64,000 nt of DNA, taken from Corallococcus soli (GTDB taxonomy: Bacteria; Myxococcota; Myxococcia; Myxococcales; Myxococcaceae). This document shows positions 1-64,000 of the stretch, one piece after another. The stretch covers positions 1,054,001-1,118,000 of the forward strand of contig NZ_JAAIYO010000001.1 of assembly GCF_014930455.1 (NCBI RefSeq), written 5' to 3'. A program made the translations under genes and the position numbers. The notes under the pieces were generated by a model. That model saw only the letters and a list, made by a program, of their open reading frames with translations. It ran no database searches and was not told the origin of the DNA. Position 1 is the first letter of the stretch; each line of letters starts with the position of its first letter.

Positions 1-1
1 G

Positions 2-517
2 GACACGGACATGCGCCGGCCCCGGCTGCACCGCGCGTTCGGCGTACCCAATGACGTGGGCATCAGCTCGCTGGTGGTGGGCGAGGGCTCGCTGGACAAG
101 GCGGTGAAGAGCACGGAGGTGCCCAACCTCTTCGTGCTGCCGTGTGGCCCGCTGCCGCCGAACCCGGCGGAGCTGCTGCACACGCGCGCCTTCAAGGACC
201 TGCTGCGCGCGGCGTCGGAGAAGTTCGACCGCGTCATCCTGGACAGCCCGCCGCTCAACGCCGTGGTGGACGCGGCGGTGCTGGCCACGCAGGCGGACGG
301 CGTGGTGATGGTGTTCAAGGCGAACAAGACGGACCGGGGGGCCGCGAAGCGCGCCCTGCGCTCGCTGGCGGACGTGCAGGCGCGCATGTTCGGCGCCATC
401 CTCAACGACGTGGACCTGCGTCAGCCGCGCTACGGCGACACGTACCTGGGCTACCAGGGCTACGGCCCGACCCAGGACGGGCCGAAGGGCGCGAAGGGCG
501 GGGTGGCGCCGTCGTGA
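2..517 (+). CDS. Tyrosine autokinase (BY-kinase, Wzc/CpsD-type ATPase), 5' part outside window
   Basis: Cytoplasmic ATPase domain of a bacterial tyrosine kinase that controls polysaccharide chain length and export with a Wza-type outer-membrane channel. The frame is open to the window edge and begins with DTDMRRP, the Walker A' box of this family, so the ATG at position 11 is internal and the Walker A region is lost upstream. Walker B is VILDSPP, encoded near 233-253. The C-terminus carries a tyrosine cluster (YGDTYLGYQGYG, four Tyr), the expected autophosphorylation tail. The stop overlaps the GTG start of the next glycosyltransferase (GTGA), so they are translationally coupled. In M. xanthus the comparable protein is BtkA/WzcB of the BPS locus; that equivalence is inferred from context. 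Confidence 0.88.
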   Translation, partial: DTDMRRPRLHRAFGVPNDVGISSLVVGEGSLDKAVKSTEVPNLFVLPCGPLPPNPAELLHTRAFKDLLRAASEKFDRVILDSPPLNAVVDAAVLATQADGVVMVFKANKTDRGAAKRALRSLADVQARMFGAILNDVDLRQPRYGDTYLGYQGYGPTQDGPKGAKGGVAPS

Positions 518-1755
518 CGGGCGCGGGCCTGCGGGTGCTGCACCTGGGGAAGTTCTACCCTCCGGCCTCCGGCGGCATGGAGGCGCACGTGCGGACGCTG
601 GCGCGCGCGCAGGCCGCGCTGGGCGCGCAGGTGGAGGTGCTGTGCGCGAACCACTCCGTGGACGGCACCGGCACCAGCCACGAGTTCCACGGCCGCAGCC
701 CCACGCGCGAGGACTGGGACGGCCCGGTGCGCGTGGTGCGCCTGGGGCGGCTGGCCTCCGTGGCGCGCATGGACGTGATGCCGGCGCTGCCGCTGGCGCT
801 GCGTCGCGCGCTGGCGCGGGGCGTGGACGTGGTGCACCTGCACGTGCCCAACCCGAGCATGGTGCTGGCGCTGGACGCCGTGCCGCGCCTGCCCGCGGTG
901 GTGGTGACGCACCAGAGCGACATCATCCGCCAGAAGGTCGCGGGCGCGCTCTTCCGCCCCTTCGAGTGGATGCTGTACGCCCGCGCGGCGCGGCTGCTGG
1001 CCACGAGCGAGGCGTACGTGCGCGGCTCGTCGCTGCTCTCCACCTTCCGGGACAAGGTGAGGGTGCTGCCGCTGGGCATCGAGCTGGACGCGTACCTGCA
1101 CCCTTCGGCTGAAGCGCGCGAGGCCCAGGCGCGGTGGACGGCGGAGGCGGCGGGCGGCCCGCTGTGGCTGATGGTCGGGCGGCTCGTCTACTACAAGGGC
1201 CTGTTCACGGCGCTGGAGGCGCTGGTGCACGCGCCGGGGCGGCTGGTCGTCGTGGGCGAGGGGCCGCTGGCCGCCGAAGGGCGCGAGCGGGCGCGGGCGC
1301 TGGGCATCGAGGACCGCGTGACGTGGGCGGGCTACCTGTCGCCGGAGGCGCTCACGGGCGCGTTCCGGGCGGCCACCGCGCTGTGGTTCCCGAGCAACGC
1401 GCGCAGCGAGGCGTATGGCCTGTCGCAGGTGGAGGCCCTGGCGAGCGGCCTGCCCGTCCTCAACACCGCCATCCCGGACTCGGGCGTGGCGTGGGTGAGC
1501 GTGCACGAGCGCACCGGGCTGACGGTGCCGGTGGGGGATGCGCGGGCGCTGGCGGCGGCGGCGCGCCGGCTGGTGGAGGAGCCCGGGCTGCGCGAGCGGC
1601 TGGGCAGGGGCGCGCAGGAGCGCGCGCGGGCGGAGTTCGCCCATGACGTGATGGCGTCGCGCAGCCTGGACCTGTACGCGGAGGCGCTGGGACGCCCGCC
1701 CCTGGTGGAGGCCCGGCCTCCGGCGTCGGTCCGGCACATCGTGGGCGGAGGCTGA
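514..1755 (+). CDS. GT4-family glycosyltransferase
   Basis: Predicted retaining glycosyltransferase, about 413 aa, GT-B fold, adding a sugar to a lipid-linked polysaccharide precursor at the inner membrane face. The N-terminal acceptor domain opens with LHLGKFYPPASGGMEAHV (about residues 9-26), typical of GT4. The donor domain has the strand LWLMVGRLVYYKG near residue 216 and an E-x7-E motif in SEAYGLSQVEALASGLPV near residue 298. The start is GTG at 514, because it gives the canonical N-terminus and overlaps the previous stop as GTGA; the longer in-frame extension upstream shadows the kinase. Donor and acceptor sugars cannot be read from sequence. Confidence 0.9.
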   Translation: MTGAGLRVLHLGKFYPPASGGMEAHVRTLARAQAALGAQVEVLCANHSVDGTGTSHEFHGRSPTREDWDGPVRVVRLGRLASVARMDVMPALPLALRRALARGVDVVHLHVPNPSMVLALDAVPRLPAVVVTHQSDIIRQKVAGALFRPFEWMLYARAARLLATSEAYVRGSSLLSTFRDKVRVLPLGIELDAYLHPSAEAREAQARWTAEAAGGPLWLMVGRLVYYKGLFTALEALVHAPGRLVVVGEGPLAAEGRERARALGIEDRVTWAGYLSPEALTGAFRAATALWFPSNARSEAYGLSQVEALASGLPVLNTAIPDSGVAWVSVHERTGLTVPVGDARALAAAARRLVEEPGLRERLGRGAQERARAEFAHDVMASRSLDLYAEALGRPPLVEARPPASVRHIVGGG

Positions 1756-1766
1756 GGTCCGACTCC

Positions 1767-2891
1767 ATGCGCGTGCTGCACGTGTCCAGCGGCAACCTGT
1801 ACGGCGGCATCGAGACGTTCCTGCGCACGCTGGCGCTCGCGGGCGCACGGCGGGGCGGGGGCGCGGAGCACGCGTTCGCGCTGTGCTTCGAGGGCCGCAT
1901 CGCGCAGGAGCTGCGTGAGGCGGGCGCCGCGTTGCACCTGCTGGGGCCCGCGAAGGTGAGCCGTCCCTGGTTGGTGTGGGAGGCGCGCCGCGCGCTGATG
2001 GCGCTGCTGAAGCGCGAGGCGTTCTCCGCGGTGGTGTGTCACGCGGCGTGGCCGCAGGCGCTCTTCGGGCCGGTGGTGCGCACGGCCGGGGTGCCGCTGC
2101 TCTTCTTCCAGCATGACGCGCTCACGGGCGAGCACTGGGTGGAGCGCTGGGCGCGGGTCACCGAGCCGGCGCTGGCGCTCTGCAACAGCCGCTACACCGC
2201 GGCCACGCTGGGCCGGGTGTATCCGCGCACGCCGTGGCGCGTGCTCCACCCTCCCGTGCCGGAGGGCGGCGGAGGGCTCAGCGCTTCCGAGCGCGCGTCG
2301 CTTCGGGGCGAACTGGGCGCGAGCGCGGAGGATGTCGTCATCGTCCACGCCAGCCGCATGCAGGAGTGGAAGGGCCAGCGGCTGCTGCTGGAGTCGCTGG
2401 GCCGGCTGCGGCAGGTGCCGGGCTGGAAGGCGTGGTTCGCGGGCGGAGCGCAGCGTCCGGAGGAGGTCGCGTACGAGGGCGGCCTGAAGGCGCAGGCCGC
2501 GCAACTGGGGCTTGCTGAGCGGGTGCGCTTCCTGGGGCAGCGCTCGGACGTGCCCCGGTTGCTGCGCGCGGCGGACGTGCACTGCCAGCCCAACGTCGGG
2601 CCGGAGCCCTTCGGCCTCGCGTTCGTGGAGGCGCTGTACGCGGGGCTCCCCGTGGTCACCACCGCGCTGGGCGGACCGCTGGAGATCATCGACGCGTCGT
2701 GCGGCGTGCTGGTTCCTCCGAAGGTGGAGGCCCTGGCCCTGGCGCTGCGCGGGCTCATCAAGGACGGGGAGCGGCGGCGGACGCTGGGACGCGGAGGCCC
2801 TTCGCGGGCGGAGGCCCTGAGCGCGCCGTCCGTGTTCCTGGCCGCGCTGGAGGAGGCGGTGCGCTCCGTGGCCCGGGAGCCCGGGGCATGA
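1767..2891 (+). CDS. GT4-family glycosyltransferase
   Basis: Second GT4 glycosyltransferase of the plus-strand run, 374 aa. It has the GT-B layout: N-terminal SGNLYGGIETFL (residues 8-19), a linker strand IVHASRMQEWKGQ near residue 191, and the nucleotide-sugar-binding E-x7-E segment EPFGLAFVEALYAGLPVV near residue 280. It starts 11 bp after the preceding glycosyltransferase and its stop overlaps the next ATG (ATGA), pointing to one operon from the tyrosine kinase through position 5447. It probably builds the exopolysaccharide repeat unit; specificity is unknown. Confidence 0.9.
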   Translation: MRVLHVSSGNLYGGIETFLRTLALAGARRGGGAEHAFALCFEGRIAQELREAGAALHLLGPAKVSRPWLVWEARRALMALLKREAFSAVVCHAAWPQALFGPVVRTAGVPLLFFQHDALTGEHWVERWARVTEPALALCNSRYTAATLGRVYPRTPWRVLHPPVPEGGGGLSASERASLRGELGASAEDVVIVHASRMQEWKGQRLLLESLGRLRQVPGWKAWFAGGAQRPEEVAYEGGLKAQAAQLGLAERVRFLGQRSDVPRLLRAADVHCQPNVGPEPFGLAFVEALYAGLPVVTTALGGPLEIIDASCGVLVPPKVEALALALRGLIKDGERRRTLGRGGPSRAEALSAPSVFLAALEEAVRSVAREPGA

Positions 2892-4342
2892 AGCCAGCCC
2901 GTCCCGTGACGTCCGGGCGGCCCCAGCTCCGGGGGCCGGGCGTGCTGCACCGGCGGTACGTGCGGCGCGCGCCGGAAGCGGCCGTGCACGGCGTTCCGGC
3001 GCCCGGTGCGACCACGGGGTTCCTGGGCTCCGGCCGCGTGGTGGTGGCCTTCATCGGGCTGCTGTTCGTCTGTCAGCTCGCGCTGCTGATGGAGGCGCTG
3101 TCGCCGCTGCGCGTGGTGTTCCGCATCCTGGCGTTCGGCACGAGCCTCGCGCTGCTGGTGCTGGTGAAGGGGCGCCACGTCAAGCACCCGGCGATGCCCT
3201 TCCTGCTCGCCTACGTGGCCGTGACGGCGCTCAACTTCTTCCAGCCGGGCACCTCCAGCCCGCTGGCCGCGGTCGCGCAGGTGGGCATCCAGGCCTCCGT
3301 GTTCGCGCCGCTGTTCTGGGCGAGCCGGCTGCGCATCGACGAGAAGATGTTCCGGCGCATCGTCCTGCTGCTCTTCCTGTTCAACATGGGGAGCGCGACG
3401 CTGGGCGTGTTGCAGGTGTACTTCCCCGGCCGCTTCCAGCCGGCGCTGTCCTCGGTGGTGGAGGGCCAGGGCGAGGGCTACATCCGCAGCCTCCAGTTCG
3501 AGACGTCCAGCGGCGCGCGGGTCTTCCGGCCCATGGGCCTGACGGACCTGCCGGGCGGCGCGGCCACCGGCGCCTTCTACGCGGTGTTGCTGGGCGGCGC
3601 GTTGCTCCTGAGCCGTCAGGCCTCGTGGAAGCGCGTGCTGGGCGTGGGCGGCATTGGCGTGGGACTGGTGAGCCTGTACCTGTGCCAGGTGCGCGCGGCG
3701 GCGGTGACGCTGCTGGTGTGCATGGTGGCCATGGGGCTGGTGCTGATGGTGGGCGGCCGGCTGATGCGGCTGGCGGTGCTGGGCGGTGTCGTGGGCGGGC
3801 TGGCGGTGGTCGCCTTCGGGTGGGCGGTCGCGGTGGGGGGTGACGCGGTGCTGGCGCGCTGGAGCACCCTCACCGCGTCCGACCCCAGTCAGGTGTACCA
3901 GGGCAACCGGGGCCACTTCCTGGAAGACACCTTCGGTGAGCGGCTGCCGGAGCATCCGCTGGGCGCGGGGCTGGGCCGCTACGGCATGGCCAACGCCTAC
4001 TTCGGCGACAACAGCAACCGGGAGCACCCACCGCTGTGGGCGGAGATCCAATGGACGGCGTGGGTCTACGACGGCGGCATCCTGGCCATCCTCTGCTACC
4101 CGCTGGCGCTGCTGGTGACGATGGCGTGGGGCTTCCGGGTGGCCATCCGCCGCGAGGAGCAGGCGGGGGAGTTCTGGCTGTGGGGCAGCCTGTTGTTCGC
4201 CTATGACCTGGGCGCGGTGGCCCTCACCTTCAGCTATCCCTTCTTCATGAGCCAGATGGGCATGGAGTTCTGGCTGCTCAACGCGGCGTTCTTCAGCGCG
4301 TACAGGAACCGGCATGCGACCGTACACGCTCATCGCGGGTGA
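2888..4342 (+). CDS. O-antigen polymerase/ligase-like membrane protein (Wzy/WaaL superfamily)
   Basis: Polytopic inner-membrane protein, about 484 aa, with roughly ten hydrophobic segments; the first lies near residues 48-70, after a basic, proline-rich cytoplasmic N-terminus. A long periplasmic-type loop follows the middle segments, and near residue 376 there is an NREHPPLWAEIQWTAWVYDG segment resembling the H-containing motif of O-antigen ligase/polymerase proteins. The start is ATG 2888, overlapping the previous stop as ATGA. Its place among glycosyltransferases supports a role in polymerising or transferring the glycan. A second candidate polymerase lies at 26177, so this one could instead be a ligase or serve another polymer. 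Confidence 0.75.
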   Translation: MKPARPVTSGRPQLRGPGVLHRRYVRRAPEAAVHGVPAPGATTGFLGSGRVVVAFIGLLFVCQLALLMEALSPLRVVFRILAFGTSLALLVLVKGRHVKHPAMPFLLAYVAVTALNFFQPGTSSPLAAVAQVGIQASVFAPLFWASRLRIDEKMFRRIVLLLFLFNMGSATLGVLQVYFPGRFQPALSSVVEGQGEGYIRSLQFETSSGARVFRPMGLTDLPGGAATGAFYAVLLGGALLLSRQASWKRVLGVGGIGVGLVSLYLCQVRAAAVTLLVCMVAMGLVLMVGGRLMRLAVLGGVVGGLAVVAFGWAVAVGGDAVLARWSTLTASDPSQVYQGNRGHFLEDTFGERLPEHPLGAGLGRYGMANAYFGDNSNREHPPLWAEIQWTAWVYDGGILAILCYPLALLVTMAWGFRVAIRREEQAGEFWLWGSLLFAYDLGAVALTFSYPFFMSQMGMEFWLLNAAFFSAYRNRHATVHAHRG

Positions 4343-5447
4343 CTTCGTCTCCACCGGAGGCATGGACCGCGCGAACCTGGCGCTGGCGGATTGGCTCGCG
4401 CGTCGGGGTGGGCCCGTGCGGCTGGTGGCGCACCGGGTGGAGGACTCGCTCCTGCGCTACCCCAACGTGCACTTCGTCCGTGTGCCCAAGCCCGCCAACG
4501 CGTACCTGCTGGGCGAGCCGCTGCTCGACGTGGTGGGGCGCTTCTGGGCCTCGCGCACGCTGGCGGAGGGCGGGCAGGTGGTGGCCAACGGGGGCAACTG
4601 CGTGGTGCCCGCGGCCAACTGGGTCCACTACGTCCACGGCGCCCATGCGCCGCAGGTCGTGGGACATCCGCTGCGTCGGCTCAAGGGCCGCGTGAGCCAT
4701 CGCGTGTTCCTGCGTCGCGAGCAACGCGCGCTGCGCGCCGCGCGCATCATCATCGCGAACTCGGAGCGCACGCGGCAGGACCTGCTGGCCGCGACCGGGG
4801 TGGAGCCCTCGCGCGTCCACGTCGTCTACCTGGGCGGCGACCCCACGCGCTTCACGCCCACGTCCCCCGCGCTGCGGCGTCAGGCCCGCGCCGGGCTGGG
4901 CTGGCCCGAGGACCGGCGCGTGGCGCTGTTCGTGGGCGCGCTGGGCGACCAGCGCAAGGGCTTCGACACGCTCTTCCACGCGTGGATCCGACTGTGCGCG
5001 CTGAAGACGTGGGACGTGGACCTGTGCGTGGTGGGAGCGGGCGCGCAGCGGGAGTCCTGGGAGCGCGAGGCCCGGCTGCGCGGGCTGGGCGACCGCGTGC
5101 GCTTCCTGGGCTTCCGCAAGGACGTGCCCCACCTGCTGGCCGCCGCGGACCTGTTGGTGGCGCCCACCCGCTACGAGCCCTACGGCCTGGGCGTGCATGA
5201 GGCGCTGTGCGTGGGCATCCCCGCGCTGGTGAGTCGCTCGGCGGGCGTGGCCGAGCGCTACCCCGCCGAACTCCAGGGGCTGCTGCTCGACTCGCCGGAG
5301 GACTCGGGGGAGCTGATGCGGCGCCTGGAGGACTGGCGAGGCCGGGGCGAGCTGCTGGCGCCCGCCGTGGCCTCGGTGTCCTCCACGCTGCGCGCCTGGA
5401 CGTGGGACGCGATGGCGGAAGCGCTGGTGGCCCGGCTGGAGGCGTGA
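4314..5447 (+). CDS. GT4-family glycosyltransferase
   Basis: 377-aa GT4 glycosyltransferase. The N-terminus has FVSTGGMDRANLALADWLA (about residues 11-29), the Gly-rich acceptor-side loop. ANSERTRQDLL near residue 150 is the usual linker signature, followed by VALFVGALGDQRKGFDTL near 203 and the donor-binding segment EPYGLGVHEALCVGIPALV near 288. The gene overlaps the 3' end of the polymerase gene by 29 bp in another frame, an unusually long overlap for this operon but with a clear N-terminal match at this ATG. It is the last gene of the plus-strand unit; the next gene is convergent, ten bases away. Confidence 0.9.
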   Translation: MRPYTLIAGDFVSTGGMDRANLALADWLARRGGPVRLVAHRVEDSLLRYPNVHFVRVPKPANAYLLGEPLLDVVGRFWASRTLAEGGQVVANGGNCVVPAANWVHYVHGAHAPQVVGHPLRRLKGRVSHRVFLRREQRALRAARIIIANSERTRQDLLAATGVEPSRVHVVYLGGDPTRFTPTSPALRRQARAGLGWPEDRRVALFVGALGDQRKGFDTLFHAWIRLCALKTWDVDLCVVGAGAQRESWEREARLRGLGDRVRFLGFRKDVPHLLAAADLLVAPTRYEPYGLGVHEALCVGIPALVSRSAGVAERYPAELQGLLLDSPEDSGELMRRLEDWRGRGELLAPAVASVSSTLRAWTWDAMAEALVARLEA

Positions 5448-5457
5448 GCTTTCCGCT

Positions 5458-6609
5458 TCAGCTCCGGCGCTGGAGCACTTCCTCGAAGAAGTCGAGGTGC
5501 GCCCGCGCCACCACCGGCCAGGCGAAGTGGGACAGGGCGCGCTCACGGCCCCTGTGGGCCAGCTCCCGACGCTCGGACGGGTTCTCCAGCAGGGTCGCGA
5601 GCGCGTGGGTCCATGCGTGGAGGTCCGCTTCGGGGAGGACCTGTCCGGCATCGCCCACGGTGAAGGGCACTTCGCCGGAGTCGCTGCCGAGCACGGGCAC
5701 GCCGCACGCGAAGGCCTCCGCGAGCATGCGGCCGAACTGCTCCTTCCACCGGGGCGTCGTCTGGCTGGGCGCGCACAGGACGTCCATGGCGTTGAGGGCC
5801 TGGGGCACGCCCGCGTGCGGCACGCCGGTGACGATGCGCACGCGCTCCGCATGGCGTAGGGCCCAGGCGCGCAGCGTCGCTTCCATGGGGCCTCCGCCGA
5901 CGAAGAGGGCCCTCCACGGGGTGCGCAGGGCATCGAGCGCATCCATCAGGAGTCGCACGCCCTTCTCCGGGACGAAGCGCCCCAGGTAGCCCACCACGGG
6001 GGGGCCCTGCGTCTCCCACCCGAGCTTCCGTCGGAAGTCCGCGCCCGCCGCCGCGTCCGGCTGGAACTGCTCCACGTCCACGCCCATGGGGATGAAGCGC
6101 GAGGGCCGCGACGCGTAGTCGCGCCGTGCCTGGAGCGTGTCCCGCACCGTCTGTCCCCAGGCGACCCAGCCCGCCGCGCGGTGCACGACGAGGCGTTCGG
6201 CCTGCGCGAAGGGCGGGGGGTAGCGCTTGGTCAGGTTCTGCGCCGTGCAGAACACGAGCGGCACCCGGCGCGGCGTCAGCAGGGCCACCTCCAGGCCCGC
6301 CAGCACATAGGGCTCCTCCCACGCGTGCACCAGGTCCACGCCTCGCGACAGCCGCGCGCGCAGCTCCGGTCCGTAGACGAAGCCGTGCAGGGAGCGGCTG
6401 AAGAAGGCGCGCACGGCTTCGATGCGCACGGGCTCGTCGGGCTCGCGCTGGAGCACCAGCGGGCTCAGGTCTCCATGGAATGCGCGCGGCGCCACGGCGG
6501 TGACGTCCCAGCGCCCCGCGCCCGCGCGTGCCATCTCGTTGGCCAGCCGGCGGTTGAGCGTGACGACGTAGGAGTGCGAGACGGTGACGAGCTTCCGGGC
6601 GCGCATCAC
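5458..6609 (-). CDS. GT4-family glycosyltransferase
   Basis: GT4 glycosyltransferase of 383 aa. The N-terminal half contains LVHAWEEPYVLAGLEVALL and a segment naming the acceptor domain; the donor domain has VVGYLGRFVPEKGVRLLMDA near residue 204 and EQFGRMLAEAFACGVPVLGS near 297. Translation can start at GTG 6609 (overlapping the upstream stop as GTGA) or at the adjacent ATG 6606; the two differ by one residue. It is the last gene of a four-gene minus-strand run (10260 to 5458), all glycosyltransferases, converging on the plus-strand unit that begins with the tyrosine kinase. Confidence 0.9.
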   Translation of the reverse strand: MMRARKLVTVSHSYVVTLNRRLANEMARAGAGRWDVTAVAPRAFHGDLSPLVLQREPDEPVRIEAVRAFFSRSLHGFVYGPELRARLSRGVDLVHAWEEPYVLAGLEVALLTPRRVPLVFCTAQNLTKRYPPPFAQAERLVVHRAAGWVAWGQTVRDTLQARRDYASRPSRFIPMGVDVEQFQPDAAAGADFRRKLGWETQGPPVVGYLGRFVPEKGVRLLMDALDALRTPWRALFVGGGPMEATLRAWALRHAERVRIVTGVPHAGVPQALNAMDVLCAPSQTTPRWKEQFGRMLAEAFACGVPVLGSDSGEVPFTVGDAGQVLPEADLHAWTHALATLLENPSERRELAHRGRERALSHFAWPVVARAHLDFFEEVLQRRS

Positions 6610-7838
6610 CCGTTGCTCCCTGGCACGAGCCGCCGGTACACGGCGAGGATCTCCCGGGCGTAGCGCTCGCGGGAGAAGCAGCGCACGGCGGTGTGCCGGG
6701 CCGCTGTCGCCAGGCGTTCGCGCAAGGGGGCGTCCTGGAGCAGGCGCAGCAGGGCGTCCGACAGGGCCCGTGCGTCGCCCGGGGCGATGGCCAGCACGTC
6801 CTCGCCGTCATGCAGCGCCTCCGCCGCGCCACTCTCCTTGGACACGACGGCGGCCCGACCGCAGGCGAGCGCCTCCGCGATGGTGAGGCCGAAGGGTTCG
6901 CGGCGGGTGCTCGCGTGCACGAAGACGTCCAGGGTCCGGTACACGCGCGCGGGCTCGGACTGGAAGGGCACCAGCCCCACGCGTCCGGTGAGGCCGTGGT
7001 GTTCGATGTGTTCGCGCAGCTCCGCGTTGGTGAACTGTGAGTCGGGCGTGCGGTAGAGGGGCGCGCCCACCAGGTAGAAGCGCACGGGCAGCGAAGGGGC
7101 CTGCCGCGTCAGCCGCGCGGCGGCCTCCAGGAAGACGTCATGTCCCTTCCAGCGCGCGTAGGTGGCCACCAGGCCTACGCGCAGCGTGCCTTCGGGCGCC
7201 GGGGGCAGCCCGGCCTGCGCGTCCAGGTGCGCACCGTCACCGGGGCCCGGGCAGAAGCGCTCCGTGTCCACGCCGTTGTGCACCACGTGCACCGGCACGT
7301 CGCCGAGCACCGTCCGCGCATCGTCACCCACGGCCCGCGAGTTCGCGATGGCGGCCGAGGCCAGCGGGCGCAGTCCGGCCAGCGCGCGCCGCACGAGGGG
7401 ACGCTCGCCCAGGAAGTCATGGACGTGCCAGACGCGCGGCATGGGCAGGCCCGCGGTGGCGACCGTCAGCAGGTGCGTCTTGATGCCGTTGGAGTGAAGC
7501 AGGTCCGGGGCCGCTTCGCGCACCGCCCGCCGCAGGGCGACGCCGTAGCGTGCGAGCAGCAGCGCCGCGGGCGCTGAGTCGCGCACGAAGCGCAGGCCTC
7601 CCGCGAGTCCCTGGCCGCGCAGACCACTGTCGCCCAGCGCCGACAGCTCGGGGGGAAGGGGCAGCGCGCGGGTCTCCACGCCCAGCGCCCGGGCCGCCTC
7701 CACGAGGGGGCCTTCGGTGCCCACGAGCAGGTGCGGCGACAGGGACGGCTCCAGCGTGCGCAGGCACGCGAGCAGATCCAGCAGCGCGCGTTCGGCACCG
7801 CCCAGGATTCCCACGGGGTTGAGGAACAGGATGCGCAC
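6606..7838 (-). CDS. GT4-family glycosyltransferase
   Basis: 410-aa GT4 glycosyltransferase. The N-terminus LFLNPVGILGGAERALLDL (residues 4-22) is the classic GG-x-E acceptor-domain loop. GLVATYARWKGHDVFLEAA lies near residue 225, and the E-x7-E motif is in EPFGLTIAEALACGRAAVVS near 318. It sits 14 bp downstream of the preceding glycosyltransferase gene and overlaps the following one by four bases, consistent with a single transcript. Function is inferred from fold and cluster; the sugar is unknown. Confidence 0.91.
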   Translation of the reverse strand: MRILFLNPVGILGGAERALLDLLACLRTLEPSLSPHLLVGTEGPLVEAARALGVETRALPLPPELSALGDSGLRGQGLAGGLRFVRDSAPAALLLARYGVALRRAVREAAPDLLHSNGIKTHLLTVATAGLPMPRVWHVHDFLGERPLVRRALAGLRPLASAAIANSRAVGDDARTVLGDVPVHVVHNGVDTERFCPGPGDGAHLDAQAGLPPAPEGTLRVGLVATYARWKGHDVFLEAAARLTRQAPSLPVRFYLVGAPLYRTPDSQFTNAELREHIEHHGLTGRVGLVPFQSEPARVYRTLDVFVHASTRREPFGLTIAEALACGRAAVVSKESGAAEALHDGEDVLAIAPGDARALSDALLRLLQDAPLRERLATAARHTAVRCFSRERYAREILAVYRRLVPGSNG

Positions 7839-7852
7839 GCGGGGCGACCGAA

Positions 7853-9016
7853 TCAGACCCGTCCGGGGCGGTCAAGCTGACGCAGGTAGGCGCCCAGCAC
7901 GGTGCGCGCGTGGGCGCTCCAGGTGAAGCGGGCCGCGCGAGCGTGTCGTGCCTGGCGCGCGGGGGCGGGGCGGCGGCCGGTGAGCAGCGCATCCACCGTG
8001 TCCGTCCAGGCGGCCACGTCGCCTACCGGAGCGTAGGTGCAGGCGTCAGCGCCCACCTCCCGCAGCACCGGCAGGTCGCTGGCCACCACGGGAGCGCCGC
8101 ACGCCAGGGCTTCGATGACGGGCAGGCCGAAGCCCTCCGCTTCGCTGGGCACCAGCACGGCGCTCGCGCGTCGGTAGAGCCCCGCGAGGGTCGGCCGCTC
8201 CTGTCGCGGCGGTTGCACCAGCGCGTCCTCCAGACCGAGCCGCCGCACCTGCGCCCGCTGCGTCGCATCCAGCGCGCCGCCTTGCTGGAGCAGCAGGAGG
8301 TCCGGATGCTTCGCGCGCAGCGCCGCGAAGACTTCGAAGAGGACGTCCAGGCGCTTGCGACGGATGGCGCTGCCCACGTGCAGCAGGTACGGCCGACCGT
8401 GGAGCGGCGCGAGCACGGCGTCGCTTGCGTCGCCGGGGACGGGCTCGGCCCGGTACTCGGGGGACACGCCGTAGGGGGCCCAGACCAGCCGGTCCTCGGG
8501 CACCACGCCGTGCGCGAGCAGCTCCGCGCGCACCGCCTGCGTGCTGTGGAACACGACCGCCGCGCGCTCCAGGCCCTTCAGCGTGGTGCGGGCCATCAGG
8601 CGGAACCACGCCGGCCGGGGCTCGCGTCCCGGCTCCAGCACGGAGCGGAAGGCGTCCAGGTCGTGGCAGAAGACGCCGGTGCGCTCCGCGGGCAGGGCGT
8701 GCACGAGCTGCGCGTACGTGTGGTCCACGACGTGGAAGGCGTCGTGCGCGCGGCGCTCCCGCAGCAGTCGCGCCGGGTAGAGGCCGAAGCGGGTGAGCAG
8801 GCGGTCCGCGTTGAAGGCGGCGTTGCGCGCGCCCACGCGAGGCAGGCGGCGCACGGCGTGGGGCATGGGAGGCCGCAGGCCCGTGACGGTGACTTCGCGG
8901 GGCAGGGCGGACCACTGCTCCAGCAACGCCTCGCCCACGAGGTCCATGCTGGGCCAGCCCTCCTCGCGCGGATCCATCAGGAGGGCCAGACGTGGCGGGG
9001 AGGCGTGCGCGCTCAC
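7853..9016 (-). CDS. GT4-family glycosyltransferase (mannosyltransferase-like)
   Basis: 387-aa GT4 glycosyltransferase. The GTG at 9016 overlaps the upstream stop (GTGA) and gives the N-terminus SAHASPPRLALLMDPREEGW; upstream extension would run inside the neighbour, so this start is preferred. FHSTQAVRAELLAHGVVPED, PYLLHVGSAIRRKRLDVLFE and EGFGLPVIEALACGAPVVAS are standard GT4 signatures of the mannosyltransferase-like branch. It belongs to the minus-strand glycosyltransferase run and probably acts on the same lipid-linked repeat unit. Confidence 0.88.
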   Translation of the reverse strand: MSAHASPPRLALLMDPREEGWPSMDLVGEALLEQWSALPREVTVTGLRPPMPHAVRRLPRVGARNAAFNADRLLTRFGLYPARLLRERRAHDAFHVVDHTYAQLVHALPAERTGVFCHDLDAFRSVLEPGREPRPAWFRLMARTTLKGLERAAVVFHSTQAVRAELLAHGVVPEDRLVWAPYGVSPEYRAEPVPGDASDAVLAPLHGRPYLLHVGSAIRRKRLDVLFEVFAALRAKHPDLLLLQQGGALDATQRAQVRRLGLEDALVQPPRQERPTLAGLYRRASAVLVPSEAEGFGLPVIEALACGAPVVASDLPVLREVGADACTYAPVGDVAAWTDTVDALLTGRRPAPARQARHARAARFTWSAHARTVLGAYLRQLDRPGRV

Positions 9017-10260
9017 GACGTTCCTCCCGGAGGCTTCCGCAAGAGCGCCTCCACCGTGCGCTCCAGCGCGAAGTGTTCGCGGTAGATGCGCGCGGCGTGC
9101 TCCCCCAGCGCGCGGCGGGCTTCGTCCTGCGAGAGCAGGTGCTCCGTGGCCTCCACGAGCGCGGACGGCGCCGTGCCCTCCACCAGCGCCACCGGCAGCA
9201 GGTCCCGCCACAGGGGCTCCGTGAGGTGGCCCGTGTTCGTGACCACGGGGACTCCCAGCCCGAGCCCCGCCATCGCGCTGCCCCGTCGGGTGCTGACGCC
9301 ATCCGGATACGGTTGCACCAGCACGTCACAGACCCTCAGGAAGGCCGCGGCCTCTTCCGGTGAGAGCGTGTCGCGGGCATGGAGGCGGGCCGCCACGTCC
9401 GGACGCCGGTGGGCCACGGCCTCCATGAACGCGCGGCTGCCCCGGCCCAGCAGCAGGCCCTGCCGCCGGGGATCCGCGCGCAGCACGGAGACGAGCACCG
9501 ACTCCAGCGGCCCCACGATGGCCGCGCCGTACGTCCCGAAGTGGCCCACCACCGGCCCCTCGGGAAGGGAGGCCCGCGCGCGGCGCGCCTCCACGGTGGA
9601 CACCTCCGTCGGGAGGTTGCTGGGCACGGGACGCCATTCGGTGCGCCGCCGGGCCCGGACGGACAGGTGATCCGCCCACGTCGGGATGGAGACGAAGCCA
9701 CGGTCCGCGGCCTCCGCCACCAGCCGCAGCATCACCCGCGTGGTCGCGGCCAGGACGTGGTGTCGCCACGGCGCGTGGAGGCGCCACGGGTAGACGACCT
9801 CGTGGAAGAACACCTGGCGCTCGTCCTTCGCTCGCGCGGCGAACCACGCGCAGAACGGGACGTTCATCGCCTTCAGCCCCAGCGCGTGCGGCACGTACTG
9901 GAGCAGCAGTCTGCGCGGGCCAGGGCACGCATCCAGTTCGCGCGACAACGTCCGCAGGTCGCCCGGCAGGAACCGCCCCGGCGCGCGGTGGACCGTCACC
10001 CCGGCCTCCGTCACGACCCCTGGCGGGCCCGGCGCCCAGACGTGGACCTGCTCACCCGCGCGCACCAGCGCCTCCGCGATGAGCCGCGAGTGGTCCGCGA
10101 CGCCGCCCGCCACGGGGGGGTACTCGCCCGTCAGCAGATGCCAGGTGGGGAGGGGGGCAGGCACGCGGGCGTCATCCGGGAGAGGCGGTTCGGGACACCG
10201 GGGCCGTCCCGGTGGGGTGCCCTGACTCTTAACCGCTTCGCGTGGTGGGCGGGAAGCCAT
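9013..10260 (-). CDS. GT4-family glycosyltransferase, divergent donor motif
   Basis: About 415 aa from ATG 10260. The conserved part begins with HLLTGEYPPVAGGVADHSRL near residue 40, so a shorter start (for example the in-frame GTG near 10165) is possible. The C-terminal half is GT-B-like, with VGHFGTYGAAIVGPLESVLV, but the usual E-x7-E segment is replaced by QPYPDGVSTRRGSAMAGLGL, which lacks the first Glu. This variant is known in some GT4 relatives, and activity cannot be judged from it alone. It is the first gene of the minus-strand run, divergent from a GT2 gene across 52 bp that should hold both promoters. Confidence 0.8.
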   Translation of the reverse strand: MASRPPREAVKSQGTPPGRPRCPEPPLPDDARVPAPLPTWHLLTGEYPPVAGGVADHSRLIAEALVRAGEQVHVWAPGPPGVVTEAGVTVHRAPGRFLPGDLRTLSRELDACPGPRRLLLQYVPHALGLKAMNVPFCAWFAARAKDERQVFFHEVVYPWRLHAPWRHHVLAATTRVMLRLVAEAADRGFVSIPTWADHLSVRARRRTEWRPVPSNLPTEVSTVEARRARASLPEGPVVGHFGTYGAAIVGPLESVLVSVLRADPRRQGLLLGRGSRAFMEAVAHRRPDVAARLHARDTLSPEEAAAFLRVCDVLVQPYPDGVSTRRGSAMAGLGLGVPVVTNTGHLTEPLWRDLLPVALVEGTAPSALVEATEHLLSQDEARRALGEHAARIYREHFALERTVEALLRKPPGGTS

Positions 10261-10312
10261 GTCGCCCGCGAGGGCGCGGGTTATCATCCGGCTCCTCCTG
10301 CTCCCGCGCGGC

Positions 10313-11221
10313 ATGCCCCTCTTCTCCGTCGTCATTCCGACCTACAACCGGGCCTCGCTCCTGGAACAGACGCTGGCCTCGGTCTTCGCCCAGACGCTGA
10401 CGGACCATGAGGTCCTCGTCGTGGACGACGGCTCCACGGACGGCACGTCCGCGCTGCTCGCCCGCTACGGGGACCGGATCCGCGTGTTCCGGCAGGACAA
10501 CGCGGGCCAGGGCGTGGCCCGCAACCTGGGCATCCGCGAGGCCCGGGGCGACTACGTGGCCTTCCTCGACAGCGACGACCTGTGGCCGCCCTGGACGCTG
10601 GCCACGTTCCAGCAGGTCATCCGGGAGCAGGGTGCCCCCACGGTGGTGATGGGCCGGGCCCGCGCCTTCCAGTCGCCCGGGGAGCTGTCGGACCTGGAGC
10701 CCGTGCCCTTCATCGCGCGCTCCTTCGCGGACTACCTGGCCAGCGCGGACGCGACGTTCGTCCGCACCGCGTGCGCGGTGGCCGTGCGCACCGAAGCGCT
10801 GCGCCGGGTGGGGGGCTTCAGCGCGAAGCGGATCAGCGCCGAGGACTATGACCTGCTGTACCGCCTGGGCATCGAGCCCGGCTTCGTCTACGTGGAGTCG
10901 CCGGTGACGCTGGGCTATCGCCAGCACGCGGAGTCGTCCTCGCGGGACTTCGACCGGGGCTACGAAGGCACGCTGTTCCTCCTGGAGCAGGAGCGACGCG
11001 GCAGCTATCCAGGAGGCGCCGCGCGTCGCCGTGAGCGACTGGCGATGCTCCTCTTCGGGCTGCGACACGTGACGCACTGGATGCTGGAGCACGGCCGGAG
11101 CCGCCAGGCCCTGGCCCTCTATGCACGCGGGCTTCGCTTCCACCGCGTGGTGCCCCGGTGGCGCTACCTGCTGGGGTTCCCGCCGTGGGTGCTCGCGGCG
11201 TCGCTCCGGTCCCGGCGCTGA
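10313..11221 (+). CDS. GT2-family glycosyltransferase (GT-A fold)
   Basis: 302-aa inverting GT2 enzyme that transfers a sugar from a nucleotide donor to a growing glycan. Diagnostic motifs are SVVIPTYNRASLLEQTLASV at the N-terminus, VVDDGSTDGTSAL near residue 40, ARNLGIREARGDYVAFLDSD ending in the metal-binding DSDD near residue 90, and the base-type segment ISAEDYDLLYRLG (E-D) near 180. The start is ATG 10313 because the family begins at MPLFSVVIP; an in-frame ATG at 10259 would add 18 unconserved residues. It stands alone on the plus strand between two minus-strand units. Confidence 0.9.
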   Translation: MPLFSVVIPTYNRASLLEQTLASVFAQTLTDHEVLVVDDGSTDGTSALLARYGDRIRVFRQDNAGQGVARNLGIREARGDYVAFLDSDDLWPPWTLATFQQVIREQGAPTVVMGRARAFQSPGELSDLEPVPFIARSFADYLASADATFVRTACAVAVRTEALRRVGGFSAKRISAEDYDLLYRLGIEPGFVYVESPVTLGYRQHAESSSRDFDRGYEGTLFLLEQERRGSYPGGAARRRERLAMLLFGLRHVTHWMLEHGRSRQALALYARGLRFHRVVPRWRYLLGFPPWVLAASLRSRR

Positions 11222-11238
11222 AGGACGCGCCGGGAACT

Positions 11239-12423
11239 TCAGCTCCCCGCGACGCCCGGTCCTGGCTCGGGCGGAGGGGCCGCGCGGGGACGACGCAGGG
11301 CCCGGAGCCGGTGCCGCATGGGCTCCTCGACGCGTCGGAAGAGGAGCACGGACACGCCCACGGCCACGGGCGCCACGAGCAGCGCGAGCACGTTGTGGGG
11401 CATCCCCAGCGTGCGCGTGTTCAATGCCAGCGCGTAGTTCATCAGCGAGCCGTGGGTCATGTAGAGCGCGTAGCTGGCGCCGCCCAGCAGCACCATCCCC
11501 CGCGTTCCCAGCCCCAGGCCGCGCCCCACCAGCCCGCTCGCGAGGAGGTAGATGCTCGCGGTGAACAGCGGCACCATCACCGCGGACTGCACCAGCGGCG
11601 ATGGCGGTCCCGGCAGTCGCATCAGGCCCACCGCGAGCCCACCGCCGATGATCAGGAAGGCCGCCGTCCGGGCCCACGCGCGAGCCGCCAGGTGCTCGCG
11701 CCGGCAGAACACCAGCCCCAGGCACAGCCCGATGAGGAACTCCGGCAGCCGCGCGAGCGGGATGGCCTCCGTGGAGATCAGCCCCCAGCCTCGGAGGAAC
11801 GTCGCGAGCGCTCCGCCCGTCTCCGGCAGCCGCGCAGCCGCGTCGGCGGCGAGCATCGGCGTGGTGCCCAGCAGCCACGCGCCGACCGCGAGGCCCGCGA
11901 GCACCCGGGAGCGCCGCCGTGCCAGCCACGGGCCCACCAGCGGGAAGAGCAGGTAGAAGAACGCCTCCACCGACAGCGTCCACGCGACGATGTTCCAGGT
12001 GGGCCGGTGCAGCGTCAGCCACCCTTGCGTGAGCGTGAGCGTCGCGCCGCTGATGCGCAGCACCTCGCCCACGTCCGCCGGCGGGGATGCCTGGTGGATG
12101 GCGCGCACGAACAGCGGCACGTCCACCAGCAGGGAGACGAGGTACACCGGATACAGCCTCGCGAAGCGCGCGCGGTAGAAGGCGGTCCAGGTGCCGCGCA
12201 TCCCGTCGCCGTCCTCCAGGTAGGTGTACGCGAGGATGAAGCCGGACAGGATGAAGAACAGGCTGACGGTGGAGAAGCCCGCGCCGATGAGCCGGCCCAG
12301 GCCCTGGGGCAGCACGGGGGAGCAGGGCGCGCAGTAGCAGTGATAGGCCAGCACCCCCATCGCCGCGAGGAAGCGCAGGCCGGTGAGGGCGGGCAGTGCG
12401 GGGCGCTCGGCCACCTTGCTCAC
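11239..12423 (-). CDS. Acyltransferase 3 family membrane O-acyltransferase
   Basis: 394-aa integral membrane protein with about ten transmembrane segments. It starts PALPALTGLRFLAAMGVLAY, with the family's R-F and conserved His-containing first helix (AYHCYC). Members such as OatA and NodX-type proteins O-acetylate cell-surface glycans. The GTG start at 12423 overlaps the stop of the upstream flippase gene, so it is co-translated with Wzx. Four such proteins occur in this locus, consistent with a multiply or randomly acetylated polymer. The C-terminus is Arg/Pro-rich and probably cytoplasmic. Confidence 0.88.
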   Translation of the reverse strand: MSKVAERPALPALTGLRFLAAMGVLAYHCYCAPCSPVLPQGLGRLIGAGFSTVSLFFILSGFILAYTYLEDGDGMRGTWTAFYRARFARLYPVYLVSLLVDVPLFVRAIHQASPPADVGEVLRISGATLTLTQGWLTLHRPTWNIVAWTLSVEAFFYLLFPLVGPWLARRRSRVLAGLAVGAWLLGTTPMLAADAAARLPETGGALATFLRGWGLISTEAIPLARLPEFLIGLCLGLVFCRREHLAARAWARTAAFLIIGGGLAVGLMRLPGPPSPLVQSAVMVPLFTASIYLLASGLVGRGLGLGTRGMVLLGGASYALYMTHGSLMNYALALNTRTLGMPHNVLALLVAPVAVGVSVLLFRRVEEPMRHRLRALRRPRAAPPPEPGPGVAGS

Positions 12424-13922
12424 GGCGCGGCCTTCCGTCCCCGGACGTGGGCCACGACGGCGCGCACCTCACCCACGAGGGACAGTCCCCGCCGCGAACG
12501 CTCGCGCGCGAGGACCAGCACCGCCAGCATCCCGGTCCCCACCAGCGCCTGCACCAGCAGCCCGTGCTGGCCCATGGCGAAGCGCGACAGCCCCACAGCG
12601 AACGCGAGCAGCGCGCCCACCGTGAGGAACGGCTCCATCACCTGGAACTCCAGGCCCGACAGGTGCGGGTTGCGCCGGGCCACCAGCCACGCGCTCAGGC
12701 ACAGCTCGGTGAGCGTGATGGCCGTGGTCGTGACGCCAATGCCCACGATGCCCCAGTGCAGCACCGCCAGCGCGCCCAGGCCGCAGCGCAGCAGGCTGGA
12801 GCCGATGAGCACGTACACCCGCTCCCGCGCATGGCCGCTGGCGTACTGCTGGGAGTTCAGCAGGCCGTGCACCGCCTGCATCGCGCCTTCCAACATGAAC
12901 CACTGCACCAGCGCGGACGCCGGGCTCCAGCGCTCGCCGAAGAGCGTGGGGATGAGGAACGGCAGCGCGATGACGCCGAAGGGCACGATGATGCAGAGCA
13001 CCGCGCTGATGCGGCGGATGGAGGTGCGCAGGTACTCCGCGAGCCCCTCCGCGTCCTGCTGCATGCGGCTGTACGCGGGGTACGCCACGCGGTTGAGCAC
13101 GCCGCTGAGCGCGAGCGGCACGGAGGCCAGCGCCCACGCCCAGTTCACCAGGCCCACCGCGTCCTTGCCCTCCATGCGGCCCACGACGAGCGGCACCCAG
13201 CCATTGAGGATGGCGGGCACGATGCCGGTGAGCTGGAACCAGATGCCGAAGCCGAGCAGCCGCTTGACGATGGCCCACCGCACGCTGCCGCGTGGACGCC
13301 ACGACGCCGCGGCCCACAGCATGCCCAGCCCCACCGCGCCGCGCACCAGGCCGCCGCCGATGAGCGCCCACGGGCCCAGGTGCAGCGCGGCGAGCCCGAT
13401 GGTGGCCGCCGTCTGCGCCACGCTCTCCACCAGCTCCGCGCGCGCGATGGCGGGGAAGTGGAGGTTGCGCTCCAGCATCATGATGGGGATGACGCGCAGC
13501 GAGTGGAAGAACAGCCCCAGCGCGACGGCGCTCACCATGAGCGGGCCGGTGGGCCCCAGCTCATAGGCGCCCGCGAGCATCGGCGCGAGCCCCAGCAGCA
13601 CCGCCACGATGGCGACGGTGAAGGCCTGGTGGCTCCAGAACGCGGTGCTGATCTCATCCTCGGTGGGTTCGTGCTGCTGGCGCACCAGCGAAGCGCTGAG
13701 GCCCAGGTCGCCCAGGTACGCGCCCATCGCGGCGGTGAAGGCCACGATGGCGAAGGCGCCGTAGTCCCCCGGGAAGAGCAGGCGCGACAGGGCGAGCGAG
13801 CTCACCACGCGCAGGCCCAGGGAGCCGAGCGTCCGGAGGCCCAGGGCGACGATGGAGCGTTGGGCCCGGACCTTCACGTCCGAGGTGCCCAGCTCCGGTG
13901 CGGAGGTGGAGGGACTGCTCAT
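12420..13922 (-). CDS. Wzx-type polysaccharide flippase (MOP superfamily)
   Basis: About 500 aa from ATG 13922, with 12-14 hydrophobic helices. The N-terminal region RSIVALGLRTLGSLGLRVVS and LSRLLFPGDYGAFAIVAF match the start of polysaccharide transporters (PF01943/PF13440). These flip undecaprenyl-linked repeat units from the cytoplasmic to the periplasmic face for Wzy. It is the first gene of a two-gene minus-strand unit with an acyltransferase, divergent from the ROK kinase. A longer in-frame extension to 14066 is Pro/Arg-rich and has no family match, so it is excluded. It is the candidate equivalent of WzxB in the M. xanthus BPS locus, by inference. Confidence 0.9.
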   Translation of the reverse strand: MSSPSTSAPELGTSDVKVRAQRSIVALGLRTLGSLGLRVVSSLALSRLLFPGDYGAFAIVAFTAAMGAYLGDLGLSASLVRQQHEPTEDEISTAFWSHQAFTVAIVAVLLGLAPMLAGAYELGPTGPLMVSAVALGLFFHSLRVIPIMMLERNLHFPAIARAELVESVAQTAATIGLAALHLGPWALIGGGLVRGAVGLGMLWAAASWRPRGSVRWAIVKRLLGFGIWFQLTGIVPAILNGWVPLVVGRMEGKDAVGLVNWAWALASVPLALSGVLNRVAYPAYSRMQQDAEGLAEYLRTSIRRISAVLCIIVPFGVIALPFLIPTLFGERWSPASALVQWFMLEGAMQAVHGLLNSQQYASGHARERVYVLIGSSLLRCGLGALAVLHWGIVGIGVTTTAITLTELCLSAWLVARRNPHLSGLEFQVMEPFLTVGALLAFAVGLSRFAMGQHGLLVQALVGTGMLAVLVLARERSRRGLSLVGEVRAVVAHVRGRKAAP

Positions 13923-14138
13923 GGAAGGGCGTGAGCGTATATGCGGCCCCGCGTCCGGCGAACAGGGGCCGGTGGAAGGAGGCGCCTTCGCGCTCCGGAA
14001 CCCGGGGCCTGTTCGCCGTCCCGGAGGGCGGGCGGGCAGCCGCGGGGGTGCTGGGCGTGGTGGCACCGGAGGAAGCCCGGGCTGTGCAGATTGCCTGGGT
14101 GCGGCCAGCGGTGCCGCGAAGCCACGGGGGCGCGGGGC

Positions 14139-15164
14139 ATGGCCGACACTTCAGCGAAGAACGGACACGGGGCGGAGAAGGGGTCGTCGCACGACCGGGC
14201 CCGCATCTGGGGAGGCATCGACCTGGGGGGCACCAAGATTGAGGCGGTCGTCGTGGATGCGCGCGGCGAGGTGCTGGGCCGCGCCCGCCACGTGACACCC
14301 GTCAGCGGGGGGCCGGGCCAGGTGGTGAAGGAGCTGTATGGCACGCTGGGCGAGGCGGCGCAGACGGCGGGCACCGAACCCTCGAAGCTCGCGGGCGTGG
14401 GGGTGGGAGCGCCCGGGTCGGTGGACGCGAACAGCGGCACGCTCGCGCGCACGGGCAACGTGGCGGGTGGCTGGGACGCGCCGTATCCCATCGCCTCGGA
14501 CCTGGGCGACCTCGTGGGCGGCAGGGTGGTGATGGGCAACGACGTGCAGGTCGCGGTCGCGGCCGAGTACAAGCTGGGCGCGGGCCGCAACTACCGCTCC
14601 ATCCTGGGCGTGTGGTGGGGCACGGGCGTGGGCGGAGGGCTGGTGCTCAACGGCGTGCCGTGGCGCGGTCAGGGCTCCGCCGGAGAGATTGGCCACATGG
14701 TGGTGAAGCCCGGCGGCGCGCGGTGCGGCTGCGGCCGGCGAGGCTGCCTGGAAGCCTACGCGGGCCGGGCGTCCATGGAACGCAAGGCGCACGCCGCGGT
14801 GAAGAAGGGCAGGAAGACGATCCTCTTCGACATCATGCGCGACAAGGGGCGCACGCGCCTGTCGAGCGGCGTTTGGGCGCGGGCGCTGAAGGAGAAGGAT
14901 CCGCTGGCGACGGAGCTCATCGACCGCGCGGTGGCAATGCTGGGCATGACCATCGCGTCCGTCATCAACCTGCTGGACGTGGAGGCGGTCATCTTCGGCG
15001 GGGGGCTGGGGTCGCGGCTGGGGGCACCCTTCGTGGACCGCATCGCGGAGGCCATGCACCCGCACCTGTTCATCACGGAGCGCAAGCCCGCGATGCACGT
15101 GGCGGAGCTGGGCGACCTGTCCGGCGCCATCGGCGCGGCGCTGCTCGCGGGCCCGCAGATGTAA
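14139..15164 (+). CDS. ROK-family sugar kinase (glucokinase-like)
   Basis: 341-aa cytosolic kinase that would phosphorylate glucose, N-acetylglucosamine or N-acetylmannosamine with ATP. The phosphate-binding loop GGIDLGGTKIEAVVVD lies near residues 25-40. The sugar-binding region includes GAPGSVDANSG and the catalytic-type VVMGNDVQVAVAAEY. The ROK zinc motif is complete: His in GEIGHMVV near 186, then CGCGRRGCLE near 195-204. The start ATG 14139 follows a Gly/Ala-rich stretch; the first 20 or so residues are unconserved. It may feed precursor synthesis for the surrounding polysaccharide cluster. A strong inverted repeat follows its stop. Confidence 0.88.
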   Translation: MADTSAKNGHGAEKGSSHDRARIWGGIDLGGTKIEAVVVDARGEVLGRARHVTPVSGGPGQVVKELYGTLGEAAQTAGTEPSKLAGVGVGAPGSVDANSGTLARTGNVAGGWDAPYPIASDLGDLVGGRVVMGNDVQVAVAAEYKLGAGRNYRSILGVWWGTGVGGGLVLNGVPWRGQGSAGEIGHMVVKPGGARCGCGRRGCLEAYAGRASMERKAHAAVKKGRKTILFDIMRDKGRTRLSSGVWARALKEKDPLATELIDRAVAMLGMTIASVINLLDVEAVIFGGGLGSRLGAPFVDRIAEAMHPHLFITERKPAMHVAELGDLSGAIGAALLAGPQM

Positions 15165-15178
15165 GGGGGGGCTGGTGC

Positions 15179-15219
15179 CAGTCCCCATCCCTGCTGAGAT
15201 GATGCAGGGATGGGGACTG
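15179..15219 (+). terminator. 16-bp perfect hairpin after the ROK gene, overlapping the next gene's possible start
   Basis: Arms 15179-15194 and 15204-15219 are perfectly complementary (cagtccccatccctgc and its inverse) with a 9-nt loop. There is no downstream T-run, so it is not a textbook intrinsic terminator. It could protect the 3' end of the ROK transcript or affect translation of the lipoprotein gene, since an ATG at 15210 lies inside the right arm. Confidence 0.6.
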
Positions 15220-15224
15220 AGTGG

Positions 15225-15743
15225 ATGCGCCGTGAGCGGTGGCTCGCCGTCGGGGTGATGGGGGCCCTGGCCCTGGGGAGCACGGGCTGTGGCTCGTGGA
15301 AGCGCGGTGGTTCCGTCACGGACCGGATGGCGTGCTGGTTCAAGGACAGCTGCGTCGTCCACGTTCCCTGCGAGACCGTGCGCCATGACTGGCCTCCCTC
15401 GGAGCATGACGCGGAGATCGCCGCGCAGGCGGCGGCCGGCATCCCCATGATGCAGGGCCGGTTCCTCATGGATGACGGGAGCACGCCTCCACCGTCCTCC
15501 GTGGAGGCCATGACGTTCTATGTCTCTGCCCTGCCCCTTCAAGAAGTCTTCATGGGGTGTTCTCCGGGCGGGTGGGTCCAGATTTCGGAGGACGGCCACT
15601 TCCGGACCGTGTCCTCCCGGCGCACCGTGGGCTACTACCTGGGAGCCATGCACGGGACAGGTGGAGAGGGCTTCCATTTCGTGGAGCTGGTCTTCACCGA
15701 GGACGCCTGCGTGGAGATCCAGCTCTTACGCACCAAGCGGTGA
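15225..15743 (+). CDS. Predicted lipoprotein, unknown function
   Basis: About 172 aa. From ATG 15225 the product begins MRRERWLAVGVMGALALGST followed by GC: a basic n-region, hydrophobic core and lipobox STGC, so it should be lipidated and exported. An upstream in-frame ATG at 15210 lies inside a 16-bp hairpin and is a less likely start. The mature part has five further Cys, including a SC-x6-C segment near residues 44-52, but no domain I recognise. It is convergent with the acyltransferase gene at 15790. Many myxobacterial polysaccharide loci contain such orphan lipoproteins. Confidence 0.7.
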   Translation: MRRERWLAVGVMGALALGSTGCGSWKRGGSVTDRMACWFKDSCVVHVPCETVRHDWPPSEHDAEIAAQAAAGIPMMQGRFLMDDGSTPPPSSVEAMTFYVSALPLQEVFMGCSPGGWVQISEDGHFRTVSSRRTVGYYLGAMHGTGGEGFHFVELVFTEDACVEIQLLRTKR

Positions 15744-15789
15744 GCGCTCCCGCTCATCCCTCCTCGCGAGGTCGCCCGGTGCCGTGGAC

Positions 15790-16941
15790 TCAGCCGCCCA
15801 GGGCGGTGACGCTCCGGCGTGCTTCCTTGAACCGCGCCAGCAGTCGGTCCCGCAGCCGCAAGCACGGCTGCTCCACCGCCTGGTACGTCACCCAGGAGAC
15901 CGCGAGGGTCGCCGCCAGGAATGCCAGCAGCGTCAGCGCCGGAGGCCCCGCGATGCCCCGCCGCTCGAAGGCGCGCACGATGGGACCGAACCACAGATAG
16001 GCTCCGTAGGAGAGCGCCGACACCTGGTACACCGGCCACCGCACCGCCGTCGGCAGGCGCAGGGACTCCATCGCGACCAGCAGGCCGCTGAAGCCCACCG
16101 CCAGCCCGGTGATGAGCCAGACGCCACCAAGCTGCTGGAGCCGGGGGACGCACACGCCCAGCATCGCCACCACCGTCGCGAGCCCCAGCACCCCGCACAG
16201 GGCCCGTGCCCGCGCGGGCCAGCGCTGCCACGTCGGAGCCGTCCGGGCCAGGAAGACGCCCGCGCAGAGCCCGTCCAGGTGCTGGAACGTGGGCCACTGC
16301 AACCGCACCCAGACCTCCGACGCGTCCAGTCCTTCCGGAAGCGTGGACCGCGTGAAGAAGCGCAGGAGCAGGCTCACGGCGATGGGCACGAGCCAGGCCG
16401 GGGCCGGCCACCTGCGACCGCCCAGCCCGAACGCCGCGAGCGGCAGCAGCAGGTAGAAGTGCTCCTCCACGCACAGCGACCAGCTCTGCTCGAAGTCGCG
16501 CAGGTCGGTGAAGTTCTGGAGGAAGAGCGCGTAGTGCCAGCCTCCGCCGACGAACGGCGTGCCGAACACCCACGGCTTCAGCGCGTACGCGGCGAGGACG
16601 ATGAAGTACAGCGGCAGCGTGCGCATCCACCGCTTCGTCCAGAAGGTGCGCAGGTTCGCGCCCAGGCCGCCGGGCTCCTCCGGGCCGAAGACCTGCCGGC
16701 CGATGAGGTAGCCCGACAGGACGAAGAACAGGTCCACGCCAATCCACCCCTGGCCGAAGCCCGCGCGCACCCAGGCGGGCAGCGCTTCCCGCGCGTTCGC
16801 GGGCGCGTGGAAGGCGAGCACCGAGAGGATGGCGACAGCCCGCAGCACGTCCAGTCCATCCCTGCGCACCGTCCGCGCGGGCTCCGGGGATGCGAGCGGA
16901 TCCATTGATGCGGGCGCGGGGAGGGGAAGGGAGGGCGCCAT
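15790..16941 (-). CDS. Acyltransferase 3 family membrane O-acyltransferase
   Basis: About 383 aa. The conserved region begins RRDGLDVLRAVAILSVLAFH (the RxxxxLDxLR-type first helix with conserved His) and includes the family segment GWIGVDLFFVLSGYLIGRQV and SWSLCVEEHFYLLLPLAAFG (S-W-x-L-x-V-E). This is the more OatA/NolL-like branch, with an LSGYLIG motif unlike the other three acyltransferases here. Start choice is uncertain: in-frame ATGs at 16965, 16941 and 16905 all precede the conserved part and none has a clear ribosome site. It is divergent from another acyltransferase gene. Confidence 0.86.
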   Translation of the reverse strand: MAPSLPLPAPASMDPLASPEPARTVRRDGLDVLRAVAILSVLAFHAPANAREALPAWVRAGFGQGWIGVDLFFVLSGYLIGRQVFGPEEPGGLGANLRTFWTKRWMRTLPLYFIVLAAYALKPWVFGTPFVGGGWHYALFLQNFTDLRDFEQSWSLCVEEHFYLLLPLAAFGLGGRRWPAPAWLVPIAVSLLLRFFTRSTLPEGLDASEVWVRLQWPTFQHLDGLCAGVFLARTAPTWQRWPARARALCGVLGLATVVAMLGVCVPRLQQLGGVWLITGLAVGFSGLLVAMESLRLPTAVRWPVYQVSALSYGAYLWFGPIVRAFERRGIAGPPALTLLAFLAATLAVSWVTYQAVEQPCLRLRDRLLARFKEARRSVTALGG

Positions 16942-17095
16942 GGGGGCCGGCGCATTGTGTCCCATACGCGTTCGCACGCGGCAATGCCCACGAGGTGCTC
17001 GTCCGCCCGTGTGCCGACCCACCGCGGGGTGGCTCCCGTCCTGCGTCGCGGTTGCCGGGCTCGTGAGCGGGAGCGCATACTCGCGCCCTTCCGCC

Positions 17096-18265
17096 ATGGT
17101 TGTCGCGCCGCGCCCCTCGCTCCCGGCCCTGACCGGACTCCGCTTCTTCGCCGCGCTCCACGTCGTGGCCTTCCACGTGACGCCGCGTGAGGGGCGGCCC
17201 GCGTGGCTGGGTGCCCTCCTCGACAACGGTCCGGCGAGCGTCACCCTGTTCTTCATCCTGTCCGGCTTCGTGCTGGCCCAGGCGTATCTGGGGCAGCCGT
17301 CGCCCGGTCCGGTGCCCCGGCGCGCGTTCTGGGTGGCGCGCTTCGCCCGCGTCTATCCCGTCTACCTGCTGGGCCTGATGCTGGAGGCGCCGGCCTTCTT
17401 CTTGGCCGTGTTGCGACAGGACGGGGGACCCACCCTGGCGTCGCTCCAGCACATCCTCGGCGTGGGCGCCGCGGTGGTGAGCCTCACGCAAGCATGGGTG
17501 CCGTCCGCGGCCTGCGCGTGGAACTGCCCGGGCTGGTCGTTGTCCGTCGAGGCCTTCTTCTACCTGCTCTTCCCCGTGCTGGCCGTGCCCGTGGCCCGGC
17601 TCGGCCCGAAGGGGCTGCGCGGGTTCGGCGTGGCGCTGGTCGCGGTCTCGGCGCTGCTGTCCGGGCTGTGGCTCGTGGGGGACGGGTGGCTTTCGGGCGA
17701 CGCCGTGCACCGGGAGACCTGGCTCCGCGTGGGCGAATACTCACCGCTGCTCAAGCTGCCGCAGTTCCTGCTGGGGGTGGTGCTGGGCCGCGCCTTCGTG
17801 CTGCGTCGCGGCGAGCAGGCGGTGGGCTCGCCAGCGGGGAGCTTGATGGCGGCGGGGCTCGCGCTGGGGCTGCTCACGGTGTCGTGGTCGGGCACGGCCT
17901 GGGCCTTCCGGGACCTGGCGCTGACCCCCGTGTTCGCCTGGCTCATCTGGACGCTGGCACGCGGGCACGGTCCGCTGGCGGCCTTCCTCTCGCGAGCCCC
18001 CGTGGTGCGCCTGGGCGAAGCCAGCTACGCGCTCTACATCCTCCACGTGCCCCTGGCGTTCTATGTCCGCACGGCGGAGCGCCTGTCCGGGGTCGGCCTG
18101 GAGCGCCGTGCGCCGTGGGGCTACAGCCTGCTGGCCATCACGTTGTTCGTGCTCCTGTCGCTGGCCGTTTTCTCGTGGCTGGAGGAGCCCGCGCGGCGCT
18201 GGATCCGGGCCCGGTGGTCGCGGCCCCGCCCCATTCCCCTGTCCGCCTCCAGCGGCCTGCTATGA
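17096..18265 (+). CDS. Acyltransferase 3 family membrane O-acyltransferase
   Basis: 389-aa multi-pass protein starting MVVAPRPSLPALTGLRFFAA, with the conserved His in HVVAFHVTP. TLFFILSGFVLAQAYL and PGWSLSVEAFFYLLFPVLAV are family signatures. Close in design to the proteins at 11239 and 24473 (same LTGLRF start and WSLSVEAFFY motif), suggesting a duplicated subfamily. Its stop overlaps the ATG of the following glycosyltransferase (ATGA), so the two are coupled. Probable role: O-acetylation of the exopolysaccharide or its lipid-linked unit. Confidence 0.88.
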   Translation: MVVAPRPSLPALTGLRFFAALHVVAFHVTPREGRPAWLGALLDNGPASVTLFFILSGFVLAQAYLGQPSPGPVPRRAFWVARFARVYPVYLLGLMLEAPAFFLAVLRQDGGPTLASLQHILGVGAAVVSLTQAWVPSAACAWNCPGWSLSVEAFFYLLFPVLAVPVARLGPKGLRGFGVALVAVSALLSGLWLVGDGWLSGDAVHRETWLRVGEYSPLLKLPQFLLGVVLGRAFVLRRGEQAVGSPAGSLMAAGLALGLLTVSWSGTAWAFRDLALTPVFAWLIWTLARGHGPLAAFLSRAPVVRLGEASYALYILHVPLAFYVRTAERLSGVGLERRAPWGYSLLAITLFVLLSLAVFSWLEEPARRWIRARWSRPRPIPLSASSGLL

Positions 18266-19422
18266 AGCCCCCCATGCGCGTGCTCCTGGCCATCCACCAT
18301 CCGCTGACCCAGGACATGGGCGCCCCGGGCGTGACGCTCGCGCTGGGCCGCGCGCTCCAGGCCCAGGGCTGCACGGTGGACTACTACAGCTACAGCGAGG
18401 CCTGGCCCGGTGAGCAGCACCACACCGCGCTGCATGGCGTCGGCTTCCCCTGGAAGCTCGCCGCGCACCTCGCCCGCGTGGCGCGCGACTACGACGTGCT
18501 GGACGTCACCACCGGGGACTCGTGGCCCTGGGCGCGCGCCGGACGCCCCGGCGCGTCCCGCCGTCATGCGCTGATCACTCGCAGCCACGGCCTGGAGCAC
18601 ACCCTCTCCGAACGACTCCGGGGCGACGCCCGCGAGGGCAAGCTGCACCTGAGCTGGAAGTACCCGCTGTACCACGGCGGCTTCCGTCTCCAGGAGGTGG
18701 CGTGGTCGCTGCGCCTGTCGGACCACGCGGTGCTCCTCAACGCGGAGGACGCCACCTACGCGCGTGAGCGGCTGCGCATCCCCGCGTCGAAGCTGAGCGT
18801 CATCCCGCATGGGCTCGGGGAGGCCTTCCACGGGCTCCCCCTGCCGGCGCCGCTCGCGGAGGGCCCCTTGCGCCTCGCGACCGTGGCCACCTTCATCCAG
18901 CTCAAGGGCCGCGAGGACGTCATCGCGGCGGCGATCCGCCTTCACGCGCTGGGCCTGCCCTTCACGCTGACCCTGTACGGCACCGGCACCCCCGAGCCCC
19001 AGGTCCGCGCCGCCTTCCCCCCGCACCTCCAATCCCTGCTGCGCGTGGTGCCGCACTACGCCCACGCGACGCTGCCCGGCCTGCTCGCGCAGGAAGAGGT
19101 GATCCTCTTCCCCAGCCACACGGAGGGCCATGGCATGGCGCTGGTGGAGGCCATGGCCTCGGGCCTCGTGCCCGTCGCCACCCCGGTGGGCGTGGCCCCC
19201 TCCATCGTGCACCCCGGCCGCACGGGCCTGCTCGTGCCCATCGGGGACGTGGACGCGCTGGTGGCGGCGGTGCGCGAACTCGCGGCGGATCCACACAGGC
19301 GGTACGCCCTGCGCCGCGCGGCCCAGGCGGAGGTCCAGAGGCTTACCTGGCCCGACATCGCCTCGCGGACCTGCGCGCTTTACGAAGAAGCCCTGCGTGT
19401 CCGGGCTGCTGGCAGCAAGTAG
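18262..19422 (+). CDS. GT4-family glycosyltransferase
   Basis: 386-aa GT4 glycosyltransferase. The N-terminal domain has IHHPLTQDMGAPGVTLALGR, a Gly-rich acceptor-side loop. SVIPHGLGEAF near residue 178 is the interdomain linker, and the donor site is SHTEGHGMALVEAMASGLVP with E-x7-E. Starts at ATG 18262, overlapping the acyltransferase stop. It may be the glycosyltransferase whose product that acyltransferase modifies; this is inferred from coupling only. Confidence 0.89.
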   Translation: MKPPMRVLLAIHHPLTQDMGAPGVTLALGRALQAQGCTVDYYSYSEAWPGEQHHTALHGVGFPWKLAAHLARVARDYDVLDVTTGDSWPWARAGRPGASRRHALITRSHGLEHTLSERLRGDAREGKLHLSWKYPLYHGGFRLQEVAWSLRLSDHAVLLNAEDATYARERLRIPASKLSVIPHGLGEAFHGLPLPAPLAEGPLRLATVATFIQLKGREDVIAAAIRLHALGLPFTLTLYGTGTPEPQVRAAFPPHLQSLLRVVPHYAHATLPGLLAQEEVILFPSHTEGHGMALVEAMASGLVPVATPVGVAPSIVHPGRTGLLVPIGDVDALVAAVRELAADPHRRYALRRAAQAEVQRLTWPDIASRTCALYEEALRVRAAGSK

Positions 19423-19506
19423 GCAGGCGCGTCGTTCCAGCCTGGGAATGTCAGGCCGTTGACGCGTTGCACCGCTGGCAGCCACGATGGGGTAGACGCC
19501 CCCCGC

Positions 19507-20994
19507 ATGACCACCTTCTTCGCCGCCTTCCTGGTTTCGCTCCTCGTGGCGCTGGCGCTCACGTGGATCGTCCGCGAGCGCGCGCTGGCGTGGGGGTGGT
19601 TGGATCCGACGAACTCCAGCCGCAAGGTGCACGTGCGGCCCGTCCCCAGGCTGGGGGGCATTGGCATCGTGGGCGGCTTCTTCGCGCCGCTGTGCGCGCT
19701 GTTCCTCGTGGACTCGGGCGTGGGCCTCCAGTTCCGCGCGCAGACGGACCTCATCCTGGGGCTCTTCCTGGGCGGCGCGGTGATCGCGGTGCTGGGGTTC
19801 TACGACGACCGCAAGGGCGCGGGCGCGAAGCTGAAGTTCTCCGTGCAGCTCGCGGTGGCGCTGGGGCTGTACGCGCTGGGCTTCCGCATCGAGGTGCTGG
19901 CCAACCCCTTCGGCGCGGAGCTGTCGCTGGGGCTCCTGAGCCTGCCCCTGACGGCGGTGTGGGTGGTGGGCGTCATCAACGCGCTCAACCTCATCGACGG
20001 GTTGGACGGGCTGGCGGGCGGGGTCGCGTTCTTCGGCGTGGGCACCCACTTCCTGCTCGCGCTGATGCGCGGGGACGTGCTGCTGTGCCTGCTGATGGCG
20101 GCGCTCGCGGGCGCCATCCTCGGGTTCCTGGTGTTCAACTTCAACCCGGCCTCCATCTTCATGGGGGACACGGGCAGCATGTTCCTGGGCTTCGTGCTCG
20201 CGGCGGTGTCCATCAAGACGTCGTCGAAGAGCGGCACCGCCGTGGCGCTGCTCGTGCCGGTGATGGCGCTGGGCCTGCCCATCATCGACACGCTGCTGGC
20301 CATGGTGCGCCGCTCGCTCTTGGGCAGACCCATGTTCAGCGCGGACAAGGAGCACATCCACCACCGGCTGATGAGCCGCCTGCTGCTCACCCACCGCTCC
20401 ACCGTGCTGGTGCTCTACGCGCTGTGCATGCTCTTCATGCTCACCGCGCTGGGGCTGCACTTCGCCAACAGCGTCCAGAGCGCGTTGCTGCTCAGCGGCA
20501 TGGGCGTCGTCATCGTGGTGCTGATGCGCAAGCTGGGCTACCTGGACATGCGCCACGCGGGCGCCGTCCAGCAGACGCGCCAGCGCAACCAGCAGCTGCG
20601 CACGCTGGTGAAGTCCGTCACCGGTTCAGTGCGCTCGGCGGGCTCGCTCCAGGACGTGTGGAACGCCCTGCGCCCCCTGGCGCAGGGCCTGGACGCGGCA
20701 CGGCAGGAGCTGCGCCTGCGCCGCCCGCATGAGCAGGACACGGAGGGCGTCGTCTTCGAGTCGCAGCGCCCGGAGGCCGGCGCCTCCTCCCCGCTGGAGG
20801 TGCGCGTCGAGGTGAAGGACGGAGAGGCCCTGCTCGGCACGCTGCTGCTGTGCTGGCGCGACGGGCGGGACGCCATCGACCGCGACGAGGAGCTGGCGCT
20901 GGAGGTGGTCGCGGACGCGGTGGCCGAGCGCACCGCGCAGCTCGCGGCCCTGGAGGCCGCCGAGCCCAAGCGCGTCATCGCGTTGCGGCGGTGA
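19507..20994 (+). CDS. WecA/MraY-family polyprenyl-phosphate sugar-1-phosphate transferase with C-terminal extension
   Basis: 495 aa. Residues 1-350 form a polytopic PF00953 enzyme that starts repeat-unit synthesis by moving a HexNAc-1-phosphate onto undecaprenyl phosphate. Visible motifs are FYDDRKGAGAKLKF (Asp-Asp, about 98-111), NLIDGLDGLAGG (about 160-171), the Mg-site segment FMGDTGSMFLGF, and the substrate loop KEHIHHRLMSR near 281. After the last helix, residues 360-495 form a soluble, charged tail with predicted alpha/beta character (RVEVKDGEALLGTLLLCWRD; then a long helix), resembling a GAF-like fold. Typical WecA proteins of about 350 aa lack this. The start ATG 19507 gives the standard N-terminus. 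Confidence 0.87.
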   Translation: MTTFFAAFLVSLLVALALTWIVRERALAWGWLDPTNSSRKVHVRPVPRLGGIGIVGGFFAPLCALFLVDSGVGLQFRAQTDLILGLFLGGAVIAVLGFYDDRKGAGAKLKFSVQLAVALGLYALGFRIEVLANPFGAELSLGLLSLPLTAVWVVGVINALNLIDGLDGLAGGVAFFGVGTHFLLALMRGDVLLCLLMAALAGAILGFLVFNFNPASIFMGDTGSMFLGFVLAAVSIKTSSKSGTAVALLVPVMALGLPIIDTLLAMVRRSLLGRPMFSADKEHIHHRLMSRLLLTHRSTVLVLYALCMLFMLTALGLHFANSVQSALLLSGMGVVIVVLMRKLGYLDMRHAGAVQQTRQRNQQLRTLVKSVTGSVRSAGSLQDVWNALRPLAQGLDAARQELRLRRPHEQDTEGVVFESQRPEAGASSPLEVRVEVKDGEALLGTLLLCWRDGRDAIDRDEELALEVVADAVAERTAQLAALEAAEPKRVIALRR

Positions 20995-22022
20995 GCCCCG
21001 TGCGTCCGCTCGCGCCCCTGGCCCTGCTGACGCTGCTGGAGGCCTGGCCGGAAGCCCCCGCCACGCCCGTGCCGCCGGAGGAAGCGGACGCGCTGGTGAA
21101 GGCCGCCGTGCGCCACGGCCTCGCGGGCTTCGTCGAACACGCGCTGTCCCGCGCGGGCACAGCCCTGCCGGAGGAGGCCCATGCCCTGCTGCGCCGTGAA
21201 GCGCGCGCGGGCGCGGCACGGGGCATGGGGGTGCGGGCGCTGCTCGTGCGCGGCGTGGAGGCCCTGGCTGCGGTGGACGTGGTGCCGGTGCTGCTCAAGG
21301 GCTATGGCCTTGCGCGCAGGCTGTACCCGGAGCCGCTCCAGCGGGCGACCACGGACGTGGACCTGCTCGTGGCGCGCGCGCAGGTGCCGTGCGCGGTGCA
21401 CGCGCTCGAAGGGCTGGGCCTGACGGTGCGGGCCAGCGGCGGGGACCGCGACGACACGCACCACCTGGAGCTCACCGGCCCCGCAGGGCTGGTGGAGCTG
21501 CACTACCGGGCGCTCGCTGGCTACGGCCAGGCGCTGGAGGGCGACGCGCTGGTGGCCCGCGCGGAGGACGCGGAGCTGGACGGCCTGCGCGTGCGCTACC
21601 TGCGCGCGGAGGATGAAGCCGTGTACCTGGCCCTCCACGCCTCCAACCACCTGCTCCAGCGGCTGGCGTGGCTGTTCGATTTGAAGCTGCTGGCGCGGGC
21701 GAAGCCCCACCTGGACTGGGATGGGGTGGTGGCGTGCGCGCGGGAGACGGGCCTGCCCCACCTGGCGTGGTACGCGTGGGACGCGGCGCACCGGCTGCTG
21801 GGGGCGCCCGTGCCGGAGCGCGTGCTCCAGGCGCTGGCCCCGCCCGTGTGGCAGCGCGCGCTGGCGGCCCGGCTGTTCTCCGGGCCCCGGCTGCTGGACG
21901 CGGCGCTGGCCCGGAACAAGCCGGCCTGGGTGGCCGCGAAGCTCGCGCTGGCGCCCCGGGTCCGGCCCATGGCGCGCTACGCGCTGCGCCGGCTGCGCGG
22001 GCGCTGGGCACGCGGCGGATAG
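20991..22022 (+). CDS. Nucleotidyltransferase-fold protein (PF14907-like)
   Basis: 343 aa from a GTG at 20991 that overlaps the WecA-like stop (GTGA). The centre carries LLKGYGLARRLYPEPLQRAT then TDVDLLVARAQV: the LKG...R...D-x-D arrangement of the NTP_transf_5 family (PF14907), with Asp-Val-Asp near residues 120-122. Later, VELHYRAL and YLALHASNHLLQRLAWLFDL are typical of the family. Members often sit in polysaccharide clusters of unknown biochemistry, possibly nucleotidylating a sugar or a protein. A partner of the same fold follows 71 bp downstream. Confidence 0.78.
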   Translation: MSPVRPLAPLALLTLLEAWPEAPATPVPPEEADALVKAAVRHGLAGFVEHALSRAGTALPEEAHALLRREARAGAARGMGVRALLVRGVEALAAVDVVPVLLKGYGLARRLYPEPLQRATTDVDLLVARAQVPCAVHALEGLGLTVRASGGDRDDTHHLELTGPAGLVELHYRALAGYGQALEGDALVARAEDAELDGLRVRYLRAEDEAVYLALHASNHLLQRLAWLFDLKLLARAKPHLDWDGVVACARETGLPHLAWYAWDAAHRLLGAPVPERVLQALAPPVWQRALAARLFSGPRLLDAALARNKPAWVAAKLALAPRVRPMARYALRRLRGRWARGG

Positions 22023-22034
22023 CGTGCACGGCTG

Positions 22035-22053
22035 GACCGTCCGCAAGACGGTC
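22035..22053 (+). other. Short hairpin between the two nucleotidyltransferase genes
   Basis: Perfect 7-bp arms gaccgtc and gacggtc around a 5-nt loop. It has no T-run and could be a weak terminator or an RNA-processing site inside the operon. Confidence 0.35.
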
Positions 22054-22093
22054 ATTGCGGCGGATGGGCCCTGACCATTAAAGGTGCCGCACC

Positions 22094-23065
22094 ATGGCGC
22101 CCAGCCTCCTTGACACCTTCCGGGTCCTGTCCTCCTTCGAGCCCCCGCGCGGAAAGCTTCGGGGTGCGCCCTGGGAGGCCTACGTCGACTGGGCCATCTC
22201 CCAGGGGCTGGCGCCGCTCGCCGCGTACAATCTGGAGTACCGGCTGGGTGGGGGCGAGGCGCCCGAGTGGGCCCGCGACCGGATGATGTCCATCTACACC
22301 GGCTCCGTGAACGACAACGTGATGAAGCTGGTCCACTTCAAGCGCATCGTGGACCAGCTGGAGGGCCGCAAGATCCTGCTGCTGGGCGGCGCCGCCTTCG
22401 CGGAGGCGCTCTACCCCCACGTGGGCTTCCGCCCCGTGCTGGACATCCAGGTGCTGGTGCGCCGCCTGGACGTGGACGGCTTCGCCGGCTACCTGTCCAA
22501 CCACGAGTTCGTCCCGGAGACGGACACGACGAACAGCGGCGCGGCGCGCGTGGTGTCTGACGGGCGCACGCCCATCTACCTGTACTCGGACGTGCTGGGC
22601 GCGAGCCGACGTGAGCAGTTGGCCGGCATCTTCGACCGCGCCCGACCCATGAAGGTCTACGGCGCGTCCGTGTTCCGCCCAGAGCTGGAGGACGTGCTGC
22701 TGCTCACCGCGCTGGACCAGGCCCACCACGGCTACGACGTGCCGTGGCTGTCCTACGTGGACCTGCGCGAGCTCATCACCGGCGCCACCTGGATGGGCGG
22801 CGTGTATTCGCGACCCATGGACGTGCCCGCCCTGCTGGAGCGCGCGGAGGCGTTCGGCCTGGAGCGCGCGCTGTACACGTCGCTGGCCATCGTCGCGCGG
22901 CTGTTCCCGGACGCGGCGGCTCAGGCCACCGCCGCCATGCCCCCGCTGCGGCGGGCGACCCGGGAGCTTCTGGACCGGGGGGTGGTGGGTCCAGTGAGCA
23001 CCCCCGGACGTGCGTCTGCCCTGCGGGGCGTGGACCGGTTGCGACGCCTCCTCACAGGGCGATGA
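22094..23065 (+). CDS. Nucleotidyltransferase-fold protein (PF14907-like), altered active site
   Basis: 323 aa, resembling the preceding gene product in layout: ILLLGGAAFAEALYPHVGFR then PVLDIQVLVRRLDVDGFAGY, and a helical C-terminal half with LLLTALDQAHHGYDVPWLSY. The usual Lys of LKG is Gly, and the second catalytic Asp of D-x-D is Gln (D-I-Q near residues 116-118), so it may be inactive or bind rather than transfer. The ATG at 22094 follows aaaggtg as a ribosome site. It belongs to the polysaccharide operon between a WecA-like enzyme and Ugd. Confidence 0.72.
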   Translation: MAPSLLDTFRVLSSFEPPRGKLRGAPWEAYVDWAISQGLAPLAAYNLEYRLGGGEAPEWARDRMMSIYTGSVNDNVMKLVHFKRIVDQLEGRKILLLGGAAFAEALYPHVGFRPVLDIQVLVRRLDVDGFAGYLSNHEFVPETDTTNSGAARVVSDGRTPIYLYSDVLGASRREQLAGIFDRARPMKVYGASVFRPELEDVLLLTALDQAHHGYDVPWLSYVDLRELITGATWMGGVYSRPMDVPALLERAEAFGLERALYTSLAIVARLFPDAAAQATAAMPPLRRATRELLDRGVVGPVSTPGRASALRGVDRLRRLLTGR

Positions 23066-23171
23066 GCCTGTCCGGTCGCTCGGCGTTCGGCGCCCCTGGG
23101 CTTTCCTTCGGTGCGCGGGTCGGCGTAGAAGTTCGTGACGCCACCTGTCGAAAACCCAGGACCTTTCAAGA

Positions 23172-24470
23172 ATGCGTATTGCCATCATCGGATCGGGCTA
23201 CGTCGGACTCGTCGCGGGCACCTGCTTCGCGGACTCCGGTAACGACGTCGCGTGCGTGGACATCGACGAGCGGAAGATCCGCATGCTCCAGGATGGGCAG
23301 GTTCCCATCTACGAGCCGGGTCTGGAGGAGCTGATCCGCAAGAACGTGAAGGAGAAGCGCCTCACGTTCACGACGAACCTGGCGGAGGGCGTGGCGAACG
23401 CCCAGGCCGTGTTCATCGCGGTGGGCACGCCCGAGGGTGAGAGCGGCGAAGCGGACCTCCAGTACGTCATCGCGGCGGCGCAGGCGGTGGGCCGCGCCAT
23501 CAAGCAGTACACGGTGGTGGTGGACAAGAGCACCGTGCCGGTGGGCACCGCGGACAAGGTGCGCGAGGCCATCGCGAAGGTGACGAGCGTGGAGTTCGAC
23601 GTCGTCTCCAACCCGGAGTTCCTCAAGGAGGGCGCCGCGCTGGACGACTTCTTCAAGCCGGACCGTGTCGTCATCGGCGCGGACACGGAGCGCGCCCGGA
23701 ACATCATGGGCGAGCTGTACGCGCCCTTCGTGCGCACCGAAAACCCCATCCTCTTCATGGACACGCGCTCCGCGGAGCTGACGAAGTACGCGGCCAACGC
23801 GATGCTCGCCACGCGCATCTCCTTCATGAACGACGTGTCCGCGCTCTGCGAGAAGGTCGGCGCGGACGTGGACTTCGTGCGCAAGGGCCTGGGCGCGGAC
23901 AAGCGCATCGGCTACCCGTTCCTCTTCCCCGGCGTGGGCTACGGCGGCTCCTGCTTCCCCAAGGACGTGAAGGCGCTCGTCACGACGGCGCGCGAGTACG
24001 GCCTGGAGCTGGACCTGCTGCGCGCGGTGGAGCGCACCAACGAGCGGCAGAAGAAGCTGCTCGTGAACAAGGCCGTGAAGCACTACGGCACGCTGGAGGG
24101 CAAGAAGTTCGGCGTGTGGGGCCTGGCGTTCAAGCCCAAGACGGACGACATGCGCGAGGCGCCGTCCATCGAGGTCATCGAGGGCCTCATCGGCAAGGGC
24201 GCGCAGGTGATTGCCCATGACCCGGTGGCGTCGCACGCGGCCAAGCGCGTCTTCGGCGACCGCATCCGCTACGCGGAGCTGCCCTACGACGCGCTGGAGG
24301 GCGTGGACGGCCTGTTCGTCGTCACCGAGTGGAACGAGTTCCGCCACCCGGACTTCGCGCGCATGAAGTCGCTGATGAAGTCGCCCGTCGTCTTCGACGG
24401 CCGCAACATCTTCCAGCCCGCGCGCATGCGCGAGCAGGGCTTCACCTACTTCGGCATCGGGCGTCGCTAA
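23172..24470 (+). CDS. ugd: UDP-glucose 6-dehydrogenase
   Basis: 432-aa cytosolic enzyme oxidising UDP-glucose to UDP-glucuronate with two NAD+. The N-terminal Rossmann loop is IIGSGYVGLVAGTCFAD, followed by YEPGLEELIRKN. STVPVGTADKVRE and NPEFLKEGAALDDFFKPDRV mark the UDP-binding and catalytic half. The catalytic Cys lies in GVGYGGSCFPKDVKAL near residue 262. The C-terminal domain ends with FDGRNIFQP. Length and motifs fit the TuaD/Ugd class rather than WecC. It would supply glucuronate for the polysaccharide; an acyltransferase follows two bases after its stop. Confidence 0.95.
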   Translation: MRIAIIGSGYVGLVAGTCFADSGNDVACVDIDERKIRMLQDGQVPIYEPGLEELIRKNVKEKRLTFTTNLAEGVANAQAVFIAVGTPEGESGEADLQYVIAAAQAVGRAIKQYTVVVDKSTVPVGTADKVREAIAKVTSVEFDVVSNPEFLKEGAALDDFFKPDRVVIGADTERARNIMGELYAPFVRTENPILFMDTRSAELTKYAANAMLATRISFMNDVSALCEKVGADVDFVRKGLGADKRIGYPFLFPGVGYGGSCFPKDVKALVTTAREYGLELDLLRAVERTNERQKKLLVNKAVKHYGTLEGKKFGVWGLAFKPKTDDMREAPSIEVIEGLIGKGAQVIAHDPVASHAAKRVFGDRIRYAELPYDALEGVDGLFVVTEWNEFRHPDFARMKSLMKSPVVFDGRNIFQPARMREQGFTYFGIGRR

Positions 24471-24472
24471 CG

Positions 24473-25660
24473 ATGTCGCAGAAGACGGGCGCTTCGCTGG
24501 ATGCCCTCACGGGGCTGCGCTTCCTGGCGGCCCTCCATGTGGTGCTCTTCCACTTCGGCACCCCCTGCCTCACGGGGTGGGCGCCGGAGTGGATGGTCCA
24601 CACGGTGGCCTCCGGTTACGCGTCCGTCGGCGTGTTCTTCCTGCTGTCCGGCTTCGTGCTCGCGTACAACTACGTGGACGCGGAGGGCCGGATGCAGACG
24701 CCGTCCCGCTCCTTCTGGAGCGCCCGCCTGGCGCGTGTCTACCCGGTGTTCCTGCTGACGTTCCTCCTGTCCGCGGCGCCCACCATGGGGCGCTCGCTGG
24801 CGGTGAACTCGCTGCCCGTGGCCACCGCGAAGCTGGGCACCGCGGCCTTCAGCACGCTGGCGCTGCTCCAGGCGTGGGTGCCCAAGCTGGCGCTGTACTG
24901 GAACCCGCCGGGCTGGTCCGTGTCGGTGGAGGCGTTCTTCTACGCGGTGTTCCCTTCGCTGGGGCGCAGGCTGGAGGGCTTCAGGGGCGCGCGGATGAAG
25001 GTGGCGCTCGCGGGCGTGTGGGCCCTGGGGCTCGCGCCGCCGGTGCTCTACGTCCTCTTCCGGCCGGATGGCCCGGGCCCGCTGGACGCCGCGTCCGAGG
25101 GCTTCTGGTTGGCCGTGTTGAAGTTCAACCCGCTGCTGCGCCTGCCGGAGTTTTTGCTGGGCGTGCTGCTGGGGCTCGTCTTCGTGCGCGAGCGCAAGGG
25201 CGCTGACGCCGCCACTCCCCGCTCCGGCGCGGTGATGGCGGTGGCGGGCGCGGCGCTGCTGCTCGTGTGCTTCGCGCTGGGCGGGCGGATCCCCTACCCG
25301 CTGATGCACAACGCGCTGCTGGCGCCCGCGTCCGCGCTGCTGGTGTACGGGCTGGCGCGCGGCGGCGGTCCGCTGGGGGCCGTGCTCGCGCGGCCGTGGC
25401 TGGTGCACCTGGGTGGGGCCAGCTACGCGCTGTACCTGCTCCAGTACCCCATCAGTGAGTTCGTACACTGGCTGGGGACGCGCGTGGACCTGTCGTCGCC
25501 CTGGCGCTTCCTGGCGGTGCTGCTGGCGCTGCTGGTGCCCGCGTCGGTGGTGGTGCACCGCTGGGTGGAGACGCCGTGGCGCTCGCGGGTGAAGCGCGGG
25601 CTCCAGCCGTGGGTGGATGGCGGGGCACCGGTGCCGGCCCGCGTGGCGCCAGGGGCCTGA
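24473..25660 (+). CDS. Acyltransferase 3 family membrane O-acyltransferase
   Basis: 395-aa multi-pass acyltransferase, fourth in the locus. It begins ASLDALTGLRFLAALHVVLF with the conserved His-containing first helix (LFHFGTP), then VGVFFLLSGFVLAYNYV and PGWSVSVEAFFYAVFPSL. ATG 24473 lies 2 bp after the ugd stop, so the two are surely co-transcribed. Likely O-acetylates the glycan in the periplasm using acyl groups passed across the membrane. It shares its LTGLRF/WSxSVEAFFY pattern with the proteins at 11239 and 17096. Confidence 0.89.
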   Translation: MSQKTGASLDALTGLRFLAALHVVLFHFGTPCLTGWAPEWMVHTVASGYASVGVFFLLSGFVLAYNYVDAEGRMQTPSRSFWSARLARVYPVFLLTFLLSAAPTMGRSLAVNSLPVATAKLGTAAFSTLALLQAWVPKLALYWNPPGWSVSVEAFFYAVFPSLGRRLEGFRGARMKVALAGVWALGLAPPVLYVLFRPDGPGPLDAASEGFWLAVLKFNPLLRLPEFLLGVLLGLVFVRERKGADAATPRSGAVMAVAGAALLLVCFALGGRIPYPLMHNALLAPASALLVYGLARGGGPLGAVLARPWLVHLGGASYALYLLQYPISEFVHWLGTRVDLSSPWRFLAVLLALLVPASVVVHRWVETPWRSRVKRGLQPWVDGGAPVPARVAPGA

Positions 25661-25716
25661 CGCGCTTCGGGGGCTCCAAGGGCCCCCGGAGGTTTCCAGC
25701 GCTCAGCGGACGGCGC

Positions 25717-25992
25717 TCAGCGGGCGAGGCCGCAGGCCTTCTTGCCTTCCTCGGTCTCGATGGTGCGGCAGTCGCAGCCCTCGAGCCTCGCCTCGCACAC
25801 GATTTCATTCTCCGCGGTGGGCTCCACGCGGGCTTCCTCGTCCGCGGCTCGCTGCTGGCAGAGCTGCTTCTCCACCGAGTTCAAGGCGCACTCGCAGAGC
25901 TTCTCCGACAGTTCGCGGCAACTCGTCTTGCACGCGGTGAGTCCGGAGAGGGAGGCGCAGAGAACGGCGGCGGTGAGCAGGAGGCGACGCAT
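25717..25992 (-). CDS. Small cysteine-rich lipoprotein
   Basis: 91 aa, starting MRRLLLTAAVLCASLSGLTA followed by CK: a clean signal peptide with lipobox LTAC. The mature 70 residues hold eight further Cys (including a CREL-x4-CEC pattern, VCEARLEGCDC and a C-terminal KKACGLAR), suggesting several disulphides or a metal site. No known domain is recognised. It is convergent with the acyltransferase gene and divergent from the Wzy-like gene. Longer in-frame extension upstream (to about 26994) runs antisense to that gene and is rejected. Confidence 0.75.
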   Translation of the reverse strand: MRRLLLTAAVLCASLSGLTACKTSCRELSEKLCECALNSVEKQLCQQRAADEEARVEPTAENEIVCEARLEGCDCRTIETEEGKKACGLAR

Positions 25993-26176
25993 GGGCTGGG
26001 GACGATGCCAGATGGGTCTCCGGATGCAAGCGATGTCCCGGCGCGCCGGCTCATTCGACGGTCCATGACGGCCCCGGGCCGCGTCCGGGAAGGAGGCGAC
26101 CGGGCGACATCTCCCCTGATTGAAAGGCGGGCTTCGGCGGCTTCCGGGGAGGGCATGACATACTCGTGCCTCCCGC

Positions 26177-28807
26177 ATGGCTCCCGAGTCCCGTCGCGTC
26201 TCCCGGTACACCCTGTCCGCCGAGGCGGCGCTCGCGGCGCTGCTGGTGCTGGGCCCGGTGGCGCTGGGCGGCGCGGCGCCATGGGTGTCCTGGCCCTTGA
26301 GCCTCCTGGCGGGGCTGGCGGCGGTGCTGGCGGTGGTGGGCGCGCGGCGGCAGGGCCAGACCCCCAGGGTTCCCTTCCTGGCCGTGCCGCTGGTGGGCGG
26401 CGTGCTGCTGTGCGCATCGCAGCTGGTGCCGCTGCCGCCGGCGCTGCTCGGGTGGGTGAGTCCGGAGGCCGCGGCGCTGCGCGAGGACGTGCTCGTGCCG
26501 CTGGGGCTCACGGGCTGGCGGCCGGTGTCGCTGGAGCCCTCCGCGACGTGGCGGGAGCTGGCGAAGCACGGCGCGTACCTGCTGACGTTCCTCGCGGCGG
26601 CGCAGGTGTGCCGCTCCCGGACGTCGCGCCAGCGGCTGCTGTCGGTGCTGGCCTTCACGGGCGCGGCGGTGGCGGCGGTGGGCCTGGGGCATGCGCTCTT
26701 CAACGTGGAGACGCTGTTCGGCCTGCGGGCGTACGTGCATGCGCGGCCGCCGCTGGTGACGCCGTTCGGCAACCCCAACCACCTGGCGGGCTTCCTGGGG
26801 CTGGCGGCGACGGTGGCGGTGGGGCTGGCGCTGTCGAAGCAGCCGCGCTCCCGCGCGACGCCCTTCGCGGTGGCGGCGCTCCTGTCCGGCGCGGGCGTGC
26901 TGCTGTCGCTGTCGCGCGCGGGCATCGTGTTCTTCGTCTTCGGGCAGGTGCTGCTCGCCGCGTGGCTGGCGAAGCAGCGGCGCGAGGCGCGCACGCCCGC
27001 GAGGCCCTCCTGGAGCCGGGGCGCGGCGGTGCTGCTGGGGCTGCTGGCGACGCTGTCGGTGGGCGCGTACCTGGCGGCGGATCAACTGTGGGCGGAGGCG
27101 CGCACGGCGGACAGCGTGGAGTCCCTGCGCCGCGGCAAGGTGGAGCCCTGGCCGATGATGGCCCGCGCGGCCCGGGCCTTTCCGGTGCTGGGCATGGGGC
27201 GGGGCGCGTTCGAGGCCGCGTTCCCGCGCTACCAGACCGAACCCAACCCCAACACCTTCACGCACCCGGAGAACGCGGTGCTCCAGGTGGCGGCGGAGTG
27301 GGGCGTGCCGGGGCTGCTGCTGGGGCTGCTGGGCGTCTGGTGCTTCGTGGGGCTGGTGCGGCGCGAGGGCCACGGGCCCGTGGAGCTGGCGGTGCTGTCG
27401 GGCGTGGCGGCGCTGGCGCTGCACAACCTCTTCGACTTCAGTCTGGAATTGCCCGCGTGCGCGGTGGCGGTGGCGGTGGTCCTGGGCGCGGTGGCGCGTC
27501 CGCGTGAGTCGGAGCGCCTGTTCGCGCGGAGCACCCGCACCCATCCCCTGCCCACCGTGCCGGCGCTGGCGCTGGCGTCGGGGCTCACGGCGGTGATGCT
27601 TGTCGCGCTCGTGCCGGGAGGGCGGAGGATGGCGGACGCGGAGGCCCGGCTGGCCGAGCGCGTGTCGGCCCGTGCGCCCGGCGCGGAGGTCCGCGCGCTG
27701 GGGCTGTCGCTCATCGACGTGCACCCGGCGGACTACCTGCTGTACCGGCTGGTGGCGGTGGCCGCGTTGGGGGACGGGGCGGCGGGGGCGAAGGACGCCC
27801 TGGGCTTCGTCAACCACGTGCTGTACCTGCGGCCGTTGGATGGACCGGCGCACCGCGTGGCGGCGCGGGCCCTGGTGCACCTGGGCCGGCGCGCGCAGGG
27901 CTTCCTGGAGTACCGCCTGGCGTACGAAGCCGGTGACACGCGCGTGCTGCTGGGTGAAGCGCTGCCCCTGGCGCGCACGCCGGAGGAGGTCGCCACCCTC
28001 ACGGCCGACGCTCCCGGACAGGCCACGGAGCTGGCCATGGCCCTGCTCGGCGTGCCCGAGCGCCGCGCGCTGGGGCTGGCGTGGCTTGCCTGGGCGCGCG
28101 AGCACTTCGAGGGCCGCCCCGAGGCCACGGCGCTGTGGATGCAGGAGGTGCGCGGCCGGCTGGCCCAGGGGGAGCTGGAGGCCGCGGCGGCGGCGTGCGG
28201 GGAGGTGGAGCGGCGGGCCCCGGATGCCCTGGGCACGCACCTGCTGCGCGCGGACGTGTGGCGCGCGCAGGGCCGGGCGGCCGAAGCGCTCCAGGCCCTG
28301 GAGGCCCTCTCGAAGCGCTTCCCGCATGACGTGGAGCTGGCCTTCACCCTCGCCTCGCGGCAGCAGGAGGCGGGGCTGACGCGGCGCTCGCGGGACACGC
28401 TGGCCGCGGTGGCCCCGTTCCTGACGAACCTCCAGCAGCGCGCGCGCCTGCTCTCCCTGGAGGCGGATTGCTTCGAGCGCGAGGGGCTGTTGGCCCGGGC
28501 GCTGGAGCAGCGACGCTCGGTGGCGGGGCTGCTGCCCGCTCCGGAGAGCCACTTCGCGGTGGCCCGCTTGCAGGAGCAACTGGCGCGCTATGACGCGGCG
28601 GCGCGCTCGGTGCACGAAGGCCTGCGGCTCATGCCCCCTGGAGGCTCACGGCGCGCGGAGGCAGAGGCCTGGGCGGTGCGGCTGGAAGCCCACGAGCGTG
28701 CACGGGTGGACGCACGTCGTCAGGAGCGGGTGGAGGATCCGAAGGCGCAGGAGCGCGAACAGTTCCTGCGCCGCTCGGAGGCGGTCAGCGACTCCCCCGT
28801 CCCCTGA
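26177..28807 (+). CDS. O-antigen polymerase/ligase-like protein with TPR-like C-terminal half (Wzy candidate)
   Basis: 876 aa. Residues 20-480 contain about twelve hydrophobic helices with O-antigen ligase (PF04932) signatures: TPFGNPNHLAGFLGLAATVA near 194, LLSLSRAGIVFFVFG near 245, and THPENAVLQVAAEWGVPGLL near 360, where His-Pro-Glu-Asn is the characteristic loop. Residues 520-876 form a helical, Ala/Leu/Glu-rich periplasmic region of TPR-like repeats (for example AEALQALEALSKRFPHDVEL). Such Wzy/PglL-like TPR fusions polymerise or transfer lipid-linked glycans. By position before the rpoN region and architecture it matches WzyB of the M. xanthus BPS locus; that identity is inferred. Confidence 0.85.
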   Translation: MAPESRRVSRYTLSAEAALAALLVLGPVALGGAAPWVSWPLSLLAGLAAVLAVVGARRQGQTPRVPFLAVPLVGGVLLCASQLVPLPPALLGWVSPEAAALREDVLVPLGLTGWRPVSLEPSATWRELAKHGAYLLTFLAAAQVCRSRTSRQRLLSVLAFTGAAVAAVGLGHALFNVETLFGLRAYVHARPPLVTPFGNPNHLAGFLGLAATVAVGLALSKQPRSRATPFAVAALLSGAGVLLSLSRAGIVFFVFGQVLLAAWLAKQRREARTPARPSWSRGAAVLLGLLATLSVGAYLAADQLWAEARTADSVESLRRGKVEPWPMMARAARAFPVLGMGRGAFEAAFPRYQTEPNPNTFTHPENAVLQVAAEWGVPGLLLGLLGVWCFVGLVRREGHGPVELAVLSGVAALALHNLFDFSLELPACAVAVAVVLGAVARPRESERLFARSTRTHPLPTVPALALASGLTAVMLVALVPGGRRMADAEARLAERVSARAPGAEVRALGLSLIDVHPADYLLYRLVAVAALGDGAAGAKDALGFVNHVLYLRPLDGPAHRVAARALVHLGRRAQGFLEYRLAYEAGDTRVLLGEALPLARTPEEVATLTADAPGQATELAMALLGVPERRALGLAWLAWAREHFEGRPEATALWMQEVRGRLAQGELEAAAAACGEVERRAPDALGTHLLRADVWRAQGRAAEALQALEALSKRFPHDVELAFTLASRQQEAGLTRRSRDTLAAVAPFLTNLQQRARLLSLEADCFEREGLLARALEQRRSVAGLLPAPESHFAVARLQEQLARYDAAARSVHEGLRLMPPGGSRRAEAEAWAVRLEAHERARVDARRQERVEDPKAQEREQFLRRSEAVSDSPVP

Positions 28808-28823
28808 CGGCGTCCCCGGGCAG

Positions 28824-29354
28824 TCAGGCGGAGGCGCCCGAGTCCTCCAGGGAGGAGGCGTAGGGGTCCTGCTTGCCGCGCTCCTGCGAGATGGGCTGGA
28901 TGAATGACGCGACCAGCGGCCACTCCAGCCGCGCGAAGTCCTGGAAGCGCAGCTCCAGGGCCTCTTCGTGCGAGCCCGCGCGGAACAACACCCGCTCGTT
29001 GAGGCTCAGCGCTTCGTCCACGGCCACGGGCAGGCCATACAGCTCCCCGAAGGGCGGCTCGGCGCCGGCCTCACAGCCAGGGAAGTGGTCGACGAACTCG
29101 GGCTCGGTGGCGAGCCGGACGGTGTGCACGCCCAGCGTGTCACGGACCTTGCGCAGGTCCACGGACGCGAGCGCGGGCACGACGACAATCCATGGCTGTC
29201 GGTTCGCCTTCACGATGACGGACTTCGCCACGCGCCAGCCGGGCACATTCAGCACTTCCACCAGCTCCGGCGCGGTCACGGCCCGGGCGTGGGCATACCG
29301 CTCGAAGGGGACGCGATGGCGCCGGAGGTATTGCTGGATGGCAATGGGGATCAT
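28824..29354 (-). CDS. YbaK/prolyl-tRNA editing-domain protein
   Basis: 176-aa freestanding editing-domain protein that would hydrolyse mischarged aminoacyl-tRNA (Cys-, Ala- or Ser-tRNA, depending on subfamily). It starts IPIAIQQYLRRHRVPFERYA; the catalytic-type Lys lies in WRVAKSVIVKANRQPWIVVV near residue 45, and the GxxP-like loop in GAEPPFGELYGLPVAVDEAL near 100. The C-terminus has a charged, Ser-rich tail. A near-perfect ribosome site (taaggaggtgag) lies six bases before ATG 29354, stronger than at any neighbour, suggesting high expression. It is convergent with the Wzy-like gene. Confidence 0.85.
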   Translation of the reverse strand: MIPIAIQQYLRRHRVPFERYAHARAVTAPELVEVLNVPGWRVAKSVIVKANRQPWIVVVPALASVDLRKVRDTLGVHTVRLATEPEFVDHFPGCEAGAEPPFGELYGLPVAVDEALSLNERVLFRAGSHEEALELRFQDFARLEWPLVASFIQPISQERGKQDPYASSLEDSGASA

Positions 29355-29488
29355 GAGGACCTCACCTCCTTACCGTTCAAGGTGTGTCCGGACGACGCAG
29401 GCGGCCATTCTCGACATGGGCGAAGGAGGCCGTGGGGGCCTGCCCCCGCCCGGCGGGACGGAGGGCAGGCAGGCGCGGTGCCTTCGGC

Positions 29489-30811
29489 CTACTGCTGGAA
29501 GTCGTACACGCTGCCCAGCTTGAGCAGGCGTGTCAGCTCATCGAGCGCGGTCATCGTCTCGCGCGCGAGCAGCGGATCCCTCACGTCCTCCGGGCGCAGC
29601 ACCTCGCGGTAGTGCCGGCGCACCCAGGCGGCAAGGGCCTCGTGGAGGGCGGGCGAGTAGAAGACGTCCGCGGTGATGGCGGCCCGCTCCGCGTCCGTCA
29701 GGGAGATGCGCTGGCGCAGGCACGCCGGGCCTCCGCCGTTGTTCATGGATTGTCGAACGTCCAGGTAGTGCACCGCCTTCACCGGGTTGTCCCCGGCGAC
29801 GACGCGCTCCAGGAAGGCGCGCGCGGTGGGCGTCTCGCGGCTCTCGATGGGGGCGATGATGGCCATGGTGCCATCCGGCAGCGACAGCACCTGCGAGTTG
29901 AACGGGTAGGCCTTCACCGCGTCCTTCACCGGCAGCTCGTCGTCCGTCGCCACCATGAAGCGGAAGGCCTCGCCCAGCTTCTCGCGCAGCGACGCCAGGA
30001 GCGCCGGGTGCTCCACGAACGCCAGCGCGTGCAGCATGAGGAAGCGCTCGTTGCCCACCGCGAGCACGTCCGTGTGGAACGCGCCCGCGTCGATGCCGTC
30101 CGGATGCTGCTGGGGCATCAGCACCCGCGCCGGCTCCAACTGGTGCAGCCGCGCCAGGGCCTGGCTGGACTCCAGCGTCTGGCGCGCGGGGAAGCGCTGG
30201 GGCCCCTTCACGTCCTGCCACGCGCTGCGGCCCCAGGCGAGCAGGTGCACGGCCTTGTGTCCGGGCGTGAAGAGGCGCGTGTGGTTCGCCGCGCCCTCGT
30301 CCGCGAAGTGCGCCGCGCCCGGCAGCGGGGCGTGGACCTGGAAGTGCTTCGCGTCCGCGAAGATGGCGCGCAGCACCGCGTGCGTGGTGTCCGCCTCGAT
30401 GGCGCGGTGGAACATCTGCGTGAGGTTCGCGGGCGTCAGGTGCAGCCGCCCGTCCGCCGTGTCCACCGACGGCGCGACGGTGGCCGCGTTGGCCGTCCAC
30501 ATGGCGGAGGCGCTGGAGGTGAGGCGCAGCAGGTGTTCGCCGTCGCGCGCGGCGCGGGTGATGACCTCCTCGTCGGAGCCGGTGAAGCCCAGGGCGCGCA
30601 GCGTGCGCAGGGACGGGCGCGGCTGGGGCGGCAGCACCGCCTGCCCCACGCCCAGCTCCGACACGAAGCGCATCTTCTCCAGCCCCTGGAGCGCCGCCGC
30701 CCGGGGCTGGCTCGGCTGGCCCCCGTGGGTCTGTGACGCCAGGTTGCCGGGCGAGAGGCCGGCGTAATTGTGGGTGGGACCAATGAGGCCGTCGAAGTTG
30801 TATTCGCGCAT
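29489..30811 (-). CDS. astB: N-succinylarginine dihydrolase
   Basis: 440-aa enzyme of the arginine succinyltransferase pathway, converting N2-succinylarginine to succinylornithine, two ammonia and CO2. The N-terminus YNFDGLIGPTHNYAGLSPGN is diagnostic. The catalytic triad is visible: Glu in HFADEGAANHTRL near residue 170, His in GAFHTDVLAVGN near 246, and Cys in NNGGGPACLRQRIS near 364. Length equals the family norm. No other ast genes lie in the window, so the pathway must be completed elsewhere or the enzyme used differently. Divergent from the LpxL-like gene, with only 18 bp between starts. Confidence 0.94.
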   Translation of the reverse strand: MREYNFDGLIGPTHNYAGLSPGNLASQTHGGQPSQPRAAALQGLEKMRFVSELGVGQAVLPPQPRPSLRTLRALGFTGSDEEVITRAARDGEHLLRLTSSASAMWTANAATVAPSVDTADGRLHLTPANLTQMFHRAIEADTTHAVLRAIFADAKHFQVHAPLPGAAHFADEGAANHTRLFTPGHKAVHLLAWGRSAWQDVKGPQRFPARQTLESSQALARLHQLEPARVLMPQQHPDGIDAGAFHTDVLAVGNERFLMLHALAFVEHPALLASLREKLGEAFRFMVATDDELPVKDAVKAYPFNSQVLSLPDGTMAIIAPIESRETPTARAFLERVVAGDNPVKAVHYLDVRQSMNNGGGPACLRQRISLTDAERAAITADVFYSPALHEALAAWVRRHYREVLRPEDVRDPLLARETMTALDELTRLLKLGSVYDFQQ

Positions 30812-30829
30812 GGGATATGGAGACGCGTC

Positions 30830-31795
30830 GTGGAGCGTCCCCCCTTAACAAAGCGCCTGAAGCGGCATCTGCGCTACCTGCTCATCGCCGGGATGTTGCG
30901 CCTGCTCCAGTTCCTGTCGCTGGGAACCGCGCGCGCCCTGGGCATGACGCTGGGCGGCTGGGCCTATGCCATCGCCGGCGGCGAGCGGCGCAAGGCCCTC
31001 AAGTCGCTCGCCCGCGCCTTTCCCGAACGGAGCGACGCGGAGCGTGACGCGCTCGCCCGGGGCGCCTTCCGCCACCTGGCCGCCGCCGCCCTGGAGGTGG
31101 CCTCCACGCGCGCGCTGGAGGCCGGGCTGGAGACCCTGGTGTCCTGGCCGGAAGGGGACCGCCAGGTGCTGGAGTCCGCGCTCGCGAAGGGCCGGGGCGT
31201 CGTCTTCGTCTCCGGCCACGTGGGCAACTGGGAGCTGCTCGCCCGGCGCGTGGCGAAGGCGGGCTACCCCAGCCAGAGCATCGCGAAGGAGACCAGCGAC
31301 CCGCGCCTCACCGCGCTCGTGGAGGACTTCCGGGCCCGGGGTGGGGTGCGCAGCATCTGGCGCGGCCAGGAGGGCGCGGCCCGGGCCATGCTCCGGGCCC
31401 TGCGCGGCGGGGAGATTCTGGGCATCCTCATCGACCAGGACACCAAGGTGCAGTCCGTCTTCGTGCCCTTCTTCGGGGAGCTGGCCGCCACCCCGCGCGC
31501 GGCGGCGGACCTGGCGCTGCGCACCGGCGCGGCCGTGGTGGTGGGCTTCTGCCAGCGCGAGGGCGCGGGCTACCGGCTCACCATGGAGGAGGTCCCCGCG
31601 CCGGAGGCCGCGGAGCGCGAGGCGGCCGTCCAGGCGCTCACCGCCGCCCTGTCCCAGCGCATCGAGGCCGCCATCCGCCGGGCCCCCGAACAGTGGGTGT
31701 GGATGCACCAGCGCTGGAAGACGCGGCCCGTCATGGCGCCCCCAGAGGACAGTTCCCCGGCCCTTCCCGACGCAGCGTCCGCGCCGGGGCGGTGA
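30830..31795 (+). CDS. LpxL/HtrB-family lysophospholipid (lipid A) acyltransferase
   Basis: About 321 aa, inner-membrane enzyme adding a secondary acyl chain to lipid A precursors. One N-terminal anchor region (LLIAGMLRLLQFLSLGTARA) follows a basic start. The catalytic H-x4-E motif is in VFVSGHVGNWELLARRVAK near residue 129. LIDQDTKVQSVFVPFFGELA matches the acceptor/substrate block, and the C-terminus PEQWVWMHQRWKTRP is a family hallmark. GTG 30830 is the best in-frame start; a longer reading would overlap astB on the other strand. It leads into lptC 12 bp downstream, consistent with a lipid A/LPS operon. Confidence 0.9.
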   Translation: MERPPLTKRLKRHLRYLLIAGMLRLLQFLSLGTARALGMTLGGWAYAIAGGERRKALKSLARAFPERSDAERDALARGAFRHLAAAALEVASTRALEAGLETLVSWPEGDRQVLESALAKGRGVVFVSGHVGNWELLARRVAKAGYPSQSIAKETSDPRLTALVEDFRARGGVRSIWRGQEGAARAMLRALRGGEILGILIDQDTKVQSVFVPFFGELAATPRAAADLALRTGAAVVVGFCQREGAGYRLTMEEVPAPEAAEREAAVQALTAALSQRIEAAIRRAPEQWVWMHQRWKTRPVMAPPEDSSPALPDAASAPGR

Positions 31796-31807
31796 TAAGG
31801 AAGACCC

Positions 31808-32359
31808 GTGTCGCGTCTGCTTGCCCTGAGCTGCCTGGGACTCCTCGCCACCGCCTGCGCGCCGCGCCGTCCCGCCGAGGGCGCCCCCACCGAACCGCGC
31901 CCGGACGTGGTGCTGGAGGGCGCGCGCCTGCGCACGTTCGAAGGCGAGAAGCTGGTGGTGTCCGGCTCCGCCCGGACCGTGAACTACCGGCGCGCGGGCG
32001 GCGAGGTGCAGGCCCAGGAGGTGGTGATGCGCCTGCCCCCCGGCGAGGGAGCGGAGGGCTCGCCCCTGCCCATGGTGGGCGACACCGTCATCACCGCGCC
32101 GAATATGGACGGCAGCCTCGCGTCCAGACAGTGGGTGGGCCGCGGAGGCGTCGTCGTGCGCACCGGGGATGGCATGGTGGCGCGCACACCCAGGCTCACC
32201 TACGACGCCACGACGCAGCGGGCCCATGGCGAGGAGGGCGTGACGGTGCAGGGCCCCGACTACCAGATGCGCGCGGACCGCTTCGTGCTGTCCGCGCCGG
32301 ATGAGACGTTCACCTTCGAGGGCGCGGTCGAAACCGTGCTGGGTGGAGCCACGCAGTGA
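31808..32359 (+). CDS. lptC: LptC-like LPS export protein (predicted lipoprotein)
   Basis: 183 aa from GTG 31808. It begins SRLLALSCLGLLATACAPRR, with lipobox ATAC. The remainder is beta-strand-rich, with GEKLVVSGSARTVNYRRAGG and the jellyroll-like TPRLTYDATTQRAHGEEGVT then PDYQMRADRFVL, typical of the LptC/OstA fold. LptC usually has a membrane anchor and links LptB2FG to periplasmic LptA; here a lipid anchor would replace it. Its stop overlaps the lptA GTG as GTGA, and lptB follows, which supports the assignment strongly. Confidence 0.85.
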   Translation: MSRLLALSCLGLLATACAPRRPAEGAPTEPRPDVVLEGARLRTFEGEKLVVSGSARTVNYRRAGGEVQAQEVVMRLPPGEGAEGSPLPMVGDTVITAPNMDGSLASRQWVGRGGVVVRTGDGMVARTPRLTYDATTQRAHGEEGVTVQGPDYQMRADRFVLSAPDETFTFEGAVETVLGGATQ

Positions 32360-32993
32360 TTGAGTTCCTCGTGATGGCGCTGTTCCTGGCCCAGCCCACG
32401 CCCGCCCAGGCCGCGAAGCCCGCGGGCCCGGCCCCGACGGCCGGAGCGCCCGCCAAGGCGGGCCAGGCTCCCAAGCCCGCCACCCCCGCCGCGCCCCCCG
32501 CGCCGCTCCCCGCGCCGGGCGTGTCGCTGGCCCCCAGCAACCTGCAGAACCCGGTGGACCTGTCCGCGGACCACGTCACCGGCGACCGGGCCCAGGCGGT
32601 GCTCACCGGCAACGTGCGGGTGAAGCACCAGACCATGGACATCCGCTGCGACAAGATGACCGCCTACTACAACCAGCCGCGCCAGGTGACGCGCGTGGTG
32701 TGCTCCGGCAACGTGCGCGCCGTGGACGGCGACCGGCAGGCCCGGGGCGAGCGCGCCGACTACGACGTCCCCTCCGGCGTCCTGGTGGTGACGGGCTCGC
32801 CCGAGGCCCGCCAGGGCAACACCTACGTCTCCGGCACCAAGGTGCGCCTCATCCTGGGCAACGAGCGCGTGGAGGTGGAGAACGCCCGCATCCTCGTGGA
32901 GTCCCCGACCTCCACCGCCACCCCCGGCGCCCGCAGGAAGGCGCCCGCCGCGCCGAAGCCGGGGGCCGCCCCCGCGCCGGGAGGCACCACCCC

Positions 32994-32997
<4 letters not shown>
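32356..32997 (+). CDS. lptA: LptA/OstA-like periplasmic LPS transport protein
   Basis: 213 aa from GTG 32356. A short hydrophobic leader ([19 protein letters not shown]) is followed by an Ala/Pro-rich linker to about residue 55. The OstA domain then runs to about 180: [40 protein letters not shown] and [20 protein letters not shown]. It would form the periplasmic bridge carrying LPS to the outer membrane. The C-terminal Ala/Pro tail is unusual for LptA and low in complexity. Its stop overlaps the lptB start as ATGA. Confidence 0.88.
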
Positions 32998-33740
<743 letters not shown>

Positions 33741-33992
33741 GCGTCCGGACGCTGCGTGCGTCTCCAGATGCTCCGGGTGAAGTTGGCCCCGCTTTTGCGT
33801 CGACGTTTGAACACAGGGCGAGCAGGCGGGGCTTGCGGCAACCTTCTGGATTTCTTGCGGATTTTTCACACTGCAAATCAAGAACCATGCGCAGGGGCAC
33901 TGGACGTGGCCGGATCGCCTTGTTAGGTTGGCACGGTCCTTGATGGGAATCCCCATCGAGTCGGCACGCACGTCTTCTGGAGACGCCCCCAC
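33741..33992. other. 252-bp lptB-rpoN intergenic region with AT-rich patch
   Basis: Begins with a 12-bp palindrome gcgtccggacgc at 33741-33752, possibly the end of the lpt transcript. It then holds an AT-rich island (33845-33895) with GGATTT at 33848 and 33859 and CAAATC at 33874, and a sigma-54-like motif at 33929. A dyad gatggg/cccatc (33942-33957) lies across the expected transcription start. The length and AT content mark this as the rpoN promoter region. Confidence 0.6.
33929..33944 (+). promoter_or_regulatory. Sigma-54-like -24/-12 motif upstream of rpoN
   Basis: The bases TGGCACGGTCCTTGAT match the consensus TGGCACG-N4-TTGCW at every position except the C of the -12 GC, which is A. 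Transcription would begin near 33955, 38 bases before the rpoN ATG. The altered -12 element may weaken or abolish it; experimental mapping is needed to decide. Confidence 0.45.
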
Positions 33993-35513
33993 ATGGCGAT
34001 GGAACTCAAACAGAGCCTGAAGCTCGCGCAGCAACTGGTGATGACGCCCCAGCTGCAGCAGGCCATCAAGCTCCTCCAGCTCTCTCGGATGGAACTCCTG
34101 GACCAGGTCCGGGAGGAGATGGAGCAGAACCCGCTCCTGGAGCAGCCCGAGGAGGGCATGCCGGGCGAGGTGAGCGAGAAGGAGCCGGGCGAGGCCTCCC
34201 TGGAGGCCGACAACGCCGAGGCCGTCCGCGACGGCGACATGCCGTCCGCCAATCCTGAAACTGCCCAGGAATTCAAGGCAGACGGGGAAGGCCCGCCGGA
34301 AATCGACTGGGAGGCCTACCTCAACAGCTACCAGTTCAACGAGCCCACCACCGCCTCCAACAAGGGCAACGTGGCCACGGACGACCTGCCGTCGTTCGAA
34401 GCCAACATGGTGAAGAAGGAGGACCTGGTCGACCACCTCCAGGAGCAGCTGGGCACGCTGCGGCTCAACGAGGCCGAGCGCCGCGTGGCGGTGCTCATCC
34501 TGGGCAACCTGGACGACGACGGCTACCTCAAGCTCCCGGACGTGGAGGGCGACCCGCTCATCCGCCTGTCCAACGAGGCGGACGTGCCCATGCACGTCGC
34601 CGAGCGCACCCTGCGCCGCATCCAGAACCTGGAGCCCCGCGGCTGTGGCGCGCGCGACCTCCAGGAGTGCCTGCTCATCCAGCTCCAGGCGATGAAGGAC
34701 CCCAACGCCGCGCTGATGGGGCTCATCATCAAGCGGCACATGAAGTACCTGGAATCCAAGAACCTGCCGGCCATCGCCAAGGACCTCAAGGTCACCCTGG
34801 AAGAGGTCGTGGCGGCGGCGAAGCTCCTGCCCAAGCTGGACCCGCGGCCGGGCCGCAACTTCAGCGGGGACGACGCGCAGTACATCACCCCCGACGTCTT
34901 CGTCTACAAGCTGGGGGAGGAGGACTACACCGTCGTCCTCAACGACGACGGCCTGTCCAAGCTGCGCATCTCCGGCATGTACCGGAACGCGCTGAAGAAC
35001 GGCGCGGTGAGCCCCGGCCAGACGAAGGACTTCATCCAGGACAAGCTGCGCAGCGCGATGTGGCTCATCCGCTCCATCCACCAGCGGCAGCGGACCATCT
35101 ACAAGGTCACCGAGAGCATCGTGAAGTTCCAGAAGGACTTCCTGGACAAGGGCATCGCGCACTTGAAGCCCCTCATCCTGCGCGACGTGGCGGAGGACAT
35201 CGGCATGCACGAGTCCACCGTGAGCCGCGTCACCACGAGCAAGTACGTCCACACGCCGCAGGGCATCTTCGAGCTGAAGTACTTCTTCAACTCGTCCATC
35301 GCGCGCGTGTCCGGCGAGGACACGGCCAGCGAGGCCGTGAAGCACCACATCAAGCAGCTCGTGTCGCAGGAAGACTCGCGCAACCCGTACTCGGACCAGA
35401 AGATTGTCGAGCTGCTGCGCTCGCAGGGCACCGAAATCGCCCGGCGCACGGTGGCCAAGTACCGCGAGGTGCTGGGCATCCTCCCCAGCAGCAAGCGCAA
35501 GCGCTACTACTAG
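33993..35513 (+). CDS. rpoN: RNA polymerase sigma-54 factor RpoN
   Basis: 506 aa. Region I (residues 1-50) is Gln/Leu-rich, MELKQSLKLAQQLVMTPQLQ with QAIKLLQLSRMELLDQVREE. An acidic region II runs from about 50 to 120. The core-binding domain follows, with LRRIQNLEPRGCGARDLQEC. The DNA-binding part has the HTH segment LRDVAEDIGMHESTVSRVTT, and the RpoN box ARRTVAKYRE is at 483-492. It directs transcription from -24/-12 promoters with enhancer-binding activators, such as the one at 57443. In M. xanthus rpoN is known to be essential. It sits after lptB, with hpf and ptsN downstream after three intervening genes. Confidence 0.97.
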   Translation: MAMELKQSLKLAQQLVMTPQLQQAIKLLQLSRMELLDQVREEMEQNPLLEQPEEGMPGEVSEKEPGEASLEADNAEAVRDGDMPSANPETAQEFKADGEGPPEIDWEAYLNSYQFNEPTTASNKGNVATDDLPSFEANMVKKEDLVDHLQEQLGTLRLNEAERRVAVLILGNLDDDGYLKLPDVEGDPLIRLSNEADVPMHVAERTLRRIQNLEPRGCGARDLQECLLIQLQAMKDPNAALMGLIIKRHMKYLESKNLPAIAKDLKVTLEEVVAAAKLLPKLDPRPGRNFSGDDAQYITPDVFVYKLGEEDYTVVLNDDGLSKLRISGMYRNALKNGAVSPGQTKDFIQDKLRSAMWLIRSIHQRQRTIYKVTESIVKFQKDFLDKGIAHLKPLILRDVAEDIGMHESTVSRVTTSKYVHTPQGIFELKYFFNSSIARVSGEDTASEAVKHHIKQLVSQEDSRNPYSDQKIVELLRSQGTEIARRTVAKYREVLGILPSSKRKRYY

Positions 35514-35526
35514 CGTCCCGCGCCCG

Positions 35527-35552
35527 CCGGCCCTGCACGCCAGGGCCGGTTT
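35527..35552 (+). terminator. Probable rpoN terminator hairpin
   Basis: Perfect 9-bp stem (ccggccctg and its inverse) with a 5-nt loop, followed by ttt. It lies 13 bases after the rpoN stop and just before the acetyltransferase start. Confidence 0.6.
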
Positions 35553-35557
35553 GGGGC

Positions 35558-36220
35558 ATGAAGGGGACCATGGATCCCGTGACCCCTTCCGCCCCCTCCG
35601 GCGATGCCCAGGCTCCCTTCCGGGAGCCGCTGCCGCTGGTCGTCCCGCCCGTCACCCTGGAGGGGACGGCGGTGCGGCTGGTGCCCCTGTCCACCGCCCA
35701 CGTGCCCGCGCTCGCGGCGCTCTGCGAGCCGGAGCTGTTCGCGCACTTCTCGCGCGTGCTGCGCACGCAGGACGACGTGGCGGACTACGTGGCCACCGCG
35801 CTCCGGGCCGCGGCGGACGGCTCCGAACAGCCCTTCGCCATCTGCGAGCGCGCGAGCGGCGCCGTCGTGGGCACCACGCGCTTCATGGAGATACAGCGCG
35901 GGCACCGCACGCTCGAAATCGGCTCCACGTGGCTGGGACGGCGGGTGTGGCGCTCGCCGGTGAACACCGAGTGCAAGTTCCTGCTGCTCCGCCACGCGTT
36001 CGAGACGCTGGCGGTGATGCGCGTGCAGTTGAAGACCGACCGGCGCAACGTGCGCTCGCGTGCCGCCATCGAGCGGCTGGGGGCCACGTTCGAGGGCATC
36101 CTGCGCAACCACATGCTGGTGCGCGGCGGCACCGTGCGCGACAGCGCGTACTACAGCGTGCTCGACACGGAGTGGCCCTTGGTGAGGGAGCGGCTTCGCG
36201 GACTGCTGACGCGGGGGTGA
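35558..36220 (+). CDS. GNAT-family N-acetyltransferase (RimJ/RimL-like)
   Basis: About 220 aa. The GNAT fold starts with TLEGTAVRLVPLSTAHVPAL near residue 33; motif A region includes EIGSTWLGRRVWRSPVNTEC and the acetyl-CoA-binding helix segment VQLKTDRRNVRSRAAIERLG; GATFEGILRNHMLVRGGTVR and DSAYYSVLDTEWPLVRERL finish the RimJ/L-type pattern. It would acetylate a protein N-terminus or small amine. Starts at ATG 35558 or 35570 are both plausible. It is one of three genes lying between rpoN and hpf, which are usually adjacent. Confidence 0.88.
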   Translation: MKGTMDPVTPSAPSGDAQAPFREPLPLVVPPVTLEGTAVRLVPLSTAHVPALAALCEPELFAHFSRVLRTQDDVADYVATALRAAADGSEQPFAICERASGAVVGTTRFMEIQRGHRTLEIGSTWLGRRVWRSPVNTECKFLLLRHAFETLAVMRVQLKTDRRNVRSRAAIERLGATFEGILRNHMLVRGGTVRDSAYYSVLDTEWPLVRERLRGLLTRG

Positions 36221-36236
36221 TAGGGTCACGGGCCCT

Positions 36237-37034
36237 ATGTCCCTTCCCGTGTCCCTCCTGTTGTCCCGCTGGAACGTTGGTGGAATCCGCGCCCTGGGCG
36301 CGCTCGTGTCGCTGTCGCTGGCGGGGTGCTCCGGCGGTGAGACGAAGGTGATGTCGCTCGCGGAGCTGTCGGGCCGCACGCTCACGTACGCGCTGACGGA
36401 CGTGGACGACGAGGAGACGCCGGACGCGCAGGGCGCGCACCGCTTCACCGTCAGCTACTCCGTGGTGGATGGCCCGTGCTCCCGCTTCGCGGACGACGTG
36501 ACGGCCACCCTCAACGGCCAGCCCATGACGCTGGTGCCGGGCGGCGCGTCGGACGTGGGGGGCAGGGCGGACGCGTGCGAGAACAGCCGCGCCTACTTCA
36601 ACTACGACCCGGGCGCCTGGAGTCGCGAGCCGGTGGGCGACATCACCGTGCAGCTCCAGGACGCCACCCAGACCGTGCGCCTGGTGCTCCAGGGCGCCAA
36701 GGCCAAGCGCCGCTTCGCGTTCCAGGGCGAGGGCACCCCGGACAAGCTGCGCGTGGGACAGACGTACACGTTCCTCTGGGAGCCGGCCTCGGAGGTGCCC
36801 GGGCCCGTGAGCGTCGTGCTGATGCGCGAGGGGGGCAGGGCGCCCGGCACCCTCACCGCCACGCAGGAGGGCGGCAAGGTGGGCATCACGATTCCGACCA
36901 CCACGCCCCAGGCGAACCACCTGCTCAGCCTGGAGGCGAGCCTCGCGGGCATCGTGCGCGAGTGCTCGGGCGTCGCGTCGTGCGATGGCACCGTCTTCCA
37001 CTCGGAGGACTTCGTCATCGCCGTCGTGCCCTGA
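36237..37034 (+). CDS. Predicted lipoprotein, unknown function
   Basis: 265 aa. The N-terminus MSLPVSLLLSRWNVGGIRAL then GALVSLSLAGCSGGE gives a signal peptide with lipobox SLAGC at Cys31. The mature region is predicted mostly beta-strand, with a short tandem-like arrangement of an N-terminal domain to about 150 and a C-terminal Ig-like strand set (VGQTYTFLWEPASEVPGPVS). Four Cys could form two disulphides (CSRF... and CSGVASC). No domain is recognised. Likely a periplasmic or outer-membrane lipoprotein of the myxobacterial lineage. Confidence 0.7.
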   Translation: MSLPVSLLLSRWNVGGIRALGALVSLSLAGCSGGETKVMSLAELSGRTLTYALTDVDDEETPDAQGAHRFTVSYSVVDGPCSRFADDVTATLNGQPMTLVPGGASDVGGRADACENSRAYFNYDPGAWSREPVGDITVQLQDATQTVRLVLQGAKAKRRFAFQGEGTPDKLRVGQTYTFLWEPASEVPGPVSVVLMREGGRAPGTLTATQEGGKVGITIPTTTPQANHLLSLEASLAGIVRECSGVASCDGTVFHSEDFVIAVVP

Positions 37035-37087
37035 AGCGGGCGGGCAGACGGCCCCGGCTGGATTGCCGCTCCGGACCACCGCCTCCA

Positions 37088-37115
37088 CCGTGTGGAAACG
37101 TCTCCTTCCACACGG
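37088..37115 (+). promoter_or_regulatory. Perfect 10-bp dyad upstream of the SDR gene
   Basis: Arms ccgtgtggaa and ttccacacgg flank an 8-nt spacer, ending nine bases before the SDR start codon and next to its ribosome site. It could be a repressor operator or an RNA hairpin controlling translation; it lacks a T-run, so terminator function is less likely. Confidence 0.5.
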
Positions 37116-37124
37116 AGTGATGCC

Positions 37125-38006
37125 ATGGCTCGAAATCCCGATCCCCGCACCGCCGGTCCCCAGCCGCCGTTCCCCGAGCAGACGCAGCCCGCGCCAGGGC
37201 ACGAGGGCGTCATGTCCCCGGAGCCTGACTACGGCGAGCAGTCGTACAAGGGCCTGGGCCGGCTGAAGGACCGCGTCGCGCTCGTCACGGGCGGCGACAG
37301 CGGCATTGGCCGCGCGGTGTGCCTGGCCTTCGCGCGCGAGGGCGCGGACGTGGCGTTCGCCTACCTCAACGAAGGCGACGACGCGAACCACACCCGGCGC
37401 GTGGTGGAGGCCTCCGGACGGCAGGCGCTGGCGCTCGCGGGCGACATGGCGCTGGAGGCCACCTGCAAGAAGCTGGTGGAGGACACGGTGAAGCGCTTCG
37501 GGCGCATCGACGTGCTCGTCAACAACGCGGCCTTCCAGGGCAAGGCGGTGGAGAAGTTCGAGGAGCTGGACGCCGAGCGCGTGGAGCGCGCCTTCCGCGT
37601 CAACATCCTCGCGATGTTCCACCTGGTCCGCCACGCGCTGCCGCACATGAAGGAGGGCGCGACCATCATCAACACCGCGTCCATCCAGGCCTACAACCCC
37701 ACGCCGTCCATCCTCGACTACGCCACCACGAAGGGCGCCATCGTCACCTTCACCAAGGGCCTGTCCCAGGAGCTCATCGGCCGGGGCATCCGCGTGAACT
37801 CCGTGGCGCCCGGCCCCGTGTGGACGCCGCTCATCCCGCAGTCCTTCGACGCGGAGAAGGTGAAGGAGTTCGGCAAGCAGTCCCCCACCGGGCGGCCCGC
37901 GCAGCCCGCGGAGCTGGCGCCCTCGTACGTCTTCCTCGCTTGCGACGAATCCCGGTTCGTCAATGGCGAAGTGCTGGGCGTCACCGGCGGAATGCTGCTC
38001 GCGTGA
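37125..38006 (+). CDS. Short-chain dehydrogenase/reductase (YghA/YdaD-like)
   Basis: 293-aa NAD(P)-dependent oxidoreductase. A Pro-rich N-terminal extension (PQPPFPEQTQPAPGHEG, then YGEQSYKGLGRLKDR) is typical of the YghA/general stress protein 39 group. The Rossmann loop TGGDSGIGRAV lies near residue 54, VLVNNAA near 134, and the catalytic Ser/Tyr/Lys are in NTASIQAYN and YATTKGAIV (Tyr about 197, Lys about 201). The C-terminal GEVLGVTGGMLL is a family hallmark. Substrate unknown; relatives are linked to stress and sugar/aldehyde metabolism. A dyad symmetry element sits just upstream. Confidence 0.92.
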   Translation: MARNPDPRTAGPQPPFPEQTQPAPGHEGVMSPEPDYGEQSYKGLGRLKDRVALVTGGDSGIGRAVCLAFAREGADVAFAYLNEGDDANHTRRVVEASGRQALALAGDMALEATCKKLVEDTVKRFGRIDVLVNNAAFQGKAVEKFEELDAERVERAFRVNILAMFHLVRHALPHMKEGATIINTASIQAYNPTPSILDYATTKGAIVTFTKGLSQELIGRGIRVNSVAPGPVWTPLIPQSFDAEKVKEFGKQSPTGRPAQPAELAPSYVFLACDESRFVNGEVLGVTGGMLLA

Positions 38007-38097
38007 GAGGGTGAGTCAGGCGGCCCGGGCCGGAAAATGGGACCCGGGTCGGAATCCCCTCCAGGTGCCAGCCAGCGGACACAAGACGTGTCCTCTG

Positions 38098-38117
38098 GCG
38101 GTCGCTTGCGCGACCGC
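38098..38117 (+). other. Hairpin between SDR gene and hpf
   Basis: Perfect 8-bp stem gcggtcgc/gcgaccgc with loop ttgc. It lies midway between genes. No T-run follows, so whether it ends the SDR transcript is unclear. Confidence 0.4.
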
Positions 38118-38168
38118 GTGTCGTGGACGGGAAGTTCCTACGTGGAGGGACGGGTTGCTTTCGGCGTG

Positions 38169-38196
38169 GGCTCCGTCTCTGATCTGTGACGGAGCT
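38169..38196 (+). promoter_or_regulatory. hpf leader hairpin
   Basis: Arms gctccgtc and gacggagc pair around a 10-nt loop, ending 12 bases before the taggagg ribosome site of hpf. If transcribed it would fold in the 5' untranslated region and could tune hpf translation or RNA stability. Confidence 0.4.
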
Positions 38197-38224
38197 TACC
38201 TCTCTCCCTAGGAGGCGGCCACGC

Positions 38225-38890
38225 ATGCAGCTCAACATCACCTTCCGTCAGTTCGGAGCGTCGGATTCCCTGAAGGAATACGCCCGTGAAAAGGTCGATC
38301 GGGTGAACCGACTGTTGGACCGGGCTGGAGAGGCCCACGTGGTGCTCTCGCTGGAGCGGCACCTGCACCACGCGGACATCACCATCCACTCGGGCGCCTG
38401 GATCCTCCGGGGACGCGAGAAGAGCGATGACATGTACGCCTCCATCGACCTGGCGATGGACAAGATCGAACGCCAGCTGCGCCGCTACCGCGACAAGCTC
38501 AAGTCGCACCACGGCAAGGAGAAGGTGCACCATCGCCTGGACCTGGTGAACAGCCTCAAGGTCCGCCACGACGTCTTCGAGGTCTCCGAGTCGCTGGAGT
38601 CCACCGAGCCCGCCGAGGCCTCGCCGCCGTCCGCCGCCGGGACCAGCAATGACACCGCGCAGGCGGCCGAGTCGGGGATCGCGCGCCTGGTGCGCACCAC
38701 GCACCTGGCCATCCAGTCGCTGTCGGTGGACGACGCGGTGATGCAGATGAACCTGATGAACAACGACTTCTACGTGTTCCAGAACCAGCAGTCGCAGGCG
38801 CTGTCCATCGTCTACCGCCGCAAGGAAGGCGGGTTCGGGCTCATCGAACCGCACCTGCCCTCCGAGCCGGTGGCCGCCACCGGCACCTGA
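38225..38890 (+). CDS. hpf: Long-form ribosome hibernation promoting factor
   Basis: 221 aa. Residues 1-105 form the HPF/RaiA domain: MQLNITFRQFGASDSLKEYA, then LDRAGEAHVVLSLERHLHHA and SDDMYASIDLAMDKIERQLR. An acidic, Ser/Pro-rich linker (about 125-155) leads to a C-terminal dimerisation domain, SLSVDDAVMQMNLMNNDFYV with SIVYRRKEGGFGLIEP. Long HPF alone can pair 70S ribosomes into inactive 100S dimers in stationary phase. The ribosome site taggagg fits ATG 38225. With ptsN just downstream it belongs to the rpoN neighbourhood; the rpoN-hpf gap here holds three extra genes. Confidence 0.94.
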   Translation: MQLNITFRQFGASDSLKEYAREKVDRVNRLLDRAGEAHVVLSLERHLHHADITIHSGAWILRGREKSDDMYASIDLAMDKIERQLRRYRDKLKSHHGKEKVHHRLDLVNSLKVRHDVFEVSESLESTEPAEASPPSAAGTSNDTAQAAESGIARLVRTTHLAIQSLSVDDAVMQMNLMNNDFYVFQNQQSQALSIVYRRKEGGFGLIEPHLPSEPVAATGT

Positions 38891-39079
38891 CCTTCCAGGT
38901 CTTGAGTCCGGTCCGCCCCCCACGCCGCTCACGCGCGGGGGGCGGGAAGGGAAGTCGTGGGCAAAGGGGGACGCCCCGGGGGTTCTGGCAGGCCGCGGAG
39001 CCCCGGGGCGCTGATGCGCAGTGAGCGAAGCGCTTTCCACCACCCAGGCGACCCTTGCGCGAATCCAGTGTGAGGAGTA

Positions 39080-39131
39080 ATTGCCGGCCGAGGAATCATT
39101 GCCGGCCCGGAGCGCCAGTGCGGGAGCGCCA
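39080..39131 (+). repeat. Direct repeats over the ptsN start region
   Basis: Two copies of attgccggcc (39080 and 39098) and two of ggagcgcca (39109 and 39123) lie just before the ptsN coding core, and create in-frame TTG codons at 39081, 39099 and 39132. They look like local duplication of ribosome-site/TTG units, or a binding site. Confidence 0.5.
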
Positions 39132-39608
39132 TTGAGAATCACCGAATTCCTCAGCCCCCAAGCAGTCGTCGCGGACATGCAGGCCCGCACGAAACCGGAA
39201 GTGCTGCGCGAGCTGAGTGCCACGCTGGCGCGTGCGCATCCGGGCTTGATGCAACAGGGCTTGAGCGAGGACCGGCTGGTCGCGGTGCTTCAGGAGCGGG
39301 AGAAGCTGGGCAGCACGGGCATTGGCGAGGGCGTGGCCATCCCCCACGGCAAGCTGGCGGGCATGGGCAGTCTCCAGGCGGCCTTCTGCGTGTCCCGCGC
39401 GGGGGTGGACTTCGAGGCCATCGACGGCAAGCCCACGCACCTGTTCTTCGCGCTGCTGGCGCCGGAGAACAGCGCGGGGGTGCACCTGAAGGCGCTCGCC
39501 CGCATCTCGCGCCTGTTCAAGAACCCGCGCTTCCGGGCGGCCATCCTGGAAGCGCCCACGGCGTTGGACATCCACGCCCTCATCGTCCAGGAAGACGCGC
39601 GGCCCTGA
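39132..39608 (+). CDS. ptsN: PTS IIA-type regulatory protein (EIIA-Ntr)
   Basis: 158 aa from TTG 39132, which gives the canonical start RITEFLSPQAVVADMQARTK and has gggag five bases upstream. TTG 39081, with its own gaggag site, would add 17 residues. The phosphorylatable His is in GIGEGVAIPHGKLAGMGSLQ near residue 71, followed by HLFFALLAPENSAGVHLKAL. It receives phosphate from the nitrogen PTS and regulates K+ or nitrogen/carbon functions by protein contacts. Located after hpf as in most proteobacterial rpoN loci; rapZ and npr are not seen here. Confidence 0.9.
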   Translation: MRITEFLSPQAVVADMQARTKPEVLRELSATLARAHPGLMQQGLSEDRLVAVLQEREKLGSTGIGEGVAIPHGKLAGMGSLQAAFCVSRAGVDFEAIDGKPTHLFFALLAPENSAGVHLKALARISRLFKNPRFRAAILEAPTALDIHALIVQEDARP

Positions 39609-39632
39609 CGGCCCCGCAGGAAGGCGCCCCGC

Positions 39633-40478
39633 ATGGACGTCGTCCTGCGCCCCATCAACGACCGCTTCTTCCACGAGCAGGTGCTGCCGTTCTTCGCGCG
39701 CGCCATGGGGGATGCCTCCGGCGCGCTGGAGGCCCTGGCCAGCCAGCTGGGGGACGCCCAGGCCTTCACGCTGTGCCAGCGGCTGGCCATGTCGGCGCTG
39801 CCGGGGGGCGTGGGGTCGCTGGACTCGGACGGGTGGATGGACCTGGTGGACCGGCTCGTCTTCCAGCCCTGGCAGGAGGCGCCCGGTGGCTGGGAGGTGG
39901 CGGGCGCGCACGGGGGCTACGCGGACGAATGGGATGAGGCGCTGAACCTGGCGCTGATGGTGGAGGACCCGGCCTATCCGTACTGGGACACCCGGGCGGC
40001 GCGGGCGGTGCGGGACTCCTTCCGTCTGAGGCCGCCGGGAGAGCAGGGCCTGGCGTCGCTCCTGGCCGGGCAGTGGGATCCGTTCCCGGAGTTCCCGCCG
40101 GACCGCGTCTTCATCACGCAGGGCCGGGGCGAGTACGCGGTCCGTGAGCGGTTCGCCTTCGCGGACTGGGCCTGGAGGCCGGCGCGCACGGTGGCGCACT
40201 GGCAGGTGAACCTGCCGCGCAAGCTGGAGCGGCTGCTGACGCGCGAACAGGAGCGCATGAAGCTGCCGGCGCTGCCGGAGCGCGACGAGGTGCTGGGGTA
40301 CTGGTCGGGCCGCGTGGCCCAGCCGCCGCCGCTCTCCGTGCTGTTCTCCGGCCTGGGCCCGAACGCGGCCACGTGGATCCGCGAGCTGGGCGCGCTCACG
40401 CTGCACCTGCGCACGGCGGCGCAGACGAAGCAGGGGCTGGCGGCGCTGGTGACGCGAGGGACCACCGTCCGGCTGTGA
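39633..40478 (+). CDS. Conserved hypothetical protein
   Basis: 281 aa, soluble, no signal peptide or transmembrane segment. It begins VVLRPINDRFFHEQVLPFFA and is rich in Trp, Pro, Asp and Glu, with DEALNLALMVEDPAYPYWDT and AFADWAWRPARTVAHWQVNL. I recognise no domain. The codon use is like its neighbours, so it is a real gene. It lies 24 bp after ptsN on the same strand and may be co-transcribed; function cannot be assigned. Confidence 0.75.
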   Translation: MDVVLRPINDRFFHEQVLPFFARAMGDASGALEALASQLGDAQAFTLCQRLAMSALPGGVGSLDSDGWMDLVDRLVFQPWQEAPGGWEVAGAHGGYADEWDEALNLALMVEDPAYPYWDTRAARAVRDSFRLRPPGEQGLASLLAGQWDPFPEFPPDRVFITQGRGEYAVRERFAFADWAWRPARTVAHWQVNLPRKLERLLTREQERMKLPALPERDEVLGYWSGRVAQPPPLSVLFSGLGPNAATWIRELGALTLHLRTAAQTKQGLAALVTRGTTVRL

Positions 40479-40597
40479 GTGCCCGGGCCCGTGGCAATGG
40501 GCCTCCGGTTGAAGCGTAGGTGGGGCAGGGGCCGGTCCCCGTCCTGGCCTCGCACCCCCTCATCCCGGTCGGCTCCACGGCCTGGAGGATTCCGCCC

Positions 40598-41731
40598 ATG
40601 TTCCGTCGCTCCCTGAGAGATTCCTCGCGTTCACAAGCGCAGCGCATCCCCGGCGCGCTCCTCGTCGCCTCGGCCCTGGTGATGGGTGGCTGTGCCACCT
40701 CGAAGGCCCGCGAGGCTGCTCCGGCGCCCACGTCCTCCGGGGCGCCCGCCTCCCCCTACGGCGGCGACGCAGCCTACGCGGTGGGCGTCACGCAGGCGCT
40801 GTCCTTCGAGGACGCGGCGCGACACCGCACGCTGAAGCCCGTGCTCTGGTACCCGGCGGCGCCCGGCACGCGCATGGTGGAGCAGGATGCGTCAGCCATC
40901 TTCGTGCCCTTCCTCGCGGCGAAGGACGCCCCGGTGTCGGACGCGCGGGCCCGCTGGCCGGTGGTGCTCCTGTCCCATGGCAATGGGGGCTCGGCCCTGA
41001 ACATGGCGTGGTTCGGCGCGCACCTGGCGGCGCATGGCTTCATCGTCGTGTCGGTGAACCACCCGGGCAACACCTACGGGGACACGAGCCCCGAAGGCTA
41101 CGTGCGCGGCTGGGAGCGGCCGAAGGACTTCACGGTCATCCTCGACCAGTTGCTGAAGGATCCGACGTGGGGGCCGCGCGTGGATGCGGAGCGCATCGGC
41201 GCGTCGGGGCACTCCATGGGCGGCTACACGGCGCTGGCCCTGGTGGGCGCGCGGCTGAACCTGGGCGTCATCGCGAAGGCCTGCTCGGCGCCTGAAACCC
41301 GCGAGCACCCTGGCTGCGAAGGGCTGCGCGAGGTGGACTACCGCCGCATCGACCTGACGGTGGCGCGCGCCTCGTATCAGGACCCGCGCGTGCACGCGGC
41401 CTTCGCGATGGCGCCGGGCATGGCGGGCACCTACGAGGCCCGGGACCTGGAGGAGGTCCGCGCGCCGGTGACGTTGCTGCTCGCGAAGGGCGACGAGCTG
41501 ATGCCGCATCAAGAGCACGGCCTGCGACTGGCGGGGCTGCTGCCCCGGGCGAAGGCGGTGGTGCTGGACGACGCCGCGCACTTCACCTTCCTGCCGGAGT
41601 GCAGCCCGCTGGGGCTGAAGGTGACGCCGGAGCTGTGCCGGGACGCGGTGGCCGGCACGCGCGCGGCCTCGCAGGCGCGCACGAAGGCGGAAGCGGTGGC
41701 GTTCTTCCGGAGCGCGCTAGACGTCCGCTGA
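40598..41731 (+). CDS. Lipoprotein alpha/beta hydrolase (PAF acetylhydrolase/dienelactone hydrolase-like), copy 1
   Basis: 377 aa. MFRRSLRDS then a hydrophobic stretch ending LVMGGCATS gives a lipoprotein signal (Cys about 29). The hydrolase core has PVVLLSHGNGGSALNMAWFG (oxyanion Gly block), then [18 protein letters not shown] with the nucleophile Ser in GHSMGG, Asp in [16 protein letters not shown], and the catalytic His in [15 protein letters not shown]. Likely a periplasmic or surface esterase/lipase. It has an upstream ggagg ribosome site. A close paralogue follows immediately, with near-identical DNA around the nucleophile region. Confidence 0.88.
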   Translation: MFRRSLRDSSRSQAQRIPGALLVASALVMGGCATSKAREAAPAPTSSGAPASPYGGDAAYAVGVTQALSFEDAARHRTLKPVLWYPAAPGTRMVEQDASAIFVPFLAAKDAPVSDARARWPVVLLSHGNGGSALNMAWFGAHLAAHGFIVVSVNHPGNTYGDTSPEGYVRGWERPKDFTVILDQLLKDPTWGPRVDAERIGASGHSMGGYTALALVGARLNLGVIAKACSAPETREHPGCEGLREVDYRRIDLTVARASYQDPRVHAAFAMAPGMAGTYEARDLEEVRAPVTLLLAKGDELMPHQEHGLRLAGLLPRAKAVVLDDAAHFTFLPECSPLGLKVTPELCRDAVAGTRAASQARTKAEAVAFFRSALDVR

Positions 41732-41906
41732 GCACGGAGCCCGTGGTTCGGAGTGCCTCCTGCCTCCGGGCACGGTGTGTGGTCGCGCTGGCCCCGGCGC
41801 GTGGCTCGTCCGGGCCGGTCGCGCGGCCTGCGTCGGGTTCCGGGTTCCCTTGCTTCGCCATTCCCGGTCATGCTCCGGCCGCCCGCCCCCTTGTCCGGAG
41901 CTGTTC

Positions 41907-43055
41907 ATGCACCGCCGCTCGCGACGTCCCTCCCAGGTCGGATCCATCACCCACCCGGGGTTCCTGCTCCGCCGGATGACGGGCGGAGTCCTCGTCGCCG
42001 CGGCGCTGCTCACGGGAGGCTGTGCCTGTTCGAAGAAGGCGACCGAGACTCCGCGCACGGACGTCGCGTCGCTCTACGGCCAGGACGCGGCCTACGCGGT
42101 GGGCGTCACCCAGTCGCTCTCCTTCGAGGACGTGGCGCGACGCCGCACGCTGAAGCCGCTCATCTGGTACCCGGTGGCGCCCGGCACGCCGGTGGATGAC
42201 CGCGCGCCCTCGGACGTGTTCAAGCCCTTCTATGGCGCGAAGGACGCGCCGCTGTCGGACGCGAAGGCGCGCTGGCCGCTGGTGTTGCTGTCGCACGGCA
42301 GCGGGGGCTCCGGCATCGACCTGTCCTGGTTCGGCGCGCACCTGGCGGCACACGGCTTCATCGTCCTGTCGCTGAACCACCCGGGCAACTCCTACAAGGA
42401 CACGAGCCCGGAGGGCTTCGCGCGCGGCTGGGAGCGGCCGAAGGACTTCACGGTCATCCTCGACCAGTTGCTGAAGGATCCGAAGTGGGGCCCGCGCGTG
42501 GATGCGGAGCGCATCGGCGCGTCGGGGCACTCCATGGGCGGCTACACCGCGATGGCGCTGGTGGGGCTGCGGCTGAACCTGGAGTGGATTGAAGAGCGCT
42601 GCACGACGCCCGGCACCCGCGAGGAGATTGGCTGCGAGGCCCTGCGCGACGTGGACTACCGCCGCATCGACATGAAGGAGTCGCGCGCGTCGTACCTGGA
42701 CCCGCGCGTGAAGTCCGCCTTCGCGATGGCTCCGGGCATGGCGGCCTCCTTCGAGGCGCAGGACACGGCGGACATCCAGCGGCCCGTGGCGCTCATCCTC
42801 GCGAAGGGCGACGAGCTGATGCCGCACGAGGCGCACGGCATGCAGCTGTCCAGGCGGCTGCCCCCGGCGACCACCACGACGGTGGTGCTGGACGACGCGG
42901 GCCACTTCACCTTCCTGCCCGAGTGCTACCCGAAGGGCTTCGAGGTCATCGCCATGCTGTGCAAGGACCCGGTGGCGGGGACGCGCGCGGCGTCACAGGC
43001 GCGCACGAAGGCGGAGGGCCTGGCGTTCTTCCGGCGCACGCTGGACGTGCGTTAG
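41907..43055 (+). CDS. Lipoprotein alpha/beta hydrolase, copy 2 (tandem paralogue)
   Basis: 382 aa. Signal and lipobox [11 protein letters not shown] (Cys about 39); a shorter start at ATG 41976 also gives a signal peptide. The catalytic pattern is the same as in copy 1: [34 protein letters not shown] (Ser), [16 protein letters not shown] (Asp) and [14 protein letters not shown] (His). Identity to copy 1 is high across the core and lower at the N-terminus and around residues 255-275. The stop overlaps the convergent dtd gene by four bases. Duplicated neighbours suggest dosage or slightly different substrates. Confidence 0.87.
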
Positions 43056-43513
43056 GTCGGGGGCGCTGCCTTCGGCGGGCTCTCCAGCAGGATGGTGACG
43101 GGCCCGTCGTTGATCAGCGCGACCTTCATGTCCGCGCCGAAGATGCCGGTGCCCACGGTGAGGCCGCGCTTGCGCAGGGCCTCACACGCGCGCTCGTAGA
43201 GGGCCTTGGCCGCGACCGGCTCCATCGCGTCGATGAAGCTGGGCCGGCGGCCCTTGCGCGCATCCCCATAGAGGGTGAACTGGCTCACGACGATGAGCTG
43301 CTTGGAGGTGTCCTCCAGCGACAGGTTCATCTTCCCGTCGGCGTCCTCGAAGATGCGCAGCAGGGCCAGCTTCTCCACCATCCACGCGAGGTCCGCGTCG
43401 GTGTCGCCCTTGCCCACGCCCAGGAGCACGAGCAGCCCGGGGCCCATCTCGCTCACGCGCTGGCCGTCCACCGTCACCGACGCTTCCAGCACCCGCTGCA
43501 CCACGGCCTTCAT
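43052..43513 (-). CDS. dtd: D-aminoacyl-tRNA deacylase
   Basis: 153-aa homodimeric enzyme that removes D-amino acids (and Gly mischarged on tRNA-Ala) from tRNA. Starts [20 protein letters not shown] as in E. coli DTD. The active-site segments [20 protein letters not shown] (SQFTL) and [20 protein letters not shown] (Gly-Pro cis motif) are both present. Length is normal. It overlaps the upstream, convergent hydrolase gene by four bases and follows the ABC permease gene by 67 bp on the same strand. Confidence 0.95.
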
Positions 43514-43580
43514 CGCGCATCACCTCCGGAGGTCCCGCCCGTGCTTCCTGCCAGGGCGGACCCGGGGCTTCAAGCGCGAC

Positions 43581-44414
43581 TCACGGCCCCTGGTGACGCG
43601 GATCCATCGCGTCGCGCAGCGCGTCCCCCAGCAGGTTGAAGCCCAGCACGGTGACGGCCAGCGCGATGCCGGGGAAGAGGGCCACGTGCGGCGCCACCAG
43701 CAGGTACTGCGTCCCCTGGTCCACCAGCGCACCCCACGACGGCGTGCCCGGTGGGACGCCCAGGCCCAGGAAGCTCAGGGACGCCTCCGCGACGATGGCC
43801 CCCGGCAGCGCGAACGTCGCCTGCACGAGCAGCGGCCCCGCCGCGTTCGGCAAGACGTGCCGCACGAGGATGCGACCCGGGCCGCTGCCCAGCGCGCGAG
43901 CGGCCTGCACGTAGTCGCGTTCGCGCAGGGTGAGCACCTGCCCGCGCGTGAGCCGCGCGTAGCCCGTCCACCCGGTGAACGAGAGGGCGAAGACGACGTT
44001 GGTGAGGCTGGGGCCCAGCACGGACGTGATGAACAGCGCCAGCAGGATGCCGGGGAAGGCGAGCAGCACGTCCACCAGCCGCATCAGCCCCTCGTCCACG
44101 AGCCCGCCCGCGTACCCCGCGATGCCGCCCAGCGTGATGCCCAGCACGCCCGACAGCAGGACGGCGAAGAAGGACACCTCCAGCGACACGCGAGCCCCGT
44201 GCAGCACGTGGGTGAACACGTCGATGCCGTTCTCTCCCGTGCCCAGCAGGTGCCCTGGCCCCGGCCGCGCCAGCTCGTTCGTGAGGTCGATGGCGTCCGG
44301 CGGGTGGGGACTGAGCCACGGGGCGAACAGCGCGGTGAACACCCAGACGCACGCCACGGCGAGCCCGAACCGGGCGCCCCACGACCGCAACCGGAAGCGG
44401 CGATGCCCGCTCAT
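43581..44414 (-). CDS. ABC transporter permease, DppC/OppC type
   Basis: 277-aa inner-membrane permease of a peptide/nickel-type importer. It has about six transmembrane segments; the N-terminus FRLRSWGARFGLAVACVWVF precedes the typical FAPWLSPHPPDAIDLTNELA loop. The EAA-type coupling motif is seen in YVQAARALGSGPGRILVRHV, and FLGLGVPPGTPSWGALVDQG is a hallmark of DppC-like proteins. It overlaps the DppB-like gene (ATGA). No ATPase gene of the same system follows; dtd comes next. Confidence 0.93.
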   Translation of the reverse strand: MSGHRRFRLRSWGARFGLAVACVWVFTALFAPWLSPHPPDAIDLTNELARPGPGHLLGTGENGIDVFTHVLHGARVSLEVSFFAVLLSGVLGITLGGIAGYAGGLVDEGLMRLVDVLLAFPGILLALFITSVLGPSLTNVVFALSFTGWTGYARLTRGQVLTLRERDYVQAARALGSGPGRILVRHVLPNAAGPLLVQATFALPGAIVAEASLSFLGLGVPPGTPSWGALVDQGTQYLLVAPHVALFPGIALAVTVLGFNLLGDALRDAMDPRHQGP

Positions 44415-45325
44415 GAGCGCCTCCGCACGCGCGGGTCCACCCACGCATAGGCCGCGTCGGTGAGCGTGTTCACCAGCACGTAGCAGAAGGTGAAGAGCAG
44501 CACCGTGGCGCGCACGGTGTTGTAGTCGCGCTTCTCGATGGCGGTGAGCAGCAGCGTGCCCATGCCCGGCCACGCGAACACCTTCTCCGTCACGATGGCC
44601 CCGCCCAGCAGCGCGCCGAACTCCAGGCCCAGCACCGTGACGAGCGGCAGCAGCGCGTTGCGGAACGCGTGCCTCCACAGCACCGCGCGAGGCGACAGTC
44701 CCTTCGCCCGCGCCACGGTGACGTAGTCCTCCCGCAGCGCCTCCAGCATCGTCGCGCGGGTCATCCGCGCGAGGAACGCGGCCAGCGCGGTGCCCAGGGT
44801 GAACGCCGGCAGGATGAGGTGCCGCCACGACTCCGCGCCCGACACGGGCAGCCAGTCCAGCTTCAGCGCGAAGAGGATGATGAGCACCGGGCCCAGCCAG
44901 AAGCGGGGCAGGGCGACCCCCGCCACCGACACGCCCATCGCCGCCGCGTCCACCGGGGTGCCCCGGCGCGCCGCCGCCATCACGCCCAGCGGCAGCGCGA
45001 TGACCAGCGACACCGCCATCGCCGCCACCGTGAGCAGCAGGGTGTACGGCAGCGCCGCGCCCAGGGCCGGCAGCACCTTGCGCTGGAACGGAGGCAGCGA
45101 CGTGCGCAGCTCCCCTGTGATCAGGTCGCGCGTGAACGTCCAGAGCTGCGCGTACCACGGCAGGTCCAGCCCCACCGCCCGTCGCAGCGCCGCGCGGTCC
45201 ACCTGCGTCGCCTGCTCGCCCAGCATCACGTCCACCGGGTCGCCGGGCACGAGGTACAGGAACAGCGACACCAGCAGCAGCGCACCCACGAGCGCGATGG
45301 CCGCCGACACCAGGCGGTTCCTCAC
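44411..45325 (-). CDS. ABC transporter permease, DppB/OppB type
   Basis: 304-aa inner-membrane permease from GTG 45325, overlapping the substrate-binding protein stop as GTGA. It has a short N-terminal helix followed by LFLYLVPGDPVDVMLGEQAT, the DppB family hallmark, then the coupling-loop segment YVTVARAKGLSPRAVLWRHA and TEKVFAWPGMGTLLLTAIEK. It pairs with the adjacent DppC-like permease to form the channel. Upstream extension into the binding protein gene has no family match. Confidence 0.93.
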   Translation of the reverse strand: MRNRLVSAAIALVGALLLVSLFLYLVPGDPVDVMLGEQATQVDRAALRRAVGLDLPWYAQLWTFTRDLITGELRTSLPPFQRKVLPALGAALPYTLLLTVAAMAVSLVIALPLGVMAAARRGTPVDAAAMGVSVAGVALPRFWLGPVLIILFALKLDWLPVSGAESWRHLILPAFTLGTALAAFLARMTRATMLEALREDYVTVARAKGLSPRAVLWRHAFRNALLPLVTVLGLEFGALLGGAIVTEKVFAWPGMGTLLLTAIEKRDYNTVRATVLLFTFCYVLVNTLTDAAYAWVDPRVRRRS

Positions 45326-46905
45326 GGAGTGCTCCCCCTGTCGGCCGTGGACGTCACTTCCCGCGCCCTCGCCAGCGGCGTGAGCAGGCCGTGCGCGCTG
45401 GGCACGAAGTCCGCGAGCCGCGAGGACACCACCGCCACGCTGGCCTCGTGCCACAGGGGGATGATGGGCAGGAGCCCGTCCAGCTCCTGCTGCGCCTGCG
45501 CGTACAGCGCCCGCCGCTCCTCACGCGAGGCCTGCGTCGCCGCGTCCAGCACGCGGTCCAGCGCCGGAGCCCTCAGCGCCCCCCGGTTGAACCCGCCCCA
45601 GTGGTTCTCCGGCCCGGGGATGTTCCCGGAATGGAACGCGCCCCGCAGCAGGTCCGGCTCCATCACCGCGGCCCACTTCAACGTGAACAGCTCGAAGCGG
45701 CCCTTGCGCACGTCCTCGAAGAAGGTGCCGAACTCCAGCGCCCGCACCTCGATGGCCACGCCGCCCCGCGCGAGCTGCTCCTTGAGCACCAGCGCCACCG
45801 CGCGCCGGAACCGGTCCGTGCTCGTCTTGAACGTGAACGTCAGCCGGGGCTTCCCCCCGGGCCCGTCCGGATCCGGATACCCCGCCGCGTCCAGCAGCCG
45901 CGCGGCCTCCTCCGGCGAGTACCCGCACGCGGGCGTGGCCGTGAACGCCCAGTGCGCGCGGGGCAGCATGCTGGAGGCGGGCTCCGCCAGCCCGTGCAGC
46001 TTGTGCTCCACCAGCGGGCGCACGTCGATGAGGTGGCACAGCGCCTGGCGCACGCGCTCGTCCGCGAGCGGCCCCTCGCGCAGGTTGAGGCCCACGTAGG
46101 TGAGGCCCGTGCCCGGCTTCGTCACCACGCGCAGGTGGGGCGCCTTGCGCAGCGCGGGCAGCACCGCCGGGGACACCGCGTTGATCACCAGGTCCGCCCG
46201 GCCCTTGAGCAGCTCCAGCACCCGCGTCGTCTCATCCCGCACCACCCGGAACGTCAGCCGCGACACGGCGGGCGTCCCCCCGTGCCAGCCCGCGAAGGGC
46301 GTGAGCGTCAGGTGCTCCTCGTCCGGCCAGGACTCGAAGCGGAACGGGCCCGCGCCCACCGGGTGCTCGGCCTGGGCCTCGATGCCGCCAGGGCCGGCCC
46401 GCTCCGCCGGGAGGATGGCCGCGGAGAGCTCCGCCAGCAGGGGCGCGTAGGGGCGCTTCAGGTGGAAGCGCACCGTGCGCGCGTCCACCACCTCCACCCG
46501 CTCCAGCGGCTCGTACCGCTCGCGCTTGGGGCTGCCCAGGGTCGGGTCGCGCAGGCGGTCATAGGTGGCCTTCACGTCCTCGGCGGTGAGCGCGGTGCCG
46601 TCGTGGAAGGTGAGGCCGGGCCGCAGGACGAACTCCACCACCGTGGGGGACACGTCGCGGAAGGACTCCGCCAGTTGGGGCACCGGAGCGCTGGCGTCGT
46701 CGAAGGTGAGCAGCCCCGGGCTGATGAGCTGCGCCAGCCGTTGTCCATGGGCCGTGAGGGCGAAGCGGTCATCCAGACTGTCCGGTGGCGCCTCCAGCAG
46801 CACCGTGATTCCAGCCGGGGGCGCTTTTTCGCGGCAGCCGGCGTAAAGCATCAGGGCCAGCAGGGCGATGGGCCACCGGGCGGCGCGGAAGGGCAGGGGA
46901 GGCAT
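45322..46905 (-). CDS. ABC transporter substrate-binding lipoprotein (SBP_bac_5)
   Basis: 527 aa. The signal peptide is PPLPFRAARWPIALLALMLY then AGC, with lipobox LYAGC (Cys about 22). The mature protein is a peptide/nickel-type binding protein: TFHDGTALTAEDVKATYDRL and the GAGPFRFESWPDEEHLTLT segment are diagnostic, followed by LTYVGLNLREGPLADERVRQ and ALDRVLDAATQASREERRAL near the C-terminus. It captures peptides or another small solute in the periplasm for the two permeases downstream. A much longer open frame upstream overlaps dacB antisense and is not coding. Confidence 0.93.
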   Translation of the reverse strand: MPPLPFRAARWPIALLALMLYAGCREKAPPAGITVLLEAPPDSLDDRFALTAHGQRLAQLISPGLLTFDDASAPVPQLAESFRDVSPTVVEFVLRPGLTFHDGTALTAEDVKATYDRLRDPTLGSPKRERYEPLERVEVVDARTVRFHLKRPYAPLLAELSAAILPAERAGPGGIEAQAEHPVGAGPFRFESWPDEEHLTLTPFAGWHGGTPAVSRLTFRVVRDETTRVLELLKGRADLVINAVSPAVLPALRKAPHLRVVTKPGTGLTYVGLNLREGPLADERVRQALCHLIDVRPLVEHKLHGLAEPASSMLPRAHWAFTATPACGYSPEEAARLLDAAGYPDPDGPGGKPRLTFTFKTSTDRFRRAVALVLKEQLARGGVAIEVRALEFGTFFEDVRKGRFELFTLKWAAVMEPDLLRGAFHSGNIPGPENHWGGFNRGALRAPALDRVLDAATQASREERRALYAQAQQELDGLLPIIPLWHEASVAVVSSRLADFVPSAHGLLTPLARAREVTSTADRGSTP

Positions 46906-47100
46906 GGCTTCTGTCACGCAGCGGATGTCAGGGGAGGCGCCCATGCTGCGACAGCATCCTCTTGGTTTCCAGGAAGCAGGCAGGCGGGCATGCCTTCTTT
47001 TGGAGGAGCGAGCGCCCAGGCGTGCAGATCGCCGGGTCCCCACCCTTGCCGCCCCTTTCATCCCTTCTTCATAATGGAACGCGACTTCCCCGGAGCGTGC

Positions 47101-49335
47101 GTGCAGGTTTTTCGAGCCAGACCCTTCTGGGCAGCGACCGCCATTGCCTTGTGGCTGCCGTCCGCCACCCTCGCGGCGTCGCCGTCCACCCCCAAAAAGG
47201 CGGAGCGCGAGGCGCTGAAGAACGCCCTCGTCCAGGTGATGCAGCGCACCGCGCTCAAGAGCAGCCGCGTCGGCGTGCACATGCAGAGCCTGGACGACGG
47301 CTCCGTGGTGTTCAGCCACAACGCGGACGAGCTGCTCAACCCCGCCTCCAACGTGAAGCTCGTCACGTCCTCCGCCGCGCTCGTGGCCCTGGGGCCGGAG
47401 TTCCGCTACGAGACGGAGTTCCTCGTCGAGCCGGAGCTGCCCGCGGACGGCAAGGTCAAGACGCTCTACGTGCGTGGCAAGGGCGACCCCACCATCACCA
47501 CCGAGCGCCTCTACGGCATCACCTCCGAGCTGCTCCACGCCGGCCTGCGCGAGGTGCAGGAGATCGTCGTGGACGACTCCTGGTTCGACCCCGAGCGCAC
47601 CCCGCCCGGCTATGACCAGGAGGACTCCGACCGCGCGTACATGGCGCCCACCGGCGCGGTGAGCCTCAACTGGAACGCGGTGGCCGTCTACGTGCGCGCG
47701 GGGACTGGCGGCAAGGCCGTGGTGGACATGGAGCCGCCCAGCGACTTCTTCGTCGTGGACAGCTCCGTCACCAGCGGCCCCGGCCGCGCGCGGCGCGTGT
47801 CCGTGAAGTCCGCCGCGCTCGGGGACCGGCAGAAGATCGTCGTGAAGGGCCAGGTGCCCGACGAGCGCGGCGCCGTGAGCGTCTGGAAGAAGATCGACAG
47901 CCCGCCCCTGTACTTCGGCGGCACGCTCAAGCAACTGCTCATCTCGCGCGGCGTGAAGGTGAAGGGCAAGGTGAAGCAGGGCCTGACGCCCTCGCGCGCC
48001 CGCGTGGTGTACGTGGCCCAGTCGGACACGTTCGACATCGTCCTCAAGCGCCTCAACAAGCTGTCCAGCAACTTCGTCGCGGAGATGCTCCTCAAGACGA
48101 TGGGCGCGGAGCTGCGCGGCGCGCCGGGCTCGTTCGCCAAGGGCGTCGACGTGGTGGAGGAGTTCCTGGAGCGCGACGTGGGCCTGCCGCGCGGCACCTA
48201 CGTGATGAAGAACGGCAGCGGCCTCAACGACGCCAACCGCTTCTCCGCCGCGCAGATGAACCGGCTCCTGCGCCACATGTACGAGCGCTTCCCGCTGGCC
48301 CCGGAGTACCTGTCCTCGCTGGGCATCGCCGGCAAGGACGGCACGCTCAAGTACCGCTTCGACGGCACGGACGCCGTGGGCCGGCTGCGCGCCAAGACGG
48401 GCACCCTGGAAGGCGTGTCCGCGCTCAGCGGCTACGTGCAGTCCGCGGGCGGGGAGAAGTTCTCCTTCTCCATCATGGTCAACGACTACGCGGGCCGCGC
48501 GGGCCCCGTCGTCGCGGGCATGGACGCGCTGGGCGCGGCGGTGGCCGCCACCGGCTCCTCGCTGGGGCCGGGCACCGCGGTGGCCGCGCTCGGTGAAGGG
48601 CCCAAGGTCGTCGCGGGCGCCACGGCGGACGTCGCCAACCGCATCAAGACGTACCTGGAGCTGGGCAAGCAGCGCGACCAACGCAACATCGGCTTCCTGC
48701 GCACCGCGTGGCGCAGCGAGCGCGACCCCGCCGTGCGCGCGGTGCTGGCGGAGAGCCTCTACCAGTCCAACCCGCACGACTACCTGGGCACGCGCACGCT
48801 GCTGGACAGCTACTCCGCGGGCGACGACGTCTACGGCCGGCTGCGGCAGGTGGCGCACACGCTGGAGGTCGGCGTGCCCGGCGTCAGCTCCATGGTGGAG
48901 CTGGCCGCGGGCGGCAACACGGAGGCCCTGGCCCGGGTGATGGAGCTGTGCCGCGCCTCCGCCCTCTCCGGCGACGTGGAGGCCCAGGGGGAGATGGCCA
49001 GCGGCATGGGCGAGGTCGCCCGCACGGCGCCCCAGGAGCTGGTGGCCACCCTGCGCGCCTCCAGCCCGGCGGAGCGCGACGCCGCCACCACGCTGCTGGC
49101 CCGGGGCCTGGTGCGCAACGGCGACACGGAGCACCCGTTCTGGAAGTCGCTGCGCAAGCTGGGCGCGACGGGCACGGACCCCCAGGTCGCCAGCTTCGCC
49201 AAGGGCCTGGACACCACCCTCACCACCAAGTCTGCGGAAGCCCGCGCGATGAAGGCCCAGCCCGTGGAGGTCATCGCCCCGGCGTCCGCCACCCCCGGCG
49301 CGCCCACCACCGCGGAGTCCCGCCCCGGCGGGTAG
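47101..49335 (+). CDS. dacB: D-alanyl-D-alanine carboxypeptidase/endopeptidase (PBP4, DacB) with long C-terminal extension
   Basis: About 744 aa from GTG 47101, chosen because it gives a clean signal peptide (QVFRARPFWAATAIALWLPS ending ATLAAS) and has ggag five bases upstream; ATG 47074 lacks a site. The class C PBP motifs are complete: SNVK in LLNPASNVKLVTSS near residue 82, SSN in LNKLSSNFVAEML near 320, and KTG in LRAKTGTLEGVS near 431. It acts in the periplasm on peptidoglycan cross-links. Residues 500-744 are an extra helical, HEAT-like region (for example RSERDPAVRAVLAESLYQSN) not found in E. coli PBP4. Confidence 0.9.
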   Translation: MQVFRARPFWAATAIALWLPSATLAASPSTPKKAEREALKNALVQVMQRTALKSSRVGVHMQSLDDGSVVFSHNADELLNPASNVKLVTSSAALVALGPEFRYETEFLVEPELPADGKVKTLYVRGKGDPTITTERLYGITSELLHAGLREVQEIVVDDSWFDPERTPPGYDQEDSDRAYMAPTGAVSLNWNAVAVYVRAGTGGKAVVDMEPPSDFFVVDSSVTSGPGRARRVSVKSAALGDRQKIVVKGQVPDERGAVSVWKKIDSPPLYFGGTLKQLLISRGVKVKGKVKQGLTPSRARVVYVAQSDTFDIVLKRLNKLSSNFVAEMLLKTMGAELRGAPGSFAKGVDVVEEFLERDVGLPRGTYVMKNGSGLNDANRFSAAQMNRLLRHMYERFPLAPEYLSSLGIAGKDGTLKYRFDGTDAVGRLRAKTGTLEGVSALSGYVQSAGGEKFSFSIMVNDYAGRAGPVVAGMDALGAAVAATGSSLGPGTAVAALGEGPKVVAGATADVANRIKTYLELGKQRDQRNIGFLRTAWRSERDPAVRAVLAESLYQSNPHDYLGTRTLLDSYSAGDDVYGRLRQVAHTLEVGVPGVSSMVELAAGGNTEALARVMELCRASALSGDVEAQGEMASGMGEVARTAPQELVATLRASSPAERDAATTLLARGLVRNGDTEHPFWKSLRKLGATGTDPQVASFAKGLDTTLTTKSAEARAMKAQPVEVIAPASATPGAPTTAESRPGG

Positions 49336-49516
49336 CAGCACCTCCTCCTCCCGCCGCCCACCGCCTATCCAACCCTCCGGAATCCCGGGGCTTCCCGCCT
49401 GGGGGACGGGCGGGCGTGCGTCCGCGCGTTCCGTGGCCGGTTTCTGGCCGGGGGAATGTCAGTGGTGGATGCTATGGCCTGAAGGACCTGTCGGGGCGTG
49501 TGTCCTCGCGGGTTGT

Positions 49517-49539
49517 ACCTGGCCCTTGGTGGGCCAGGT
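49517..49539 (+). promoter_or_regulatory. ssb leader hairpin
   Basis: A perfect 9-bp stem, acctggccc and gggccaggt, with loop ttggt, ends six bases before the gggagg ribosome site of ssb. It may be an operator or a translational control hairpin; its perfection and position make it unlikely to be chance. Confidence 0.5.
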
Positions 49540-49556
49540 CTCGGTAGGGAGGAACC

Positions 49557-50075
49557 ATGGCTGGAGGCGTGAACAAGGTCATTCTCATCGGCAATCTCGG
49601 CGCGGACCCCGAGGTGCGCTTCACCCCGGGCGGTCAGGCCGTGGCGAACTTCCGCATCGCCACGAGCGAGAGCTGGAACGACAAGAACGGCCAGAAGCAG
49701 GAGCGCACCGAGTGGCACCGCATCGTCGTCTGGGGAAAGCTCGCGGAGCTGTGCGGCGAGTACCTCAAGAAGGGACGGCAGTGCTTCGTCGAGGGCCGGC
49801 TGCAGACGCGGGAGTGGATGGATAAGGAGAACAAGAAGAACTACACCACCGAGGTCGTCGCCACCTCCGTGACCTTCCTCGGCGGACGTGACGCCGGCGA
49901 GGGCTACAGCGGCGGGGCCAGCTCCGGCGGCTCCGGTGGCGGGCGCCGCTCGCAGGGCAACGGCGCCCCCGCTCGCGGCGGGGACGACTACGGCCAGCCC
50001 CCCATGGGCATGGACGACGGCGGCATGGGCGGTGGCAGCCACGGCGGCGGCGCGGACGAAGACATCCCGTTCTGA
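49557..50075 (+). CDS. ssb: Single-stranded DNA-binding protein
   Basis: 172 aa. The OB fold (residues 4-110) has [20 protein letters not shown], then [20 protein letters not shown] and [20 protein letters not shown], matching SSB. A Gly/Ser-rich flexible linker follows, and the acidic tail ends DEDIPF, the conserved tip that binds replication and repair partners. It coats single-stranded DNA as a tetramer. A strong site (gggaggaacc) precedes ATG 49557, and a perfect hairpin lies upstream. The gene is followed by a bidirectional terminator. Confidence 0.97.
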
Positions 50076-50104
50076 CGCCCTGGGCGACACCCCCTGAAAA
50101 GCGA

Positions 50105-50137
50105 ACCGGCCGCTCCTGGAAGTCAGGGGCGGCCGGT
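50105..50137. terminator. Terminator between ssb and sdhC
   Basis: Arms accggccgc and gcggccggt are perfect; an inner cctg/cagg pair extends the stem to about 14 bp with a 5-nt loop. It lies between convergent genes and could end both transcripts. The T-run is short (gttt). Confidence 0.65.
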
Positions 50138-50169
50138 CGTGTTTCCGGGGTCCGACGGCGGCGTCCTGC

Positions 50170-50856
50170 TCAGCCTCCGACGTCCAGGCCCGCGGGGCTG
50201 TAGGCCGCGCCAGCGGTGTAGAGGGCGTAGATGCTGCCCCAGGCCATGGCCAGCAGGACGAGGAAGAGGATGATGGTGACGGGCTCCAGGCGGCGCATGG
50301 AGCGGTCGCTGGCGACGATGCCCCAGCTCATGGCGAAGGTCTGCAGGCCGTTGGCCAGGTGGTACGCGGTGCCCAGCGTGCCCAGCAGGTAGACCATCAG
50401 CGTGGGGCCGTGGTGGTGCATCTCCCGCGCGATGTCGGAGAACGGCTCCGCGTGCCCCTCCATCAACCGCGGCTGCAGGAAGGCCAGCCAGATGTGGGCG
50501 CCCAGGAACGCGAGCACGCCCAGGCCGGCCACGCGCTGCACCAGGTACTTCAGGTTGCCGTAGTAGTTGTACTGCAGGTTGTTGGGCTTGAAGCTGAACA
50601 TGCGCACCAGGCCCCACGCCGTGTGGATGAGCAGGGGCAGCATGACGATGATGAACGTGAACGCCTGGGCGAACGGGTTCGCGTACTCCGTCACCGACTC
50701 CTGCCAGGCCGCCGCGCCGCGGAAGGCGGCCAGGTTGTCCCACAGATGGTTGATGACCCAGATGCTCAGGGGCACCACGGCGAGGAACGAGCCCAGCCGC
50801 GACTTCAACAGGGGCGTCCGGTCGGTGATGGCTTCGGCGGTGGCTTGGGTGCTCAT
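50170..50856 (-). CDS. sdhC: Succinate dehydrogenase/fumarate reductase cytochrome b subunit, b558 type
   Basis: 228 aa, five predicted transmembrane helices. It begins RTPLLKSRLGSFLAVVPLSI with heme-axial-type His residues in WVINHLWDN and further His in LLIHTAWGLVRM, LGAHIWLAF and GTAYHLANGLQTF. This matches the fused single-subunit cytochrome b558 family (SdhC of B. subtilis and delta-proteobacteria), which anchors SdhAB and passes electrons to menaquinone. The flavoprotein and iron-sulphur genes are not next to it: the 3' side ends in a terminator and converges with ssb. They must be located elsewhere. Confidence 0.88.
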   Translation of the reverse strand: MSTQATAEAITDRTPLLKSRLGSFLAVVPLSIWVINHLWDNLAAFRGAAAWQESVTEYANPFAQAFTFIIVMLPLLIHTAWGLVRMFSFKPNNLQYNYYGNLKYLVQRVAGLGVLAFLGAHIWLAFLQPRLMEGHAEPFSDIAREMHHHGPTLMVYLLGTLGTAYHLANGLQTFAMSWGIVASDRSMRRLEPVTIILFLVLLAMAWGSIYALYTAGAAYSPAGLDVGG

Positions 50857-51141
50857 CGAGTCTCCAGCGCGGGCGCGCGGATGGTGGGGTGGAGGAACCC
50901 CCGCGCGCCCAAGTCAGGGCCAGTGCGACGGCCAGGAGGCGGTTTATAGCTGTTCCGTAGCGCTGGCTGGATTTCTTCCGCATCCGGGCATGCCCGGGCG
51001 TGCCAGCCGGGGCACACCGACTCATAAGCCCCGCCGATGCCATCCCCCTGGCCCGGCTGCTGGCAGGCGCGCGGGCGGCCCGCCCCCGCCCCACTTTCAC
51101 AGGTGGGCACGGACGGGTGCGGCGCGCTAACAAGCCTCCTC

Positions 51142-52035
51142 ATGCCCGATGAGCTCGTCAGTGGATTGTTGAAGGCTTCGGACCTGCGGCTGATGCTGGC
51201 CACCACCAGCGTCCTGTCCCGCGAGGCCCGCGCCGCGCACCAGAGCATGCCGGCCTCCGCCGCCCTGCTGTCCCAGGGCCTCACCGCCGCCGCCCTGATG
51301 GGCGCCCTCCGCAAGGGCACGGACTCCCGGATCAACCTGCAACTGGAGTGCGACGGCCCCCTGCGCGGCCTCTTCGTGGACGGCGACGCGAACGGCGTCG
51401 TGCGCGGCTACGTGAAGAACACGCTGGTGGAGTACGTGGGGACTGAAGGGAAGTACCACTGGCGCCCCGTGCTGGGGAACCACGGCTTCCTGTCCGTGCT
51501 GCGCGACCAGGGGGGCGGCGAGTACTACCGCTCGTCCGTGGAGCTGGAGCACTTCGACCTGGTGGCGGACCTGGAGCGCTACTTCCACCAGTCGGATCAG
51601 GTGCCCTCGCACCTGCTCATGGCGCAGCTGCCGGGGGTGGTGGACGGCAAGGAGGACCCCCTGGGGACGGTGGTGGGCCTGCTCGTGCAGCCCCTGCCCA
51701 ATGGGGACAGGGACGCCTTCCAGGCGCTGGGCACCCGCCTGCGGGCGCAATTCCAGACGGCGGTCCAGGCCCACGCGGAGGACAGCGCGACGACGCTCCT
51801 GCGCTCGCTGGTGCCGGAGGCGGACCTGGAGGTGATGTCGCGCTACCCCCTGCGCTTCACCTGTTCGTGCAGCCGCGACCGCGTGAAGCTCGCCCTGCTC
51901 GCCATGGGCAAGGAGGAGCTGCAGGACCTGCTGGAGAAGGAAGGCCAGGCGGAGGCCACCTGCCAGTTCTGCACGACGCGCTATGTCATCCCGGGCGCGG
52001 AGATTTCGCAGATGCTGGCCGAAGGCAGCGTCTGA
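51142..52035 (+). CDS. hslO: Redox-regulated chaperone Hsp33
   Basis: 297-aa cytosolic holdase activated by oxidation. N-terminal domain: DELVSGLLKASDLRLMLATT and LTAAALMGALRKGTDSRINL, then GNHGFLSVLRDQGGGEYYRS. The C-terminal zinc site is complete: Cys241 and Cys243 in FTCSCSRDRV, and CQFC at about 274-277, so the redox switch is intact. ATG 51142 gives the standard N-terminus; a longer in-frame extension upstream is unconserved. A strong terminator follows 55 bp after the stop. Confidence 0.95.
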   Translation: MPDELVSGLLKASDLRLMLATTSVLSREARAAHQSMPASAALLSQGLTAAALMGALRKGTDSRINLQLECDGPLRGLFVDGDANGVVRGYVKNTLVEYVGTEGKYHWRPVLGNHGFLSVLRDQGGGEYYRSSVELEHFDLVADLERYFHQSDQVPSHLLMAQLPGVVDGKEDPLGTVVGLLVQPLPNGDRDAFQALGTRLRAQFQTAVQAHAEDSATTLLRSLVPEADLEVMSRYPLRFTCSCSRDRVKLALLAMGKEELQDLLEKEGQAEATCQFCTTRYVIPGAEISQMLAEGSV

Positions 52036-52089
52036 GCCCGCGCGCCCCGGCGCTCCCCGGGCGCCGGGGAAGCCCGGTGTCTTGAAGAC

Positions 52090-52117
52090 AAACATCCTCC
52101 GGCACCGGAGGATGTTT
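52090..52117 (+). terminator. hslO intrinsic terminator
   Basis: A 12-bp perfect stem, aaacatcctccg and its inverse, around a 4-nt gcac loop; the right arm ends in a short gttt T-run. A and T at the stem ends suit both strands. Confidence 0.8.
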
Positions 52118-52219
52118 CAGCGCCCCACCCCCGTTGAGGGAGCAGGCGCGGCGGTTGTGGCGGGTGCGCGGTGCCCAGGATATGACAGAGGTCGCCGCAC
52201 CTCACCCGGAGCTTTCGCC

Positions 52220-52921
52220 GTGGCCACCAAGCGGGCAGCGCCTGGGCCGAAGTCCCAGGACCAGCGCAACCCTTCCCTGAAGTCCCCGACGCCGTCCGAC
52301 TCCCAGAAGCAGGGGGCGGAGCGGATTGTATCCATTCCCAATGACATGGTGCTCGCGCCCCAGGTCGAAGCCCCGCGCCAGCCCACCGGCCGCGACCAGT
52401 CCCGCCAGAAGTCCAACGGCGTGGTGGAGCTGACGTGGGCGGAGTTCGACCGCTCCGTGCAGAAGCTGGCGCGCACCATCCGCCAGGCCTGGGAGCCGCA
52501 GCTGGTGGTGGGCGTGGCCCACGGCGGCGTGTTCGTGGGCGGAGCGCTCGCGGGGGCGCTCGGCGTCAAGTTCTTCCCCGTGCGCATCAGCCGCCGCAGC
52601 CGTGACAAGGCGGACCGCGCGAAGAACCGCGCCCAGCAGCCCCAGGTGAGCGACGAGATGCCCCTGGAGCTCAAGGGCTGCCGCGTGCTCATCGTGGACG
52701 ACATCGCGTCCAGCGGGGACACGCTGGAGCTGGCGACGGCGCTCGCGCGCAAGGTGGGCGCGAAGGAAGTGAAGACGGCGTGCCTCGTGGCGCGGCCGGA
52801 GGGCTTCACGCCGGACCACGTGGGCATGTCCACCGACTCGCTCTTCGTCTTCCCCTGGGACTACGAGCCCGTGATGGCCGAGGCGCACTTCGACGACGAC
52901 CCCGACAAGGCCGGGGCCTAG
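52220..52921 (+). CDS. Phosphoribosyltransferase family protein (Gpt-like)
   Basis: About 233 aa from GTG 52220. The N-terminal 70 residues are basic and low in complexity and probably disordered. The type I PRTase core starts [40 protein letters not shown] matches the PPi-binding loop, and the PRPP motif [13 protein letters not shown] is at about 156-168. It resembles xanthine/hypoxanthine phosphoribosyltransferases that salvage purines, but the N-terminal extension is unusual and specificity is not certain. A hairpin separates it from selB. Confidence 0.85.
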
Positions 52922-52928
52922 TCGACCG

Positions 52929-52960
52929 GCCGGGGGCCCTGGTCGGCCAAGGGCCCCGGC
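52929..52960 (+). terminator. Hairpin before selB
   Basis: A GC-rich stem of about 11 bp with one bulge (gccgggggccct against agggccccggc), with an inner tgg/cca. It lies between the PRTase stop and selB. No T-run follows, so termination may be partial. Confidence 0.45.
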
Positions 52961-52986
52961 GATGACGGAAGGGCGCTGACGCGGCG

Positions 52987-54915
52987 ATGATCATCGGGAC
53001 GGCGGGGCACATCGACCACGGCAAGACGTCCCTGGTGAAGGCGCTGACCGGCATCGACACCGACCGGCTCCCGGAGGAGAAGCGGCGGGGCATCACCCTG
53101 GAGCTGGGCTTCGCGCACCTGCCCCTGCCGGACGGGCAGGTGGCGGGCGTGGTGGACGTGCCCGGCCACGAGCGCTTCGTGAAGGCCATGGCCGCCGGCG
53201 CTGGCGGCGTGGACCTGGCGGTGCTGGTGGTGGCCGCCGACGAGGGCGTCATGCCCCAGACGCGCGAACACCTGGACATCTGCCGGCTGCTCGGCGTGAA
53301 GGCCGGCGTCGTCGCGCTCACCAAGGCGGACCTGCTGGAGGGGCTGGGGGACGACTGGCGCGCCCTGGTGGAGGCGGACCTCGCCGCGCTCACCGCGGGC
53401 ACCTTCCTGGAGTCCGCTTCCGTCGTGCCGGTGTCCTCCAGGACGGGCGCGGGCCTCGCGGAGCTGAAGGCGGCGCTCGGCCGCGCGGGGGGCTCGCTGC
53501 CGGCGCGTCCTTCGGAGGGCCCCGCGTTCCTGCCGGTGGACCGGGCCTTCAGCATCAAGGGCTTCGGCACGGTGGTGACGGGCACGCTCCTGTCCGGTGC
53601 TCTCACGGTGGACGACGCGGTGTCGCTGCTGCCCTCCAGTTCTGGAGCCCGGCCGGGGCCGCTGCGCGTGCGGGGCGTGCAGGTGCATGGCCGGCCGGTG
53701 ACGCGCGTGGAGGCCGGGCAGCGCGCGGCGGTGAACGTGACGGGCCTGGAGCCCGGGGACGTGCACCGGGGCGGGGTGCTCACGCGCGCGGGTGAGCTGC
53801 CGGAGACGTCCATGCTGGACGTGGAGCTGACGCTGCTGCCCGCGGCCGGCTCCCCGCTGCCGAAGCGCCGCAAGCTGCTCCTGCACCTGGGCACCGCGCA
53901 GGTGGAGGCCACGGTGGCGCTCCTGGACCTGGAGTCGCTGGCCCCCGGGGAGACGGCGCTCGCGCAGCTGCGGCTGGCGGCGCCGGTGGGCGCGCTCGTG
54001 GGGCAGCGCTTCATCCTGCGCGGCTCGCGCGCGCTGCCGGGCCGGGGCGCCACGGTGGCCGGAGGCCGCGTGCTGTCCATCACCCCGCCGCGCCGTCGCC
54101 GGGGAGCGTCCGCGGTGGTGCGGCCGCTGGTGGAGGCGGACGCGGCCGGGCAGGTGGCGTGGCTGCTGCGGCAGGCGGGCTACGCGGGGCTCACGCAGAC
54201 GGAGCTGTTCGGCCGCTCGGGGCTCTCACAGAAGGTGCTGGCGCGCACGCTGGAGCTGCTGGGGGCGAAGGGCCAGGTGCTGCTGGTGGACCGCGAGCGG
54301 CGGCTGTACGTCTCCCAGGAGGTGTTCGAGGGCCTGCGTCAGCGCTCGCTCGCGCTGCTCGCCGCGTTCCACGAGCGCGAGCCCATGCGCGAGGGCCTGT
54401 CGCGCGAGGAGCTCCGCCAGCGGCTGTCCGCGCAGTTGGACGCGCGCCTCTTCCAGCGCGTGGTGCAGGCGCTGGGGGACGCGGGGAAGGTGGACGCGGA
54501 GAAGGACCTGGTGCGCCTCCAGGGCCGGGGCCGCACGCTCACGCTGGGGGACGAGGCCGCGCGCGCGCGCCTGTCGGCGGAGCTGTCCGCGGCGGGCCTC
54601 GCGCCTCCCACCGCCACGGAGCTGGCCCAGAAGCTGGGGTTGCCACCGGCGAGGCTCCAGGAGTTGATGAAGGTGCTGGTGGCGCAGGGCACGGGGGTGC
54701 GCGTGAGCGAGGAGCTGTGCTTCGACGCGAACGCCCTCGCGGGGCTGCGCGAGCGGCTGGTGGCCCACCTGCGGGAGCAGAAGGAGATCACCACGCAGGG
54801 CTTCAAGGACCTGGTGGGACAGAGTCGCAAGTTCATCATCCCCTTGTCGGAGTACTTCGACCGGGAGAAGGTGACGTTGAGGGTGGGTGACAAACGGGTG
54901 TTGCGCCGCGGATGA
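52987..54915 (+). CDS. selB: Selenocysteine-specific elongation factor SelB
   Basis: 642 aa. The G domain has [20 protein letters not shown] (G1, residues 4-23), [20 protein letters not shown] (G2), [12 protein letters not shown] (G3, near 57) and LTKADLLEG (G4, near 111). Domains II-III follow ([20 protein letters not shown]). The C-terminal half has four winged-helix-like units that bind the SECIS hairpin, ending [20 protein letters not shown], typical of SelB. It brings Sec-tRNA to UGA codons. selA, selD and tRNA-Sec are not in the window. The stop overlaps the histidine kinase start (ATGA). Confidence 0.95.
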
Positions 54916-57446
54916 GTCCCAAGACCTACAGCGAGCAGGCGCTGCGCGCCCTGGTGGAACCCTTCGCCAACCCCGTGCTGGTGCTGGACGGGGAGGGGCG
55001 CGTGCGCGTCTGCAACGACGGGTACGCCGAACTGCTGGGCCTCCCCCGCGACCAGGTGGAGGGCCATTCCTTCCTCGACTTCGTGCAGGCGGAGGAGCGC
55101 AGCCGCCTGGCGGAGCGCTACCAGCGGCTGGCCACGGGCTCGCCGCTGGACGGGCGCACGCAGCTCTACCGGGTGACCAGCACCCAGGGCCGCATGACGG
55201 AGGTCTCCGTGCAGGCCACGCAGGTGCAACTGGACGGCGGGGGCTACGGGCTGCTGCTCTGCTGCCTCGTCCAGACGCAGCGGCCCCTGGAGCTGGCGGT
55301 GGCGGAGCGGCTGGTGGACACGTCCGCGGGGCTCGTGTCCGCGCGCTCGGAGGAGGCGGTGCGGCGCGTGGCGCTGGCGGGCCTGGAGGGCGCGGGGTTC
55401 CGGGCCCGGCTGCTGCGCTGGGAGGGCACGCGGCTGGTGGTGCGTGACGGGGTGTCCCCGCCCGCGGACGCGCACCTGGCGCTGGAGGCGCTGTCGGACG
55501 GGCGGCCGGTGTTCGGCGGAGCGGACCACGCGGAGCCCACGCACGCGTACCTGCCGGTGGGCGGGCCGCAGTCGGAGGTGCTGTGGGTGGCGGGGCCGTG
55601 GGTGGCGCCCCGGCATGGCTCGGTGCTGACGCTGTTCGCGAAGGTGGTGGGCGCGGCGCTCGCGGACGTGCACCTGCAGGCGGACGGCGCCCGCAGCCGC
55701 TGGGAGGTGGAGGCGGTGGCGGAGATGGCGCGCTTCGTCGCGCAGCCGGTGCCTCCGCCGCCGGAGCGGTTCCTCGCCCGGGTGGCGGAGCTGCTGAAGG
55801 CCCAGGCGGTGGCGCTGCACCTGGTGCCGGCGCCGGGCCAGCCTCCCCAGCTCTCCCATCAGGTGGGGCTGGAGGACGAGGGCCAGGCCCAAGGCCAGGC
55901 CGGCGTCGGCGTGGACGTGGAGCGCCTCACGGCCGTGCTGGTGACGTCGTCGCTCCGGCTGGACGGGGGCGTGGTGTCCTCGGAGGTCCAGGGCCGCATG
56001 CTGGAGACGCTGTCCCAGGGCCGCTTCGGCTCCGGAGCGGCGGCGCGGCTCACCCGGGGCGGCGAGGGCGTGGGCGCGGTGCAGGCGCTGCGCTCGAAGG
56101 AGAGGCCCTTCGACGAGCGCGACGCGCGGCTGCTGGCCACGCTGGCGGAGCTGCTGGTGACGTTGCTGGAGCAGCGCCGCCTCCGGGCGGAGTCCGCGCG
56201 CCAGCTCACGGAGACGCGCCTGCTGCTGGACCTGGCGCGCACCACGTCGGGCGTGCTGGAGACGGCGAGCATCCTGGACGTCGCGTCCGACTTCCTCGTG
56301 CACCTGCTGGACGTGTCCAACTGCTTCATCCTGCTCTACGACGAGCAGGCCAAGGTGCTCCGGGGCGCGGCGGCGTCGGTGGCGCACCGGGACCTGTTCC
56401 GCACGGTGGTGGTGCCGCTCGACAGCGACGACCTGGCCGCGCGAGTGGCCCGGGAGCGCAAGCCCATCGCCATCGAGGACCTCACGCGGGGGGGCGCGTC
56501 CACCGGCACCGGGCTCGTCGAGCGGCTGGGGGAGAAGGCCCTGCTGGGCCTGCCGCTCACGTCGCGCGAGGAGCTCATCGGCGTGGTGATGGTGGACGAC
56601 GTGCGCGGCCCCCGGCCCTTCGGCCCGGAGCTCATCGACCTGGCGGAGGCCACATGCGGACAGCTGGCCTTGTCCATCGCCAACGCGCGGCTGTACGAAT
56701 CGCTGTGGGCCAGCTACGCGGAGCTGGCCGCCACGCGCGCGGAGATGGTGAAGCGCGAACGACTGGCTGCCCTGGGCGAGCTGTCCGCCATCGTCGCGCA
56801 CGAGGTGCGAAACCCCCTGGGCGTCATCTTCAACGCGGTGGCGTCGCTGCGGCGGATCATGAAGCCGGAGGGGGACGCCGCCATGCTGCTGGACATCGTG
56901 GGGGAGGAGAGCGACCGCCTCAACCGGATGGTGGGCGCCCTGCTGGACTACACCCGCCCGCGCAACCCGGTGCTCCAGAACGAGGACCTGCCGCGCGTGC
57001 TCCAGGACTCGCTGGAGGCGGCGAAGGCGCAGGGGGCCACGGAGCGGCCGGTGCGCATCTCCTCGGAGGTGGAGGAGGGCATGCCGCCGGTGCCCATGGA
57101 CCGGCGTCTCATCCGCCAGGCCCTCCTCAACGTGGCCGTCAACGCCATCCAGTCCATGCCCCAGGGCGGCCAGGTGCAGGTGAAGGCCCGCCGCGAGGCG
57201 TACGGCGGCCGTGAACAGCTGCGCATCGACGTGATGGACCAGGGGCCGGGCATCCCGGCCGAGCTGCTCCACCGCGTCTTCGAACCCTTCTTCACCACCA
57301 AGGCCCAGGGCACCGGCATGGGCCTCGCCGTGGTGAAGCGCATCCTGGAGGATCACCGCGGCGAAATCGCCGTGGAGAGCGTGCCGGGACGCGGTACTAC
57401 GTTCATCTTCCGGCTGCCCCTCACGCAGCCCCTGTCCTTTCCATGA
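54912..57446 (+). CDS. pxrK: Sensor histidine kinase with PAS and GAF domains (PxrK candidate)
   Basis: 844 aa, no transmembrane segments, so probably cytoplasmic. A PAS domain lies at about 8-130 (FANPVLVLDGEGRVRVCNDG), then GAF-like regions at about 130-260, 270-430 and 440-610. A coiled-coil-like linker leads to HisKA with His in LSAIVAHEVRNPLGVIFNAV near 629, and HATPase boxes NVAVNAIQSMPQGG (N), DQGPGIPAE (G1), FEPFFTTKA (F) and GTGMGLAVVKRI (G2). It would phosphorylate the activator whose ATG overlaps its stop. It sits directly upstream of that activator and of the sRNA, as pxrK does in M. xanthus; the name rests on synteny. Confidence 0.85.
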   Translation: MSPKTYSEQALRALVEPFANPVLVLDGEGRVRVCNDGYAELLGLPRDQVEGHSFLDFVQAEERSRLAERYQRLATGSPLDGRTQLYRVTSTQGRMTEVSVQATQVQLDGGGYGLLLCCLVQTQRPLELAVAERLVDTSAGLVSARSEEAVRRVALAGLEGAGFRARLLRWEGTRLVVRDGVSPPADAHLALEALSDGRPVFGGADHAEPTHAYLPVGGPQSEVLWVAGPWVAPRHGSVLTLFAKVVGAALADVHLQADGARSRWEVEAVAEMARFVAQPVPPPPERFLARVAELLKAQAVALHLVPAPGQPPQLSHQVGLEDEGQAQGQAGVGVDVERLTAVLVTSSLRLDGGVVSSEVQGRMLETLSQGRFGSGAAARLTRGGEGVGAVQALRSKERPFDERDARLLATLAELLVTLLEQRRLRAESARQLTETRLLLDLARTTSGVLETASILDVASDFLVHLLDVSNCFILLYDEQAKVLRGAAASVAHRDLFRTVVVPLDSDDLAARVARERKPIAIEDLTRGGASTGTGLVERLGEKALLGLPLTSREELIGVVMVDDVRGPRPFGPELIDLAEATCGQLALSIANARLYESLWASYAELAATRAEMVKRERLAALGELSAIVAHEVRNPLGVIFNAVASLRRIMKPEGDAAMLLDIVGEESDRLNRMVGALLDYTRPRNPVLQNEDLPRVLQDSLEAAKAQGATERPVRISSEVEEGMPPVPMDRRLIRQALLNVAVNAIQSMPQGGQVQVKARREAYGGREQLRIDVMDQGPGIPAELLHRVFEPFFTTKAQGTGMGLAVVKRILEDHRGEIAVESVPGRGTTFIFRLPLTQPLSFP

Positions 57447-58885
57447 CCGACGCGACCACGCCGATTCCCCGAGGACGCATCCTCGTGGTGGATGACCAGT
57501 GCAACATGCGCGCCACCACCGCGCTGCTCCTGCGCGGCGAGGGCTACACCGTCTCCGAGGCCGCCACCGGCGAGGAGGCCCTGGGCGTGCTCGCGCAGGG
57601 GCAGGTGGACCTGCTGCTCACGGACCTGAAGATGGAGCCCATGGACGGGCTCACGCTGCTCAAGCGCGGACTGGAGGTGTCCCCGCGCCTGCAGGCCATC
57701 ATGATGACGGCCTTCGGCTCCATCGAGAGCGCGGTGGAGGCCATGCGCCTGGGGGCGTACGACTACGTCACCAAGCCCTTCAAGGAAGGTGAGCTGCGCT
57801 ACCGCGTGGAGCGCGCGCTGGAGCGGGCCAAGCTCCAGTCGGCGGTGGACAACTTCGCCACCGAATTCAACCAGCGCCACGGCCTGTCCGCGCTGGTGGG
57901 CCGCAGCCAGGCGATGCGGGAGCTCACCACGCGCCTGCTGCGCGTCGCGCAGAGCGACGCCACCGTCCTCATCCAGGGCGAGAGCGGCACGGGCAAGGAG
58001 CTGGTGGCGCGGGCCCTCCACACGCACAGCCGGCGCAGCGGCCAGCCCTTCGTGCCCGTCAACTGCGCGGCCATCAGCGAGACGCTCCTGGAGAGCGAGC
58101 TGTTCGGCCACGCCAAGGGCGCCTTCACCGGCGCGGTGAAGACGCGCCGGGGCCTCTTCGAGGAGGCATCCGGCGGCACGCTCTTCATCGACGAGGTGAC
58201 GGAGACCAGCCCCACCTTCCAGTCCAAGCTGCTGCGCACGCTGCAGGACGGCGAGGTGCGCCGCGTGGGCGAGTCCACCGCGCTGCGCGTGGACGTGCGC
58301 ATCGCGGCGGCCACCAACCGCGACATCGAGCTGGAGGTGCGCGAGAAGCGCTTCCGCCAGGACCTCTACTACCGCCTCAACGTGGTGATGCTGCGCGTGC
58401 CCCCGCTGCGCGAGCGTCTGGAGGACGTGCCCGCCCTGGCGGAGCACTTCCTGCAACGCTCCAACAACCGCAGCCCCCGGCCCCGGCGCCTGTCCGCCTC
58501 CGCCGTGGAGCACCTGATGACGTACAACTTCCCCGGCAACGTGCGCGAGCTGGAGAACCTGGTGGAGCAGGCCGCCGCGCTCGCGGAGGCGGACGAGCTG
58601 CTGCCCGAGGACTTCCCGCTGCGCCCCCAGGCCCGCGTGCTGCCGGCCGCCACCTCCACGGGCCTGCCCCCCACGGACGCCCGCGCCAGCGGCCCGGAGG
58701 CCACCGGCCCCACGCTGGCGGAGGTGGTGGAGGAGGCCGAGCGCCGCGCCATCGTCCAGGCCCTGGACCGCCACGGTGTGGACCTGGCCCGCGTGGCCGA
58801 CGAGCTGGGCGTCTCCTCCACCACGCTGTGGCGGAAGATGAAGCGCCTCAACCTCCGGCCTCCCACCGGCGCCCCCCGCGAGTAG
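57443..58885 (+). CDS. pxrR: NtrC-family sigma-54 activator, response regulator (PxrR candidate)
   Basis: 480 aa. The receiver domain (13-125) has RILVVDDQCNMRATTALLLR, the phospho-Asp in DLLLTDLKMEP near 60, and Lys in TKPFKEGE near 109. The AAA+ domain has Walker A GESGTGKELVAR near 178, GAFTGAVKTRRG near 226 (sigma-54 contact), Walker B GGTLFIDEVTE near 244, and the arginine-finger region. A Fis-type HTH ends the protein (LARVADELGVSSTTLWRKMK, about 445-465). It binds enhancers and remodels the RpoN holoenzyme. The sRNA 260 bp downstream has a sigma-54 promoter and enhancer-like dyads, a natural target. Naming follows the M. xanthus locus order. Confidence 0.88.
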   Translation: MTDATTPIPRGRILVVDDQCNMRATTALLLRGEGYTVSEAATGEEALGVLAQGQVDLLLTDLKMEPMDGLTLLKRGLEVSPRLQAIMMTAFGSIESAVEAMRLGAYDYVTKPFKEGELRYRVERALERAKLQSAVDNFATEFNQRHGLSALVGRSQAMRELTTRLLRVAQSDATVLIQGESGTGKELVARALHTHSRRSGQPFVPVNCAAISETLLESELFGHAKGAFTGAVKTRRGLFEEASGGTLFIDEVTETSPTFQSKLLRTLQDGEVRRVGESTALRVDVRIAAATNRDIELEVREKRFRQDLYYRLNVVMLRVPPLRERLEDVPALAEHFLQRSNNRSPRPRRLSASAVEHLMTYNFPGNVRELENLVEQAAALAEADELLPEDFPLRPQARVLPAATSTGLPPTDARASGPEATGPTLAEVVEEAERRAIVQALDRHGVDLARVADELGVSSTTLWRKMKRLNLRPPTGAPRE

Positions 58886-58981
58886 GTGCAGGTGACCTCC
58901 GGGGGCGGGTGTCCCGGCGGTGTCCCACCCCCCTTCAGGGTGAGTGCAGATCCGAAATCGGGCCCGTTCAAGGATGAAAAA

Positions 58982-59001
58982 AACAAACCCTTGGATTTGT
59001 T
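58982..59001 (+). promoter_or_regulatory. Upstream dyad AACAAA-N8-TTTGTT (possible enhancer)
   Basis: Two 6-bp arms separated by 8 bp, centred about 153 bases before the predicted sRNA start. Its AT-rich sequence stands out in a 70 percent GC background. Spacing differs from the better dyad downstream, so it is a weaker candidate for activator binding. Confidence 0.4.
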
Positions 59002-59015
59002 GGGGCTTTTCAAAT

Positions 59016-59032
59016 CTGAAACCTGATTTCAG
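59016..59032 (+). promoter_or_regulatory. 17-bp palindrome CTGAAA-N5-TTTCAG (candidate activator-binding enhancer)
   Basis: Perfect 6-bp inverted arms with a 5-bp spacer, 17 bp in all, the same geometry as NtrC-type sites. It is centred about 121 bases upstream of the predicted sRNA start, which is typical enhancer distance. It lies between the sigma-54 activator gene and its likely target promoter. Confidence 0.6.
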
Positions 59033-59089
59033 CCCTGCAATGCCGGAAGGGTGGGGGCGCAATGTCGCCCTGTCGTCCAAGTGCCTGAG

Positions 59090-59101
59090 AACTCTAGAGT
59101 T
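59090..59101 (+). promoter_or_regulatory. 12-bp palindrome AACTCTAGAGTT
   Basis: A perfect 12-bp palindrome centred about 50 bases upstream of the predicted sRNA start, 17 bases before the -24 element. It could bind a second regulator or a sharp-bend protein. Confidence 0.45.
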
Positions 59102-59118
59102 TCGCCCCGCTAAGGGGC

Positions 59119-59134
59119 TGGCACGGCACCTGCT
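59119..59134 (+). promoter_or_regulatory. Sigma-54 (-24/-12) promoter of the small RNA
   Basis: TGGCACGGCACCTGCT matches the consensus TGGCACG-N4-TTGCW with one mismatch (C for T before TGC). GG and GC have the exact required 10-base spacing. Transcription is expected near 59145. RpoN is encoded in the same window at 33993, and an activator with its kinase lies directly upstream. Confidence 0.8.
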
Positions 59135-59144
59135 ATAGCCCTGG

Positions 59145-59265
59145 TCCGGGACGCATCGAAGCGAGGCTGAAAGTGGTTCCCCCCCACCCTTTCAGCACTT
59201 CCGGTGCGTCACCTTGAGAAGACCCGCGGCCCGACACCCTCACGGGTGCCGGGCCGCCTTCTTTT
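59145..59265 (+). ncRNA. pxr: Predicted sigma-54-dependent small RNA (Pxr-like)
   Basis: About 121 nt between the predicted start and the T-run. An outer stem pairs 59150-59158 with 59202-59210 (gacgcatcg with cggtgcgtc, one G-U). It encloses a hairpin with arms gctgaaag and ctttcagc (59166-59173, 59189-59196). The 3' end is the terminator stem at 59226-59257. No open reading frame with coding character covers it. The order kinase, NtrC-type activator, sigma-54-driven RNA matches the M. xanthus pxrK-pxrR-pxr locus, whose RNA represses fruiting-body development during growth. Identity is inferred from synteny and signals; I have not aligned the RNA. Confidence 0.75.
59226..59265 (+). terminator. 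Intrinsic terminator of the small RNA
   Basis: Arms 59226-59239 and 59244-59257 pair over 14 bp with one A-C mismatch and a tcac loop, followed by cttctttt. This is the clearest rho-independent terminator in the window. Confidence 0.85.
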
Positions 59266-59557
59266 CCGCTCCCTGAGTCCACGCCGCGCCCCAGCCAGCG
59301 CAGGCGCGCCAGCGTGGGCCGGGCGGGGAAGGGGAGGCGGGGACTCAGCGGCCTCCGTCCATTTCACTTCTGCAATGCACGCCGGCCCATGACGCGTGGG
59401 GCCACGCGTCACCCGCGTCACGCGGTGCGCCGCCCTCCTGCGTCATGGGCCACTCCGGTGGGGAGCCGGGCGCCGCCTTGACGGCCCCGCAACGACGACG
59501 CCCGCCGGGCCAGGGGCCGCAACGGGCGTCAGGTACCGCGAACCGCTGTCGCGGGGA
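59266..59557. other. Intergenic region between the sRNA and nuoN, rich in inverted repeats
   Basis: No gene seen. It holds ctgagtcc (59273) inverted as ggactcag (59341), and a larger perfect pair ggcccatgacgc (59384-59395) and gcgtcatgggcc (59440-59451). The 44 bp between the latter arms contain further nested palindromes (gcgtgg/ccacgc). Convergent transcription from pxr and nuoN meets here, so the structures may end the nuo transcript. Confidence 0.55.
59384..59451. repeat. Nested inverted repeat downstream of nuoN
   Basis: Perfect 12-bp arms enclosing smaller palindromes (gcgtgg/ccacgc at 59394-59407). It could fold as a large branched hairpin on either strand and act as terminator for nuoN (minus strand). 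No T-run is evident. Confidence 0.5.
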
Positions 59558-61117
59558 CTACTGCCCGAACAGGGTGCCCGCCTGGGCGAGCCAGTCGGTG
59601 ACGTGGCCGGGAAGGATGCCCAGCAACACCACCGCCACGGTGGAGATGACCAGCGCGGCCTCCGTGCCCCAATTGCGCTCCAGCGGCTGCGCGCCCTCCG
59701 GGACGGGGTGCATGAACATGTAGACGACGACGCGCAGGTAGTAATACGCGCCCGCCGCACTGGAGAGCACCGCGACGATGGTGAGGCCCACGAGGCCCAC
59801 GTCGATGGCGGCCTGGAAGATGAGCAGCTTGCTCATGAAGCCCACCGTCGGGGGGATGCCGCCCAGCGACAGCATGAAGGCCGCCATGGCGAACGCCCAG
59901 CCCGGCCGGCGCTGCGCGAGGCCCGCGAAGCGCTCCAGGTCCCAGGCAGTGCCCTTCTCCTCGTCCTCGCGGCGCTCCAGCGCGGACACCATGGCGAACG
60001 CGCCCGCCGCGCTGAAGGTGTACGCCAGCAGGTAGTACAGGATGCCGCGCAGCGCGTCCGAGCGGGCCACGTCCAGCGGCGTCCCACCCGTCAGCGACGA
60101 CGCGGACAGCACGCGGAAGCTCTCGCCCGGCGCCGCGACGAACAGCGCTGCCACGCCCAACAGCAGGTAGCCCGCGTGCGCGATGGAGGAGTACGCCAGC
60201 ATGCGCTTCACGTTGCGCTGCGGGATGGCCATCAGGTTGCCGGCCACCATGGTGAGCAGCGCCAGCGTGGCGAACAGCGTCAGCGGCAGCGCGGGGTCCA
60301 TGCCCTTGCACACCGTGAGGAACACGCGCACCAGCGAGGCGAACGCCGCGGCCTTCACGCCCGCGCTCATCAGCGCCGTCACCGGCGTGGGGGCCCCTTC
60401 GTACACGTCCGGCGTCCACATGTGGAACGGCACCGCCGCCACCTTGAACGCGAAGCCCGCCGCGATGAGCACCGCGCCCACGTACACCAGGGCCGGGTTG
60501 CCGTTGAGCGCCTGCTGCAGCGGAACGACCATGTCGTTCAGCTTCGTCGTGCCCGTGGCCCCGTACAGCAGCGCCGCGCCGTACAGCAGGATGGCGGACG
60601 AGAAGGCGCCCAGGATGAAGTACTTGAAGCCCGCCTCGCTGGGCCGCGTGCCCCGGCGCAGATACGCCGTCAGCGCGTACGTCGCGATGGAGAGCACCTC
60701 GATGTTGACGAAGATGGTGATGAACTCCGTCGACATGGCCAGCAGGCTCATGCCCGCGGAGGCGAAGAGCATCAGCGCGTAGAACTCACCGCGCTCCGCG
60801 CCTCGCTTGCGCAGGAAGCCTACCGCGCTCAGCGCCGCCAGCCCCAGGCCCACGCTCACCACCAGGGTGAGGAAGCTGGAGAAGGGATCCAGGACGCCGA
60901 AGCCCAGGAACACCTCCTGGGGCGGCTCGAACATCAGGCCCACGGCCACGGCGCCGCTGGCCGCCGCCGCCGCGACGGTGAGCACCGCCTGGTAGCCGCG
61001 GGACGCGGTGGCGGAGAGGAACACCTCCGACAGCAGCAGGATGGAGGCCGCCACCACCATGATGATGGCGGGCAGCAGGGGGAGGAAATCCGCCAGGGTG
61101 AGGTTTGGCAGGTTCAT
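59558..61117 (-). CDS. nuoN: NADH-quinone oxidoreductase subunit N
   Basis: 519 aa, about 14 transmembrane helices, a proton-pumping antiporter-like subunit of complex I. The N-terminus NLPNLTLADFLPLLPAIIMV and helices with GFAFKVAAVPFHMWTPDVYE (Lys and His of the proton path) and the hallmark VKRMLAYSSIAHAGYLLLGV are present. It is the last gene of the nuo operon here, 15 bp after nuoM. Its 3' side meets the sRNA terminator region and a block of inverted repeats. Confidence 0.96.
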   Translation of the reverse strand: MNLPNLTLADFLPLLPAIIMVVAASILLLSEVFLSATASRGYQAVLTVAAAAASGAVAVGLMFEPPQEVFLGFGVLDPFSSFLTLVVSVGLGLAALSAVGFLRKRGAERGEFYALMLFASAGMSLLAMSTEFITIFVNIEVLSIATYALTAYLRRGTRPSEAGFKYFILGAFSSAILLYGAALLYGATGTTKLNDMVVPLQQALNGNPALVYVGAVLIAAGFAFKVAAVPFHMWTPDVYEGAPTPVTALMSAGVKAAAFASLVRVFLTVCKGMDPALPLTLFATLALLTMVAGNLMAIPQRNVKRMLAYSSIAHAGYLLLGVAALFVAAPGESFRVLSASSLTGGTPLDVARSDALRGILYYLLAYTFSAAGAFAMVSALERREDEEKGTAWDLERFAGLAQRRPGWAFAMAAFMLSLGGIPPTVGFMSKLLIFQAAIDVGLVGLTIVAVLSSAAGAYYYLRVVVYMFMHPVPEGAQPLERNWGTEAALVISTVAVVLLGILPGHVTDWLAQAGTLFGQ

Positions 61118-61132
61118 GGAGTCTTTCGGGGC

Positions 61133-62824
61133 CTACTCGCGCGCGGCGAGCGGCGCGGCGGGAACGGAGGGGCGGGCCGCGGCGGCGGTGGAGGGCAGCG
61201 ACATCACCTCCACGCGCAGCTGGTCGTCCTTCGCCTGGGTGGCACCCGGAGCGCCCACGCTGGCGCGCGCCACGTAGCGATCCGTGGACGGGGCAATGCG
61301 TTCCAGGAAGGGCTGCGGCATCAGGCCCATCACCGCCACCAGGACGATGAAGGGCGCCGTGGTGAGCATCTCGCGCAGGTTCATGTCGCGCAGGTGCTGG
61401 TTCTCCCGGTGCGTGATGCCGCCGAAGAACACCTTCTGCACCATCCACAGCATGTACGCCGCGCCCAGGATGACGCCCAGGGTGGCGAACGCGCCGAAGC
61501 CCATGTGCAGGGTGCTCTTGAAGGTGCCCAGCAGCACCAGGAACTCACCGATGAAGCCGTTGGTGCCCGGCACCGCCACCGACGAGAACGTGATGATGAC
61601 GAACGCCGCGGTGAACACCGGCATCACCTTGGCGATGCCGCCGTAGTCCGACATGAGCCGGGTGTGGCGGCGCTCGTAGAGGAAGCCGAACAGGAGGAAC
61701 AGCGCGCCCGTGGAGACGCCGTGGTTCATCATCTGGTACGCGCTGCCCGTGGCGCCCTCGCTCGTGACGGCCAGCAGGCCCAGCATGCAGTAGCCCAGGT
61801 GGCTGACGGACGAGTACGCGATGAGCTTCTTGATGTCCCGCTGCGCCAGGCACATCAGCGCGCCGTACACGATGCCAATCACGGACAGCACCGCCAGGAA
61901 CGGCCGCGCGGCCTGGGCCGCCACCGGGAACAGCGGAATCGCGAAGCGCCAGAAGCCGTAGGTGCCCATCTTCAGCATCACGCCGGCGAGGATCATGGAG
62001 CCCGCCACCGGCGCCTGCACGTGCGCGTCCGGCAACCAGGTGTGCACCGGCCACATGGGGACCTTGATGGCGAACGCCAGCGCGAACGCGGCGAACATCC
62101 AGGGCCCGTAGGTGTGCAGCGTGGCGGCCAGCCCCGTCAGCGACGCGCACGCGCCCTCCGGGCCGTTGGCGCACGCGGCGAGCTGCTGATTGGCGGCCAG
62201 CAGGTTGTTGTAGAGCGTGGCGTAGTCGAACGAGCGCGTGCCCGGGGCACCGCTCACGAAGTACACCGCCACGATGGCCACCAGCATCAGCAGCGAGCCG
62301 ACCAGCGTGTAGAGGAAGAACTTCACCGCCGCCATGCGGCGGTCCTCGGCGCCCCACACGCCCACCAGCAGGTACATGGGGATGAGCATGGCCTCGAAGA
62401 AGATGTAGAAGAGCAGGACGTCCATCGACGCCAGCGCGCCCAGCATCGTCGTCTGGAGCACCAGCAGCGCCAGGTGGAACTCCTTGATGCGGTGCGAGAT
62501 GTACGTGGTGGAGGCCAGCACCACCAGCGGGCCCAGGAACACCGTCAGCAGCAGCAGGCTCACCGCCAGGCCGTCCACGCCCAGGTGGTAGCTCATCCCG
62601 AACTGCTCGAACCACGGGACGCGGTACTCCATCTGGAACTCCGCTCCGGAGGGCTCGAAGCGGAAGTAGGCCCAGACGCCGAACACCAGGTCCAGCAGCA
62701 TGCCCACGAACGTGATGGTGCGGACCTGCCCATGCTCCGTGGCGGGCAGCATCAGCACCAGCGCCGCGAACACGAGCGGCAGGTAGATGACGACGTTCAA
62801 CAGGTGGGTGTCGAAGAAGCTCAT
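61133..62824 (-). CDS. nuoM: NADH-quinone oxidoreductase subunit M
   Basis: 563 aa, about 14 transmembrane helices. The family blocks are FFDTHLLNVVIYLPLVFAAL, the MLIPMYLLVGVWGAEDRRMA segment, IKVPMWPVHTWLPDAHVQAP and IKKLIAYSSVSHLGYCMLGL; the central helices hold the Lys and Glu of the proton channel. It has an Ala/Pro-rich C-terminal tail. Its start overlaps the nuoL stop as ATGA. It pumps protons in complex I together with NuoL and NuoN. Confidence 0.96.
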   Translation of the reverse strand: MSFFDTHLLNVVIYLPLVFAALVLMLPATEHGQVRTITFVGMLLDLVFGVWAYFRFEPSGAEFQMEYRVPWFEQFGMSYHLGVDGLAVSLLLLTVFLGPLVVLASTTYISHRIKEFHLALLVLQTTMLGALASMDVLLFYIFFEAMLIPMYLLVGVWGAEDRRMAAVKFFLYTLVGSLLMLVAIVAVYFVSGAPGTRSFDYATLYNNLLAANQQLAACANGPEGACASLTGLAATLHTYGPWMFAAFALAFAIKVPMWPVHTWLPDAHVQAPVAGSMILAGVMLKMGTYGFWRFAIPLFPVAAQAARPFLAVLSVIGIVYGALMCLAQRDIKKLIAYSSVSHLGYCMLGLLAVTSEGATGSAYQMMNHGVSTGALFLLFGFLYERRHTRLMSDYGGIAKVMPVFTAAFVIITFSSVAVPGTNGFIGEFLVLLGTFKSTLHMGFGAFATLGVILGAAYMLWMVQKVFFGGITHRENQHLRDMNLREMLTTAPFIVLVAVMGLMPQPFLERIAPSTDRYVARASVGAPGATQAKDDQLRVEVMSLPSTAAAARPSVPAAPLAARE

Positions 62825-64000
62825 GAAAGCACCTGCAGGAGGGCGTAGACCGCGCCGCCCAGGATGGCGAGCGCCATGATGGCGGCGTAGGCCTGCGCGT
62901 CACCCGTCTGGAGCCGGCGCAGCCCGAGGCCCACCTTCTCCGTCACGTAGGCGGTGCCGCGCACCAGCACCGTGTCGATGACCAGCGCGTCCACCACGCG
63001 GAAGAGGATGAAGGCCACGAACTTCACCGGCCGGATGAGGATGAACTCGTACAGCTCATCCACGTAGAACTTGTTCTGCGCCGTGCGGCGCACCGCGCGG
63101 GCGAACGCCGGCACCGGCTTGCCCACCTGGGCGGGGAAGAACTTCAGGTAGAGGAACGCCGCCGCCAGACCGCCGGACGCGGCCACCAGCCACGCGATGA
63201 GGTAGTCCATGAAGGCCGGCGCGCTGTTGTCCAGCGCCACCGTCTTGGCCACGCGGGCGACCGTCTCCGCCGGGCGGAGTACCGGGCTCAGGAAGTTCTC
63301 GAACAGCGGCTGGAAGCCGCCACCCGAGCGGGGCATCAGCGGCAGCGCGTACACCAGCGTCACGACGCTGAGGAACGCCAGCACCACCAGGGGCAGCGTC
63401 ATGAACCAGGAGCTCTCATGGGCGTGCGCCAGCTTGGCCTCGGGGGAGCGCTTGCCCGTGAAGGTCAGCAGGTACACGCGCGACATGTAGAACGCGGTGC
63501 ACGCGGTGATGAGCAGGCCCATCGCATAGACGAAGCCGGACACCCAGTGCAGGTCCTGCAGGTGGTTGTGGTGCACGCCGTGGAAGACGGCGTCCTTGGA
63601 GAAGAAGCCGGACAGCGGAATGATGCCGGTGATGGCCAGCGTGGAGACGAGGAACGTGGCGTGCGTCCACTTCATCTCCTTCCACAGGCCGCCCAGCTTC
63701 TTGATGTCCGTCTCGTCCCCGTTGCCGTGCATCACGCTGCCGGCACCCAGGAAGAGGCAGGCCTTGAAGCACGCGTGCGTCACCAGGTGCAGCGCGGCCG
63801 CCCAGAAGACGCCCATGCCCACGCCCATGAACATGATGCCCAGCTGCGACACCGTGGAGTAGGCGAGCACCTTCTTGATGTCGTCCTGCGCGAACGCGAT
63901 GAGCGCCGCCAGGAGCGACGTCAGCGCGCCCACGATGGCGATGGTCGCCATGGCGGTGGGGCTGAGCACCAGCAGCGAACTCATGCGGCAGAACAGGTAC
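62821..64000 (-). CDS. nuoL: NADH-quinone oxidoreductase subunit L, 5' part outside window
   Basis: Truncated by the window edge; the visible frame continues past ATG 63984 as YLFCRMSSLLVLSPTAMATI, so that ATG is internal. Family features are IKKVLAYSTVSQLGIMFMGV, THACFKACLFLGAGSVMHGN, and IIPLSGFFSKDAVFHGVHHN. The C-terminal part contains the long amphipathic helix region of complex I (YLKFFPAQVGKPVPAFARAV) and a last helix. It would be the largest antiporter-like subunit of complex I. The stop overlaps the nuoM start. Confidence 0.95.
   Translation of the reverse strand, partial: YLFCRMSSLLVLSPTAMATIAIVGALTSLLAALIAFAQDDIKKVLAYSTVSQLGIMFMGVGMGVFWAAALHLVTHACFKACLFLGAGSVMHGNGDETDIKKLGGLWKEMKWTHATFLVSTLAITGIIPLSGFFSKDAVFHGVHHNHLQDLHWVSGFVYAMGLLITACTAFYMSRVYLLTFTGKRSPEAKLAHAHESSWFMTLPLVVLAFLSVVTLVYALPLMPRSGGGFQPLFENFLSPVLRPAETVARVAKTVALDNSAPAFMDYLIAWLVAASGGLAAAFLYLKFFPAQVGKPVPAFARAVRRTAQNKFYVDELYEFILIRPVKFVAFILFRVVDALVIDTVLVRGTAYVTEKVGLGLRRLQTGDAQAYAAIMALAILGGAVYALLQVLS

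Follow-up and report, generated by a model that had tools for sequence, protein, structure and literature searches.

The rpoN gene, which encodes σ54, lies at 33993..35513 on the forward strand of the window (the whole stretch of DNA analyzed, 64,000 nucleotides, from the 9.44-Mb genome G000), and its product contains all three σ54 domains (Pfam PF00309, PF04963, and PF04552). Its ATG is at 33993, and its upstream neighbor is an ABC-transporter ATPase gene with its 3′ end at 33740. The GC content at 33850–33949 is 53%, against ~60–75% in the surroundings, which bears out the AT-rich island noted in front of rpoN in a preliminary description of this DNA. The same genome carries, ~25 kb from rpoN, the gene for the Pxr sRNA (RF01812, 59159–59265), which is preceded by genes for an enhancer-binding response regulator (PxrR, 57443–58885) and a histidine kinase; these two genes are counterparts of pxrR (nla19) and pxrK as published, and σ54 dependence of the pxr promoter has already been predicted (available text of PMC5684412 and PMC5568312).

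In M. xanthus σ54 is stated to be essential, and the Myxococcota are described as abundant in σ54 activators (available text of PMC12316311). The literature searched, mostly non-subscription papers, yielded no account of how the level of σ54 itself is set; the same search, with most subscription papers outside its reach, found no σ54 site described in a myxobacterial rpoN promoter. Cappable-seq start-site data for M. xanthus are public (E-MTAB-11042), but the paper that names them, PMC8844925, is silent in its main text on rpoN (MXAN_1061 in that species).

A Conserved −24/−12 Element Upstream of rpoN

A σ54-type −24/−12 element, TTGGCACGGTCCTTGAT, is located at 33928..33944 (+). Its core, TGGCACGGTCCTTGAT (33929–33944), is separated from the rpoN ATG by 48 bases and differs from TGGCACG-N4-TTGCW by a single mismatch, at the C of the −12 GC: the GG of the −24 element occupies 33930–33931, and GA stands in place of GC at 33942–33943. 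The preliminary description was therefore accurate as to the letters of this σ54-like motif, its place before the rpoN ATG, and the confinement of the variant base to the −12 C. In its exact form, TTGGCAYGNNNNYTGA is found at two places genome-wide (9.44 Mb), one of them being the rpoN site, and the reversed-pattern control does not occur at all. When up to three mismatches are allowed, the −24/−12 motif is common (77 matches in the window vs. 116 expected), so support for the rpoN element comes from its conservation rather than from any single sequence.

Within the order, 142 of 145 genomes searched gave an RpoN match; within the window's family, 94 of 96 did, and 91 of these could be examined. 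The pattern TTGGCA[CT][GA]-N4-[CT]TG is present upstream of rpoN in 91/91 family genes and 24/24 sampled genera, and when one sequence per genus is compared (n = 24), TTGGCA and TTG are invariant and the adjacent columns mostly hold ≤1 bit. All 91 sites have the GG at −24 and the G at −13 that are canonical for σ54, with N10 between them. A predominates at −12 (82 of the 91 sites), followed by T (6), G (2), and C (1); the canonical C is thus found at 1/91 rpoN sites, in contrast to the pxr σ54 promoter CTGGCACGGCACCTGCT (59118..59134, +), which was used as the comparison element and has the usual GC at −12 in 30/30 loci sampled from three genera of that family (g1, g5, and g19).

Beyond the family but within the order, none of the 22 rpoN genes with a placeable start has such a site (18, plus 4 from family f2; L124, one more stretch from f2, was dropped as no start was obtained). 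Farther out in the phylum, a set of 20 genomes has the pattern at four places, spread over three genomes and none positioned as in the family. One extra rpoN site was spotted by eye in a distant genome of the phylum, G179: on the reverse strand (L201), TTTTACC runs into TTGGCACGATTTTCGCA upstream of rpoN, in a similar layout and with GC at −12. In 80 named loci the pattern was present in 7, of which 4 are family members; the coding-sequence control also gave 7/80.

The sequence thereby establishes the presence, placement, and conservation of the element. The rpoN promoter very probably carries a σ54-type site, and we infer that σ54 would bind it despite the A at −12.

A Probable Overlapping σ70-Type Promoter

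The −24/−12 element adjoins a second conserved pattern. A −35-like hexamer, TGGACG (33901..33906, +; 4/6 to TTGACA), is followed after a 17-bp spacer by an extended −10-like box, TGT-TAGGTT (33921..33929, +), the final two T's of which are the initial two T's of the −24 element. In 88/91 genomes a TAnnnT abuts or runs into the σ54 element, with TGn in front of it in 71/91, and a hexamer matching TTGACA at no fewer than four of six positions, mostly T[AG]GACG, stands exactly 17 bp before the −10-like box in 74/91. At spacings of 16–18 bp, such a hexamer (at least 4/6) is present in 20/24 genera, compared with 12% for random positions; genus g26 is without TGn, and its hexamers at the 17-bp spacing are TTGTGT or TTGTTT-like. 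A strict σ70 consensus scan upstream of rpoN called no promoter, so the case for a σ70-type promoter is made by conservation. On that footing, a σ70-type promoter probably overlaps the rpoN σ54 site, and the TAnnnT/−35 pattern would be a working rpoN promoter.

Judged from position, transcription from this promoter would start near 33936, ~7 nt past the −10 box and inside the σ54 element, so that simultaneous binding of both polymerases should not be possible. The σ54 site thus lies inside the footprint of the putative σ70 promoter (TAnnnT in 88/91, −35 in 74/91). In two loci of genus g23, the most divergent in the family (L102 and L103), a TATTCT/TATCCT box lies ~8 bases farther upstream; there the σ54 element would cover the σ70 start and not the −10. 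An inverted repeat, CTTGATGGG/CCCATCGAG (33939–33960), begins within the −12 element and would form a 5′ hairpin of the proposed σ70 transcript; its stem has 9–10 pairs in g1, g3, g5, and g6 and 11 in g10, and is weaker or absent elsewhere.

Leader Geometry

The σ54 start predicted from the position of the element is 33955 (+), 38 nt upstream of the ATG. Leaders from such a start would be 36–53 nt long across the ten core genera, and a productive σ54 start is possible in such Corallococcus-type genera. In 19/91 genomes, belonging to eight genera, at most 13 nt would remain between the predicted start and the gene, and for G090 and G054 the start is placed within rpoN itself; several of the short-leader genomes are incomplete assemblies. 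The best ribosome-site match starts upstream of the predicted σ54 start in 17/86 genomes, and in those 17 the leader from the predicted σ70 start is 17–32 nt. Leaderless translation could rescue some of the short-leader cases, but not the internal starts of G090 and G054. Retention of the element where translation from a σ54 start is hardly feasible favors binding as such, that is, occlusion, as what is conserved.

Comparison of the rpoN and pxr Upstream Regions

An AT-rich block at 33848..33879 (+) contains GGATTT at 33848–33853 and 33859–33864 and CAAATC at 33874–33879; upstream of pxr, GGATTT is found at 58993–58998 and CAAATC at 59011–59016. The preliminary description had pointed to these cores at both loci, where every letter was recovered, and had raised the possibility of an activator common to rpoN and the sRNA. 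The arrangement GGATTT-N5..30-CAAATC gives three matches at two places in the window, with 0.02 expected, and six matches at five places genome-wide, which makes it unlikely that the likeness between rpoN and pxr arises from composition alone. Comparison of the two regions across genomes did not sustain the resemblance: the arrangement is limited at rpoN to the window's genus, g1 (12/15 rpoN regions vs. 0/71 others), and is present in only 2/38 pxr regions.

What is conserved at pxr is a different repeat. Three TTCA-N4-TG[AC]A dyads lie upstream of it at 58967..59039 (+), starting at 58967, 59009, and 59028, and dyads of this form are found in 38/38 pxr regions, 36 of which have at least two. 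On the pxr side, CAAATC forms the center of the second dyad, and the GGATTT, present in 9/38, lies between dyads. An extra single dyad of the pxr type, TTCACTTCTGCAA, is located at 59363–59375, downstream of the Pxr gene. The dyads at 58967–59039 are likely the pxr enhancer, and PxrR would be the protein that reads them. Upstream of rpoN, the TTCA-N4-TG[AC]A dyad occurs as a single copy in 3/86 regions, all from g7, and the window's rpoN has none; in the form searched, tandem copies are confined to pxr in this genome. A looser form at rpoN, TTCA-N3..5-TGCAA, gives 43 matches in the genome vs. 37 for a control pattern and so provides no evidence. The rpoN region has a core of its own at 33859–33888, upstream of the −35 (GAa.t...aTGCAA.....gg.CC), conserved in nine core genera.

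A shared PxrR site at rpoN is accordingly rejected by the cross-genome comparison, despite a likeness beyond chance in this genome, and by the same comparison the block at 33848–33879 is not a pxr-type enhancer. That PxrR or another pxr activator acts at rpoN through GGATTT and CAAATC has next to no probability: the arrangement is at both loci and at only five places in the genome, but it is found in few pxr regions and, at rpoN, solely within the window's genus, and the conserved pxr dyads are missing from 83/86 rpoN regions.

Discussion

The best explanation of these observations, to which we assign a probability of roughly one half, is net negative autoregulation of rpoN through occlusion. 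In this model rpoN would be transcribed from its own σ70-type promoter (−35 at 33901–33906, TGn plus TAGGTT at 33921–33929, start at ~33936), and σ54 holoenzyme would bind the −24/−12 element at 33928–33944, which starts in the −10 box and covers the σ70 start. When free σ54 holoenzyme is plentiful, it would form a closed complex on the element and block σ70 polymerase, and rpoN would thereby restrict its own level. A σ54 site across the apparent ordinary promoter of rpoN suggests that σ54 throttles its own production, and we infer that the net effect would be repression. The σ54 autoregulation of rpoN raised in the preliminary description is upheld insofar as a conserved site stands at the gene's own promoter (91/91); as to its sign, repression is more probable than activation, given that a conserved σ70-type pattern overlaps the site and that almost no leader would remain in eight genera. 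Negative autoregulation of rpoN is known from P. putida and from rhizobia other than R. leguminosarum.

Several observations count against occlusion, among them the negative strict σ70 scan and the presence of incomplete assemblies among the short-leader genomes. In the available text of the E. coli study, a C occupied −12 in every σ54 motif tied to local repression (PMC4551910), unlike in 90/91 of the rpoN sites; the leader in the ten core genera is of ordinary length; and in M. xanthus rpoN mRNA increases during development and glycerol sporulation (available text of PMC6791715 and PMC2875238), which is accounted for more simply by positive autoregulation. Such positive autoregulation would follow if the element were a working enhancer-dependent σ54 promoter, with an activator at the AT-rich block and with the σ70 promoter providing basal transcription. 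Such an activator could be a protein other than PxrR, and development is one example of a setting in which it might act. Besides the developmental rise and the 36–53 nt leaders, the correct GG-N10-G spacing and the conserved block at 33848–33888, 67–107 bases upstream of the predicted σ54 start, agree with such a promoter, but we hold it to be rather doubtful: the −12 position is non-consensus in 90/91, the upstream block can be aligned only among the nine core genera, and eight genera keep the site though a σ54 start there would be useless or nearly so. This short-leader problem weighs equally on activator bypass, in which a −12 base other than C would permit weak, activator-free initiation by σ54 at rpoN and so a self-sustaining positive loop. 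Bypass transcription in E. coli accompanied a less conserved C at −12 (available text of PMC4551910), and 90/91 rpoN sites have A, T, or G there; an essential gene that relied on its own weak start would, on the other hand, be in a fragile position, and we consider bypass improbable.

Little probability likewise attaches to an explanation based on the inverted repeat. Its stem shows matching changes in g1, g3, g5, and g6, and the off-consensus −12 base is in keeping with it, but TTGGCACG, upstream of the stem, is conserved as much as TTG, and the GG-N10-G spacing and the T-rich run before TTG are typical of σ54 sites. Both TTGGCACG and TTG are kept in stemless genera; since these genera retain the element, an RNA hairpin as the sole cause of its conservation was rejected.

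Returning to occlusion, the off-consensus −12 could also be a property of its design. As a conjecture that we regard as unlikely, the element might be a deliberately weak site, filled only once the true σ54 promoters are occupied, and would then serve as a saturation gauge; if so, the shut-off of rpoN would adjust total σ54 to how many targets it has, in organisms with an unusual wealth of σ54 activators. An element conserved in 91/91 genomes with an unusual, conserved −12 base offers a cheap and direct test of how a sigma factor may measure itself. The comparison also removes the idea of an activator common to rpoN and the developmental sRNA pxr, and indicates the TTCA-N4-TG[AC]A repeat as the more probable pxr enhancer.

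Among known systems, the pxr promoter of myxobacteria shares with rpoN a −24/−12 element of the σ54 type (available text of PMC5684412 and PMC5568312); unlike rpoN, it combines GC at −12 (30/30) with upstream TTCA-N4-TG[AC]A dyads (38/38). In E. coli, σ54 blocks overlapping σ70 promoters through binding competition, and the arrangement at rpoN resembles that at argT, chaC, mdfA, and patA, where a −24/−12 site likewise lies in a σ70 footprint (available text of PMC4551910). The rpoN site differs from those occluded promoters, which have C at −12, in having A in 82/91, and the gene here is rpoN itself. In Rhizobium leguminosarum, a member of another phylum than the family studied, rpoN is reported to be negatively autoregulated (available text of PMC3538637), and rpoN would similarly lower its own expression here, as read from sequence alone.

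Follow-up and report, generated by a model that had tools for sequence, protein, structure and literature searches.

The locus at 59119–59265 of the 64,000-nucleotide stretch of Corallococcus DNA analysed here (the window) is, on the evidence of its sequence, the Corallococcus pxr gene, and its product very probably belongs, as one branch, to a family of C-loop small RNAs spread across the Myxococcota and driven by PxrR and sigma-54, of which an apparently undescribed single-hairpin form exists in Anaeromyxobacter-type, Vulgatibacter-type and other lineages. With the same probability the module would predate the control of fruiting bodies, its ancestral target being one common to these bacteria. 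The features on which the argument draws are the following.

54912–57446, + strand: pxrK, a PAS-GAF histidine kinase (Pfam PAS, GAF, HisKA and HATPase_c).
57443–58885, + strand: pxrR (nla19/spdR), an NtrC-type sigma-54 activator (Pfam Response_reg, Sigma54_activat and HTH_8).
59008–59021, unstranded: first palindrome TTTCAAATCTGAAA, a candidate enhancer site for PxrR with one mismatch to TTTCAGNNCTGAAA.
59027–59040, unstranded: second palindrome TTTCAGCCCTGCAA, 19 bp away from the first and likewise a candidate enhancer site for PxrR.
59077–59102, unstranded: block CCAAGTGCCTGAGAACTCTAGAGTTT, located between the enhancer and the promoter and largely conserved in 18 aligned pxr upstream regions.
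59119–59134, + strand: sigma-54 −24/−12 promoter TGGCACGGCACCTGCT (TGGCAC-N5-CTGCT), a pattern match at a near-fixed distance in relatives.
59145–59265, + strand: pxr transcript with a predicted 5′ end (RF01812 at 59159–59265; fold z −7.0).
59148–59158, + strand: 5′ arm of the outer stem, pairing with 59202–59213 (fold and covariation), most of it lying before the Rfam model begins.
59163–59200, + strand: SL1 hairpin with loop UCCCCCCC and a C-run at 59179–59185 (fold).
59202–59213, + strand: 3′ arm of the outer stem, overlapping the published SL2 (GGUG-CGU-CACC).
59216–59265, + strand: SL3, the intrinsic terminator and U-run (fold and compensatory pairs).
59558–61117, − strand: nuoN, the convergent neighbour of pxr.

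The region at 59159–59265 on the + strand matches the Rfam family RF01812 (Pxr) over its full length (model positions 1–109; score 113.2 bits, threshold 80), a search of the 9.4-Mb Corallococcus genome with this model shows pxr to be present in single copy, and the gene order pxrK-pxrR-pxr-nuoN is that published for Myxococcus xanthus, where pxr sits between the sigma-54 regulator gene nla19/pxrR and an NADH dehydrogenase gene (PMC5568312) and pxrK lies upstream of pxrR (PMC5684412). Taken together, these observations identify the window locus as Pxr. The original prediction of a ‘pxr-like’ RNA with pxrR and pxrK just upstream, as in M. xanthus, can thus be worded more firmly: comparison with Rfam gave a match above the gathering score, and a genome-wide check for a true pxr elsewhere returned the window locus as the sole copy. 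Plasmid copies of pxr were searched for and none was found. A Corallococcus pxr already figures in a published alignment (PMC5684412), and the window copy is an ordinary orthologue, an additional instance of a known sRNA. It resembles Pxr of M. xanthus in sequence, SL1 loop, SL3 terminator, sigma-54 promoter and gene order, and differs in having no pxrA between pxr and nuoN and in an outer stem whose 5′ arm is mostly upstream of the Rfam model and which can form if the transcript begins at the sigma-54 start.

Pxr occurs in 93 of the 96 genomes and 25 of the 26 genera of the window's family (f1). The PAS/GAF kinase and NtrC-type activator originally read upstream of the RNA are both present, with PAS, GAF, HisKA and HATPase domains at 54912–57446 and receiver, sigma-54 AAA and Fis-type HTH domains at 57443–58885. 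Neighbours at the pxrK position in Myxococcus and other Corallococcus show 71–82% identity, and the window PxrR is 97% identical to PxrR of Corallococcus sicarius, the nearest named. The kinase gene pxrK is not a fixed component of the locus, since several basal genera have pxrR-pxr without an adjacent pxrK, with selB immediately upstream in some (L052, L042–L044, L055, L057, L068), and the best PxrK-like proteins elsewhere in these genomes are only ~37–48% identical. Genomes bearing pxr without a PxrR orthologue belong to g21 and g23. At L065 (G081) and L067 (G085), reduced genomes of 2.1–2.7 Mb included, Pxr has a C-rich SL1 loop and no PxrR orthologue accompanies it; in G081 the sigma-54 element is absent from its usual place. 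An RNA beside PxrR was not found in several PxrR-bearing genomes.

The −24/−12 promoter is found at 59119–59134 with the exact GG-N10-GC spacing first proposed (GG at 59120–59121, GC at 59132–59133). The pattern TGGCAY-N6-TGCT has one match in the 64 kb where 0.23 would be expected, a weak signal alone given that 20 of 100 shuffled sequences also had one; the position of the element is conserved in relatives, a sigma-54 element preceding nearly every pxr copy in the window's family at a near-fixed position. Sigma-70 promoters were looked for near pxr and none was found. Palindromes of the form TTTCAG-N2-CTGAAA recur ahead of almost all pxr copies, and in the aligned upstream regions of the family their position is conserved; 143 are present at ≤2 mismatches in 69 pxr upstream regions against 0.23 expected by shuffling, the 69 regions not all being independent as many are copies inside tandem arrays. 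At ≤1 mismatch the whole Corallococcus genome holds seven such sites, in tandem at pxr only. The search for other members of a PxrR regulon gave non-tandem sites with no sigma-54 match in their flanks, a weak result, hence, as the strict pattern also misses the pxr promoter. Because the palindromes are conserved upstream of pxr and Pxr synthesis in M. xanthus requires pxrR (PMC10217877), the tandem pair is likely to be the PxrR enhancer, which PxrR would bind directly. The block at 59077–59102, which in this species ends in the perfect palindrome AACTCTAGAGTT, is possibly a site for an IHF-type bending protein or for a second regulator. Also upstream of the promoter, at 59049–59058, GGGTGGGGG is complementary to CCCCCACCC of SL1, and a pairing of this part of SL1 with the pxrR 3′ UTR at that sequence is possible.

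The predicted transcript of 121 nt runs from 59145 to the U-run at 59265, with its first base 12 positions past the C in the −12 element, and the Rfam match begins at 59159, ~14 nt inside the predicted start. Its fold, at −66.8 kcal/mol (z −7.0), consists of an outer stem of 11 bp, the C-loop hairpin enclosed by it and a terminator hairpin followed by a U-run, in agreement with the ~121-nt RNA of outer stem, inner hairpin and intrinsic terminator that had been described from the letters, its 5′ end being a prediction. The absence of a coding frame, likewise part of that description, is upheld: no convincing frame was found, and the overlapping ORFs of 20–70 aa on both strands are judged to be due to chance. 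The 8-bp core of SL3, GCGGCCCG/CGGGCCGC, is present and paired, and is equated with the published core via its conservation in aligned homologues. The outer stem is backed by covariation among the sequences of 25 genera. With one pxr taken per genus and trimmed arms flanking SL1, the mean pairing energy of own partners was −17.1 kcal/mol, compared with −13.9 ± 0.6 (SD) when 3′ arms were exchanged between genera, and 0 of 20000 permutations reached the own-partner value. Folding the RNA from ten bases further downstream replaces the outer stem with SL2, and since the 3′ arm of the outer stem overlaps SL2 the two are, in the predicted folds, alternatives. The loop of SL1 is the most conserved part of Pxr, GGUU(C/U)CCCCCCAC being invariant in 50 aligned homologues, and Myxococcus-type copies have exactly the loop seen in the window.

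As this structure follows closely after pxrR on the same strand and has a terminator at its end, it could be taken for no more than the pxrK-pxrR terminator and 3′ UTR, in which a promoter arose by chance. We give this reading almost no credence, given the Rfam match and the behaviour of the cassette in relatives. In two genomes, G009 (L041) and G013 (L045, which has two pxr copies), the pxr cassette is flipped with respect to its neighbours pxrR and nuoN; it has kept a sigma-54 promoter of its own, in G009 together with the palindromes, so that the cassette is an autonomous unit. Where four to five pxr copies stand in tandem (L036–L040, L047–L049), each has its own promoter and most have palindromes. 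Beyond the window's family, RNAs of the type described below are unlinked from pxrR in f2, f5, f7 and f8 and still possess promoter and palindromes. The retention of the promoter in inverted and unlinked cassettes refutes the terminator or 3′ UTR reading for the family and leaves pxr as a gene in its own right. The tandem pxr paralogues of Cystobacter (PMC5568312) share locus, promoter and SL1 with the window, the difference being one of number, with up to five tandem copies in relatives and one in the window.

Outside the window's family the Rfam Pxr model gave no match in other families of the order, and in L186, L187, L154 and L163 none even at E up to 5, the single-stem RNAs not attaining its gathering score. 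Anaeromyxobacter-type genomes nevertheless carry PxrR orthologues of 56–60% identity, and their PxrR-nuoN interval contains a hairpin of ~70 nt together with the palindromes and a sigma-54 promoter; the inner part of this hairpin, UUGAAGU-A-GGUCCCCCCCCGCC-ACUUCA, matches SL1 of Pxr. A covariance model, R1, built from nine single-stem RNAs with zero f1 sequences and with promoter and palindromes excluded, matched 80 of the 195 Myxococcota genomes searched. It re-finds known f1 pxr loci (for example in G047, E 2.5e-8), has no match at E ≤ 0.01 in the window genus (g1), and outside f1 extends to f2, f3, f5, f6, f8 and f27. Palindromes at ≤3 mismatches lie upstream of 27 of 29 C-run loci against 0.9 expected, these loci having passed a loose filter that demanded a promoter-like match and one of them being a spurious second site in L231; promoters stand beside nearly all R1 matches where 2.1 would be expected by shuffling, a count that is partly built into the filter. 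Compensatory change is seen at 20 of 25 pairs on 28 matches and in 0 of 500 shuffles, in an alignment fitted to the model, which favours structure. The distance from promoter to C-run is 59 in the window, 55–59 in most f1 copies and 53–60 in the short form. In the AT-rich genome G188 (L240) the promoter persists together with a C9 loop and a pair of TTTCATATATGAAA palindromes, and further variants occur in f9 (L245) and f7 (L262). All RNA-bearing genomes tested had PxrR orthologues of 56–66%, while neither RNA nor PxrR was found in G142 and G132. Candidates raised by the promoter pattern in G000, G062, G123 and G125 proved not to be C-loop RNAs; only that in G137 was one. Downstream of a 52% PxrR relative at L163, a palindrome-like site and a sigma-54 promoter accompany a C7 loop carried by an unrelated stem, possibly a still more distant relative.

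The single-stem RNAs of Anaeromyxobacter-type and other Myxococcota families share with Pxr the PxrR regulator, the tandem palindromes, the sigma-54 promoter and a C-loop hairpin within an outer stem, and differ in their length of ~70 nt, in having no separate SL3, the outer stem being itself the terminator, and in falling outside Rfam. The latter differences could be read as the mark of RNAs unrelated to Pxr whose C-loop converged under the same regulator, the short RNA being ended by its outer stem rather than by SL3 and remaining unseen by the Rfam model. Convergence is nonetheless improbable. The PxrR-nuoN location, the promoter-to-loop distance and the SL1 core UUGAAG..GG..CC..ACUUCA are the same in both, Pxr too has an outer stem, the models match reciprocally, and f7 displays an intermediate loop, GGUUCCCCCCCGCC. 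In locus, regulator, enhancer, promoter spacing and SL1 core the single-stem RNAs thus agree with Pxr as common descent would have it. No prior description of the single-stem form, its enhancer or its range was found in the openly readable literature, and the form is apparently undescribed.

We hold with high confidence to a model that joins the Corallococcus pxr gene, its control by PxrK and PxrR, a C-loop effector and an older Myxococcota family, with start site, processing and PxrR binding as its predicted elements. PxrK would phosphorylate PxrR, which would bind the tandem palindromes at 59008–59040 and activate sigma-54 polymerase at 59119–59134; the dependence on PxrR and PxrK is taken from the M. 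xanthus papers, as are Pxr-L/Pxr-S processing, repression of development and the need for the SL1 loop, while identity, promoter, enhancer motif, structure, synteny and family extent come from the present analysis. The resulting ~121-nt transcript would display the invariant C-rich SL1 loop, held by the outer stem, and would stop at the SL3 terminator, with processing and decay setting the level of active Pxr. While nutrients last, Pxr would hold back fruiting-body development, most likely through pairing of the C-loop with a G-rich target RNA. This copy would be a branch of the older family, the likely ancestral form being a single long hairpin with the same C-loop, PxrR enhancer and sigma-54 promoter whose own outer stem terminates the RNA in Anaeromyxobacter-type lineages. 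We infer the direct binding of PxrR to the palindromes, the pairing mechanism of the C-loop and function in Corallococcus.

A point mutation in the SL1 loop kills Pxr function in M. xanthus with the RNA still present (PMC5684412); as this loop is also the most conserved part of the molecule, it is likely to be the effector, and pairing with G-rich RNA is the most likely mode of action. The loop complement GTGGGGGGGAA has two other sites in the Corallococcus genome and, pxr itself aside, no orthologous match in three relatives (four genomes searched), and the lack of a conserved exact complement implies that pairing is short or imperfect, or that the partner is a protein. In Helicobacter pylori RepG and the staphylococcal UCCC-motif sRNAs, C-loop sRNAs that bind G-rich sites, the C-rich loop is likely to serve as seed; their likeness to Pxr is this loop, and their regulators and promoters differ. 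That the C-loop instead titrates a protein, either an RNA-binding regulator or an RNase, is a secondary possibility, to which we would give a minor share of belief: conservation of the loop from GC-rich to AT-rich genomes exceeds what pairing with a single target needs, no conserved long complement was found, and hfq is absent in M. xanthus (PMC5684412), but a C-run displayed on a hairpin equally fits short seed pairing to G-rich initiation regions and no protein partner is known. Pairing with RNA remains our preferred mechanism.

Pxr has been termed a developmental switch for this locus, of which the developmental part is retained by homology and ‘switch’ is loose; in M. xanthus, Pxr acts as a gatekeeper, and its processed form is lost upon starvation (PMC10217877). 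Transcription of Pxr and repression of development in Corallococcus would follow by homology. Its direct targets are unconfirmed, and pxrA, proposed as a target, has been reported from Myxococcus species only (PMC11928866). We find pxrA (MXAN_1079) adjoining pxr in Myxococcus and in members of g3, g7, g8 and g20, including Archangium. A GNAT acetyltransferase of the pxrA type stands beside pxr at L062, L063, L051, L036, L037 and L064, in genera beyond Myxococcus. As pxrA is absent from all 16 Corallococcus (g1) genomes, with none between pxr and nuoN in the window, and is absent also from basal genera, it is not the general target of Pxr. The absence of this best M. xanthus candidate from 16 of 16 Corallococcus genomes could also mean that the Corallococcus copy, although Pxr by descent, no longer gates development and regulates, for example, growth-phase metabolism, the more so as many metabolic genes are affected by Pxr in M. 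xanthus (PMC11928866) and as related RNAs occur in Anaeromyxobacter-type genomes, for which sporulation is unobserved and key fruiting genes are missing (PMC2330069). We think this unlikely, though worth serious attention, given that alleles from Stigmatella and other Myxococcus block development of M. xanthus (PMC5568312) and that Myxococcus-type copies share the exact SL1 loop of the window; a role in gating development is preferred for Corallococcus.

The wider family matters because Pxr had been described as recent in origin within the Cystobacterineae (PMC5568312). With a Pxr-type RNA in bacteria without known fruiting bodies, the original task of Pxr was probably not the control of fruiting, and the PxrR-Pxr module appears to be older than thought and not tied to that process. 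The ~70-nt form in such organisms shows which parts are indispensable, namely the enhancer, the sigma-54 promoter and a C-loop within an outer stem; it counts against pxrA as a general target and offers the natural comparison through which the ancestral target may be approached.
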